A DNA stretch of 37,005 nucleotides from a virus. The position numbers were made by a program, and so were the translations under genes. Where the stretch lies: positions 1-37,005 of the IMG/VR virus record IMGVR_UViG_3300035659_000059; one strand, given 5' to 3'. The notes below the pieces were generated by a model. That model saw only the letters and a program-made list of their open reading frames with translations. It was not told where the DNA came from and did not search any database. How positions within the stretch are numbered: the first letter of the stretch is position 1; each line of letters starts with the position of its first letter. Shown piece by piece: positions 1 to 37,005 of the stretch.

Positions 1-563
1 GGATTGACCTGGCGCGGAATCTGTTCGCTGCCCATTTTGTGCGGACGGCGACGGCGTACACGCACCTGGTGATGCTGGACATGGATCACGCGCACTGGCC
101 AAATGTGATCGAGCGGCTGCGGGCGCGAGTGGCGGAGGATCCGAGCCGGCTGGTGGTGAGCGGGACGTATTTCCGCAGGTGCGAGCCGCACGATCCGAAT
201 GGGTGGGTCGTGGATGCGGCGGGGCATTTCTCGAATCCGCTGGAGACGACGCCGGGGGTCTATCGCCGGGACCGGCTAGGATTGGGGTGCGTGATCATTG
301 CGCGGGAGGTGTTCGAGCGCATCCCGCCACCATGGTTTTATTTTACTTACGACGCGACGAACTGGGAACGCGGGTTTGACGGGCACGGGGAGGACATTGT
401 TTTTACCGGGCTGTGCCAGGAGGCGGGGATCGCGTGCTGGCAGGACGTGAGCATCGAGTCGCCGCACCTGGTGAATGGGTGGGTGACGCGCGAGACGTAT
501 CTCAAATTCATCCAGGAACATCCCGAGCAATTCGAGGAAGTTCCGATCGAGCAGGAGGCTTGA
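1..563 (+). CDS. Glycosyltransferase-like protein, 3' part (start outside window)
   Basis: The left edge cuts this gene; the first complete codon is at base 3. The protein is almost the same as the complete gene at 36156-36839. A hydrophobic strand leading into DMD, a GEDIVF segment and a late SPHL histidine suggest a GT-A fold sugar transferase, where DxD binds metal and the nucleotide sugar. It lies directly before the tail tube gene. Compared with the other copy the C-terminus ends PIEQEA rather than PI, because of a small indel at the stop. A role in modifying a virion protein or host surface sugar is inference. Confidence 0.7.
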   Translation, partial: IDLARNLFAAHFVRTATAYTHLVMLDMDHAHWPNVIERLRARVAEDPSRLVVSGTYFRRCEPHDPNGWVVDAAGHFSNPLETTPGVYRRDRLGLGCVIIAREVFERIPPPWFYFTYDATNWERGFDGHGEDIVFTGLCQEAGIACWQDVSIESPHLVNGWVTRETYLKFIQEHPEQFEEVPIEQEA

Positions 564-721
564 TATGCCAGGGACGAAAAAGTTACGCAAGATTCAGATG
601 GGGCGGGAGAGCACGGCGGGCGACGCGGTCGTGGCGACGACGATCTGGCGCGGACTGGGCGTGCCCGACGATCTGCGCAAGACCGAGTTCGCGGAGGAGG
701 ATGTCGGTTATCTGAGCGGAG
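1..721 (+). repeat. Left copy of imperfect terminal redundancy
   Basis: This stretch aligns end to end with 36289-37005. The first 127 bases and bases 619-721 are identical. About 40 substitutions, mostly third-codon changes, and a net 4-base indel lie between. This is what a circular or circularly permuted phage contig gives when the overlapping ends come from two strains. A real tandem duplication would look the same from sequence alone. Confidence 0.85.
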
Positions 722-1563
722 TGGACCGGACGTACATGCCGCAATTGCTGGCGGGGCTGGCCATGGAAGCGGTGCCGGCGACGTTCGAGCAGATCGTGCA
801 CATTTTGGAGGCGGGCATCAAGACCGCTACGCCCACGTCGGACGGGGCCGGGACGGGCCGGATTTATGCCTACGCCTTCCCGACCACGGCGAAGAACACG
901 ATCAAGACCTACACCCTCGAGGCCGGCGATGACCAGGCGGCGGAGGAGATGGAATACTGCTACGTCGAGTCGTTCAAACTGAGCGGCAAGGCGGGCGCGG
1001 CGCTGATGATGAGCGCCGAATGGCGCGGGCGGCAACTCTCGACGACGTCGTTCACGACCGGGCTGAGCCTGGTCGTGGTCGAGGAGATCCTGTTCTCGAA
1101 GAGCACCATCGCTATTGACGCCGTCTCTGGCTCGATCGGGGCGACGGTGAAAAGCAGCACATTGCTATCTGCCGACCTGGATGTGAAGACCGGATGGACA
1201 CACGTGTTCACTGGCGACGGGCAACTCTATTTCACGTTCGCCAAATCTACTGAGCCAGAGGTGACGTTGGATATCACGTTCGAGCACGATGCGACGAGCG
1301 TGGCTGAGAAGGTGATCTGGCGGGCGCAGACGCCGCGGCTCATTCGACTCAAGGTCCAGGGAAGTGCGCTGTCGAGCGCGGGGACGACGTACACGTACAA
1401 GACGCTGATCATTGACCTGGCCGGCAAGTGGGAAAAGTTTGACAAGATCGGCGAGCAGGATGGCAACGACATCATCAAGGCGAAATTCCGGGGGCGTTAT
1501 AACACGACCGGGGCGCAATTCGCGACCATCACGGTCGTGAATGAGCTGGCGTCGGTGCCATGA
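565..1563 (+). CDS. Major tail tube protein
   Basis: A 332-residue protein rich in Thr, Gly and beta-prone segments. Its position, just before a G/GT-type tail chaperone with a frameshift and a tape measure gene, is the classic one for the siphovirus tail tube subunit that polymerises around the tape measure. The ATG at 565 follows AGGAGG-like sequence at 552-558. The stop overlaps the next start (ATGA at 1560). The start of a second, variant copy is at 36849-37005. The assignment rests mainly on gene order and size. Confidence 0.75.
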   Translation: MPGTKKLRKIQMGRESTAGDAVVATTIWRGLGVPDDLRKTEFAEEDVGYLSGVDRTYMPQLLAGLAMEAVPATFEQIVHILEAGIKTATPTSDGAGTGRIYAYAFPTTAKNTIKTYTLEAGDDQAAEEMEYCYVESFKLSGKAGAALMMSAEWRGRQLSTTSFTTGLSLVVVEEILFSKSTIAIDAVSGSIGATVKSSTLLSADLDVKTGWTHVFTGDGQLYFTFAKSTEPEVTLDITFEHDATSVAEKVIWRAQTPRLIRLKVQGSALSSAGTTYTYKTLIIDLAGKWEKFDKIGEQDGNDIIKAKFRGRYNTTGAQFATITVVNELASVP

Positions 1564-1835
1564 GCGAGATCCATCTGCACGTGACGAAGGAACGGCTGGA
1601 CGAGCTGCTGCTGGACGAGGTGATCGCGCTGGAGGAGCCGCAGGCGGCGTCGGCGCGGCAACTGCGGGATGCGGTGGCGCGGTTCGTGGTGGATGAGAAG
1701 GGCGCGTACCTGCCGGCGGCGGAGGCACGGCGGGCGCTGGGGCACGTGACGCAGGCGAGGTTTGTGGAGATCGCGCACGACCTATTCGCCCAGGTCAGAG
1801 GCCTGGCGGTAAACCCTACGAAGCCCGGCGAATAG
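1560..1835 (+). CDS. Tail assembly chaperone, short form (gpG-like)
   Basis: A 91-residue acidic protein rich in charged helix-forming residues, between tail tube and tape measure. In siphoviruses this position encodes the chaperone that coats the tape measure before the tube polymerises. The start overlaps the tail tube stop. Near its 3' end is A-AAC-CCT (1811-1817), a -1 slippery heptamer. The -1 frame stays open to 2029, so a longer G-T fusion is expected, as in lambda. Confidence 0.75.
   Translation: MSEIHLHVTKERLDELLLDEVIALEEPQAASARQLRDAVARFVVDEKGAYLPAAEARRALGHVTQARFVEIAHDLFAQVRGLAVNPTKPGE
1811..1817 (+). promoter_or_regulatory. Programmed -1 frameshift slippery site (A AAC CCT)
   Basis: In the zero frame the codons are GTA AAC CCT ACG, so the heptamer has the X XXY YYZ form with zero-frame AAC and CCT and shifted AAA and CCC. 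The zero frame stops 16 bases later at 1833, while the -1 frame is open to 2029. Site, frame and gene position fit the conserved tail chaperone frameshift. Its efficiency is not known. Confidence 0.7.
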
Positions 1836-2029
1836 CGTCGGGGCAATCGGTGGGGTGGATGACGGCGCTGGCGCTGGCGGAGCGCTGGGGGTGCCCTCCG
1901 TGGGAAATAATGGATGAGCGCGCGCCAAGGCCTGGCGCGCGCTTATTGTGGAGGCTGCGTTGGCTGGAATGGCAGGGGGCAAGGCCGGAGGCGCTGGTGC
2001 AACGGGACTGGGGCGAGGCATGGCGGTAA
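1817..2029 (+). CDS. Tail chaperone T-domain reached by -1 frameshift
   Basis: After the slip the -1 frame reads YEARRIASG and then ALAERWGCPPWEIMDER, ending at TAA 2027-2029. ERWGCPPWEI is a pattern I associate with the second half of tail chaperones. The G-T fusion would be about 156 residues. An internal ATG at 1859 could start a 56-residue product, but it has no convincing ribosome site. The stop codon lies inside a copy of the start-associated palindrome (2025-2040). Confidence 0.65.
   Translation, partial: YEARRIASGQSVGWMTALALAERWGCPPWEIMDERAPRPGARLLWRLRWLEWQGARPEALVQRDWGEAWR
1917..1943 (+). other. Perfect 11-bp stem-loop inside the T-domain frame
   Basis: AGCGCGCGCCA (1917-1927), a 5-base loop and TGGCGCGCGCT (1933-1943) form an exact inverted repeat about 100 bases downstream of the slippery site. 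No U-run follows, so it is not a standard terminator. It could pause ribosomes or simply reflect the Arg/Ala codons. Confidence 0.5.
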
Positions 2030-2040
2030 CTCTTATTACC
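2025..2040 (+). repeat. Start-associated palindrome copy 1
   Basis: GGTAAC-tctt-ATTACC followed by GAAAC. It contains the TAA stop of the T frame and sits 12 bases before the -35 box of the promoter at 2052, not before a start codon. Confidence 0.7.
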
Positions 2041-2051
2041 GAAACTGATAG

Positions 2052-2081
2052 TTGACAAGCGGCGTGAAATCATGCTATACT
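2052..2081 (+). promoter_or_regulatory. Strong sigma70-type promoter
   Basis: A consensus TTGACA (2052-2057), an 18-bp spacer and TATACT (2076-2081), with a TG one base upstream of the -10 box (extended -10). The predicted transcript starts near 2088, exactly at the first arm of the interleaved inverted repeats, and would lead into the HNH gene and tape measure. It is one of the two best promoters in the window. Confidence 0.75.
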
Positions 2082-2087
2082 AGTGGC

Positions 2088-2224
2088 ATCCCTAGCAGGA
2101 TATCGAGCGGCTTTTTTATTGCCGATCGTCGTTCGTGAATTATCTCACGGGCAAAGGCCCGCGATTGGCAAGAGCTGCTCTTCCTGCTAGGGATAGATCG
2201 GCAATGCCAATCGCGGGCTTTTGC
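2088..2224 (+). ncRNA. Structured leader RNA with three interleaved inverted repeats
   Basis: Three perfect or near-perfect inverted repeats occur in the order A, B, C, A', B', C'. A is 2088-2100 with 2182-2194 (13 bp, exact). B is 2118-2127 with 2196-2205 (10 bp, exact). C is 2151-2170 with 2205-2224 (20 bp, one mismatch). They cross, so they cannot all form a simple nested structure. B can also pair locally with 2103-2110. C/C' ends in a T-run like an intrinsic terminator. This suggests an RNA with alternative folds or pseudoknots in front of the HNH gene. No known family was recognised. Confidence 0.55.
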
Positions 2225-2239
2225 GTTAACAAACGGGTT

Positions 2240-2270
2240 GCCCACCCTGAGATGAGACCTCAGGGTGGGC
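2240..2270 (+). other. 12-bp hairpin in HNH gene leader
   Basis: GCCCACCCTGAG (2240-2251), a 7-base loop and CTCAGGGTGGGC (2259-2270) are exact complements. No U-run follows. A weaker GGGGC/GCCCC hairpin lies at about 2274-2293, resembling the REP-like elements elsewhere. Confidence 0.55.
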
Positions 2271-2323
2271 GGTGGGGCGGAGAGCCTGCCCCACAGACCC
2301 CATTCTACCATAAGGAGAGCAAG

Positions 2324-3058
2324 ATGTCAGACCAAACGTTAGCCCAAGCGAATCAACAGGCAAACCAATGGGCGTATGAAAAGGCGCATAGATGCCTGGC
2401 TACTCACGGCTATTGGCCAGGGCCGGAGGAATTGAGCGTCAAGTTTTTCACCAAAGGAATGGAGGATGGCAGGAAATGGGCTACCAATAACATCGAGGAG
2501 TGCCTGCCGCACCTGACCCTGGAAGAACTGATGGCCATCCAGTACGCTGGGGCGATTTTGATGGACGAGGAGTGGCGCGACATTGCGGGTTTCCCTGGCT
2601 ATCAGGTCAGTGACCAGGGAAGAATGCGGTCAAACCACAAAGGAGGTGTTTGGAAACTATTGAAGCGAAGTCCTAGGACAGGTGGATATCTTACCGTGAG
2701 TTTGTATGATTATCCGGCCAAGAAGTCAAGCAAGGATGTTCACGATTTGGTTCTGGAGACGTTTGTTGGGCTTAAACCGGTTGGTATGGAAGCTCGTCAC
2801 TTGAACAGTGACAGGACGGATAATTATCTCACAAACCTGAGATGGGCCACTCATGCAGTGAACATACAAGATAAAGTAATCCGAGGTTCACAACGCGGTT
2901 CAAAGAATCCCCAATCTAAACTGAATGAAGCTCAGGTGTTGACCATCCGCAAGGAATATCATCTTGGGGATGGCCCATCTTTGGCGGATAAGTACGATGT
3001 TTCAAACACGACGATTTGGCGTGTGGTGACAAGACAATCTTGGCGACATGTGGAGTGA
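2324..3058 (+). CDS. Chimeric NUMOD4-HNH homing endonuclease
   Basis: 244 residues; the ATG at 2324 follows AAGGAGA. Residues 1-80 have no HNH features. From about residue 82 the protein shows a NUMOD4-type opening (EEWRDIAGFPGYQVSDQGR), then an HNH core (about 150-180, with ARHLNSDRTDN and NLRWAT), then a C-terminal helix-turn-helix-like part (SLADKYDVSNTTIWRV). Such proteins nick or cut DNA to spread themselves. Base composition from about 2640 is clearly more AT-rich than neighbouring genes, a sign of recent arrival. The insert may have fused to the front of an older small tail gene. It sits between chaperone and tape measure. Confidence 0.8.
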   Translation: MSDQTLAQANQQANQWAYEKAHRCLATHGYWPGPEELSVKFFTKGMEDGRKWATNNIEECLPHLTLEELMAIQYAGAILMDEEWRDIAGFPGYQVSDQGRMRSNHKGGVWKLLKRSPRTGGYLTVSLYDYPAKKSSKDVHDLVLETFVGLKPVGMEARHLNSDRTDNYLTNLRWATHAVNIQDKVIRGSQRGSKNPQSKLNEAQVLTIRKEYHLGDGPSLADKYDVSNTTIWRVVTRQSWRHVE

Positions 3059-3061
3059 AAA

Positions 3062-5701
3062 GTGACTGAAACCTCTGAACTAAAAATCATCATCACGGCC
3101 GATGATAAAAGCAAAGAAATCTTGGCGGGGAATAAAAAGAGCCTGCTGGACCTGGGCGAACTGGCGGGCGGCGCGCTGAAGCTGGGGTTGGCGGTCGGCG
3201 CGGCGGGCGTGGCGACGCTGGGGGCTGCGCTGTTTTCGAGCGTGGGCGCGGCGGGCGAATCTGAATTGGCGCTGGCCGATCTGGATGCTACACTGAAATC
3301 TACTGCGGCGGCGTTCAATCAAACCGCGGATGCCATCCCGCACGCGACGGATGAGGCGGCGGCGGCGATTGAAAAGGTGTCGACTGAGCATACCGAGGGC
3401 ATTACGAAGGTCACCGAGGAGGGCACTGAAAAAGCGGCAGACCTGAGCGAGCGCGTCGTCGAGTTGAGCGAGAACCTGGCTGAGCGGCAGGCGACGATTC
3501 AGGGCCAGATGGCAGAGGAGGCCGACAGTTTCAACGACCGGATGGCCGAATCGTCGCGCGCGCTGAACGAGCGATTGGGCGAGATGGTCGAGGCGCACGC
3601 GGAACGCGTTTCGAGCTTGCAGGATCAGATCGCGGCTGGGAATGATGGTTTCAACGACCGGATGGCCGAATCGTCGCGCGCGCTGAACGAGCGATTGGGC
3701 GAGATGGTCGAGGCGTACGCGGAACGCGTTTCGGGCTTGCAGGATCAGATTACGGGAGTGACCGAGGGTGCGGACGAACGGCGGCGCACGCAGCAAGAGC
3801 GATTGCAGGAGACGATTGCGAACATCGAGGAGCGCACGGTCGAGCGACGAGAGGCGCTGCAGGAGCGCCTGGCCGAGACCGAGGATGCGACGCAGCGCGT
3901 CAAATTGGAGGCGCAACTCGCAAAGCTGGACGAGACGGCGGCAAAGGAAAAATCGAAGGCGGAGGCGAAGGCTGCGGCTGAGGAGGAGCGGCAAAAGCGC
4001 GCGGACGACAAGCGCCTGGTGCAATTGCAGGGGCGATTGAACAAGGAGAATACCGAGTACGCCAAACAACAAGCAAAGTTGAGCGCGGATGTTGAGCGGC
4101 AGGAAGCCAAGTACAAGGAGGAACACGACAAGAAACTGGCGGCGCTGAAGGCGACGCTTGACAAGGAGAATGCAGAATATACCAAGCAGCAGGCAAAGTT
4201 GCGCGCGGGTGCTGCGCGGCGAGAGGCCGAGTACAAGGAGGAACACGACAAGAAACTGGCGGCGGTGAAGGCGACGCTGGATCGGGAAAATGCCGAGTAC
4301 GCCAAGCAATCTGCCAAGATTCGAGCTGAGCAGACCAAGGTTGAGACTGAAACGAAGGTCCACCTGGCTAAGCTCGAGGCGGATTATGGCGAGGCGATGG
4401 GAAAGGTGGCTGAGAAGTTCAGCGCCATCGAGCGCGGGTTGGTGGCGCCCCAGCGCGCATCCCAGATATCGCGGCAAGCGATCCTGGACCAGGCGGACGC
4501 GCTGCAGAACCTGACGCGGTTCGAGGATGACACGATCATCAGCGGCCAATCTATGTTGCTGACGTTCACGAACATCGGCGCGAACGTGTTTCCGCAGGCG
4601 ACTGAGGCCATACTTGACATGGCTACGAAGTTTAAAGGAATGGGCGTCGACAGTGCGGCGATCATGCTGGGCAAGGCGTTGCAAGACCCCATCACCGGGG
4701 TGACGGCGCTAAAGCGCGCGGGGGTCATGTTAAATGATACGATGATGGATCAGGTCAAGGCATTCATGGATGTAGGGAACATTGAGGGCGCGCAAAAGAT
4801 CATCTTGAAGGAGCTACAGACCGAATTGGACAAGTCGGCCATTGCCGCGGGTGCTACACTCGTGGGCAAGCTGGACATTTTGAAAAATAAATTCGGGGAT
4901 GTGCAAGAGAAGATCGGCGGGGGAATGGTGCCGGGCTTGACGATTTTGGGCAACAAGTTGATCGAGGTGTTGGACAAGCCGGAGGTACAGGCGGCGATCG
5001 CATCGCTTTCGATCTGGTTGGGCACAGAATTGCCGAAGGCGATCGAGTGGGGAACAAAGCTGCTGATGGATTTGCAGGAGGGCGGGCTTTCGGGCGTGCT
5101 GACGAAGGCGAAGGCGTGGAGCGAGGACCCGGCGACGAAGGCATTTTTGCAGGGGATAGGGTCACAGGTCGGGACTGGGATCGTGGAGGGAGTGCGGATA
5201 ACGGTGACAAATGCGCCGATATGGATCGGCCTGGCCGCAGAAATGGGCAATGTCGCTATTCCCATCATCACGGAATCGGCAAAGGCATTCGGGGGCGCGA
5301 TGTTTCAGAGCATCCTTGAGGGGATGGGACTGTCGAAGGATCTATCGGCGAAACTAACGCCGATTATTATGGCGGGCGCCGGCGCAGCTGGCGCGGCGGC
5401 TGCGGGACCGATGGGACCTGTGGCTGGCGCAGCTGGCGCTGGTGCAGGCATGTGGGAACAATTGAGGAATTTATTAGGATTTCAGAGCGGCGGAGTGGTG
5501 CCGGGGACGCTGGGCGCGCCGCGGTTGGCGATGGTGCATGGTGGGGAGACGATCACGCCAGCGGGTGGTAGTAGCGGTAATCTTACTTTCATATACAGCC
5601 CGCAGATGAGCCTGGCGGACGAGCGGGAGATTCAATCGAAGCTGATCCCTGCGCTGGACCGGTGGTACGCTGACGCCAGACGAAGGCGAGTGGTCGCGTA
5701 A
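3062..5701 (+). CDS. Tail tape measure protein
   Basis: An 879-residue protein starting at GTG 3062, four bases after the HNH stop. Residues 30-65 are hydrophobic, about 80-460 is a long charged coiled coil, then comes a domain with QSMLLTFTNIG and LGKALQDP of the kind seen in siphovirus tape measures. A hydrophobic Gly/Ala stretch follows, then the C-terminal pattern GGVVPGTLG...HGGETITP. It sets tail length and is likely to be released on infection. The coiled coil contains two sets of exact 120-bp tandem units. It is the longest gene in the window. Confidence 0.9.
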   Translation: MTETSELKIIITADDKSKEILAGNKKSLLDLGELAGGALKLGLAVGAAGVATLGAALFSSVGAAGESELALADLDATLKSTAAAFNQTADAIPHATDEAAAAIEKVSTEHTEGITKVTEEGTEKAADLSERVVELSENLAERQATIQGQMAEEADSFNDRMAESSRALNERLGEMVEAHAERVSSLQDQIAAGNDGFNDRMAESSRALNERLGEMVEAYAERVSGLQDQITGVTEGADERRRTQQERLQETIANIEERTVERREALQERLAETEDATQRVKLEAQLAKLDETAAKEKSKAEAKAAAEEERQKRADDKRLVQLQGRLNKENTEYAKQQAKLSADVERQEAKYKEEHDKKLAALKATLDKENAEYTKQQAKLRAGAARREAEYKEEHDKKLAAVKATLDRENAEYAKQSAKIRAEQTKVETETKVHLAKLEADYGEAMGKVAEKFSAIERGLVAPQRASQISRQAILDQADALQNLTRFEDDTIISGQSMLLTFTNIGANVFPQATEAILDMATKFKGMGVDSAAIMLGKALQDPITGVTALKRAGVMLNDTMMDQVKAFMDVGNIEGAQKIILKELQTELDKSAIAAGATLVGKLDILKNKFGDVQEKIGGGMVPGLTILGNKLIEVLDKPEVQAAIASLSIWLGTELPKAIEWGTKLLMDLQEGGLSGVLTKAKAWSEDPATKAFLQGIGSQVGTGIVEGVRITVTNAPIWIGLAAEMGNVAIPIITESAKAFGGAMFQSILEGMGLSKDLSAKLTPIIMAGAGAAGAAAAGPMGPVAGAAGAGAGMWEQLRNLLGFQSGGVVPGTLGAPRLAMVHGGETITPAGGSSGNLTFIYSPQMSLADEREIQSKLIPALDRWYADARRRRVVA
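3528..3767 (+). repeat. Two 120-bp tandem units in the tape measure gene
   Basis: Two 40-codon units, 3528-3647 and 3648-3767, nearly identical over their first 109 bases (FNDRMAESSRALNERLGEMV in both). The step is in frame, so it adds coiled-coil length. Confidence 0.85.
4076..4315 (+). repeat. Second pair of 120-bp tandem units in the tape measure gene
   Basis: Units at 4076-4195 and 4196-4315 share EYKEEHDKKLAA and KENAEY-like segments. They use the same 40-residue step as the pair at 3528-3767 although the sequences differ, and a partial unit precedes them. Confidence 0.8.
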
Positions 5702-5702
5702 A

Positions 5703-7166
5703 ATGACGCTGTCCATGAACGTGTACGTGGATTGGAACAACGACGGCGCGTTCGAGGCGGATGAGAATGGCCGGCTCAGGTCGGTCTCTATCACGCGCGG
5801 ACGCGATGGATTGTTGAGCGCCGAGGAATTTGCGCGGATGAAGGTCGGCGAATGCCGCGTGACGCTGGACAATTGGGATCGGCGGTTTGATCCCTGGTAT
5901 GCGACCAGCCTGCTCTATCCGAATGTCGTGCCTGGGCGGGAATTTCATTTGAGGGTGTTGGACGGTGCAACGCCCTACAATCTGTTTCGGGGCCGGATAG
6001 ACGACATTGATTCCGTGCGCCAACGGAGCGACCCGACCGTGACGCTGATCGCGGTGGATGGCTGGCGATTGCTCAGCGACCGGCGGTCAACGATCGCGCT
6101 GCAGACCGGCGCGACGACGGATGATCTGCTCGACGCTGTGCTGACTGACGTGGGATGGCCGGCGGCGTGGGGGAGGAGTTTGAATGTCGGAAGCGATACG
6201 ATCCCGTATGCCTGGGTCAACGACCAGGCCGCGTACGACGCGATCCACGACATGGTCGAGAGTGAGATGGGCTACGTCTACGTTGGAGCGGATGGCAAGA
6301 TTTATTTTCAATCACGCGCAAATCTGATGCTGGCGGCTTCGGCGTTTACGCTCGACCAGAGCGAGGTGGCGGCGGAGAACGTGGTCAGCAATCCCTGGGA
6401 ATTTGTGAAAAATAAGGTCAGTGTGAAGGCGTTCCCGCGCAAACTGGGAAGCTCGACCGAGATCTGGCGATTGGAGGAGGTGCGGATCGTCCAGCCTGGC
6501 CAGGCGGTGACGATCTGGGGCACATTCCGAGATTCCAATTACGTGGCCACGATCGCGCAGGAGGTGGTGGATCCGGCCGCCACGACGGACTATACGATGA
6601 ACACGCTGGCGAATGGGACCGGCACGGACCTGACAGGCAGCTTTAGCGTGACGCCGAGCATTTTCGCGGGCAGCGTCAAGCTGGTGGTGACGAACAACAG
6701 CGCATTCACGGGGTACATCACGTTGCTGAAGATACGAGGGAAACCGCTGGAGCTCCTGAGCGTGTCGGCCAGCATCAGCGAGAATACGTCGAGCCAGACG
6801 ACCTACGGCAAACGAGAATTGTCGCTGGAATTGGTCTACCAGCAGCAGACGGCCGTGGCGGTGGATTTCAGCGATTGGCTGGTGTCGTGGCTGGCGACTC
6901 CGTTACCGGCGCTGGTGGTGGAGATCGTGGATCGCCCGTCGCTGCAGTTCGGGTATGACCTGGGGACGGTGATCACGTTCACGTCGGCTTACCTGGGATT
7001 GAATCACCGATTCAGAATCGGGAAAATCCAGCATGATGGAGAGGCGCCGTTTCAGGTGTGGCGGACGCGGTGGACGCTCGAGCCGGTGGATCAGGTTACG
7101 GGTTATTGGCAACTCGGGGTGACGGGGCACGACGAACTGGGAGTGAATACGCGGCTGGCGTATTAG
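5703..7166 (+). CDS. Distal tail / tail-tip protein
   Basis: A 487-residue protein starting one base after the tape measure stop. It opens MNVYVDWNNDGAFEADEN, an acidic loop like a calcium-binding site, and continues with beta-rich segments (FRGRIDDID, YVGADGKIYFQ). The position right after the tape measure is that of the distal tail or baseplate-hub protein that links the tail tube to the receptor-binding parts. No enzyme motif was seen. The function is inferred from order and general features. Confidence 0.65.
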   Translation: MTLSMNVYVDWNNDGAFEADENGRLRSVSITRGRDGLLSAEEFARMKVGECRVTLDNWDRRFDPWYATSLLYPNVVPGREFHLRVLDGATPYNLFRGRIDDIDSVRQRSDPTVTLIAVDGWRLLSDRRSTIALQTGATTDDLLDAVLTDVGWPAAWGRSLNVGSDTIPYAWVNDQAAYDAIHDMVESEMGYVYVGADGKIYFQSRANLMLAASAFTLDQSEVAAENVVSNPWEFVKNKVSVKAFPRKLGSSTEIWRLEEVRIVQPGQAVTIWGTFRDSNYVATIAQEVVDPAATTDYTMNTLANGTGTDLTGSFSVTPSIFAGSVKLVVTNNSAFTGYITLLKIRGKPLELLSVSASISENTSSQTTYGKRELSLELVYQQQTAVAVDFSDWLVSWLATPLPALVVEIVDRPSLQFGYDLGTVITFTSAYLGLNHRFRIGKIQHDGEAPFQVWRTRWTLEPVDQVTGYWQLGVTGHDELGVNTRLAY

Positions 7167-7168
7167 GA

Positions 7169-7232
7169 GCACGACACGGATTCGGGCACGGATACACGGA
7201 TGGGAGGGGACGGTTCACGAACCGCCCGTACA
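7169..7232 (+). repeat. ACACGGAT-type dispersed repeat and hairpin
   Basis: The gap holds a run of CACGGAT words (about 7173-7203) and a GGTTC/GAACC hairpin ending in CCCGTACAGG. A related run, with ATGACACGGATGGGAGGG, recurs at about 16290-16328. These look like host intergenic repeats captured by the phage. Confidence 0.45.
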
Positions 7233-7248
7233 GGTAATGTGAATTGTC
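7233..7248 (+). repeat. Start-associated palindrome copy 2
   Basis: GGTAAT-gtga-ATTGTC, then AAAAC and AGGGGG; 31 bases before the ATG at 7264. Confidence 0.75.
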
Positions 7249-7263
7249 AAAACAGGGGGCAGG

Positions 7264-7725
7264 ATGAACGCGACAGATCGGATCACTTGGGCGAAAACGA
7301 GCAAGGGGACGCGGATCGGGACGGCATTTGACATGGTCAGCGCGCTGCGGGGCGGCGATGGCCCGACGCTGATGGTGTGGTTGATGCGCCAGGCGCACGC
7401 GGTCGGGTTCGATTTCGATCCGCACACGCGGGGGAGTGTGCGGGCGGAGATCAATCACGGGCGGTGGATCGCGCACTGCGCGTGCGGCGGGGCGGAGGAC
7501 GTGGCGCCGGCTGAGCCGGTGTTCTATTGCCTGAGCTGCGGGAATGCGGATAACGATGGGCACGTGATGACGATAGAGTTCCCAGTGGATCGGGAGGCGA
7601 TCGAGGCGGCGCTGTTGAAGCGGCCCGAAATGGAGAATCGCAACTGGCAGCCTGGAGAATGTGTGGACGATCTGATCAGGGAAAATAGGGAACATGGCCT
7701 GGACGACACCGGCGACGCAGACTAA
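7264..7725 (+). CDS. Tail-module protein with zinc-ribbon-like cysteines
   Basis: 153 residues. CACGG at about residue 79 and CLSCG at about 95 give two cysteine pairs that could hold a zinc. The rest shows no motif I recognise. It lies between the distal tail protein and the fibre genes and overlaps the first fibre gene by 32 bases. It starts just after a start-associated palindrome and a G-rich ribosome site. Function unknown. Confidence 0.6.
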   Translation: MNATDRITWAKTSKGTRIGTAFDMVSALRGGDGPTLMVWLMRQAHAVGFDFDPHTRGSVRAEINHGRWIAHCACGGAEDVAPAEPVFYCLSCGNADNDGHVMTIEFPVDREAIEAALLKRPEMENRNWQPGECVDDLIRENREHGLDDTGDAD

Positions 7726-8338
7726 CACAACACTCGTGACGGCCGCTCTATGGAACGAGCAGATCACGAATAACATGCAGTTCATGGGGGCGGCGCATGA
7801 CCATAGCGGGGACGCCGGCGATGGCGTGACGCTGACACCGATCCCCTCCGGCATGATCGGGATGTTTGATGCGTCGTGTCCAGCCGGCTGGACACGGGTA
7901 TCTGCTTGGGACGCCAAGTTCATTCGAGGCGCTGCCTCTTACGGCGGGACGGGCGGGGCGGATACGCACACGCACGCCGGGCCGAGCCACACGCACGGGA
8001 TCGTGGCGCACGGGCACGTTGCATCATCGCACAATCACACGGGACCGAGCCATACGCACGCGCAGAACAGTGGTGGGGATGAGGACGAGTACAACCAGGA
8101 TGAGATCGTTGCCGCCAATTTATATGGCGGATTGTTTCGAGATCAGGTTGGTGGTGGATCTACTGTGATGAAATACCTCGGCTCGGGTGTATCGGCAGGC
8201 GGGACTGCCGCCTGTGGCTCAGATACCCATGACGTGGACAATGCCGCAGCGGCAACGTCGGGCGCGGGAACGGGCACGAGTGGAAGCGCCTCATCATTAC
8301 CCGCTTACGCCAACGTGATATTCTGCAAGAAGAATTGA
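7694..8338 (+). CDS. Tail fibre/collar-like protein, paralogue 1
   Basis: 214 residues. The N-terminus (MAWTTPATQTN, LVTAALWNEQITNN) and the segment PAGWTRVSAWDAKFIRG recall tail-collar proteins. A His-rich stretch follows with repeated HTH and HNH words (about residues 93-122), as in trimeric fibre tips whose HxH pairs bind metal. The C-terminus YANVIFCKKN is kept in all three copies. It overlaps the preceding gene. It is the first of three tandem paralogues and is probably receptor-binding. Confidence 0.7.
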   Translation: MAWTTPATQTNTTLVTAALWNEQITNNMQFMGAAHDHSGDAGDGVTLTPIPSGMIGMFDASCPAGWTRVSAWDAKFIRGAASYGGTGGADTHTHAGPSHTHGIVAHGHVASSHNHTGPSHTHAQNSGGDEDEYNQDEIVAANLYGGLFRDQVGGGSTVMKYLGSGVSAGGTAACGSDTHDVDNAAAATSGAGTGTSGSASSLPAYANVIFCKKN

Positions 8339-8362
8339 GGGCGCATCACGATGCGCCCCTAC
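8339..8362 (+). repeat. REP-like palindrome between fibre genes 1 and 2
   Basis: GGGCGCAT, loop CACG, ATGCGCCC, then CTAC. The same element with the same flanking bases recurs before fibre gene 3, so gene and spacer were duplicated together. Confidence 0.7.
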
Positions 8363-8369
8363 GTGAAAT

Positions 8370-9023
8370 ATGGCCTGGACAGCAACTTCGACGAAAACAA
8401 CCGGCACCCTGGTCACGGCTGCGATCTGGAATGAGCAGGTCGCGGCCAACATGACGTTTCTGGGTGCGAGCCACGATCACAGCGGACATCCTGGCGATGG
8501 GGCGACGATTGCGGGCGGCGCGCCATCGGGCCTGATCCTGCCATCCGACGTGGCTTGCCCGGCGGGATGGACACGGTTCAGCGCCCTGGATAACAAGATG
8601 ATTCGAGCCTTCGCGACCTATGGCGGGACGGGCGGGGCGGATACGCACGTGCATGCCGGGCCGAGCCATACGCACGGCGTAGGGTCGCATTCGCACACGG
8701 GCGTTGCGCACACGCACACGGGGCCATCGCATTATCATTCACAAAATAGTCCTGGCGACACGGCGGCGGACGATACGGCAGCGGGATCTGGAATGTGGGC
8801 GGCGACACGGGCGGGTAGCGTGATCTACATGTGTGGCGCTGGCGCTGCATCCGGTAGTTACATGGGCGCTGGTACTGCCAATGATGGAACGGGTGCAACC
8901 AGTTCGGCGAATGCGGACACGGCCAGCGCGACGGGGACGACAAACGCGGGTGGGACAGGGAACACGAACTCCGGCAACACGTTGCCCCCATACGCCGGGA
9001 TTATTTTCTGCAAGAAGGATTGA
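8370..9023 (+). CDS. Tail fibre/collar-like protein, paralogue 2
   Basis: 217 residues with the same plan as its neighbours: MAWTATSTKTTGTLVTAAIW, CPAGWTRFSALDNKMIRA, a His-rich region with GPSHTHG and TGPSHYHS, a variable Gly/Ala/Thr region, and an end YAGIIFCKKD. The variable parts differ from paralogues 1 and 3 while both ends are conserved, which suggests receptor diversification by duplication. The start ATG at 8370 is eight bases beyond the REP-like hairpin and has no clear ribosome site. Confidence 0.7.
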   Translation: MAWTATSTKTTGTLVTAAIWNEQVAANMTFLGASHDHSGHPGDGATIAGGAPSGLILPSDVACPAGWTRFSALDNKMIRAFATYGGTGGADTHVHAGPSHTHGVGSHSHTGVAHTHTGPSHYHSQNSPGDTAADDTAAGSGMWAATRAGSVIYMCGAGAASGSYMGAGTANDGTGATSSANADTASATGTTNAGGTGNTNSGNTLPPYAGIIFCKKD

Positions 9024-9027
9024 GTGA

Positions 9028-9051
9028 GGGCGCATCACGATGCGCCCCTAC
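9028..9051 (+). repeat. REP-like palindrome between fibre genes 2 and 3
   Basis: Same hairpin and CCCCTACGTGAAATATGG junction as at 8339-8362. Confidence 0.7.
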
Positions 9052-9058
9052 GTGAAAT

Positions 9059-9727
9059 ATGGCTTGGACTGCACCGGCAACACAGACGACGAATACTCAC
9101 ATGACGGCTGCCATCTGGAACGAGCAGGTGACCAATAACCTGGCGTTCCTGGGGACGAATCATGATCACACTGGAGATGCGGGCGATGGGGCGACGATCA
9201 CTAGCCTGCTGCGCTCTGGCACGATCGGGATATTCGACGCGGCGTGCCCCGGCGGGTGGACGCGTGTTTCGGCATGGGATGGGAAATTCCTGCTCGGATC
9301 TTCCATCTATGTTGAATCGCCGGGCGGAGTGACAAGCCATACACACACGACTGCTGCGCACGTCCACATGAATGCGGGCCATACGCATGGCTGGTCTCAT
9401 GCGCACACGGGACCATCACACACTCACAGCCAGGTTAATATCGGGGCGGCGACAAATCAAGTCGCCACGTACAAGGTTCAGACCGAGGCGGACGCTGGTG
9501 CATTCATAGGCAATCAAATGTGGTGGGGCGGGGCCGGCGGCGGGGCTGGGCCCAAGAAGGTGATGGCGTCTGGTGTTGCTGCGGCGGGGACGGGCAGCAC
9601 TGGAAATGGTGCGGGCGCGACCTCGAACGGCGGGACGGCTGACACAGAGAGCACAGCGGGTGCGGCCACGGGGAGCGCGGACAATCTGCCGACGTACATT
9701 GACGTGGTGTTTTGCAAGAAGGATTGA
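9059..9727 (+). CDS. Tail fibre/collar-like protein, paralogue 3
   Basis: 222 residues, same architecture: MAWTAPATQTTN, MTAAIWNEQVTNNLAFLG, CPGGWTRVSAWDGKFLLGSS, a His-rich block (HTHTTAAHVHMNAGHTH), a Gly/Ala-rich variable region and IDVVFCKKD at the end. No reverse transcriptase or template/variable repeat pair was found, so variation here seems to come from paralogues rather than a retroelement. Confidence 0.7.
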   Translation: MAWTAPATQTTNTHMTAAIWNEQVTNNLAFLGTNHDHTGDAGDGATITSLLRSGTIGIFDAACPGGWTRVSAWDGKFLLGSSIYVESPGGVTSHTHTTAAHVHMNAGHTHGWSHAHTGPSHTHSQVNIGAATNQVATYKVQTEADAGAFIGNQMWWGGAGGGAGPKKVMASGVAAAGTGSTGNGAGATSNGGTADTESTAGAATGSADNLPTYIDVVFCKKD

Positions 9728-9791
9728 ATCACTGAGGCACTGATAGGAATGAGGGCACTGAGGGTGCACGCCATGCGCCCCACATAGTGCA

Positions 9792-9807
9792 GGTAATGCG
9801 TATTCTC
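9792..9807 (+). repeat. Start-associated palindrome copy 3
   Basis: GGTAAT-gcgt-ATTCTC, then TAGAC and AGGGGG; 32 bases before the ATG at 9824. Confidence 0.75.
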
Positions 9808-9823
9808 TAGACAGGGGGAGACG

Positions 9824-10120
9824 ATGAATGAGAATGGGAACGGGAAAAAGTCGGCAAGGGATATCCCGACCAGGGTGACATTGGACGATTTGAACCTGGG
9901 CGAGGCGGATCATCCGGGGGAGGATCGGATCTGTATCGTGCGGAATCACGTGACGGGTGATCTGTCGTGGCGATTCGCGTGCCCGCAGGCGGATCCGATA
10001 GGGATGTTGTTTCGGGCGCTCTTCCACCAGTTGATGGCGGAATCGGGCTGGCGGCGGCGGATCGAGGCGCTGGAAAAACAGTTGAAGGAGAGCAGCGACG
10101 CGCGCGCCGGACCGGAATAA
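9824..10120 (+). CDS. Small phage protein of unknown function
   Basis: 98 residues, charged, with a probable C-terminal coiled coil (RRRIEALEKQLKESSD). It is the last rightward gene before the leftward repressor block. It starts after a start-associated palindrome and a GGGGGAG ribosome site. No domain recognised. Confidence 0.65.
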   Translation: MNENGNGKKSARDIPTRVTLDDLNLGEADHPGEDRICIVRNHVTGDLSWRFACPQADPIGMLFRALFHQLMAESGWRRRIEALEKQLKESSDARAGPE

Positions 10121-10148
10121 AAAACCACCACGGCGGCGACCGTGGTGG
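10118..10148 (-). terminator. Intrinsic terminator for the leftward genes
   Basis: On the minus strand CCACCACGG, a 6-base loop and CCGTGGTGG are followed by a run of six T. It would end leftward transcription from the repressor operon. On the plus strand the hairpin has no U-run behind it. Confidence 0.8.
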
Positions 10149-10215
10149 AGTGCAGTGATCTGGCCGGGACACGGCCAGCATCCCACGACCCTTGCGGTGT
10201 GCGTGGGTGGCTGAC

Positions 10216-10236
10216 AAAATTCAACGATTGAATTTT
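10216..10236. other. AT-rich inverted repeat, possible recombination or binding site
   Basis: AAAATTCAA, three bases, TTGAATTTT: an exact 9-bp dyad in a GC-rich background, just beyond the integrase remnant. It could be an attachment core or operator. The intact integrase is 2.7 kb away, so this is only a candidate. Confidence 0.35.
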
Positions 10237-11224
10237 ACCACGATAAATGACGATTGGCAACCGGCATTGAGAGGGCGCGGCAGCACCGCGCCCCTACAGG
10301 CGCCAATTGGCAACCGGCGAGGCGAGGCGGTGGGCGGCCTCGATGTCGGTCTGGGCGATGGCGAGATAGCGGCGCACCATGTCGAGCGTGGTGTGGCCGA
10401 GAATCCTCTGCAGCGTGTAGACATCCCCCTTGTTCCTCAGATATTGAATCGCAAATGTGTGGCGAAACCGGTGCGGGTGCACGTCGGCGACGCCGGCGCG
10501 CTGGCCAATGCGCTGCAGGACGTGGTACAGGTCGCGGGCATCGAGCGGGCCACGCCGATCGGGGCAATCCCGCTCGGCTGCGGTCCAGGCCGGAAACAGC
10601 GGGGCGCTGACGGGGTCGGCTTTGCGGCCGGCCAGGTAACGCCAAAGGACTTGGCCGGTGATCGAGTCGAGTGGGTGTGATCGTCGCGGTTGGCATGATC
10701 GTGGGCGCGATGGCTGTTGGCGGTGTGCATCCTGCTGACACGGTTTCTTTTATCATCTCACCGTTTTTGAGCATGGCGAAGCAATCGTAACCTGTGGCTT
10801 TGTTGCGCCTATATTGGGCGGCTTGGGCGTTGAGTTGGACGTCTGTCATGGGCAGCACGAGCGCGGCATCAGCCTTGTTGCGCCAGACGAAGAGGTAGCA
10901 AGAATCGCGTCGGTATCTGTCACAGTATTCTTTGAGTTGTTTCTCGAGCTGGGGTGGGTTCTCGATCAAGGCTGGGTCGGCCAGGAGGAAATCGTTCAAG
11001 CCTTGTTCGCCCAACTTTTGCAGAGTTGGCGCATTGGGCGACGGAGTTGGGACGACGATGGGATGGGTGATGATGGGCGGGGGCGACGCCGGCGGCGGCT
11101 GGCTTGCCATGCGGGCGCGGTTGGCATAGACGATGGCGCCGCCCAGGGCGACCAGGCCACAACAGGTTGGAACGACGAAAAGTATAACGGAAATGATATA
11201 GTAAGCTGGGCTGTGATGCTGCAT
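10235..11224 (-). CDS. Membrane-anchored protein, probably 3'-truncated by fusion
   Basis: The open frame is 329 codons, but only the first about 180 look native. They comprise a signal anchor (residues 7-33, YYIISVILFVVPTCCGLVAL), a Pro-rich linker, and a domain with CDRYRRDSCYLFVWRNKADA and GYDCFAMLKNG. A Pro/Thr-rich stretch follows (TIMPTATITPT). After that the frame reads out of phase through the integrase remnant and ends beyond it, so the tail is probably meaningless. It is the third gene of the leftward operon after the repressor. Function unknown; lysogenic expression and a surface role are inference. Confidence 0.5.
   Translation of the reverse strand: MQHHSPAYYIISVILFVVPTCCGLVALGGAIVYANRARMASQPPPASPPPIITHPIVVPTPSPNAPTLQKLGEQGLNDFLLADPALIENPPQLEKQLKEYCDRYRRDSCYLFVWRNKADAALVLPMTDVQLNAQAAQYRRNKATGYDCFAMLKNGEMIKETVSAGCTPPTAIAPTIMPTATITPTRLDHRPSPLALPGRPQSRPRQRPAVSGLDRSRAGLPRSAWPARCPRPVPRPAAHWPARRRRRRAPAPVSPHICDSISEEQGGCLHAAEDSRPHHARHGAPLSRHRPDRHRGRPPPRLAGCQLAPVGARCCRALSMPVANRHLSW
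10253..10318. repeat. REP-like palindrome flanked by 13-bp direct repeats
   Basis: ATTGGCAACCGGC occurs at 10253-10265 and 10306-10318. Between them lies GGGCGCGG-cagca-CCGCGCCC-CTAC (10273-10297). The direct repeats look like a target-site duplication left by insertion of the palindrome. The leftward integrase remnant takes its stop codon from this element. Confidence 0.6.
10294..10672 (-). pseudogene. Tyrosine recombinase C-terminal remnant
   Basis: Read leftward, this frame gives the catalytic half of a tyrosine recombinase: VLWRYLAGRK, then VHPHRFRHTFAIQYLR (the HxxR box), LGHTTLDM and the active-site tyrosine in MVRRYL. The N-terminal half and the first catalytic arginine are missing. 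Upstream the sequence switches without a start into the 3' part of the leftward membrane protein gene, in another frame. It is unrelated in detail to the intact integrase at 12923-14071, so it is probably debris of an earlier recombinase. Confidence 0.75.
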
Positions 11225-11383
11225 CTAGCTTTCTCCGCCGAGGATGCGCGGCGCCCAACTAAGCCAGCACCAGCGCCGCTGCCGGGTGCGCATCTCGGCC
11301 AAGATGGCGCGCCAGTGCCGGCGCGGGATGCGGATCAGCAGCCAGTTAAACCGAATTGCCTTGAGGGCTGACCGTGTATCCAC
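11225..11383 (-). CDS. Small arginine-rich protein in the repressor operon
   Basis: A 52-residue frame from GTG at 11383 to TAG at 11225-11227, followed immediately by the ATG of the membrane protein. It overlaps the repressor 3' end. The protein is basic and Trp/Arg-rich (RIPRRHWRAILAEMRTRQRR). Tight packing on both sides supports it. No clear ribosome site and no known domain. Confidence 0.4.
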   Translation of the reverse strand: MDTRSALKAIRFNWLLIRIPRRHWRAILAEMRTRQRRWCWLSWAPRILGGES

Positions 11384-11714
11384 GTTTTCTCTCAGCCACG
11401 TACGTTTTGAGCATCCCCAACCAGAGTTCTTGTTCCTCGGTGGTCAGATAGGCGAATTCCTGGTTCATCTCTCGGATCGTGGGCGTGTCAGTGGGAGGCT
11501 CTGGCTCGATCATGCCCGCGCGTTGAAACGCTTCGCGGCGGGTTATCCCGAACGCTTGTGCTATCCCCTTCAAGAAATCAGGTCCTGGATTGGCGACGCC
11601 GCTCATTACCTGGGAAAACATGGATGGAGATATACCGCTTCGCCTGGCGGCTTCACTTTGTGACCAACCCCGTGTTCGTAGCTGTTCATTCAGCCAATTT
11701 TCAAGTGATTCCAT
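11346..11714 (-). CDS. XRE-family repressor
   Basis: 122 residues with an N-terminal lambda-type helix-turn-helix: WSQSEAARRSGISPSMFSQV is recognition-helix-like, followed by GPDFLKGIAQAFG. A short C-terminal part (MNQEFAYLTTEEQELWLGML) may dimerise. There is no peptidase domain. It is divergent from a small DNA-binding gene at 11849, the usual layout of a lysogeny switch. It probably represses the rightward promoter at 11777. The ATG at 11714 lacks a nearby ribosome site. Confidence 0.8.
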   Translation of the reverse strand: MESLENWLNEQLRTRGWSQSEAARRSGISPSMFSQVMSGVANPGPDFLKGIAQAFGITRREAFQRAGMIEPEPPTDTPTIREMNQEFAYLTTEEQELWLGMLKTYVAERKRGYTVSPQGNSV

Positions 11715-11717
11715 GCT

Positions 11718-11746
11718 TTTATAAGTCTACTCCTAATTTCAATCAA
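11718..11746 (-). promoter_or_regulatory. Leftward promoter for the repressor
   Basis: On the minus strand TTGATT (11746-11741), 17 bp and TATAAA (11723-11718). The start of transcription would fall at or just inside the ATG, implying a leaderless message as for lambda cI. An AGGAG at -15 is too far away to decide the start. Confidence 0.45.
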
Positions 11747-11776
11747 TTTGCTTACGATACGATAACTATAAATCTA

Positions 11777-11805
11777 TTGACAAATCCCTAAATCCATGAT
11801 AGTAT
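11777..11805 (+). promoter_or_regulatory. Rightward early promoter with possible operator
   Basis: TTGACA (11777-11782), 17 bp, TAGTAT (11800-11805). An imperfect dyad AGTATA-N5-TGTACT overlaps and follows the -10 box and could be a repressor site. The surrounding 130 bases are AT-rich, unlike the rest of the genome. Confidence 0.65.
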
Positions 11806-11848
11806 ATTCAGTGTACTGATTTGTGAGTTGATTGATAGGAGCACGCGA

Positions 11849-12034
11849 ATGGAGCAAGAGAGAGTCGAGAGTATTACTATCAGCCTCTATCCATCTCAGA
11901 AAGCTAAGGTCGAGCGCATCATGCAGGCGCTCAAGATCCGGAAATTCGCTCAGGCGATCCAGCGGCTGGTGGACGAAGCGCCGGAGCCGCAACCATCGGT
12001 TGAGAACGGCCAGGCGGCGGTCGCCAGGCCGTAG
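11849..12034 (+). CDS. Small ribbon-helix-helix-like DNA-binding protein
   Basis: 61 residues. ESITISLYPSQKAKVERIM followed by LKIRKFAQAIQRLVDEA fits a beta strand plus two helices of Arc/MetJ-type regulators. The ATG at 11849 is preceded by ATAGGAG. As the first rightward gene, divergent from the repressor, it is placed like Cro or an antirepressor. Its function in the lysis-lysogeny choice is inferred from position. Confidence 0.65.
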   Translation: MEQERVESITISLYPSQKAKVERIMQALKIRKFAQAIQRLVDEAPEPQPSVENGQAAVARP

Positions 12035-12052
12035 GGTGTTGGCCGGCCCGCT

Positions 12053-12108
12053 ACGCTCGACCAGGTGGTGGAGGGGCGGCTTGCGCGCGTGATGTTTTTC
12101 GCGCCACC
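12053..12108 (+). repeat. 56-bp exact copy of terminase large subunit coding sequence
   Basis: Identical to 25379-25434, which encodes residues 48-66 of the large terminase and ends just before its Walker A QHGKSE. Same orientation. Here it lies in the gap between two small genes, with no start codon reading it in frame. Confidence 0.85.
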
Positions 12109-12122
12109 CAAAAAGCCGGATA

Positions 12123-12147
12123 CCAGCGGCGGTGCACATACCGCTGG
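12123..12147 (+). other. Hairpin upstream of the zinc-finger gene
   Basis: CCAGCGG (12123-12129) and CCGCTGG (12141-12147) with an 11-base loop, between the terminase fragment and the AGGAGG of the next gene. Confidence 0.4.
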
Positions 12148-12186
12148 AAACATTGGGGCGGGCCTATTTTTCCCCAGGAGGTTGTC

Positions 12187-12492
12187 ATGGACGTTCAGGT
12201 ATCGTCGGTCGTGTCGGTTCAGATCGCGCTGACGGAGCGCGAGGCGCATGAGTTTATCTCGGATCCCTCTGAGATTCAGAAGCGCGTGTACGAGCTGCTT
12301 TTCCCCGTGAATGCCAAATCCACCAAGCCAGCAGGGCGATCCCCAAAAGCGGCCGCTCGCAAGAGCGGGAAGCAAGCTGGGCGAAGCTCTGGGACTTTGA
12401 TCTGCCCGCATTGCGACAAGGTGTTCAAATATCGCAAACTTTTCGACAAGCACGTGGTGAAACACAGCGCTGCGGGCACTGCGGCCGGCTGA
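12187..12492 (+). CDS. Classical C2H2 zinc-finger protein
   Basis: 101 residues; CCAGGAGG precedes the ATG. The C-terminal part contains CPHCDKVFKYRKLFDKHVVKH, a textbook C-x2-C-x12-H-x3-H finger with the hydrophobic positions filled. The middle is a Lys/Ala/Ser-rich linker and the N-terminus (TEREAHEFISDPSEIQKRVY) is helical. Single fingers of this eukaryote-like type are uncommon in phages. It probably binds nucleic acid in early gene control. Confidence 0.65.
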   Translation: MDVQVSSVVSVQIALTEREAHEFISDPSEIQKRVYELLFPVNAKSTKPAGRSPKAAARKSGKQAGRSSGTLICPHCDKVFKYRKLFDKHVVKHSAAGTAAG

Positions 12493-12584
12493 TTGACTCG
12501 GGCAATCTGCCGATCGGGAACCAATGCGGGATGTGTGTGAATGATGAACATCTGCGAGGTGGTGGCGATGGCGGGATTGGCTGA
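12411..12584 (+). CDS. Possible overlapping zinc-ribbon ORF
   Basis: In the -1 frame of the zinc-finger gene, CGHCGRLIDSG and NQCGMCVNDE form a plausible C-x2-C...C-x2-C ribbon. The only start is a TTG at 12411 with no ribosome site. It could be a frameshift extension of the upstream gene, a degraded neighbour, or chance. It ends at TGA 12582-12584. Confidence 0.25.
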   Translation: MRQGVQISQTFRQARGETQRCGHCGRLIDSGNLPIGNQCGMCVNDEHLRGGGDGGIG

Positions 12585-12717
12585 GACGGCGGTGGCGCTG
12601 GTGGCGGCGCTGGAGGGGATGCGCGGCCGGGGCGAGCCGCGCTGGACGCGATTGGATTGGTTCATGCTGGCCGCGGGCATTGCGGTAATCGTTGTTATCA
12701 GAATAGTAGGAGGATGA
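12541..12717 (+). CDS. Small single-pass membrane protein
   Basis: 58 residues starting at a double ATG. The C-terminal WFMLAAGIAVIVVIRIV is a clear membrane segment. A copy of the start-associated palindrome and the AGGAGG for the next gene lie inside its last codons. Unknown function. Confidence 0.45.
   Translation: MMNICEVVAMAGLAETAVALVAALEGMRGRGEPRWTRLDWFMLAAGIAVIVVIRIVGG
12684..12699 (+). repeat. Start-associated palindrome copy 4
   Basis: GGTAAT-cgtt-GTTATC, then AGAAT and AGTAGGAGG; 35 bases before the ATG at 12719, inside the end of the preceding small gene. Confidence 0.65.
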
Positions 12718-12718
12718 A

Positions 12719-12841
12719 ATGACCAACGGAAAACGCAAACACGCAAAATTGTGGCGACACGCAATTTCGATCCGGCATCGTGTGAGTGGTCCGCACACAG
12801 GCACGTTCAAAAAGCACGGGCCAGGGAGGAGGCATCACTAG
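12719..12841 (+). CDS. Very small basic protein
   Basis: 40 residues, strongly basic (MTNGKRKHAKLWRHAISIRH), with a good AGGAGG site and a start-associated palindrome upstream. The charge suggests nucleic-acid binding. No homologue recalled. Confidence 0.45.
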   Translation: MTNGKRKHAKLWRHAISIRHRVSGPHTGTFKKHGPGRRHH

Positions 12842-12842
12842 A

Positions 12843-12911
12843 ATGGGCGATAGACATAAACCCAAACCGCTACCGCGGCCACCGATCCCGAATCCGCCGC
12901 GGCCAAAGTGA
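12843..12911 (+). CDS. Proline-rich micro-ORF
   Basis: 22 codons (MGDRHKPKPLPRPPIPNPPR) between the small basic gene and the integrase. An AGGAGG lies 12 bases upstream. The end overlaps the ribosome site of the integrase. It could be a leader peptide or chance. Confidence 0.3.
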   Translation: MGDRHKPKPLPRPPIPNPPRPK

Positions 12912-12922
12912 GGAGGCGTGAG

Positions 12923-14071
12923 ATGGATATGCGCACGATGACCCCAGTTCGCAGTGTCGTGGTGGCACCACAGTGGATCGTGGCGCCCGAGCTGCCCGCA
13001 CAGCCGCACCTGCCGCTCGACGTGCAGGAAAAGCGGCGACATGAGGATGAGGAAAAGGGCCGCGTGTGGGAGCGCGCTTTTGAATTATGGCAGGCGGGCG
13101 GTTGGAAATCACGCGGCGGCAAGATCTCGCTCGAGACCCAGCGCACATACGTATCCTCGGTCAACCGATTTTTCCAGTACGCTGCGGGCGTCGCGCCGTG
13201 GCGAGTGCTGGAGAGCCACGTGGTCGCCTGGCAGAAACAAATGGAGGCGCAGGGCGTGGCCAGCACGACGATCAATCTGCGGCTCTCCGGGCTGTCCTCG
13301 CTGTATCGTTTCCTGCTGCGGTTCCCCTATCCCGATCCAGTTACCGGCGAATCGAAGTATCTGATCGCGCGGAATCCCGTGACGTGCGACCGCGCGCACG
13401 TGGACCCGTACGCTGACGCGGACGCGTTGAGCGTGGACGAGGCGCGGGCGCTGTTGATGCGCGGTTGCGACCGGAACACGCTGGAGGGATTGCGGAACTT
13501 TGCGTTATTCCACACGTATCTGTACACCGGCTGCCGCGTGTCCGAGGTGCTGCGATTGCGGTGGGGCGACCTGGCCGAGGACAAGGGCCGCATGTTCTAC
13601 AAATGGCTCGGCAAAGGTGGCAAATCCGGCACGTATGAGTTGCCGCGCGGGTCGTTCGATGCGATCCGCGCGTACCTGGCGGCGGCTGGCCGGCTGGAGA
13701 CGATCGGCGCGGACGAGTACATTTTCATCGCACTGACGGACGCGGCGCGTCACCTGGATGCTTGGCGGGCCAGGCAGCGCGGATCGGCGATCCCCGTACG
13801 CAGCGAGCAACGGCCGATCACGCCGGCGCGCGTGTCGGTGATCCTCAAACAGTGTGCGCGGCGGGCGGGGCTGGATCCGGAGCGGGTCCATCCGCACATC
13901 CTGCGGCATACGGCGGCGGATCTGATTGACGAGGCGAGTGGCGGGAACCTGCTGGATGTGCAAGAGTTTCTGCATCATAGCTCGCTGGCGATCACGCAGA
14001 TTTATCTCAAGCGGCGCAAGAAAAACACGAATCCGCATTGGATGAAAGTGGAGGCGATGCTGGGAGTGTGA
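12923..14071 (+). CDS. int: Tyrosine integrase
   Basis: 382 residues; the ATG at 12923 follows AGGAGG at 12911. A SAM-like core-binding domain (about 45-130) precedes the catalytic domain. Catalytic positions visible: R205 (TGCRVSE), a lysine in KGGKSG (about 234), H325 and R328 (HPHILRH), the HH pair at 351-352, and Y361 (QIYLKR). It joins phage and host DNA at attachment sites in lysogeny. It lies between small accessory genes in the early rightward block and is intact, unlike the remnant at 10294-10672. The attachment site was not identified. Confidence 0.92.
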   Translation: MDMRTMTPVRSVVVAPQWIVAPELPAQPHLPLDVQEKRRHEDEEKGRVWERAFELWQAGGWKSRGGKISLETQRTYVSSVNRFFQYAAGVAPWRVLESHVVAWQKQMEAQGVASTTINLRLSGLSSLYRFLLRFPYPDPVTGESKYLIARNPVTCDRAHVDPYADADALSVDEARALLMRGCDRNTLEGLRNFALFHTYLYTGCRVSEVLRLRWGDLAEDKGRMFYKWLGKGGKSGTYELPRGSFDAIRAYLAAAGRLETIGADEYIFIALTDAARHLDAWRARQRGSAIPVRSEQRPITPARVSVILKQCARRAGLDPERVHPHILRHTAADLIDEASGGNLLDVQEFLHHSSLAITQIYLKRRKKNTNPHWMKVEAMLGV

Positions 14072-14072
14072 A

Positions 14073-14183
14073 ATGAACAATTCTGGTGATGGCGCTGCCG
14101 TTTGGATCATGTTCGTGATCCTTGTGATTCTGGCGTGCATCGGCACTGGCACTATGGTCGCCTGGTTCGTATCAATTCCGTAA
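14073..14183 (+). CDS. Small single-pass membrane peptide
   Basis: 36 residues, almost all a membrane helix (VWIMFVILVILACIGTG). It starts one base after the integrase stop. Unknown function. Confidence 0.45.
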   Translation: MNNSGDGAAVWIMFVILVILACIGTGTMVAWFVSIP

Positions 14184-14184
14184 A

Positions 14185-14270
14185 GAATCAGCAGCCAGGG
14201 CAGGGCGTCTGGGGCGCCCTGGCGGTGATACGTTCACCGTGGAGTTGCGCCCGCCTGGCTGCTGAGATTC
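14185..14270 (+). ncRNA. Three-way-junction RNA candidate
   Basis: Outer stem: 14185-14199 with 14254-14270 (15 pairs, a 2-base bulge). Inside are CAGGGCG/CGCCCTG (14201-14207, 14215-14221) and CGGTGA/TCACCG (14223-14228, 14234-14239), then 14 unpaired bases. The element fills the whole gap before the Cas4-like gene at 14293 and leaves its ribosome site free. It may be a cis-regulatory leader or a free small RNA. No Rfam class recognised. Confidence 0.55.
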
Positions 14271-14292
14271 TCAGAATGGCAAGGGAGGTGGC

Positions 14293-14883
14293 ATGAACGG
14301 GTGGAATCTCAGGCTGTTGTTGCGCATGACGCTGAACGAGCACGAGGATCGGCGCTATCTAGGGATGAGCGCGATCGGCAAGTGCGCGCGATTTCTGTAT
14401 GGCGAGATGGTGAATGGTCGTCAGGCGCCTTCGGAAAAATCGAAGTGGTATTTCCACGAGGGTTACTTGCACGAGCGCGACGTGATCGAGCGGATCGCCG
14501 AGATGGGCGTCGCGATCGAACATCACAACCGCGAGCTGATCGCGCCGTTCGACAACCGGTTTCGCGGGCACATTGACGGCGAGATCGAGGGCGACCTGCT
14601 CGAGATCAAGAGTGTGGACGACGAGCGGTTTTGTCGCGTGATGGATTCGGGGCGGCCATTCGAGGAGCACATGGACCAGGTGCAGATGTACATGCGCTAT
14701 GGCGGATACGTGCGGGCGCTGCTGGTGTACAAGTGCCGGAACACGGGCGACGTGCTCGTGAAGAAGATCGAGCGGGACGAGCGGCGCGGGTCGGCGCTGG
14801 AACAAAAGGCGATGGCGATCCTGGCGGCGGTGGATGCGGGCGAGCCGCCGGCGTGCACGTGCGGACATTGCCCGTTGCGGTAA
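14293..14883 (+). CDS. Cas4-like PD-(D/E)XK exonuclease
   Basis: 196 residues. The nuclease motif is D95 in GHIDGEI and E104/K106 in LLEIKS, followed by DQVQMYM, the usual Q motif. C31 and C188, C190, C193 at the C-terminus (CTCGHCP) match the four iron-sulphur cysteines of Cas4/AddB-like nucleases. No other CRISPR genes are present, so a role in phage replication or recombination is more likely than spacer acquisition. Confidence 0.8.
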   Translation: MNGWNLRLLLRMTLNEHEDRRYLGMSAIGKCARFLYGEMVNGRQAPSEKSKWYFHEGYLHERDVIERIAEMGVAIEHHNRELIAPFDNRFRGHIDGEIEGDLLEIKSVDDERFCRVMDSGRPFEEHMDQVQMYMRYGGYVRALLVYKCRNTGDVLVKKIERDERRGSALEQKAMAILAAVDAGEPPACTCGHCPLR

Positions 14884-14894
14884 TCGCCGTTAGC
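14879..14894 (+). repeat. Start-associated palindrome copy 5
   Basis: GGTAAT-cgcc-GTTAGC, then AGAAC and AAAGGAGG; 33 bases before the ATG at 14912. Its TAA is the stop codon of the upstream gene. Confidence 0.75.
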
Positions 14895-14911
14895 AGAACA
14901 AAGGAGGAACG

Positions 14912-15208
14912 ATGTACATGCAGTGTGGAGAGCACACGGTCAAGGCGGAATTCATTTTGAAACACGAACCGGTGGCGAATCTGGACAAGTTCATCGAGTT
15001 CGAGCTGGAGGGCACGCGCATGGTCCGCCGGCTCGTGGTGACCGTCAAGCAGTTCGGGCGCGAAATCAGCATCGCCTCGCCGGTGGGGCTGAAATTGGCG
15101 AACGCCAAAGCTGGCGATTCGTTCACGATCACGCGGCCTAAGCCCGATGAATATTCAGTTGGTAAGGTTCTATCCATTTCGGATAGTGTAGCACAGGCGG
15201 CGACATGA
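14912..15208 (+). CDS. Conserved-looking small protein, unknown function
   Basis: 98 residues, beta-rich (FILKHEPVANLDKFIEFELE, SFTITRP). It is placed between the nuclease and a membrane protein, with a strong AAAGGAGG site. Its last codons overlap the next ATG. Confidence 0.55.
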   Translation: MYMQCGEHTVKAEFILKHEPVANLDKFIEFELEGTRMVRRLVVTVKQFGREISIASPVGLKLANAKAGDSFTITRPKPDEYSVGKVLSISDSVAQAAT

Positions 15209-15534
15209 ACGAGATCGGGAATGTTTCGGGGCTGGTTGCGGTCGCCATCGGGATGATCTCGTTTGGGATCATTTATAACGTGATCATTGCCTGGATGGAG
15301 CAACACGGGTACAACGAGGGATATACCGCATTCGAGGTCGTCGTCGGCGTTGCAGGGACGCTGATGTTTGTGGCGCTGTTGGATTGGCGAGCGGCGCTGA
15401 CGTGCCTGGCGGCGTTTGCATTTAGCGGAACGCCGATGGTGTTGGGAAGTTGGTGGCGGCACGTGCGGGCGCGCCGGCACGCGCAGGAGTTGCTGAGGCG
15501 GGGGGATGACGCAAGCACGAGCCTGGCCGAATGA
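15205..15534 (+). CDS. Multi-pass membrane protein
   Basis: 109 residues with three hydrophobic segments (about 8-28, 45-61, 64-82) and a basic C-terminal tail (WWRHVRARRHAQELLRR). It overlaps both neighbours, so it is probably translated with them. Inner membrane localisation follows from the helices; function unknown. Confidence 0.55.
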   Translation: MNEIGNVSGLVAVAIGMISFGIIYNVIIAWMEQHGYNEGYTAFEVVVGVAGTLMFVALLDWRAALTCLAAFAFSGTPMVLGSWWRHVRARRHAQELLRRGDDASTSLAE

Positions 15535-15721
15535 CGCTGCCGAGGCGCGCGACCGGTCGGCTGAGCTGGCGATGCGGGGGGCGCGGCTGCTGCGCCCGCT
15601 GGTGAACGGCGAGCGGCTGGATCAGACGGAGACGCTGCGGCGGATGGCACAGGCGCTGGATGCGTTTGAGATGATCCTGCGGCACTTGGAGCACGTAGGG
15701 GCCAGGACGAGACCGGAGTAA
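15506..15721 (+). CDS. Small helical protein, unknown function
   Basis: 71 residues, helical, Arg/Ala-rich (AQALDAFEMILRHLEHVGAR). It starts at ATG 15506 within the end of the membrane protein gene. No domain recognised. Confidence 0.5.
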   Translation: MTQARAWPNDAAEARDRSAELAMRGARLLRPLVNGERLDQTETLRRMAQALDAFEMILRHLEHVGARTRPE

Positions 15722-15734
15722 GACGGAGGATGGA

Positions 15735-16094
15735 ATGAGCGAGCAATCAGAAAACCCTTTGTGGGCAGTCGTGGAAATATTTGGGCATCAGACCTATGTG
15801 GGTCAGGTGCAAGAACATGCCATCGGCGGCTGCACATTTGTGCGAGTGGATGTGCCGGCTACCGGCGATCAGCCCGCGTATACCAAGTTTTTCGGCAACG
15901 GCGCGATCTACTCGATTACGCCGGTGGCTGAGGATTTGGCGAGAGAACTGGCCAGAAAGTTCAGGCCATCGCCCATTGCAACATTTTTATTGCCCGCTCC
16001 ACACGAGCATCGAGAGCGCAGCTATGAGGCTGATCGTGATTATGGTGTGGATGCTACCGGTCAAGAGGATGATGAAGAGGATAATCTGTTTTAG
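15735..16094 (+). CDS. Small phage protein with acidic tail
   Basis: 119 residues. The N-terminal half (LWAVVEIFGHQTYVGQV, IGGCTFVRVDVP) is a pattern I recall from small conserved phage and plasmid proteins. The last dozen residues (GQEDDEEDNLF) form an acidic tail ending in a hydrophobic residue, reminiscent of the single-strand-binding protein tail that recruits partners. AT content rises toward the 3' end. Function not assigned. Confidence 0.55.
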   Translation: MSEQSENPLWAVVEIFGHQTYVGQVQEHAIGGCTFVRVDVPATGDQPAYTKFFGNGAIYSITPVAEDLARELARKFRPSPIATFLLPAPHEHRERSYEADRDYGVDATGQEDDEEDNLF

Positions 16095-16114
16095 TCGTAT
16101 AAATAATTCGTATC

Positions 16115-16130
16115 GGTAATGCGTCTTACC
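16115..16130 (+). repeat. Start-associated palindrome copy 6
   Basis: GGTAAT-gcgt-CTTACC; 30 bases before the ATG at 16145. The usual AAC-GGGG extension is degenerate here. Confidence 0.65.
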
Positions 16131-16144
16131 AGATAGGCGATTGC

Positions 16145-16378
16145 ATGTCAACGAATGGGCCGCATTGCCGGCGGTGCGGGCGGGCGCTGCGGTCGCCGGC
16201 GAGTGTGACGAAGGGGATTGGGCCGGAGTGTGAGGGGCGGCATCCCGCTCAGAGCGGGCGGGGCCTTGTCCGCGGACATGCGCCGGGGGGCATGACACGG
16301 ATTCGCACAGATGACACGGATGGGAGGGCACGGCAAGAGGAATGCCGTGCCCCGACGATGATCAAAGGAGAGTGGACG
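16145..16378 (+). CDS. Small cysteine protein (DUF6011-like) reading into ParB
   Basis: The first about 40 codons give CRRCGRALRSPASVTKGIGPEC, the pattern of a small zinc-ribbon family common in phages. Then the frame passes without a stop through a host-type repeat (about 16290-16352) and joins the ParB-like gene in frame. The natural stop seems to have been lost when the repeat arrived. Whether a fusion protein is made is uncertain. Confidence 0.45.
16326..16352 (+). repeat. REP-like palindrome within the cys protein/ParB junction
   Basis: GGGCACGGC, 9 bases, GCCGTGCCC then CGAC. It follows an ACACGGAT-type run like that at 7169-7203. Confidence 0.6.
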
Positions 16379-18151
16379 ATGAAGGCAGAGGATTTGAGGA
16401 TCGAGTGGGTTCCGCTGGATGCGATTCAGCCGAATCCGTGGCAGGTACGCTCGGGTGAGGCGGCGGACCAGGTGCAGGCGTTGGCGCGGGATATTGCCGA
16501 GCGCGGGTTGTTGCAGGTGCCGGTGGCGCGCCGGACGGAGAATGGCCAGGCGCAACTGGCGTTTGGGCACACGCGGTTGGCGGCATTCCGGTTGCTGGCG
16601 GAGACGGACCACGGCGCGGATTTTCAGACGATGCCGCTGGTGATCCGCGAGCTGGGCGACCAGGAGATGGCTGAGTTTGCGATCGCGGAGAATATCCAGC
16701 GCAAGGATCTGTCGGCGATCGAGAAGGCGCGGGCGCTGCAGCGGTATTGCGCGGATTTCGGCAAGACGCAGGCCGAGGCGGGGGAGCGATTCAGCCTGGG
16801 GCAGAGTGCGGTGTCGCACCTGCTGCGGTTGCTGGAACTGCCTGAGCCGGTGCAGGACCTGGTGAATGGCGGCGAATTGCCGGAGCGATTCGCGCGGCAG
16901 TTGGTGAGCCTGGCCAGGGTGGCGCCGGAGGACGTGGTCCATGCGGCGGTGGTCATCGCCGAGACGGAACCGGAGGACCGCGAGGAGGCCGCCGATCAGC
17001 AATTGGATGCTTTGCTCGACGAGCATGGGCGGGCATTGGAGGCGCGCAGCGGATGCTATTGGGAGCCAGACTGGAAGCCATCGGATGACGCGATCATGTG
17101 CGGAGTCTGCCCGTCGAGGGTGACGATGCGCAGGCAGGAGAATTGCACCGACCTGGCGTGCTTCGAGGCGCGCCAGGAGGCGTGGCAGCAGCGCGAACTG
17201 GAGCGGATCTCGGATAAATTCCATATTCCGATGGCGCGGGCGGATGAGGCCAAGCCACTCCAGATTGGCTATAACAATCTCAATCTGGTCAAGGGCATGC
17301 TCAAGCGCAAGGTCAAGCCGGATTGCCTGCGCGTGATGGCCCTTCCAGAGGGCGCTTATGGATGGGGCTATCACGCGGATGCGCTGGGCAGCAAGGTGGT
17401 CGTGCTCGGCTCGATTGATCCGGCTGTTCTCTTTCAAGAACAGAGGGCGAAGGAGGCCAAGGCGGCGGGCCAGGATGCGCTCGCCGTGGACGATCCGAAG
17501 GCGCAAACTGAAGCGCAGGAATCCGAACGCGAGGAACGGCGGGAGCAGAAGGCGGCGGCGCGCCGGGCGCAGTGGGACATCCCATGGTTGATCTTTCACA
17601 CGGCTGAATCGTGCGCGGCCCAGGTAACGGCCACCGGCAAGACGCTCGATTGGCTGGTCGAGATGGCGCGCGCGCAATATTCGACGCCGACGGGCTGGTC
17701 GCAATTTGACGATCTGTTCGATCCGCTCGACAACAAGTTCGGGGTCTTGGACCTGGGCAGGGTAAGCGAGGCGGACAAGCGGATAGAAGCGCTCATGGTA
17801 TGTTTGTCCAGTGAGATTGACACGCGCTATGACCCCAGCAAGCGGTACGACTGGCCGTGCGCGCTCGAGGAGGTCGAGAAGAAGGCGGGCGAGTTGGAGC
17901 TGCGGTTGCCGAAGGGCTGGGATATGCCGCCGGTGCAGCAGACGCTGACGAATTGCCACGTGTGCGGGCGATTCACGAGCATGGATCGCGTCACTCAGCG
18001 CGATCAGGAGGAGGGCTGGCAGGTCGAGGGCGAGTGGGTGACGTGCTCGGATGAGTGCCGGGCGAAAGTGGTCCAGCCGGCGGCGATGAAAAAGGCCAAG
18101 CCGGCGGCGGCGAAAAAACCGGCCGCGGCGCGGAAGGCGAAGCGCAAGTGA
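16379..18151 (+). CDS. ParB-like DNA-binding protein
   Basis: 590 residues from the ATG at 16379, which has AAAGGAG nine bases upstream. The N-terminus IEWVPLDAIQPNPWQVR and GHTRLAAFR are ParB/sulfiredoxin-fold (CTPase) motifs. AENIQRKDLSAIEKA and FSLGQSAVSHLLRLLELP form the helix-turn-helix. Cysteine pairs follow (CGVCPSR, CHVCGRF...CSDEC), and a Lys/Ala-rich tail ends the protein. In phages such proteins act in partition, transcription or DNA modification. No ParA gene was seen. A larger frame from 16145 is possible. Confidence 0.8.
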   Translation: MKAEDLRIEWVPLDAIQPNPWQVRSGEAADQVQALARDIAERGLLQVPVARRTENGQAQLAFGHTRLAAFRLLAETDHGADFQTMPLVIRELGDQEMAEFAIAENIQRKDLSAIEKARALQRYCADFGKTQAEAGERFSLGQSAVSHLLRLLELPEPVQDLVNGGELPERFARQLVSLARVAPEDVVHAAVVIAETEPEDREEAADQQLDALLDEHGRALEARSGCYWEPDWKPSDDAIMCGVCPSRVTMRRQENCTDLACFEARQEAWQQRELERISDKFHIPMARADEAKPLQIGYNNLNLVKGMLKRKVKPDCLRVMALPEGAYGWGYHADALGSKVVVLGSIDPAVLFQEQRAKEAKAAGQDALAVDDPKAQTEAQESEREERREQKAAARRAQWDIPWLIFHTAESCAAQVTATGKTLDWLVEMARAQYSTPTGWSQFDDLFDPLDNKFGVLDLGRVSEADKRIEALMVCLSSEIDTRYDPSKRYDWPCALEEVEKKAGELELRLPKGWDMPPVQQTLTNCHVCGRFTSMDRVTQRDQEEGWQVEGEWVTCSDECRAKVVQPAAMKKAKPAAAKKPAAARKAKRK

Positions 18152-18267
18152 TGGATTGCGGGGCGTGGTGGCTGTGGCGGAGGGCGCTGCCGCGGTGGGT
18201 ATACCTGCTGCATTGTGTGCTGGCCTGGCGGATCGCGCGGCGGGGCGAGGGGCGAGGCGATGTCTGA
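18151..18267 (+). CDS. Very small Trp/Arg-rich protein
   Basis: 38 residues (MDCGAWWLWRRALPRWVYLL), overlapping the ParB-like stop (ATGA) and the next start. It is probably membrane-associated. Tight coupling is the main support. Confidence 0.4.
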   Translation: MDCGAWWLWRRALPRWVYLLHCVLAWRIARRGEGRGDV

Positions 18268-18487
18268 CGATATGCCTGTTTCGTTCCAAGTGCAGAGCGG
18301 TATCCAGAAGCGGCTCGAGCACTATGCTACCGAGCCGACCACGTCGGTCGAGGGCAATCCAAAATGCCCGCATTGCCGGTGCAAGGAATTTTGGATTCTG
18401 CCATTCAGCAGCCTGGTTATTTGCCGCAAGTGCGGCTTGATTTTCGACGAGTCGCTGGCGGATACCGGGCCGGAGAGTGCGACGTGA
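18260..18487 (+). CDS. Zinc-ribbon protein
   Basis: 75 residues starting MSDDMPVSFQVQSG. CPHCRCKEFW and CRKCGLIFDES are two C-x2-C knuckles as in transcription-factor-type zinc ribbons. It overlaps the previous small gene and the next frame. Probably a nucleic-acid or protein adaptor. Confidence 0.6.
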   Translation: MSDDMPVSFQVQSGIQKRLEHYATEPTTSVEGNPKCPHCRCKEFWILPFSSLVICRKCGLIFDESLADTGPESAT

Positions 18488-18800
18488 TCGAATCATTTTT
18501 CTCTACCTCTTGCATTTGCCGGGCTTGTTCCAAATCTCGGCAGGAGACTTGATTGCGGGTCTCATGTTCTGGCCGGTGCTGGTATGCGGCATCCGGTTCT
18601 ATTGGCCATTGACGCTGGCGCTGGCCGGATGGCTGGATCACGCGATCTGGTCGCTTGACGCGCCCTTCCCTGAACTCTGCAACCCTGCGTCTGGTGTAGC
18701 ACAGCCAGCGCACGGTGGTCAATGCAGATTGCGCCTTCAGGCTGAGCGGCGGGCCGCTCGGTGCATTCAGAGTAGGTTAATGACCGAAATGGATTACTGA
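18477..18800 (+). CDS. Possible membrane protein, uncertain
   Basis: 107 codons from GTG 18477. The first half has hydrophobic helices (IIFLYLLHLPGLF, LIAGLMFWPVLVCGIRFYWP); the second half (from about residue 65) looks non-coding. No ribosome site. A short 22-codon frame from GTG 18484 overlaps. The true extent is unclear; the region 18680-18900 may be mostly non-coding. Confidence 0.35.
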   Translation: MRRDRIIFLYLLHLPGLFQISAGDLIAGLMFWPVLVCGIRFYWPLTLALAGWLDHAIWSLDAPFPELCNPASGVAQPAHGGQCRLRLQAERRAARCIQSRLMTEMDY

Positions 18801-18819
18801 GCGGCCAAGCCTACCCGAT

Positions 18820-18915
18820 GTGCTCTATCGTTTGCTGATAATCCTCGCCTTATACGCCAGGTGGGCGGCGATGGGGCGCATCGGGCAGGCCGTTTCGGTA
18901 ATGAGGATTGTCTAA
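18820..18915 (+). CDS. Possible membrane micro-ORF
   Basis: 31 codons from GTG 18820 (LYRLLIILALYARW), ending in the start-associated palindrome. No ribosome site; low support. Confidence 0.2.
   Translation: MLYRLLIILALYARWAAMGRIGQAVSVMRIV
18897..18912 (+). repeat. Start-associated palindrome copy 7
   Basis: GGTAAT-gagg-ATTGTC, then TAAAG. Only 20 bases before the GTG at 18917, a shorter distance than other copies. Confidence 0.65.
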
Positions 18916-18916
18916 A

Positions 18917-19222
18917 GTGAAGAAACGCTTCCGAATCATCACAGATAAAGATGTCGAAATGCAGCCAAATGGCCTTGGCGACTGCGATTGCGACTGCGAT
19001 TGTGCGTGCGCAGATAAAGGCCAGGAGAGGCCAACCCGAATGGCGATGAACTGGTTGCAGCAAATGCGGAAGAAGTTTCAATGGGAATCAGAACACGCCA
19101 AGGCGAGGCGGCAGCCACATCATGCCGACCGGAAGCGCAAAGCTGCGCGCAAGATGGCTGAGAGGTCGCGCAAGGTCAATGAGAGGCCGGGCGTGATGAT
19201 GAGGCGACATTGCAAGAGATGA
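18917..19222 (+). CDS. Small basic protein with Cys-Asp repeat
   Basis: 101 residues. DCDCDCDCACADKG (about 22-35) is an alternating Cys/Asp run that could bind metal. The rest is very basic (RKKFQW, DRKRKAARKMAERSRK). The GTG start lacks a ribosome site; a TTG at 18908 is in frame. AT-richer than neighbours. Function unknown. Confidence 0.5.
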   Translation: MKKRFRIITDKDVEMQPNGLGDCDCDCDCACADKGQERPTRMAMNWLQQMRKKFQWESEHAKARRQPHHADRKRKAARKMAERSRKVNERPGVMMRRHCKR

Positions 19223-19243
19223 ACGAAAGAAAAGAGAGGAGAA

Positions 19244-19450
19244 ATGATGAATAACGTGTTTCGGGTCACTATTCATTATCATAATCATGGGGAGATAATC
19301 TCCAAGGTAAATGTCATCGCATCTGATGACGTGAAGGCGCGGACAGCCGCATTAGTTGAGAAAGCCCGTGACTTCAAAGAAAATCTGCTCAAAATGCCAA
19401 AGATTGAATACTGCGAAATTGAATTCATTTGCAAAGCAGTTTCAGCCTAG
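19244..19450 (+). CDS. Small protein, unknown function
   Basis: 68 residues starting at a double ATG after GAGAGGAGA. Beta-alpha pattern (VFRVTIHYHNHG, KARTAALVEKARDF). Notably AT-rich, which hints at recent transfer. Confidence 0.55.
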   Translation: MMNNVFRVTIHYHNHGEIISKVNVIASDDVKARTAALVEKARDFKENLLKMPKIEYCEIEFICKAVSA

Positions 19451-19462
19451 CGGCAAGCCGAC

Positions 19463-19984
19463 ATGATGATGGCCGAGGCGGATCTGGCGCGGCTGCACCA
19501 ACGGGAGCAGGCGTGGGATAGCCGGCAGCGGTTCGTGTTCGCGTGGAATGACATTGTGCACGATCCGCGCCGGCGGCTGGCGAATGCAATCGAGCTCGAG
19601 GTGCGGGCGAGGCTGGAGGCGCGCAATCTGGCGGTGGGCCGGCGCGCTCGGCACAAGGAGCACTTTGACTTGCTGGCGCAGGGGGTGCGCGTCGAGGTCA
19701 AGGCGGCGGTGTGGGGCGGCGAGAAATACCTGGCGAACCTGCATGATAACCAGGCGGACGTGGTGGTGATGGCGTGTCTGGACACGTGCGAGCTGGGGCT
19801 GGTGGCACCGAGGTTTTTCGTGATCCCGTTCGAGGCGGTGGGACAGCGGACGATCACGATCCGGCCGCGAGATCCGACGGGCCACGTGGGGCGGTGGATG
19901 CGGTATTTCGAGGCGTGGGAGATCGTGGACGAGCTGGTGGCGGCGGGGCGGAATGCCTGGCAGCCGACCTTGTGGGAGGCATGA
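19463..19984 (+). CDS. PD-(D/E)XK-fold nuclease candidate
   Basis: 173 residues. IELEVRARLEARN then HFDLLAQGVRVEVKAA gives a D...E-x-K pattern (FD, EVK) as in restriction-endonuclease-like and Holliday-resolvase-like folds; a VVVMACL strand follows. The first of three possible ATGs is at 19463. It may cut or resolve DNA during replication or packaging. It is the second nuclease of this fold besides 14293-14883. Confidence 0.6.
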   Translation: MMMAEADLARLHQREQAWDSRQRFVFAWNDIVHDPRRRLANAIELEVRARLEARNLAVGRRARHKEHFDLLAQGVRVEVKAAVWGGEKYLANLHDNQADVVVMACLDTCELGLVAPRFFVIPFEAVGQRTITIRPRDPTGHVGRWMRYFEAWEIVDELVAAGRNAWQPTLWEA

Positions 19985-19985
19985 C

Positions 19986-20417
19986 ATGGAGCGTATCGTT
20001 CAAGTCGGGACTTTGGCCGCATTTCGCGCCGAAGTGCCTGCAATCGGGGGACCGCCGGTGCGCCTGAATCAGACCGAGCGGAGTGACGTGACCGATGGGC
20101 GATTTCAGATTCCATACAAGGAGATCGAATTATCACTGCAGGGGATCAATGCGCGCGATGAGATCGTGTGGCTGATGTGGAGTTATCGGTTCGATTTCCC
20201 CGGCGATGAATTTATGAATCGCAAAGGTCATTCGGTCTATCAATTGATGCCGGACATGAGAACCATGGTGGAGACTTGGTTGAGAGAGCGCTGTTACGAA
20301 GTGATGTCGGGCCAATATGCGCTGCCCAAGAACATTGTGCTGATGCGGGGATCATTCGAGTGCGTGCGGTTCGTCCAGGATGGCGACGAGGGATATCGGT
20401 TGGAGGCCGTGGAGTAG
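19986..20417 (+). CDS. Phage protein, unknown function
   Basis: 143 residues (MERIVQVGTLAAFRAEVPAI). Starts one base after the nuclease stop, so they are probably coupled. Central DEIVWLMWSYRFDFPGDEF is aromatic-rich. No domain recognised. Confidence 0.6.
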   Translation: MERIVQVGTLAAFRAEVPAIGGPPVRLNQTERSDVTDGRFQIPYKEIELSLQGINARDEIVWLMWSYRFDFPGDEFMNRKGHSVYQLMPDMRTMVETWLRERCYEVMSGQYALPKNIVLMRGSFECVRFVQDGDEGYRLEAVE

Positions 20418-20421
20418 GAAA

Positions 20422-20874
20422 ATGATCAAGTACGCATCGAACACGCTGGTCTCGACCACACGGAGCAAAGAGGAGATCGAGCGGACGCTCAAACGATTTG
20501 GGGCGAGCGACGTGTTGTGCGTGGAATGGCGCGGCAAGGGGGCGGTACTATTTGAGTTCAACGGCAAGCGCGTCCGGATCACGGCGGACTTGCCCACCAT
20601 CGTCACGACGCCCAAGGGTCGCAAGCCGCGCCATCCCGAGCAGGCATTGGAAACGGCGGGTCGTCAAATCTGGCGGGCGCTGTTGGTGACGATCAAGGGC
20701 CAGATGACGTCCATCGAGGCTGGGATCAAGACATTCGAGGCGGCATTCATCGGCGATATTTTGCTTAGCAATGGGCAGACGGTCGCTGAGTGGGCATTGC
20801 CCCAGGTGGAGCAAGTTTATTTGACTGGCGATATGCCGCCGATGTTATTTCTGTCAGGACCTAGATTAGAATAG
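20422..20874 (+). CDS. Phage protein, unknown function
   Basis: 150 residues (STTRSKEEIERTLKRFGASD, VEWRGKGAVLFEFNGKRVR). I recall similar openings in small conserved phage proteins of unknown role. It follows its neighbour by four bases after GTAGGAAA. Confidence 0.6.
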   Translation: MIKYASNTLVSTTRSKEEIERTLKRFGASDVLCVEWRGKGAVLFEFNGKRVRITADLPTIVTTPKGRKPRHPEQALETAGRQIWRALLVTIKGQMTSIEAGIKTFEAAFIGDILLSNGQTVAEWALPQVEQVYLTGDMPPMLFLSGPRLE

Positions 20875-20880
20875 GAGGAA

Positions 20881-21189
20881 ATGATGCAACGCATGATGCT
20901 GATGATCTTGATCGTTGTCGTGTTGTCAATATTGATTTCGTTGCCCGTGGCGACATTGGCGACGTTCACGAGTCCGGTGCCACCGCCGCCGAGGCCACCA
21001 ATCCAGGAGTGCTCGAATGATGCGTGCGTATGTGAACGGTTTGGGCGATGTGGGCGGGAGCGGGATGATGCGCCAGCGGTGATGATCGTTCTGCCGACGC
21101 CGCAGCCGGTGATGCGAGTGATCGCGCCAATGCGGCGCTACAGCGCGCCGCTGCGCCTGTGGCGGTCGGTGCGGGTGAATCGGCGTTAA
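20881..21189 (+). CDS. Small exported or membrane-anchored protein
   Basis: 102 residues; a strong N-terminal signal anchor (LMILIVVVLSILISLPVATL) then a Pro-rich linker (SPVPPPPRPP) and three cysteines. Strong TAGGAGGAA site. A weak copy of the start-associated palindrome (GTTAAT at 21185) contains its stop. Confidence 0.5.
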   Translation: MMQRMMLMILIVVVLSILISLPVATLATFTSPVPPPPRPPIQECSNDACVCERFGRCGRERDDAPAVMIVLPTPQPVMRVIAPMRRYSAPLRLWRSVRVNRR

Positions 21190-21282
21190 TCTCCTTCTGA
21201 CGATTTCGCGTAGCAATAGCGTGCAATGCGCACGCAGACGTGGCCGACCGGTCATTTTCATTTTCGCTTCACGCCGCTTAAA

Positions 21283-22119
21283 ATGACGAATAACAAAGTA
21301 GACAAAATTGAGCCGTCTGCGGTTTGGCAGGAGGCGCTGGGCGAGCTGCAACTGCAACTGACCGGGGCGACGTTCGACACGTGGCTGCGGCGCAGCTCGG
21401 CGGTGGCGTTCGAGGGCGATACACTGATTGTGGCGGTGCACAATCAGTATGCCCAGGATTGGCTGGAGAACCGGCTGCTCTCGACGATCGAGCGGACGCT
21501 GACGGGGATCGTGGGGCGCACCATCAAGGCGCGGTTTGTGGTGCGGACGCGCGAACTGCCAGCAGTGATTACGCCGGATGCGCCGAGCGCGCCCGCGATC
21601 GCGGCGCCGACGTCGCCGTCGGTGACTGCGTCACCGATGGCCACGCCGGCGGCATTGCCTGAGATGCCGGCGCTGGGGGAGGTGGGATTTTTTCCGGTAT
21701 CTCGATACGAGTGCACGTTCTGGGCGCCGCACTTGGGGCGGGTGGCATGGCGAGTGTGGGAGATCGTGCGCGCGGCGGATGTTCGGCGGGAGAAATCGGA
21801 GTGGACGAACGAGCGGCGGTGGAGCGCGCCGGCGCTGGCGCGGCTGGTGCCGTGCGGGTCGCAGGCGGTGGCGGGGGTGACGCGGGCGAATGGCCGCCAA
21901 GCGGGGGCGCTGGAGCGCCTGGCCGAGGTGGGCGTGGGGCAGTATCGCCGGCAGGGCGATCCGCGTGATCCGCACACGATTTACGTGGTGCAGGTGCGGG
22001 TGCGGTTGCCGCTGCTGACGCCCGTTGCGGTAATGCAGCTTTCCGAAACTCTACGATTGCAGCACGACCGGTGGTTGGAGGAGTATGGGTTCGATCCTCG
22101 GGCGTGGTTTGTGGAATGA
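21283..22119 (+). CDS. Replication initiator with DnaA N-terminal-like domain
   Basis: 278 residues from ATG 21283 (an upstream GTG-type start is also in frame). AVWQEALGELQLQLTGATF, DTWLRRSSAVAF, LIVAVHNQYAQDWLENR match DnaA domain I, the helicase-loading and protein-contact domain. There is no AAA+ part. A Pro/Ala linker leads to a possible winged-helix region (FPVSRYECTFW, VAWRVWEIVR). It lies just upstream of palindromic iterons and an AT-rich stretch, so it probably binds that origin and recruits host helicase. Confidence 0.75.
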   Translation: MTNNKVDKIEPSAVWQEALGELQLQLTGATFDTWLRRSSAVAFEGDTLIVAVHNQYAQDWLENRLLSTIERTLTGIVGRTIKARFVVRTRELPAVITPDAPSAPAIAAPTSPSVTASPMATPAALPEMPALGEVGFFPVSRYECTFWAPHLGRVAWRVWEIVRAADVRREKSEWTNERRWSAPALARLVPCGSQAVAGVTRANGRQAGALERLAEVGVGQYRRQGDPRDPHTIYVVQVRVRLPLLTPVAVMQLSETLRLQHDRWLEEYGFDPRAWFVE

Positions 22120-22122
22120 AAC

Positions 22123-22260
22123 ATGGAACTTGAACCTATCAGCATCATTTTCTTGGAATTCGTGGTCATGGTCGGCATGGGGATCGTGGCGCTGATCGCG
22201 GTGGGGGTCATCGCGGCGTGCGTGATCGGCGGCAGGTCGGATGCCCACTTGGACGAATAG
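22123..22260 (+). CDS. Small single-pass membrane protein
   Basis: 45 residues, mostly one helix (VVMVGMGIVALIAVGVIAA). It starts three bases after the initiator stop and is the last gene before the origin. Confidence 0.45.
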   Translation: MELEPISIIFLEFVVMVGMGIVALIAVGVIAACVIGGRSDAHLDE

Positions 22261-22279
22261 AGTTACGGGGCAGTTACTG

Positions 22280-22690
22280 GTGCAAATGCACGAGTACTAG
22301 TCGTGCAAATGCACCGGCCACAACACTAAATCGTGTAGTGGCCGGTGCAAATGCACGAGTACTAGTGGTGCAAATGCACGACTAGAACACGGGTAAAGGT
22401 GGCGCGGCTGGTCACGGCGCTGGCCGGGGTTTCTCCTCCTTCCCCCGGCCGGTTCCCCCTTCGGGTCTGAGCGCCTGCGTGTATCCATGCACGCAGGCGC
22501 TCTCTTGTGGGGAATGTACCGGTGATTTCATGTCCGCGTGCATCGGTTTACCGGTGGGGATGTGGATGGCGGCATCGCTTTACCGGTGCATTTGCACGGG
22601 TATACCGGTGCATTTGCATGGGCCCAGGGGGTTAATAAAAGAAAAAGAAACAATTGGAAGAAGGAATAAGAGATATCTCTCTTTAAGAAG
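22280..22690. other. Replication origin: palindromic iterons and AT-rich region
   Basis: GTGCAAATGCAC occurs at 22280-22291, 22303-22314, 22345-22356 and 22368-22379. Its complement GTGCATTTGCAC is at 22586-22597, and GTGCATTTGCAT at 22608-22619. The second and third sit in a near-palindrome (22303-22356) whose arms meet at GGCCAC...GTGGCC. ACCGG words flank several copies. An A-rich stretch (about 22632-22690) follows. Iterons plus AT-rich DNA beside an initiator gene is the usual plan of an origin. Confidence 0.75.
22469..22502. other. 13-bp perfect hairpin within the origin region
   Basis: GAGCGCCTGCGTG (22469-22481), 8-base loop, CACGCAGGCGCTC (22490-22502). TCTTG follows, not a clean U-run. 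It could be a terminator for the initiator operon, or a priming or cruciform site of the origin. Confidence 0.55.
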
Positions 22691-22752
22691 ACGGAGGACG
22701 AAGGACCGAGGACGGAAGGGGAAGGACGGAAGGGGAAGGACGGAGGACGGAT
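22686..22752. repeat. A/G-rich degenerate tandem repeat
   Basis: Repeated GGAAGGACGGA and GGAGGACG words make a purine-only strand of about 65 bases between the AT-rich stretch and the next promoter. This can form triplex or unusual DNA; no code in it. Confidence 0.6.
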
Positions 22753-22765
22753 TTCATCTTGACAC

Positions 22766-22794
22766 TTGACACGGCGGGGGATTTCGGTTATACT
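22766..22794 (+). promoter_or_regulatory. Strong sigma70-type promoter for the lysis genes
   Basis: TTGACA (22766-22771), 17 bp, TATACT (22789-22794). A second TTGACA lies seven bases upstream. Transcript start about 22801, 100 bases before the first lysis gene. Confidence 0.75.
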
Positions 22795-22811
22795 GTTTTC
22801 ATCACGGGAAC

Positions 22812-22836
22812 GGGCGAGCCCACGGCTTGCCCCTAC
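22812..22836 (+). repeat. REP-like palindrome in the lysis leader
   Basis: GGGCGAGCC, CAC, GGCTTGCCC, CTAC. It would fold as the first hairpin of the leader transcript. Confidence 0.6.
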
Positions 22837-22841
22837 AATTG

Positions 22842-22887
22842 AACACGCGCAATCCCAGACCCACCGGGGGGATTGCGCGTGTTTTTA
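22842..22887 (+). terminator. Terminator/attenuator between promoter and lysis genes
   Basis: AACACGCGCAATCCC (22842-22856) pairs exactly with GGGATTGCGCGTGTT (22869-22883), ending in a T-run. It sits after the promoter and before the AGGTTAAC and ATG at 22901, so most transcripts may stop here as an about 85-base RNA unless antitermination occurs. Confidence 0.7.
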
Positions 22888-22900
22888 TTTGGAGGTTAAC

Positions 22901-23263
22901 ATGCCACAGAATGTCCTCGAATTCCTCACAGCGTTTGTCTTGCAAGCCTGGTCTTACGCGGGCGTCAAGGTCATCGTTTGCCACACGCTGATCAACGTGA
23001 TCGTCGCCATCGCCGTCGCGCTCAAATCGAATTCGTTCGAGCTGGGCCGCGTCGGCGAATTTTTGATTCGGAAGCTGGCGCCGTACGTGCTGGTCTATTA
23101 CGTCGTGAAAGTCGCCGGGGAGGGCGCGGGCGTGGCCTTCCTGGCGCCGGTCGTGTGGACCGTGATCGAGGCGACATTGACGGGCGATCTGCTGGATAAC
23201 TGGGGGCGGCTCGGATTGCCGCTGCCGACGGCGATCCAACAGTTCGTGGTCAAGCATGACTGA
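22901..23263 (+). CDS. Putative holin
   Basis: 120 residues. Hydrophobic segments at about 12-45 (FVLQAWSYAGVKVIVCH, VIVAIAVAL) and 65-90 (PYVLVYYVVKVAGEG) and a short C-terminus fit a phage holin that makes membrane lesions to release or activate the lysin. The ATG at 22901 follows GGAGG. It is the first gene after the strong promoter and attenuator; a second membrane protein overlaps its end. Confidence 0.6.
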   Translation: MPQNVLEFLTAFVLQAWSYAGVKVIVCHTLINVIVAIAVALKSNSFELGRVGEFLIRKLAPYVLVYYVVKVAGEGAGVAFLAPVVWTVIEATLTGDLLDNWGRLGLPLPTAIQQFVVKHD

Positions 23264-23624
23264 AGCTGTCGAGCTCATCCACGCCGCCGAGCGGCTCGTC
23301 CGCATCGAGAGCAGCCAGGCGCAACTTGCCGATTCATTCACTCAATTGCGCGCCGAATTGACGCGCTTGCTGTCCGAGATGCGCGAGCAAACCACACAGG
23401 CGACGAGCATGGCCACCCTAATGCGCCTCGAGTGCGTACGGCGCGGGGAGCAATCCATACAGATGAGCAAATTGCTGGCGCAGCACGATGATCGCATCGA
23501 GGCGGTCGAAAAGATGGCGCCGGCGTTGCGGATTCTTTCGTGGGTCGGGACGGCGCTGGCGGGATCCATCATTGCGCTGATCTGGGCGATCATCACCGGT
23601 CGCGCGGACGTGGTGTTCAAATAA
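23256..23624 (+). CDS. Coiled-coil membrane protein of the lysis cassette
   Basis: 122 residues. Long helical coiled coil (about 5-85, IESSQAQLADSFTQLRAELT) and one C-terminal membrane helix (ILSWVGTALAGSIIALIWAI). It resembles haemolysin XhlA-like or holin-partner proteins in layout. It overlaps the holin and the next gene. Confidence 0.6.
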   Translation: MTEAVELIHAAERLVRIESSQAQLADSFTQLRAELTRLLSEMREQTTQATSMATLMRLECVRRGEQSIQMSKLLAQHDDRIEAVEKMAPALRILSWVGTALAGSIIALIWAIITGRADVVFK

Positions 23625-23902
23625 TGGCGTTGCACATTTGCCTGGCCGATGTGCTGAGACGGGAGGCCGCTGTGGATGATTTGATCGAGCAATTGGTGGG
23701 GCGGCTGGCCGAGGATGAATGCTGGCAGGGCAATCTGACGGACGACGAGCGCAAGGCGGCGCTGGATTGGGCACGCACACAACTGCGCTCGCAGGTGAAT
23801 GAATGGTTCACCGCGATGCGTGGGCGCCTGCGGTCATTGGGGGCGCTGATGAATTCAGATTGCATCGAGCGGGCTGCGGTGCTCGAGGCGTGGTTGGAGT
23901 AA
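23624..23902 (+). CDS. Small soluble protein in the lysis cassette
   Basis: 92 residues from ATG 23624 (MALHICLADVLRREAAVDDL), acidic and helical. It shares a base with the previous stop. Its stop TAA is part of a start-associated palindrome. Function unknown. Confidence 0.5.
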   Translation: MALHICLADVLRREAAVDDLIEQLVGRLAEDECWQGNLTDDERKAALDWARTQLRSQVNEWFTAMRGRLRSLGALMNSDCIERAAVLEAWLE

Positions 23903-23913
23903 TTTCGATTAGC
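23898..23913 (+). repeat. Start-associated palindrome copy 8
   Basis: AGTAAT-ttcg-ATTAGC, then GTAAC and GCGGGAGGG; 35 bases before the ATG at 23933. Confidence 0.7.
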
Positions 23914-23932
23914 GTAACTGCGGGAGGGCGCG

Positions 23933-24454
23933 ATGTTTGACCTGAACGAACTGAAGGCGATGGGATTTTTGCGGTGGCCGACCGAGACGCCGGGCCGGAT
24001 CACGGCCAAGTTTGGGGATACGGATGCGAACACGGAGCGGCCGATGCCGTGGGCCGTGGGCGGACACGAGGGTACTGATCAATCATTGCCCATCGGCGTG
24101 CCGGTGAAGGCGTGCGCGGCCGGGTACGTGGTTGAATCCGGTATGCTGCAAAATTCGGCAGGGGTCGTGGGCAGCTACGGGCTGCGGGTGGCGATTGACC
24201 ACGATCCGCCGGAGGGATTCATGCCGGCCGGATGGAAGATCCGTACCTGGTATTGCCACCTGAGCGAGTGCACGATCTCGATAGGAAATTGGGTGGATAA
24301 GGGACAGGTAATCGGCCTGAGCGGGAATACGGGATCGAGCACCGGGCCGCATCTGCACCTGATGGTGCAGTTCGTGCCGCCGCTGCCGCCGGGGTTGAAC
24401 GAGCGGCTGCGCGGGGTGCTGGACCCGCTGCTGGTCATCAAGATGCCGGAGTGA
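23933..24454 (+). CDS. M23-family peptidoglycan endopeptidase (endolysin)
   Basis: 173 residues. Metal-binding residues of lysostaphin-type peptidases are visible: H45 and D49 (GGHEGTD), H109 (WYCHLS) and H140-H142 (GPHLHL). There is no signal peptide, so it should wait for the holin next to it. It would cut peptide cross-links. A tail-lysin role is less likely given its position with the membrane proteins. Confidence 0.85.
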   Translation: MFDLNELKAMGFLRWPTETPGRITAKFGDTDANTERPMPWAVGGHEGTDQSLPIGVPVKACAAGYVVESGMLQNSAGVVGSYGLRVAIDHDPPEGFMPAGWKIRTWYCHLSECTISIGNWVDKGQVIGLSGNTGSSTGPHLHLMVQFVPPLPPGLNERLRGVLDPLLVIKMPE

Positions 24455-24459
24455 GATGA

Positions 24460-24627
24460 ATGCCAAAGTTTCAAAGTAATTATTGGCGGGCACATCGTTG
24501 CGAGATTCGCAAGAGCATCATCAGAACGATCAAGCAACATAACTATGGGAATCGCCCGCCAGTGAGGAAACAAATCACGCCCCCGGTCGCGCGTCGAATC
24601 ATGCAGGTTCCGCTGCGAAGGAAGTAA
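24460..24627 (+). CDS. Small basic protein
   Basis: 55 residues, Arg/Lys-rich (MPKFQSNYWRAHRCEIRKSI), AT-richer than neighbours. It lies between endolysin and terminase small subunit. Unknown role. Confidence 0.45.
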   Translation: MPKFQSNYWRAHRCEIRKSIIRTIKQHNYGNRPPVRKQITPPVARRIMQVPLRRK

Positions 24628-24643
24628 TCCCCTTCGAGGGGAT
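24627..24643 (+). other. Short hairpin before the terminase genes
   Basis: ATCCCCT, TCG, AGGGGAT: 7-bp stem. A similar CCCCT/AGGGG hairpin is at about 34577-34590, also directly before a start-associated palindrome. Confidence 0.5.
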
Positions 24644-24656
24644 AATGTTCATTACC
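24641..24656 (+). repeat. Start-associated palindrome copy 9
   Basis: GATAAT-gttc-ATTACC, then TTTAC and TGTGGG; 29 bases before ATG 24670 or 32 before the second ATG 24673. Confidence 0.7.
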
Positions 24657-24669
24657 TTTACTGTGTGGG

Positions 24670-25296
24670 ATGATGAAAAAGAGAGTCCAACCTAAACGAG
24701 CCAGACGCGCGCTCCAGGTGCAGTTGCAACTGTTTGACGCCGGGGCGGACGAGGGCGCGGGGCGCGTGATCCTGGATGCGCTGGACGAATTCTTGAAGGA
24801 CAAACCGGCGTGGCGGGATGGGTTTGATTTTCTGGTGTCGAACAATATCGCATCGAGGGATGCGCTCGTCGTCACGTGGATGTCGCTGAGCAAGAAACAG
24901 CGGGGGCCGTTCAAGACGCGCGAGGAGTTTGCACAGAACGTGATGGGCGTGTGCCGGGCGGTGACGTATCAGTGGGAGAGCCGGGCGCAGTACAAGTTGT
25001 TCGGGAAGGCGGTCACGTTCGACGAGATGGCGGAGGTGCTGCGGCTGAAGCGGATGCTGGATGGGATCGGCGACGTGGACGAGACGCTGCATCGTGGGGC
25101 GATGAAGGTGATGCCCTCGCCGGGATGGGTGAGGCTGTACTATCAGCGGGCGGGGGTGTTGGAGGATGTGGAGCACGTCAAGTTGGCCAACGAGGGCGGC
25201 CAACCGCTCGAGATCAAGCGCGCGGACGAATTGAGCGATGATGAACTTGCAACCATCGCAGGCCGAGGCGGCCGAGGAGCTGCTGAGGCGGCGTGA
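24670..25296 (+). CDS. terS: Probable terminase small subunit
   Basis: 208 residues. Basic N-terminus (KKRVQPKRARRALQVQLQLF), then helical segments (FKTREEFAQNVMGVCRAVTY, TFDEMAEVLRLKRMLDG). It precedes and overlaps the large terminase gene by 59 bases, the usual position of the DNA-recognition subunit. The assignment is by position; no clear helix-turn-helix was proven. Confidence 0.6.
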   Translation: MMKKRVQPKRARRALQVQLQLFDAGADEGAGRVILDALDEFLKDKPAWRDGFDFLVSNNIASRDALVVTWMSLSKKQRGPFKTREEFAQNVMGVCRAVTYQWESRAQYKLFGKAVTFDEMAEVLRLKRMLDGIGDVDETLHRGAMKVMPSPGWVRLYYQRAGVLEDVEHVKLANEGGQPLEIKRADELSDDELATIAGRGGRGAAEAA

Positions 25297-26686
25297 GGCG
25301 CGTAAGCGCCTGGTGAACTTTACCAACTATACATTCCCGCAATATGTGGCTGAACCGGCGCACGAACTGATCGCCGAGACGCTCGACCAGGTGGTGGAGG
25401 GGCGGCTTGCGCGCGTGATGTTTTTCGCGCCACCGCAGCACGGGAAGTCCGAGCTGGTGAGCGTGCGGTTGCCGGCGTATTGGCTGGGGCGGCGGTCCGA
25501 CGATCCGATCATCCTGACGAGTTATGCGGCGAGCCTGGCTGAGGACAAATCGCGCCAGGCGCGGCGGATCGTCGAGAGTGAGGAATACCAGCGGCTCTTT
25601 TTCGAGGTGGGCACGCCGCGCGATTCGCGCTCGGTGGGGCATTGGACCATCGAGGGCAGGCGCGGCGGGATGCTGGCCGCGGGCGTCGGCGGCCCGATCA
25701 CTGGCCACGGGGCGGCGCTTGGCATCATTGACGATCCGTTCGAGAACTGGGAGCAGGCGCAGTCTCAGACGATGCGCGACAAGGTGTGGGACTGGTGGAA
25801 GTCTACCTTTCGCACGCGCATCTGGGAGAACGGCGCGATCGTCCTGGTGATGAGCCGCTGGCACGAAGATGATCTGGCCGGGCGGCTGATCGGCGAGCAG
25901 GGCGACGAGTGGACGATCATCCGCCTGCCCGCATTGGCCGAGGCGCAGGATGAGCGCGACGAGAGCAATAAGCGGCTCAAGCTGGCGACTGGATTGGGCG
26001 ATGCGCTGGGGCGCGCGCCGGGCGAGCCGCTGTGCCCGCGACGATTCAGCCGAAATGCGCTCGACGCGATCAAGCGCGACGTGGGTAGCCAGGTATGGAA
26101 TGCCGAGTATCAAGGCGTGCCGCGCGCGCCCGAGGGCAACCGATTCAAGCGGGCCTGGTTCTCGATTGTGCGTGCTGCGCCAGTCAATGCTCGGCGGATA
26201 CGTTATTGGGACAAGGCAGGCACATCCGGAGGCGGCAAGTTCACGGCGGGTGTGTTGATCGCCGAGGCGGACAAGCATTATTACATCGAGGACGTCGTGC
26301 GCGGGCAGTGGTCGGCGTTCGAGCGCGAGAACACGATCTTGCAAACGGCCAAGCTCGACACCCAGCGCGGGCACGTAGTGATCTGGCACGAGCAAGAGCC
26401 GGGCAGCGGTGGCAAAGACAGCGCAGACGCGACGACGAGTAACCTGGCCGGATTCACGGTGCACGCGGATCGGCCCACGGGCGACAAGGACGTGCGGATG
26501 GAGCCGTTCGCGGCTCAGGCGGAAGCGGGAAATGTTTTTCTGGTCGAGGGCGCGTGGAATCAGGCCTGGCTGGAGGAGATTTGCGCGATCCCCAGCGGGG
26601 CGTTCCGCGACCAGGCTGACGGGACATCGGGCGCGTTCAACAAATTGGCGGGCGCGCGCCACACTGGCTTTTCATACGAGTATTGA
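25238..26686 (+). CDS. terL: Terminase large subunit
   Basis: 482 residues. ATPase motifs: Walker A APPQHGKSE (64-72), Walker B LGIIDDP (161-167), and MSRWHEDD after it. The nuclease half opens with RYWDKAGTS (D325), typical of the RNase H-like domain. It pumps DNA into the prohead and cuts it. Bases 25379-25434 are copied exactly at 12053-12108. Confidence 0.92.
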   Translation: MMNLQPSQAEAAEELLRRREARKRLVNFTNYTFPQYVAEPAHELIAETLDQVVEGRLARVMFFAPPQHGKSELVSVRLPAYWLGRRSDDPIILTSYAASLAEDKSRQARRIVESEEYQRLFFEVGTPRDSRSVGHWTIEGRRGGMLAAGVGGPITGHGAALGIIDDPFENWEQAQSQTMRDKVWDWWKSTFRTRIWENGAIVLVMSRWHEDDLAGRLIGEQGDEWTIIRLPALAEAQDERDESNKRLKLATGLGDALGRAPGEPLCPRRFSRNALDAIKRDVGSQVWNAEYQGVPRAPEGNRFKRAWFSIVRAAPVNARRIRYWDKAGTSGGGKFTAGVLIAEADKHYYIEDVVRGQWSAFERENTILQTAKLDTQRGHVVIWHEQEPGSGGKDSADATTSNLAGFTVHADRPTGDKDVRMEPFAAQAEAGNVFLVEGAWNQAWLEEICAIPSGAFRDQADGTSGAFNKLAGARHTGFSYEY

Positions 26687-26688
26687 TA

Positions 26689-28095
26689 ATGACAATTAGC
26701 ATCACAGAACTGGCTTACCTGCAGTGGCTGCTGGGCGAGGAAAAGACTCAGCAGAAAAACATCTTGCGGGCGCGCGAATATTATGACGGCGATCAGGACG
26801 TGCGGCTGACGGACCGCCAGCGCCAGTATCTCGGCTTCGAAAAGGGCGGCGAATTCTGCTTGAATTATTGCGGCGACGTGGTGGATTCGGTCGTCGAGCG
26901 ATTGCAAATCAAATCGTTCGCGGCGCCGGAGCAGGCGGTCAGTGAGTGGACCACCAAAACGTGGATGCTCAACCGGATGGACGCCGGGCAGCGCAATGTC
27001 CACGCGGGGGCTGTTCTGGATGGAGAGCATTTCATGATCGTGGACTGGGACGCGACGACCAGGCGCATTCGATTCTATCCTCATCCACGCTACACTGATC
27101 CGAGCGTCGAGGGCACCGGGTTCGGGTGCAAGGCGCATTATCCTGACGGCGATTCGAGCCAAGAAATGGAATTTGCGAGCAAGCGCTGGACCGAGACGAC
27201 GGTGGACGAGTCCAAGCAGCGGCGGACGCTGCAGCGGATGACATTATATTATCCTGACCGGATCGAGAAATACGTGATGGGCAAAGGCGGCGAGTGGGTT
27301 GAATTCAGCGAGCCGGGTCAGGCGTGGCCGGTGCGGTGGGTTGACCAGGCTGGCAAACCGCTCGGCATTCCGGTGATCCATTTTCGGAATCCGGCGCTAC
27401 GGAGTGAACTGTGGAATGCGTTCTATGTCCAGGATGCCATCAATAAGACGGCGCTGGATTTGCTGGCGGCGGGCGACACGGCGGGCTTTCGTATCTTGTT
27501 TGCGCACGGATGGCTCGCAACGACAGATGGAAAGGATCCGGCCAGCGATGGAAGTAACCTGTTCAAGATCGCGCCGGGGCAGATCATTGGCTCGCCGGCT
27601 GCGGATGCCGGGCTGGATGCGATCGAGCCGACGGACCTGTCGAAGCTCGAGGACGTGCTGAATGGCTGGATCATGCGCCTGGCGCAGGTGACGGGGACGC
27701 CGGTCAGCCGCTTCCAGATGACGAAGCAGATCGCGGCGGAGGGGACACTCAAGCAGCAGGAATCAAAACTGATCGCCAAGGTCGAGGACCGGCAGGTGAC
27801 GTTCGGGAATGCGTGGGAGGATTGCCTGGACGTGGCGCGGCGGATGGCGAACACGTTCGGCGCGGCGGGGCTGGATGAGGAGGCGCAGATCGAGAGCCAG
27901 TGGAACCCGGCGGCGGTGCGGGATGAGTCGGCGGAACTGGAGCGGATCGCGCTGAAGCGGGAGAAACTGCAGGTGCCACTCTTCCAGGCTTGGGCGGAGG
28001 CGGGGTATAGCCCAGAGCAGATTGTCAAGATGTTGGCGAGTCCAGAGATCCAGAATCTGACGTTCGCGACCTATCCGGGGGCGACCGGTGGCTGA
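26689..28095 (+). CDS. Portal protein
   Basis: 468 residues from ATG 26689. Features of the SPP1 gp6-type portal: an early NYCGDVVDSVVERL, GEHFMIVDWD, FHFRNPAL-like IPVIHFRNPALRSELW, and a helical clip/crown region (QDAINKTALDLLAAGD, EGTLKQQESKLIAKVE). It forms the dodecameric gate for DNA at one capsid vertex. It sits between large terminase and the MuF-type protein, as in many siphoviruses. Confidence 0.85.
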   Translation: MTISITELAYLQWLLGEEKTQQKNILRAREYYDGDQDVRLTDRQRQYLGFEKGGEFCLNYCGDVVDSVVERLQIKSFAAPEQAVSEWTTKTWMLNRMDAGQRNVHAGAVLDGEHFMIVDWDATTRRIRFYPHPRYTDPSVEGTGFGCKAHYPDGDSSQEMEFASKRWTETTVDESKQRRTLQRMTLYYPDRIEKYVMGKGGEWVEFSEPGQAWPVRWVDQAGKPLGIPVIHFRNPALRSELWNAFYVQDAINKTALDLLAAGDTAGFRILFAHGWLATTDGKDPASDGSNLFKIAPGQIIGSPAADAGLDAIEPTDLSKLEDVLNGWIMRLAQVTGTPVSRFQMTKQIAAEGTLKQQESKLIAKVEDRQVTFGNAWEDCLDVARRMANTFGAAGLDEEAQIESQWNPAAVRDESAELERIALKREKLQVPLFQAWAEAGYSPEQIVKMLASPEIQNLTFATYPGATGG

Positions 28096-28807
28096 TCTGG
28101 CTGGACGCAGCGGATGGGAGGAGCGATTGCGGGCGGCGATCGCGGGCTTGCAGCCGGGGCAGTTGCAGCGGCTGATGGCCGAGATGCGGCTGCGGAAGGA
28201 TCTGAAGGGCGCCGATGTGCCCGAGGAATTGTGGGCGCAGTTCAATGCAGAGACGCGGGCGGCGATCGAGCCGATTCTGACGCAGGTGTTTATCGAGTCG
28301 GCGGTGACGGCGGCGGCAGCCTATCCGACGCTGGCGGTGGATTGGACGCTGATCAATGTGCGGGCGGCGGAGTGGGCGACAAGGTATGCGTTCGACCTGG
28401 TGAAACTGATTGACAGCACGACCCGAGACGGGTTGCAGGCTGCGATCAGCAACTATTTTCAGACGCCTGAATCAATGGGTGATCTGCGAGCGGCGATTGC
28501 AAAGTTCATCCCGACGATCCAGGACAAATTGGGGCGGACGCTATACGCGACGACGCGCGCGGAGATGATCGCGACGACTGAGGTGACGCGGGCGGCGACG
28601 CAGGGGGAACTGGCGTGGGTGCGGGAGATCAAGGTGGACAATCCGGGGATCAAGATGCGGGAGATCTGGCAGACGAATCAGGACGAGCTGGTGTGCCCCG
28701 AGTGCGGTCCGCGCCAGGGGAAGATGATCGAGGGGCACGATTTCCCGCCGGCGCATCCACGGTGCCGATGCTGGACGAACACGGAGATCGCGGGGATTCG
28801 GTCATAG
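28088..28807 (+). CDS. MuF-like minor head protein
   Basis: 239 residues; GTG start inside the portal 3' end. The C-terminal half shows the MuF pattern: ARAEMIATTEVTRA, REIWQTNQDELVCPECGPRQ and PPAHPRCRCW. These proteins join head assembly next to the portal. There is no toxin domain behind it. Confidence 0.85.
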   Translation: MADLAGRSGWEERLRAAIAGLQPGQLQRLMAEMRLRKDLKGADVPEELWAQFNAETRAAIEPILTQVFIESAVTAAAAYPTLAVDWTLINVRAAEWATRYAFDLVKLIDSTTRDGLQAAISNYFQTPESMGDLRAAIAKFIPTIQDKLGRTLYATTRAEMIATTEVTRAATQGELAWVREIKVDNPGIKMREIWQTNQDELVCPECGPRQGKMIEGHDFPPAHPRCRCWTNTEIAGIRS

Positions 28808-28822
28808 ACAGATGACCGTTTC

Positions 28823-28838
28823 GGTAATGCGGGTTAGC
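28823..28838 (+). repeat. Start-associated palindrome copy 10
   Basis: GGTAAT-gcgg-GTTAGC, then CGTAC and AGAGG; 32 bases before ATG 28855. Confidence 0.75.
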
Positions 28839-28854
28839 CGTACAGAGGTGAGCG

Positions 28855-29232
28855 ATGGCTGAGGAAGCGAAGGTCCCGAGCGGGTGGGTGGATGAGGCGT
28901 GGGACGGCAGCGCAGGGCAGTGGGCCAGCGCGGCGGAGTACGCGGACGCCTGCCTGATCAATTTGAATGAAGGGGCGCGCGACCAGTGGACGAAGGAACT
29001 GGCGATGCTGCCCTATAAGAACCCGAATGGCAAGACGAACGTGCGCGGCGTGATGGCGTGCGCAGGCGGACGGGGGCTGATGCGGGTGCAGAGGCCGGCG
29101 GGCGTGTCCGCGGACATGTGGTCGGCGGCGAAGCGGAAGGCGGCGAAGAAGTTGGTCGGCTTGTATGACGACATGGGCCGCCAGGCGCCGCCGGTGATCT
29201 ATCGCGCGGCTGGAATGAAGATTCCGCAGTGA
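28855..29232 (+). CDS. Head-module protein, unknown function
   Basis: 125 residues. LAMLPYKNPNGKTNVRGVMA and SAAKRKAAKKLVGLYDD resemble the domain found near phage capsid and protease genes that begins with a residue list for peptide, ranges and helical repeats. It lies between the MuF-like gene and the scaffold. No protease gene was recognised in this genome. Confidence 0.5.
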   Translation: MAEEAKVPSGWVDEAWDGSAGQWASAAEYADACLINLNEGARDQWTKELAMLPYKNPNGKTNVRGVMACAGGRGLMRVQRPAGVSADMWSAAKRKAAKKLVGLYDDMGRQAPPVIYRAAGMKIPQ

Positions 29233-29262
29233 TGCGGTGAAAATTCTACAAGGGAGGTCGAG

Positions 29263-29862
29263 ATGGCCGAGGGACAAATTGTCAGTACGGGCGGGATGCC
29301 CAATACCGATGCTGCCGGCGAGACGCCAGCGGCTGTGACAGTGCAACCTACGACGACGACGCCGACTGCTGAGGAATTTCAGGCGCAACTCGACGAGATG
29401 CGCAAGCAATTGAAGGCGGTCAACGCCGAGTCGGCAGGACGCCGGAAGAAACTCGAGGAGATCGAGGCGGCGGAGGCCAAGCGGAAACAGGCTGAACTGA
29501 GCGAGGTGGATCAGCTCAAAGCCAAACTGGCCGTGCAGGAAAAGGCGCGGCTGGAGGCTGAGGCCAAGATGAGTGAGGCGCTCATCCAGCACGCGGTCGA
29601 GATGATCGCGGCGGGGATGAAGTTCCATAAACCTGCAGTCGCTTATGCGCTGCTCGACCTGGCCGGGATATCTATCGGCGAGGATGGCAAGGTGACCGGC
29701 GCGGAGGATGCACTCAAAAAGCTGGTCAAAGAGCATTCATATCTCGTGGATACTGGCGCGACGGCGGCGCCGGAGACGGATGCGAGCATACGCGGGAGCG
29801 GCAGGCCCGATCCGAAGTATGCTGAGGATATCCGCAAGCGATATCGAATTCCAACAGGATAG
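29263..29862 (+). CDS. Scaffolding protein
   Basis: 199 residues, acidic, Ala/Glu/Lys-rich with a central coiled coil (about 40-105, FQAQLDEMRKQLKAVNAESA) and a basic C-terminus (KYAEDIRKRYRIPTG), which in scaffolds contacts the capsid. It lies upstream of the capsid gene. AGGGAGGTCGAG is the ribosome site. Confidence 0.75.
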   Translation: MAEGQIVSTGGMPNTDAAGETPAAVTVQPTTTTPTAEEFQAQLDEMRKQLKAVNAESAGRRKKLEEIEAAEAKRKQAELSEVDQLKAKLAVQEKARLEAEAKMSEALIQHAVEMIAAGMKFHKPAVAYALLDLAGISIGEDGKVTGAEDALKKLVKEHSYLVDTGATAAPETDASIRGSGRPDPKYAEDIRKRYRIPTG

Positions 29863-29871
29863 GAGGCCAAG

Positions 29872-30297
29872 ATGGCCAATGAGGTTACGGTTACTATAGC
29901 TGACGTGCGCCCGTTGACGGGCGCGGTGATCCGCCGGGCACAAGCCGGGGAGGCGCTGGCATTCGGCGATGTCGTGTACATCTCGAGCGCGACGGGCGAC
30001 ATTCCGATTGTGTCCAAGTGCGTGCCGGGCACGCTGGCGACCGGCCACGCTTACGGCATCGTCGTATCGGGCAACCTGGGCAATACCAGTGTGGCGTCCG
30101 GCGAGGCCTGCGACGTGGTGGTGCTCGGGCCTGTCACCGGTTACAGCGGGATGACGCCGGGCGCGACGATCTGGGCGAGCAGCGACTCGTCGGGCAGGCT
30201 CTCGACGGCGGTCGGCGCGAAATCGTGCATCCTGGGCGTGGCGGAGAGCGCCACGACCGTTCTCGTGCGGCCGGCTCAGGTCGTGCGAGCTACTTAA
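29872..30297 (+). CDS. Head decoration-like protein 1
   Basis: 141 residues, beta-rich (GDVVYISSATGDIP, GEACDVVVLGPVTGYSGM), ending GVAESATTVLVRP. Together with its tandem copy it lies just before the capsid gene, the usual site of a decoration or DUF2190-like protein. About 70% of residues look shared with copy 2. Confidence 0.65.
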   Translation: MANEVTVTIADVRPLTGAVIRRAQAGEALAFGDVVYISSATGDIPIVSKCVPGTLATGHAYGIVVSGNLGNTSVASGEACDVVVLGPVTGYSGMTPGATIWASSDSSGRLSTAVGAKSCILGVAESATTVLVRPAQVVRAT

Positions 30298-30322
30298 GGG
30301 CAGGCAGAAGGCTTACCCCTAC
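30298..30322 (+). repeat. REP-like palindrome (imperfect)
   Basis: GGGCAGGC...GCTTACCCCTAC between the two decoration-like genes; the stem has mismatches. Confidence 0.5.
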
Positions 30323-30336
30323 AGGTGAGGTGAGGA

Positions 30337-30756
30337 ATGGGGAACATTACTGTTACTGCGGCTGACGTGCGTCCCCTGGCCGGCGCGGTGATCCGGCGCG
30401 CGTGCGCGACCGAGGCGTTGGCGTTCGGCGACATTGTCTACATTGACAGCGCGACCGGCGCGATCCCGAACGTGAGTAAGGCGGTCGGGACCGATCTGGA
30501 TACCGGCCACGCTTTCGGCATCGTCGTGTCGGGCGCGCTGGGCAATACCAGCGCGGCGGCCGGCGAGGCGTGCGACGTGGTCGTGCTGGGGCCGGTGACC
30601 GGTTACTCGAGCATGACGCCTGGCGCGACGGTGTGGGTCAGCGATACGGCGGGGCGACTGAGCACCACCGTGGGGACGAAATCGTGCATCCTGGGCGTGG
30701 CGGAAAGCGCTGCGACCGTTCTCGTGCGGCCGATCGAGGCCGTGCGATCCACGTAG
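30337..30756 (+). CDS. Head decoration-like protein 2
   Basis: 139 residues, tandem paralogue of 29872-30297 (ADVRPLAGAVIRRACATEAL, GPVTGYSSMTPGATVWVSD). Two diverged copies may decorate different capsid sites or form hetero-trimers; this is inference. Confidence 0.65.
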   Translation: MGNITVTAADVRPLAGAVIRRACATEALAFGDIVYIDSATGAIPNVSKAVGTDLDTGHAFGIVVSGALGNTSAAAGEACDVVVLGPVTGYSSMTPGATVWVSDTAGRLSTTVGTKSCILGVAESAATVLVRPIEAVRST

Positions 30757-30758
30757 TA

Positions 30759-30783
30759 GGGCAGGCACAAGGCCTGCCCCTAC
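30759..30783 (+). repeat. REP-like palindrome before the capsid gene
   Basis: GGGCAGGC-acaag-GCCTGCCC then CTAC; perfect 8-bp stem, 16 bases before the capsid ATG. Confidence 0.65.
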
Positions 30784-30798
30784 GGGTTGAGGTGAATC

Positions 30799-31899
30799 AT
30801 GGCGACTTTGGGACCGAACGATCTGAAACAATGGGCGCTGCCGGCTGGATGGGACGCGGCCCGTTTGAAGCAAATCTCGCTGCAGTCTGGTGAGACTTAT
30901 GAGCAACTGATCGGCGACATCACGCAGGGACTGGCGATGCAAAACGCGGCACTGCTCAATAACCCGTTGGTGGCGGGATTGATCTCCACCACGCAGGAGC
31001 CGACCGTCGAGTATGCGTGCGGCGTCAGCAACGGCTTCGAGGATCATACCGAGTACGGGACGCCGGATGCCAAGCGCGGCCTGACGACCGGCCACATGCT
31101 GCCGCTCTTGCCGTACGACCGCAAGCTCGGCTGGACGTGGGATTTCCTGCGCAAGGCGCGCCGGGCGCAGATTGACAACGACATCGCGTCGGCGATGACG
31201 GATCTGCGCGACGTGTGGGAGAAGAAGGTGCTCACGCGCCTCTTCAAGAGCACCTACGATGCGATCGGCAGCGCGGGCAAGTCCATGCCGTTTGCGGATG
31301 GCGGGACGGCGGACAGCACGTACGTGCCGCCCAACCGGCCCGATCGCGCGTCGGCGTTCGCCTACACGCATAGCCATTTCCTGCGCTACGACGGCGTGAC
31401 TCAGGCAAACATCGAGCTGGCGATCGCGCACCTGTGGGAACACGGGCACGATGGGCCTTACGATCTGCTCGTGGCGCAGGCGGACCTGGGCGATTGGTCG
31501 AACACGAGCAATGTCACTGGCTGGGTCAAGCGGGCCGACGCGGCGATCCGCTACGGGACGAACGTTGACCTGGCGAACGTGGCCGGAGATTACCTGGGCG
31601 TGGTCGAGACCAAGTACGGCTCGGCGCGCTTGCGGGCGACCGGGCGCGTGCCGACGAAGTATTGGTCGGTGTACAAGTCGCCTGGGAACCTCGACCAGCG
31701 CAATCCGCTGCGGGTGTACGAAAGCCCGACCTATGGGCTGGGCTGCATCTTGCTGGCGGGCGATCACATCCGGCAGTTCCCGCTGGAGCAGGCGATCCTG
31801 TTCTTGGAGTTCGGCGTGGGCGTGGGCGAGGACCGCACGGCGGCCGCGTGCGTGTATAACCACGACGACAACCTGTACGTGATTCCGACGATTAGCTGA
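30799..31899 (+). CDS. Major capsid protein
   Basis: 366 residues. Its position after scaffold and decoration genes, its size, and segments such as LGWTWDFLRKARRAQIDNDI and AGDYLGVVETKYGSARLRAT fit an HK97-fold shell protein, with LEFGVGVGEDRTAAACVYNH near the end. There is no N-terminal delta domain with a protease site, which agrees with the separate scaffold gene. Fold assignment rests on context. Confidence 0.75.
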   Translation: MATLGPNDLKQWALPAGWDAARLKQISLQSGETYEQLIGDITQGLAMQNAALLNNPLVAGLISTTQEPTVEYACGVSNGFEDHTEYGTPDAKRGLTTGHMLPLLPYDRKLGWTWDFLRKARRAQIDNDIASAMTDLRDVWEKKVLTRLFKSTYDAIGSAGKSMPFADGGTADSTYVPPNRPDRASAFAYTHSHFLRYDGVTQANIELAIAHLWEHGHDGPYDLLVAQADLGDWSNTSNVTGWVKRADAAIRYGTNVDLANVAGDYLGVVETKYGSARLRATGRVPTKYWSVYKSPGNLDQRNPLRVYESPTYGLGCILLAGDHIRQFPLEQAILFLEFGVGVGEDRTAAACVYNHDDNLYVIPTIS

Positions 31900-31955
31900 G
31901 CGAGTCAGCGAGTCAGCGAATCAGCGAGTCAGCGAATCAGCGAATCGGCGAATCA
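31900..31955 (+). repeat. 8-bp tandem repeat (seven units)
   Basis: Seven units of GCGARTCA in a row directly after the capsid stop. Such runs are typical of host intergenic repeats; possible spacer or site for slipped expansion. Confidence 0.8.
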
Positions 31956-31962
31956 GTAAAGG

Positions 31963-31990
31963 GGGCGACTGGCGCAAGCCTCGCCCCTAC
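31963..31990 (+). repeat. REP-like palindrome a after the capsid gene
   Basis: GGGCGActGGC-gcaa-GCCTCGCCC then CTAC; two-base bulge. Confidence 0.6.
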
Positions 31991-31991
31991 G

Positions 31992-32007
31992 GATAACCGT
32001 CATTACC
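31992..32007 (+). repeat. Start-associated palindrome copy 11
   Basis: GATAAC-cgtc-ATTACC, then AAAAC and AAGGGG. It is 59 bases before ATG 32051; a REP-like element of about 27 bases inserted in the G-run explains the extra distance. Confidence 0.75.
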
Positions 32008-32015
32008 AAAACAAG

Positions 32016-32040
32016 GGGCGAGGACAAGCCTCGCCCCTAC
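32016..32040 (+). repeat. REP-like palindrome b before the anchored protein
   Basis: GGGCGAGG-acaag-CCTCGCCC then CTAC; splits the G-run of the start-associated sequence. Confidence 0.65.
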
Positions 32041-32050
32041 GGGGGAAAAC

Positions 32051-33328
32051 ATGAACCTGAATAAGAAATATATCGGCTGGGCATTGGTTGTGCTGGCGAT
32101 CCTGGTCGCCGGCTATCTGGGCGTGAGCTATCCGATCCCTGCGCCGCCGGCGGCGATCGGCAGCCAGGGATTGGCTGTGACCCGATTCAATCAGGCGGTG
32201 CAGTTCTTGATGCCGGTCACGTTCAACAACACTGAAACGCACGCGGGCGCTGTGGCACTCAATGGCGGCCTGACGATGGACACTGACAAGTTTTCCGTCG
32301 CGGATACGACGGGGCAAGTCATCATGGCGCCGGTGGCAGATTCTGATGCGGCCAACTATGATAACTTGTTGCTGATCGAGCACGCCCTGGTTGGACTCGG
32401 AACGAAAGATCGCGTGTATGGCATTGACGTCGAAATGTCACGTGCAGCAGGTTATAACACCACCAACGGCGACCATGACGATGCTGGAATCAAGGTCCGC
32501 ATGATCAACAAGTCTACTGCAAACGCGATCGGGACAGTGCTGCGTGGCATAGATGTCAATGTCAAGAATGACAACCCGAACGGGGCGATCACGACCTTGA
32601 GCGGCGGGACATTCACGGCGCAGACCGACACAGGGTCTCCGCCGGCGGGCAATACCTCGACCGCGTACGGGCTGCAAGGACGGATCACTGCGAATGCGCC
32701 GATTACCGACTCGGCCATCGTCGGCGATTTTCAATATTTCCGACAGACGGCGACGGTGCCGACTATTGAGGGCGTGCTCCAAGTGAGAAATTCATCCACG
32801 ACCGGCGCCGGTGCGGATTTCGGCATCAAGATCGCGAGCGACTATTCCACCACGCTCACTACCGACGATTTTGACTATGGCATTGACATGGATTCTGCCA
32901 CGGTGACTGTGGCTGATGTGCGCCTGTCGAATAGTAACGTCATCGCGGCCACTGAGGGCCAGGTCGTGTACAACCTGCGAAGGGAGCTCACGGCTGCTGA
33001 GATTCACACTGGCGCGACCGTCATCACCGTGCCGGCTGGACTCTCGTTCAGGCTCGTCGGGGCAAGGGCTGTGGCGACGGCTGCAACGTGCACGACTAGT
33101 ACGTCAGTGGATCTCATCGCCAACACGACTCACCTGGTTGTATTTGCGACTGCGAGCCTGGTGCGGAGCACTGTGTTGGAGGATGGCGAAACTGGCGCGA
33201 CTGTTATCGCGGATGGAGCGAGTTATACCGCGCAGACAGCTGGACAGGACATCACGATCGCTGACGTCACCGGCACGACTGCAGGTTGCACCAGCGTGAT
33301 CTTCAATATAACTTATACGCTGCAGTAA
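32051..33328 (+). CDS. Membrane-anchored beta-rich protein 1
   Basis: 425 residues. N-terminal anchor (residues 10-26, WALVVLAILVAGYLGVSYP) then PIPAPP and a long Thr/Ser/Ala-rich beta-type domain with Asp/Asn-rich turns, ending in ITIADVTGTTAGC. It lies in the head-connector operon right after the capsid. The anchor is encoded by the same 63 bases as in 34060-34575. It may be a surface or virion-displayed protein; not recognised. Confidence 0.6.
   Translation: MNLNKKYIGWALVVLAILVAGYLGVSYPIPAPPAAIGSQGLAVTRFNQAVQFLMPVTFNNTETHAGAVALNGGLTMDTDKFSVADTTGQVIMAPVADSDAANYDNLLLIEHALVGLGTKDRVYGIDVEMSRAAGYNTTNGDHDDAGIKVRMINKSTANAIGTVLRGIDVNVKNDNPNGAITTLSGGTFTAQTDTGSPPAGNTSTAYGLQGRITANAPITDSAIVGDFQYFRQTATVPTIEGVLQVRNSSTTGAGADFGIKIASDYSTTLTTDDFDYGIDMDSATVTVADVRLSNSNVIAATEGQVVYNLRRELTAAEIHTGATVITVPAGLSFRLVGARAVATAATCTTSTSVDLIANTTHLVVFATASLVRSTVLEDGETGATVIADGASYTAQTAGQDITIADVTGTTAGCTSVIFNITYTLQ
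32090..32152 (+). repeat. 63-bp anchor-coding repeat, copy 1
   Basis: Identical to 34105-34167; encodes the anchor core VLAILVAGYLGVSYPIPAPP plus one residue. Confidence 0.85.
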
Positions 33329-33373
33329 ATCACACACAAGTTGACGAGATCAGCTCGTGTAGGGAATGCCACG

Positions 33374-33607
33374 ATGATCCAAACATCTACCGGTTTGCCC
33401 AACACGTGCTCACGGTGCGGGAAATGCTGCACTGGCGAATGGTGGGCTGAGCACGAGGACGCGGCTCGATCCGGGGCTGGACTGTGCGATGGGTGCGCCC
33501 AGCCGGCTGCGCCTGCTGCACCTGCAACGCCGATTCGCTATGAGCCCGTCGGCGAGACGCTGACGCGGGTGCAGCCCCCGAGTACGAAGCGAGGCAAGGT
33601 CAAGTGA
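33374..33607 (+). CDS. Small zinc-ribbon protein
   Basis: 77 residues from ATG 33374. CSRCGKCC and CDGC give paired cysteines for zinc; the C-terminal half is Pro/Ala-rich with a basic end. It overlaps the connector gene by four bases. A 5-bp hairpin (33344-33358) precedes it. Unknown role. Confidence 0.5.
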   Translation: MIQTSTGLPNTCSRCGKCCTGEWWAEHEDAARSGAGLCDGCAQPAAPAAPATPIRYEPVGETLTRVQPPSTKRGKVK

Positions 33608-34053
33608 GTTTCACTTACGATACCGCAACGGACATCGGCAAGGTGCGCTTCGCCATCGGCGACGTGACGAGCGGGACGGGGATCAAGCCGGATGGGACGA
33701 ATCTATCCGACGAGGAGATCCAGCTTCTGCTGACGCGCGAGGGGAGCTGGGGCGCGGCGGCGGCGGCGTGCTGTGAGACGCTGGCGGTGTGGTATGCGCG
33801 CGTCGTGAATATCGCGGTGGGGCCGCGGCGGGAGGACCTGGGCGCGATCCGCCAGGCGTATGCCGATCTGGCGGCGCGGCTCCGCCTGCAATATGGCGGC
33901 GGCGGCGTGGCGCACGGGTTCAGCGCGGGCACGATCCGCGTGGATGGCTATAGCCAGGACGTGGCGAGCGATGCGGTGACGCCGGCGCTGAACACGGTGA
34001 ACGTCGGCCAGCCAACTGAATATGGCGGCCGTGTGATCTATGTCATTACGTGA
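33604..34053 (+). CDS. Head-tail connector (adaptor) protein
   Basis: 149 residues; GTG start overlapping the previous gene. YDTATDIGKVRFAIGDV and LSDEEIQLLL, then a helical stretch with LAVWYARVVNIAVGPRRED, are hallmarks of gp6/gp15-type adaptors that bind the portal and receive the tail. Confidence 0.75.
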   Translation: MSFTYDTATDIGKVRFAIGDVTSGTGIKPDGTNLSDEEIQLLLTREGSWGAAAAACCETLAVWYARVVNIAVGPRREDLGAIRQAYADLAARLRLQYGGGGVAHGFSAGTIRVDGYSQDVASDAVTPALNTVNVGQPTEYGGRVIYVIT

Positions 34054-34059
34054 GGTGAG

Positions 34060-34575
34060 ATGATGAACGAGAACACGAAACGCACTATCGCCTGGGTGGT
34101 GGTCGTGCTGGCGATCCTGGTCGCCGGCTATCTGGGCGTGAGCTATCCGATCCCTGCGCCGCCGGCGCCGGTCGTGCTGGAGAGCCAGTCCGTGCAAGGG
34201 TGGGAGCGTGATTTTGCGACGGGCGTCATCAGCTACACGGCGGATGGATTCGTGGGCAGCTCGTACAACTGGCATCGTGGAGAATGCCCGTTCGATTACG
34301 CCGATGTGTATTACCTGCTCGATCTGGATGCGACGGTCAACACGACCACGCTCAAGGTGTACACGTCGCTCGACGATGTGTACTGGACGCCCTACGTCGG
34401 CAAGAATGATGCGGGGATGACGGACGGCAGCGCGAATATGGCCACGGCGAACTCGGCGACGGGCGACTTGTCGGGCACGGTGACGCTCAGAGTGCAGATG
34501 CCCTACGTGAAGTTTTACTTTGACGTGACCAACACGTCGCCGGTTACGCCGACCATCAAGGTCTATTTCAGGTAG
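34060..34575 (+). CDS. Membrane-anchored beta-rich protein 2
   Basis: 171 residues with a double ATG after GAGGTGAG. The first 40 residues carry the same anchor as 32051-33328. The rest (GWERDFATGVISYTADGFVG, VYYLLDLDATVNTTTLKVYT) is a beta-sandwich-like domain. It sits between connector proteins. The exported end would face outside the cell; function unknown. Confidence 0.6.
   Translation: MMNENTKRTIAWVVVVLAILVAGYLGVSYPIPAPPAPVVLESQSVQGWERDFATGVISYTADGFVGSSYNWHRGECPFDYADVYYLLDLDATVNTTTLKVYTSLDDVYWTPYVGKNDAGMTDGSANMATANSATGDLSGTVTLRVQMPYVKFYFDVTNTSPVTPTIKVYFR
34105..34167 (+). repeat. 63-bp anchor-coding repeat, copy 2
   Basis: Identical to 32090-32152, while flanking codons differ. Confidence 0.85.
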
Positions 34576-34590
34576 TCCCCTCTTCAAGGG

Positions 34591-34606
34591 GGTAATGCCG
34601 ATTATC
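34591..34606 (+). repeat. Start-associated palindrome copy 12
   Basis: GGTAAT-gccg-ATTATC, then GCAAC and GAGG; 30 bases before ATG 34621. A CCCCT/AGGGG hairpin precedes it. Confidence 0.75.
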
Positions 34607-34620
34607 GCAACGAGGTAGAT

Positions 34621-35112
34621 ATGCCAGCGACGATTCGGTTCGAGGGGCTTGAGTCCCTGATGGGGAAGATCGAGAGCTTGCAGCAGGTGCGGATGATCGC
34701 GGCGGGGATCAAAACGGCGGCGCTGCACATCAAGGGCAAGATCGCGCAGTATCCGCCGGTGAAACGGCTGACGCGGGCGAGCGTGTACGGCTCGTCATTT
34801 CAGACGGACAAGCAACGGCGATATTTTTTCTACGCGTTGGCGAAGGGCAAGATCGAGGTGCCGTATCGCCGGGGCGAATCGCCCGGCAGCCGGACGTTGG
34901 GACGACGTTGGACGATTGCGACGAGCAACAATGGGTTGACGGCGATCGTGGGGAATAACGCTCCGTATGGGCCGCTGGTGCAGGCGAAGGACCGGCAGAC
35001 GCTGTACCACAAGGCAGTGGGATGGCAGACGGACGAGGACGTGGTCGAGAAGGAACGCGGCGCCGTCGTCCAGTTCATCCAGTACGAGGTTCAGCGGGCG
35101 ATGAGGGGCTGA
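34621..35112 (+). CDS. HK97 gp10-like head-tail joining/tail component
   Basis: 163 residues. It begins with IRFEGLESLMGKIESLQQ, a helix with AAGIKTAALHIKGKIA, and continues to NNAPYGPLVQAKDRQTLYH, typical of gp10-type proteins that act at the head-tail joint. It lies between connector and tail terminator genes. Confidence 0.75.
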   Translation: MPATIRFEGLESLMGKIESLQQVRMIAAGIKTAALHIKGKIAQYPPVKRLTRASVYGSSFQTDKQRRYFFYALAKGKIEVPYRRGESPGSRTLGRRWTIATSNNGLTAIVGNNAPYGPLVQAKDRQTLYHKAVGWQTDEDVVEKERGAVVQFIQYEVQRAMRG

Positions 35113-35113
35113 G

Positions 35114-35446
35114 ATGGCGCTGGATATTCAACCGGGGGATTTCCTGGTGGTGGGGACGACCGAGTATCCGATCAAGGCGGTGGCTGCGCAGGCGTTTCGC
35201 GTGGACGTGGGGGCGACATTCCCGATCCTGGCGACGGTGACGGCGAGCACGAAGCGTCCGCCGGCGGTGGCGAGCGGATTGCGGGGGGATGCGGTGACGA
35301 AGATCGCGAGCTTGAAGTGCACGCCGCTGGACACGGTGAGCGCGGACGTGGCGCTGCGGGCCGGGCTGAACACGCCGCACAACGTGCTGCAGACATTCTG
35401 CGATGGCGGCCGGTTGCAACTGATCGTCGAAAATTTGAGGCGATAG
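35114..35446 (+). CDS. Small connector-region protein
   Basis: 110 residues, beta-rich (IQPGDFLVVGTTEYPIKAV). It starts one base after the gp10-like stop. It may be a head-closure (stopper) protein by position; no motif proves this. Confidence 0.5.
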   Translation: MALDIQPGDFLVVGTTEYPIKAVAAQAFRVDVGATFPILATVTASTKRPPAVASGLRGDAVTKIASLKCTPLDTVSADVALRAGLNTPHNVLQTFCDGGRLQLIVENLRR

Positions 35447-35451
35447 GGGGA

Positions 35452-35474
35452 GGGCGCGGAGACCGCGCCCCTAC
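35452..35474 (+). repeat. REP-like palindrome before the tail terminator
   Basis: GGGCGCGG-aga-CCGCGCCC then CTAC; ATG follows 7 bases later. Confidence 0.65.
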
Positions 35475-35480
35475 GGCGAC

Positions 35481-35942
35481 ATGGGATTCAATTCGGATAA
35501 TCGGGAGACGCTGCGGGATGCGCTGGCTGCGCTGCTGACGACGGCGCTGGTGGGGACGGGGCTGCCGGCGCAGCACGTGTATGGCTATCCGATCGGGGAT
35601 TTTGGCGGCGACTCGCCGGTGGTGGTGGTGGAATCGGCGGGGAGCGAGCGGGTGCGGGAGCAGGTCTCGACCAAGTGGCGGGACTGGTTTCACTTTAATG
35701 TGTTTTCATTCGTGCTGTGCGTGGATCCGGTGACGACGACGACGTGGGACGAGGATGACGCGGAGGACGCGCTGGACCTGATCGAGAAGAAGATGGCGGA
35801 CGCGCTGATTGATAACACGGACGCCGGATCGCTGAACTTTTTCGAGCCGGTGGGGCGCTCGACGGTGGATCACATCGTGATCGGCGGGGCGGATTACCGG
35901 CGGGAACTGGTGCCGGTGCGGGGACGCAGGCTGATTGGGTGA
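35481..35942 (+). CDS. Tail terminator-like protein
   Basis: 153 residues. NRETLRDALAALLTTALVGT, VVVVESAGSERVREQ and DEDDAEDALDLIEKKMADAL match tail-completion (gpU/terminator) proteins that cap the tube at the head. It precedes the tail tube gene cluster. Confidence 0.7.
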   Translation: MGFNSDNRETLRDALAALLTTALVGTGLPAQHVYGYPIGDFGGDSPVVVVESAGSERVREQVSTKWRDWFHFNVFSFVLCVDPVTTTTWDEDDAEDALDLIEKKMADALIDNTDAGSLNFFEPVGRSTVDHIVIGGADYRRELVPVRGRRLIG

Positions 35943-36175
35943 TGCACGATCAGGGGGATCCGGACGTAGAGCGCGGCGATGCCGAGCGGGAATTGCGCGA
36001 GCTGCGCGAGTTGTTCGATCTGGCGGCGATCCCGCAGGCGGAGACGCTGGTGGAGCGGGCGCGATTATTTTTGCGGATCATGGGCGATTCACGAAGGGCG
36101 ACCTACGGCGAATCGCCCCTACAGGGAACGCGCATTACCAAAACGGGGAAGAGGAATGTCCGTGGACATAGCTGA
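35942..36175 (+). CDS. Small charged protein, frame extended through a palindrome
   Basis: 77 codons, ATGA overlap with the terminator. The native part is the first about 45 residues (ERELRELRELFDLAAIPQ). The last about 30 codons run through a REP-like element and the palindrome copy 13, so the true end may have been lost. Confidence 0.45.
   Translation: MHDQGDPDVERGDAERELRELRELFDLAAIPQAETLVERARLFLRIMGDSRRATYGESPLQGTRITKTGKRNVRGHS
36082..36122 (+). repeat. REP-like palindrome with large loop
   Basis: GGGCGATT (36082-36089) pairs with AATCGCCC (36111-36118), followed by CTAC. The loop itself holds a GGGCG and CCTAC, as if one element was nested in another. Confidence 0.55.
36124..36139 (+). 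repeat. Start-associated palindrome copy 13
   Basis: GGGAAC-gcgc-ATTACC, then AAAAC and GGGG; 32 bases before ATG 36156. Confidence 0.7.
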
Positions 36176-36839
36176 GGTGAAGGTGATCGTGGGGATGCCG
36201 CCGGAGCGGAACATCCCCGAGCCGGTGTGGTGGCATTTCCTGGCGATTGCGCAGCGGGGATATCCGTTCATCCGGATCCCGCCGGTGCGGATTGACCTGG
36301 CGCGGAATCTGTTCGCTGCCCATTTTGTGCGGACGGCGACGGCGTACACGCACCTGGTGATGCTGGACATGGATCACGCGCACTGGCCAAATGTGATCGA
36401 GCGGCTGCGGGCGCGGGTGGCGGAGGATCCGAGCCGGCTGGTGGTGAGTGGGACGTATTTCCGGCGGTGCGAGCCGCATGACCCGAACGGGTGGATCGTG
36501 GACGCGGCGGGGCATTTCTCGAATCCGCTGGAGCAGACGCCGGGGGTGTACCGGCGGGACCGGTTGGGGCTGGGGTGTGTGATCATTGCGCGGGAGGTGT
36601 TCGAGCGCATCCCGCCGCCATGGTTTTATTTTATGTACGACGCGACGAACTGGGAACGCGGATTCGACGGGCACGGGGAGGACATTGTTTTTACCGGGCT
36701 GTGCCAGCAGGCGGGGATCGCATGCTGGCAGGACGTGGGGATCGAATCGCCGCACCTGGTGAACGGGTGGGTGACGCGGGAAACATATCTCAAATTCATC
36801 GAGGAACACCCCGAGCAATTCGAGGACGTTCCGATCTAG
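36156..36839 (+). CDS. Glycosyltransferase (GT-A-like), complete copy
   Basis: 227 residues; ATG 36156 after GAAGAGGA. Order: VKVIVGMPPERNIPEP, VRIDLARNLF, LVMLDMDHAH (DxD-like metal site, about 68-75), SGTYFRRCEPHD, GLGCVIIAREVF, GHGEDIVFTGL (acidic catalytic region), ESPHLVNGW. There is no membrane segment. It sits between tail terminator and tail tube genes, an unusual place for a sugar transferase, so it may glycosylate a tail protein. The stop TAG lies in the ribosome site of the next gene. Confidence 0.75.
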   Translation: MSVDIAEVKVIVGMPPERNIPEPVWWHFLAIAQRGYPFIRIPPVRIDLARNLFAAHFVRTATAYTHLVMLDMDHAHWPNVIERLRARVAEDPSRLVVSGTYFRRCEPHDPNGWIVDAAGHFSNPLEQTPGVYRRDRLGLGCVIIAREVFERIPPPWFYFMYDATNWERGFDGHGEDIVFTGLCQQAGIACWQDVGIESPHLVNGWVTRETYLKFIEEHPEQFEDVPI

Positions 36840-37005
36840 GAGGCTGATATGCCAGGGACGAAAAAGTTAAGCAAGATTCAGATGGGGCGGGAGAGCACGA
36901 GCGGCGACGCGGTCGTGGCGACGACGATCTGGCGCGGACTGGGCGTGCCCGACGATCTGCGCAAGACCGAGTTCGCGGAGGAGGATGTCGGTTATCTGAG
37001 CGGAG
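36289..37005 (+). repeat. Right copy of imperfect terminal redundancy
   Basis: Aligns with 1-721 at about 94%. See the left copy. The right copy begins inside the glycosyltransferase gene and ends at the window edge inside the tail tube gene. Confidence 0.85.
36849..37005 (+). CDS. Major tail tube protein, 5' part (cut by window end)
   Basis: Same start as 565-1563 (MPGTKKL then S instead of R, IQMGREST then S instead of A). Only the first 52 codons are in the window. If the ends are one locus, this is the same gene in a second strain. Confidence 0.75.
   Translation, partial: MPGTKKLSKIQMGRESTSGDAVVATTIWRGLGVPDDLRKTEFAEEDVGYLSG

What the first reader, a model, noticed from the sequence alone, without database searches (positions are those of the whole stretch)
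2052..2224. Promoter driving an RNA with three interleaved inverted repeats
A near-perfect promoter would start transcription at 2088, exactly where arm A begins. Arms come in the order A B C A' B' C' (13, 10 and 20 bp). Crossing pairs of this quality are not expected by chance and cannot nest. The third pair ends in a T-run. This looks like an RNA that switches between folds, a pseudoknot, or a free small RNA, placed before an HNH endonuclease gene.
Basis: partly seen in the sequence, partly recalled or inferred. Interest (0 to 1): 0.7.

Follow-up and report, generated by a model that had tools for sequence, protein, structure and literature searches.

The report
Interleaved-arm RNA leader of phage genes
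A short RNA made just before a phage endonuclease gene carries three pairs of matching segments in interlocking order, and the same layout with entirely different letters sits before many genes in other uncultivated phages, so it looks like a previously undescribed type of RNA switch that homology searches cannot see.

Summary
A consensus promoter (2052-2081) points at 2088, where arm A begins; arms run A B C A' B' C' (13, 10, 19-20 bp) and score 42 paired bases against at most 22 in shuffles. The same architecture lies in other phages whose arms share almost no sequence. In 16 strict members every element keeps the order A B C A' B' C', a -10 box ending 4-7 nt before A, B' abutting C', and a U-rich end of C'. 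Own arms pair 89-100% Watson-Crick; arms swapped between members about 51-58%. Some phages carry two to four copies. The next gene is often a homing-type nuclease (HNH, GIY-YIG), otherwise replication, recombinase or unknown genes. Rfam has no match. Best reading: a cis-acting 5' leader whose pairings compete during transcription. A/A' forms first, C/C' is the more stable terminator-like end state, and B/B' should oppose its completion. Structure class and RNA-level conservation are well supported; direction, trigger and mechanism are inferred and untested. New variant of a known kind.

The parts
2052..2081 (+). sigma70-type promoter, -35 TTGACA 2052-2057, -10 TATACT 2076-2081, spacer 18
   Evidence: a -10 box ends 4-7 nt before arm A in 16 of 16 members
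2088..2100 (+). arm A (helix P1, 5' strand), predicted 5' end of the RNA
2105..2115 (+). arm D (helix P2 nested in P1, 5' strand)
   Evidence: 9 WC + 2 G.U pairs with 2170-2180
2112..2117 (+). U-run between D and B, present in most members (absent in L053 and L019)
   Evidence: sequence
2118..2127 (+). arm B
2134..2149 (+). hairpin E (CGTGA/TCACG) in the B-C linker; counterpart in L015 with three pairs changed on both sides
   Evidence: sequence and alignment
2151..2170 (+). arm C
2170..2180 (+). arm D'
2182..2194 (+). arm A'
2196..2206 (+). arm B', directly abutting C'
2205..2224 (+). arm C', containing the U-tract 2219-2222; terminator-like
2237..2273 (+). hairpin F downstream of C'; sequence differs in L015 but a hairpin is kept
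2272..2294 (+). hairpin G; kept as a hairpin in L015
2312..2317 (+). Shine-Dalgarno-like AAGGAG of the downstream ORF
   Evidence: sequence
2324..3058 (+). downstream gene: NUMOD4 + HNH_3 endonuclease with an N-terminal part resembling the 73-75 aa ORF behind the L015 element

Best explanation
It is a member of a phage RNA class, defined by arm order rather than sequence, that forms the 5' leader of a gene with its own promoter. Transcription starts at arm A. As RNA emerges, A/A' (extended by the nested D/D') forms first. B' then can pair B in the loop of that hairpin. Last, C' emerges next to B'; full C/C' pairing, the more stable state, gives a long hairpin ending in a short U-tract just before the gene. 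Because B/B' abuts C/C', B/B' should oppose closure of the U-tract side of C/C'. The competition decides whether transcription, and in some members translation, continues into the gene: a cis-acting attenuator or timer. Shown: architecture, conservation, covariation, promoter position, U-rich end, predicted energies. Inferred: folding order in vivo, mutual exclusion, termination, the signal, and which state is ON.
For: Sixteen elements in order A B C A' B' C', own-arm WC 1.00/0.92/0.89 versus 0.51-0.58 for swapped arms. A -10 box ends 4-7 nt before A and a U-rich stretch lies at C' in 16 of 16. In nested-energy predictions the nascent RNA up to B' has A/A' in its minimum-energy fold in 16 of 16, while to the U-tract the C/C' fold is the minimum in 13 of 16; in the window they tie at -70.6 and -70.1 kcal/mol. 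Arm C' ends a few to about 100 nt before the start codon. In L038, L154a and L154b the ribosome-binding region repeats 9-10 nt of arm A, so A' could pair with either (p < 0.002 each). Descriptor hits at score 23 or more: 13 in member contigs and 3 in 1.8 Mb of other phage contigs, none in five shuffles of each.
Against: No transcript data. The U-tract is short (3-6 U) and interrupted by a paired G, so termination may be weak. The window element sits inside the tail operon, where a strong terminator would harm tape-measure expression. The RBS copy of A is absent in most members, the window included. Energies ignore pseudoknots. Some members were found with a descriptor that requires promoter and arms, and arms were delimited by hand.
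Confidence: 0.5

Rival explanations
1. A free small RNA, ended at C' and acting in trans, with arms A B C pairing with A' B' C' of other transcripts, as c4 antisense RNA does in phages P1/P7.
For: Promoter, compact 89-153 nt RNA and U-rich end in all members; arms differ between copies, as expected of orthogonal antisense pairs; two copies in one phage share the start of arm A (TGCTGAGGG, L026c and L026d).
Against: A start codon follows C' closely in most members; no Rfam c4 match; arms and targets are already in one molecule.
Confidence: 0.18
2. A stable folded 5' cap (large pseudoknot) that protects the mRNA from 5' decay or blocks nucleases, with no switching.
For: Arm A begins at the predicted 5' end in all members; A/A'+D/D' and C/C' could coexist as a coaxial H-type pseudoknot because the C-D'-A' strand is nearly continuous (inference).
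Against: Does not explain the conserved B/B', which abuts C/C' and should not coexist with full C/C'; a plain hairpin would serve.
Confidence: 0.14
3. A DNA-level feature: inverted repeats used for protein binding, recombination or insertion of mobile endonuclease genes.
For: Often next to nuclease or recombinase genes; found at different genome positions in related phages.
Against: G.U pairs (41) far outnumber A.C pairs (6) in the arms (biased because arms were delimited with G.U allowed, C arms alone 29 to 6); strand is tied to promoter and gene; no conserved repeat sequence or insertion boundary found (uninformative).
Confidence: 0.08
4. RNase III processing site: long duplexes cut to separate the mRNA from upstream read-through transcripts.
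For: C/C' of 17-22 bp is long enough for RNase III (knowledge of the enzyme); the window element lies within an operon.
Against: A single hairpin would do; own promoter and interleaving are not needed.
Confidence: 0.07

Closest known systems
RNA structures that block translation of phage homing endonuclease genes (T4 I-TevI, Aeh1 mobE, T4 segB; reviewed in PMC3014915)
   Same: Structured RNA just upstream of a phage endonuclease gene; presumed to limit expression.
   Different: Those are helices over the ribosome binding site; here three interleaved pairings start at the predicted transcription start, the site is not always covered, and non-nuclease genes are also served.
Intrinsic-terminator attenuators / expression platforms
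   Same: Early-forming upstream helix versus a later, more stable helix ending in U residues before the start codon.
   Different: Competition here would arise from crossing order and steric exclusion rather than mainly from shared strands; no leader peptide or ligand domain recognised; U-tract short.
c4 antisense RNA of phages P1/P7 (Rfam RF01695; listed in PMC2864571)
   Same: Segments paired in crossing order with segments lying downstream in the same transcript (from general knowledge).
   Different: Three segments, different layout, no Rfam match.
Genus-1 ABCABC pseudoknot ('pseudotrefoil', PMC3390330)
   Same: The arm order is exactly ABCABC.
   Different: The listed examples average 74 nt; here helices are long and linkers near zero, so simultaneous formation looks unlikely.
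Type III toxin-antitoxin and AbiF-type loci (PMC12373285)
   Same: Promoter, structured RNA, then a protein gene, in phages.
   Different: No repeat units, no ToxN/Abi_2 protein; downstream genes are of many families.

Membership tests
Any Rfam 15 family | covariance-model score at or above the gathering threshold | tested here: not met
   no match in the window, none relevant to E 10, only a tRNA in 12 member loci
c4 antisense RNA (RF01695) | match to the Rfam model | tested here: not met
c4 antisense RNA (RF01695) | acts in trans on an antirepressor mRNA | not testable with these tools
   needs experiment
Intrinsic-terminator attenuator | two mutually exclusive folds, one a terminator hairpin | tested here: inconclusive
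   competing folds of near-equal predicted energy in the window, but the terminator scan did not list 2205-2224 (loop longer than it allows) and the U-tract is short
RBS-blocking hairpin of phage homing endonuclease genes | helix covering Shine-Dalgarno or start codon | tested here: inconclusive
   A copied at the RBS in 3 of 16 members, not in the window
Type III toxin-antitoxin | tandem RNA repeats followed by a ToxN-like toxin | tested here: not met
   single-copy arms; HNH or other proteins downstream
Interleaved-arm leader class defined here | promoter, A at +1, order A B C A' B' C', B' abutting C', U-rich end of C', gene downstream | tested here: met

The most novel reading that the evidence does not exclude
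A natural RNA class defined by topology alone: each copy has its own unrelated arms, so copies do not cross-talk, and the interleaved order works as a ligand-free, self-contained co-transcriptional timer that phages plug in front of mobile nuclease genes and other operons.
Probability: 0.3. Interest if true: 0.85.

Novelty: new variant of a known kind. Interest (0 to 1): 0.7.

Why it matters
Structured-RNA discovery depends on sequence similarity to build alignments. Here the arms change completely between copies, even within one phage, so such a class escapes homology-based surveys while remaining easy to find with an arm-order descriptor. If the switch is real it gives a compact, sequence-programmable regulator with no ligand or protein, and a way for phages to restrain homing-type nucleases and other genes. 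It also makes testable whether crossing order itself can control RNA folding during transcription.

Tried and rejected
Rfam at gathering and permissive thresholds: nothing. DNA similarity to named phages and plasmids: nothing. Search by the window HNH protein in viral contigs: no relative. GTDB genomes scanned with the C-core pattern: 41 hits, mostly REP-like repeats or ordinary hairpins, none recognised as a member in the part of the listing seen (output partly cut). HNH relatives of L025: only one further element before the HNH gene itself (L191) in 69 loci, so the element is not a general HNH feature. Six regions of named phages around HNH genes: none. Comparing G017 with G018 for insertion boundaries: G018 is part of the same sequence, so uninformative. 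A self-splicing or group I reading was dropped: own promoter and no match. MAFFT alignment of seven members did not keep arms in register, so arms were paired directly instead. L150, L253 +5675 and similar descriptor hits were discarded as AT-rich repeats or plain hairpins.

Full report
Observation. The window is an uncultivated virus record of 37005 bases. Between two small tail-chaperone-like ORFs (so called from position, no family match) and the tape measure gene lies a promoter TTGACA-18-TATACT (2052-2081), then three inverted repeats in the order A B C A' B' C'. Sixty dinucleotide shuffles never exceeded 22 paired bases for such a set; the window has 42. A fourth helix D/D' extends A/A', so at 137-139 nt the nested prediction is a long rod; the C/C' fold has nearly the same energy (-70.6 against -70.1). 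The next gene encodes a NUMOD4 plus HNH_3 endonuclease.

A homologue. Viral contigs related by the tail protein were fetched. One, L015, carries promoter, RNA and two downstream hairpins at another position, between the tail protein gene and the chaperone-like gene, before a 73-75 aa ORF that resembles only the N-terminal part of the window's HNH protein. Its A/A' changes two pairs on both sides (A-T to G-C, C-G to A-T); hairpin E changes three pairs on both sides; B/B' keeps pairing through G.U (sequence and alignment). The closest relative, L004 (91% in the tail protein), has a different ORF at the window's site and no element there. The element therefore behaves as a movable cassette (inference).

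A wider class. Searching viral contigs with the core of helix C pulled loci with no overall similarity but the same layout: promoter, A at the start, A B C A' B' C', then a gene. A descriptor that ignores the core found more, including L106 and L191, and several copies in the same phages: four in G017, at least two in G016 and G020, and up to four in G015. At score 23 or more with a promoter required, member contigs gave 13 hits and 1.8 Mb of other phage contigs gave 3, against none in five shuffles of each set; one of the 13 (L253 +5675) looks like a plain hairpin.

Anatomy. In 16 strict members the order is always kept. Helix A has 186 WC and 1 G.U in 187 pairs; B 115 WC and 11 G.U in 126; C 274 WC, 29 G.U and 6 A.C in 309. 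Swapping arms between members drops WC pairing to 0.51-0.58. Two size classes exist: 89-110 nt with B next to C, and 137-153 nt with a hairpin in the B-C linker (window, L015, L038, L154a, L154b, L026b); L106 is intermediate. B' abuts C' in nearly all. A -10 box ends 4-7 nt before A and a U-rich stretch lies at the end of C' in all 16. In three members the ribosome-binding region repeats 9-10 nt of arm A.

Genes served. HNH proteins follow the window, L025a, L026a, L026b, L030a, L191 and G010b elements (L026b and L030a just below the Pfam cut-off for the whole protein), a MUG113/T5orf172 (GIY-YIG type) protein follows L026d, a serine recombinase follows L106. L026c and G010a look like GIY-YIG and Vsr-like nucleases by eye only. 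Others precede a replication-type HTH protein, a weak IS110-like helix-hairpin-helix protein, or small unknown proteins. Of 12 HNH or GIY-YIG Pfam hits in the element-bearing contigs searched, 8 have an element in front, including one found this way in G015. Some HNH genes behind elements stand next to replication genes and may not be homing endonucleases.

Mechanism. The A'-B'-C' strand is nearly continuous while its partners come in the order A, B, C. For B and C this means that a full C/C' helix and B/B' cannot both form with linkers of 0-2 nt; A/A' with C/C' can, as a large H-type pseudoknot. This is geometric inference. Nested-energy predictions place A/A' in the fold of every nascent RNA up to B', and C/C' in the minimum-energy fold of 13 of 16 RNAs to the U-tract. 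I therefore favour an early-A/A', late-C/C' competition that sets read-through, with B/B' as brake. In L038, L154a and L154b the freed A' could also cover the ribosome binding site. No transcript or termination data were available.

Known systems. Nothing in Rfam matches. Literature searches found RBS-blocking structures of T4-type homing endonucleases (PMC3014915), the c4 antisense RNA entry (PMC2864571), the ABCABC topological class (PMC3390330) and the AbiF RNA-protein locus (PMC12373285), but no description of this class. Searches cover only open-access papers held here.

Limits. Hosts are unknown. Members were found through a core pattern or a descriptor, so frequencies of features required by the search are biased; the promoter position in pattern-found members and the arm-swap test are not. 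The G.U excess is partly biased by how arms were delimited. The 16 set was curated by hand, and L019 and L026a score weakly in the automatic three-helix test. L030c, L053b, L053c, G010a and G010b show related but imperfect layouts, G010a with C' before B'.

Noticed in passing
window 2324-2575 and L015 1216-1443: The window HNH protein has an N-terminal part similar to the stand-alone 73-75 aa protein behind the L015 element, suggesting fusion or loss of the nuclease part.
   Followed up: partly
L004 3324-3746: The nearest relative of the window phage has an unrelated 140 aa ORF at the site where the window carries promoter, RNA and HNH gene.
   Followed up: partly
L016 / L241 (IMGVR_UViG_3300031707_000500): Fragment of what looks like the same phage species as the window (portal 100%, terminase 100% over the shared part) from another metagenome.
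   Followed up: no
window 3530-3750: Near-identical tandem duplication inside the tape measure gene (FNDRMAESSRALNERLGEMVEA... repeated).
   Followed up: no
window 7694-8338 and 8370-9023: Two adjacent similar ORFs (MAWTTPATQTNTTLVTAALWNEQ / MAWTATSTKTTGTLVTAAIWNEQ), a likely tail gene duplication.
   Followed up: no
L109 1620-1800: Promoter followed by overlapping A/B and A'/B' arms and a copy of part of A near the ribosome binding site, without a clear C; possibly a two-arm relative.
   Followed up: partly
L239 minus strand 13052 and 15661: Related but more complex leaders in a relative of the window phage: a 26 bp perfect C helix with order A B C A' C' B', and a version with more than three crossing pairs before an HNH gene.
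   Followed up: partly
L112-L152 (several Roseateles/Pelomonas and Acidobacteria genomes): Abundant genome-wide repeats of the form CAAAAGCCCGC...GCGGGCTTTTG that are REP-like and not members of the class.
   Followed up: no
L255 minus strand 2604 and 4541: Two elements in one phage share the start of arm A (TGCTGAGGG); another phage (G015, near 25200) uses GCTGAGGG as well.
   Followed up: no
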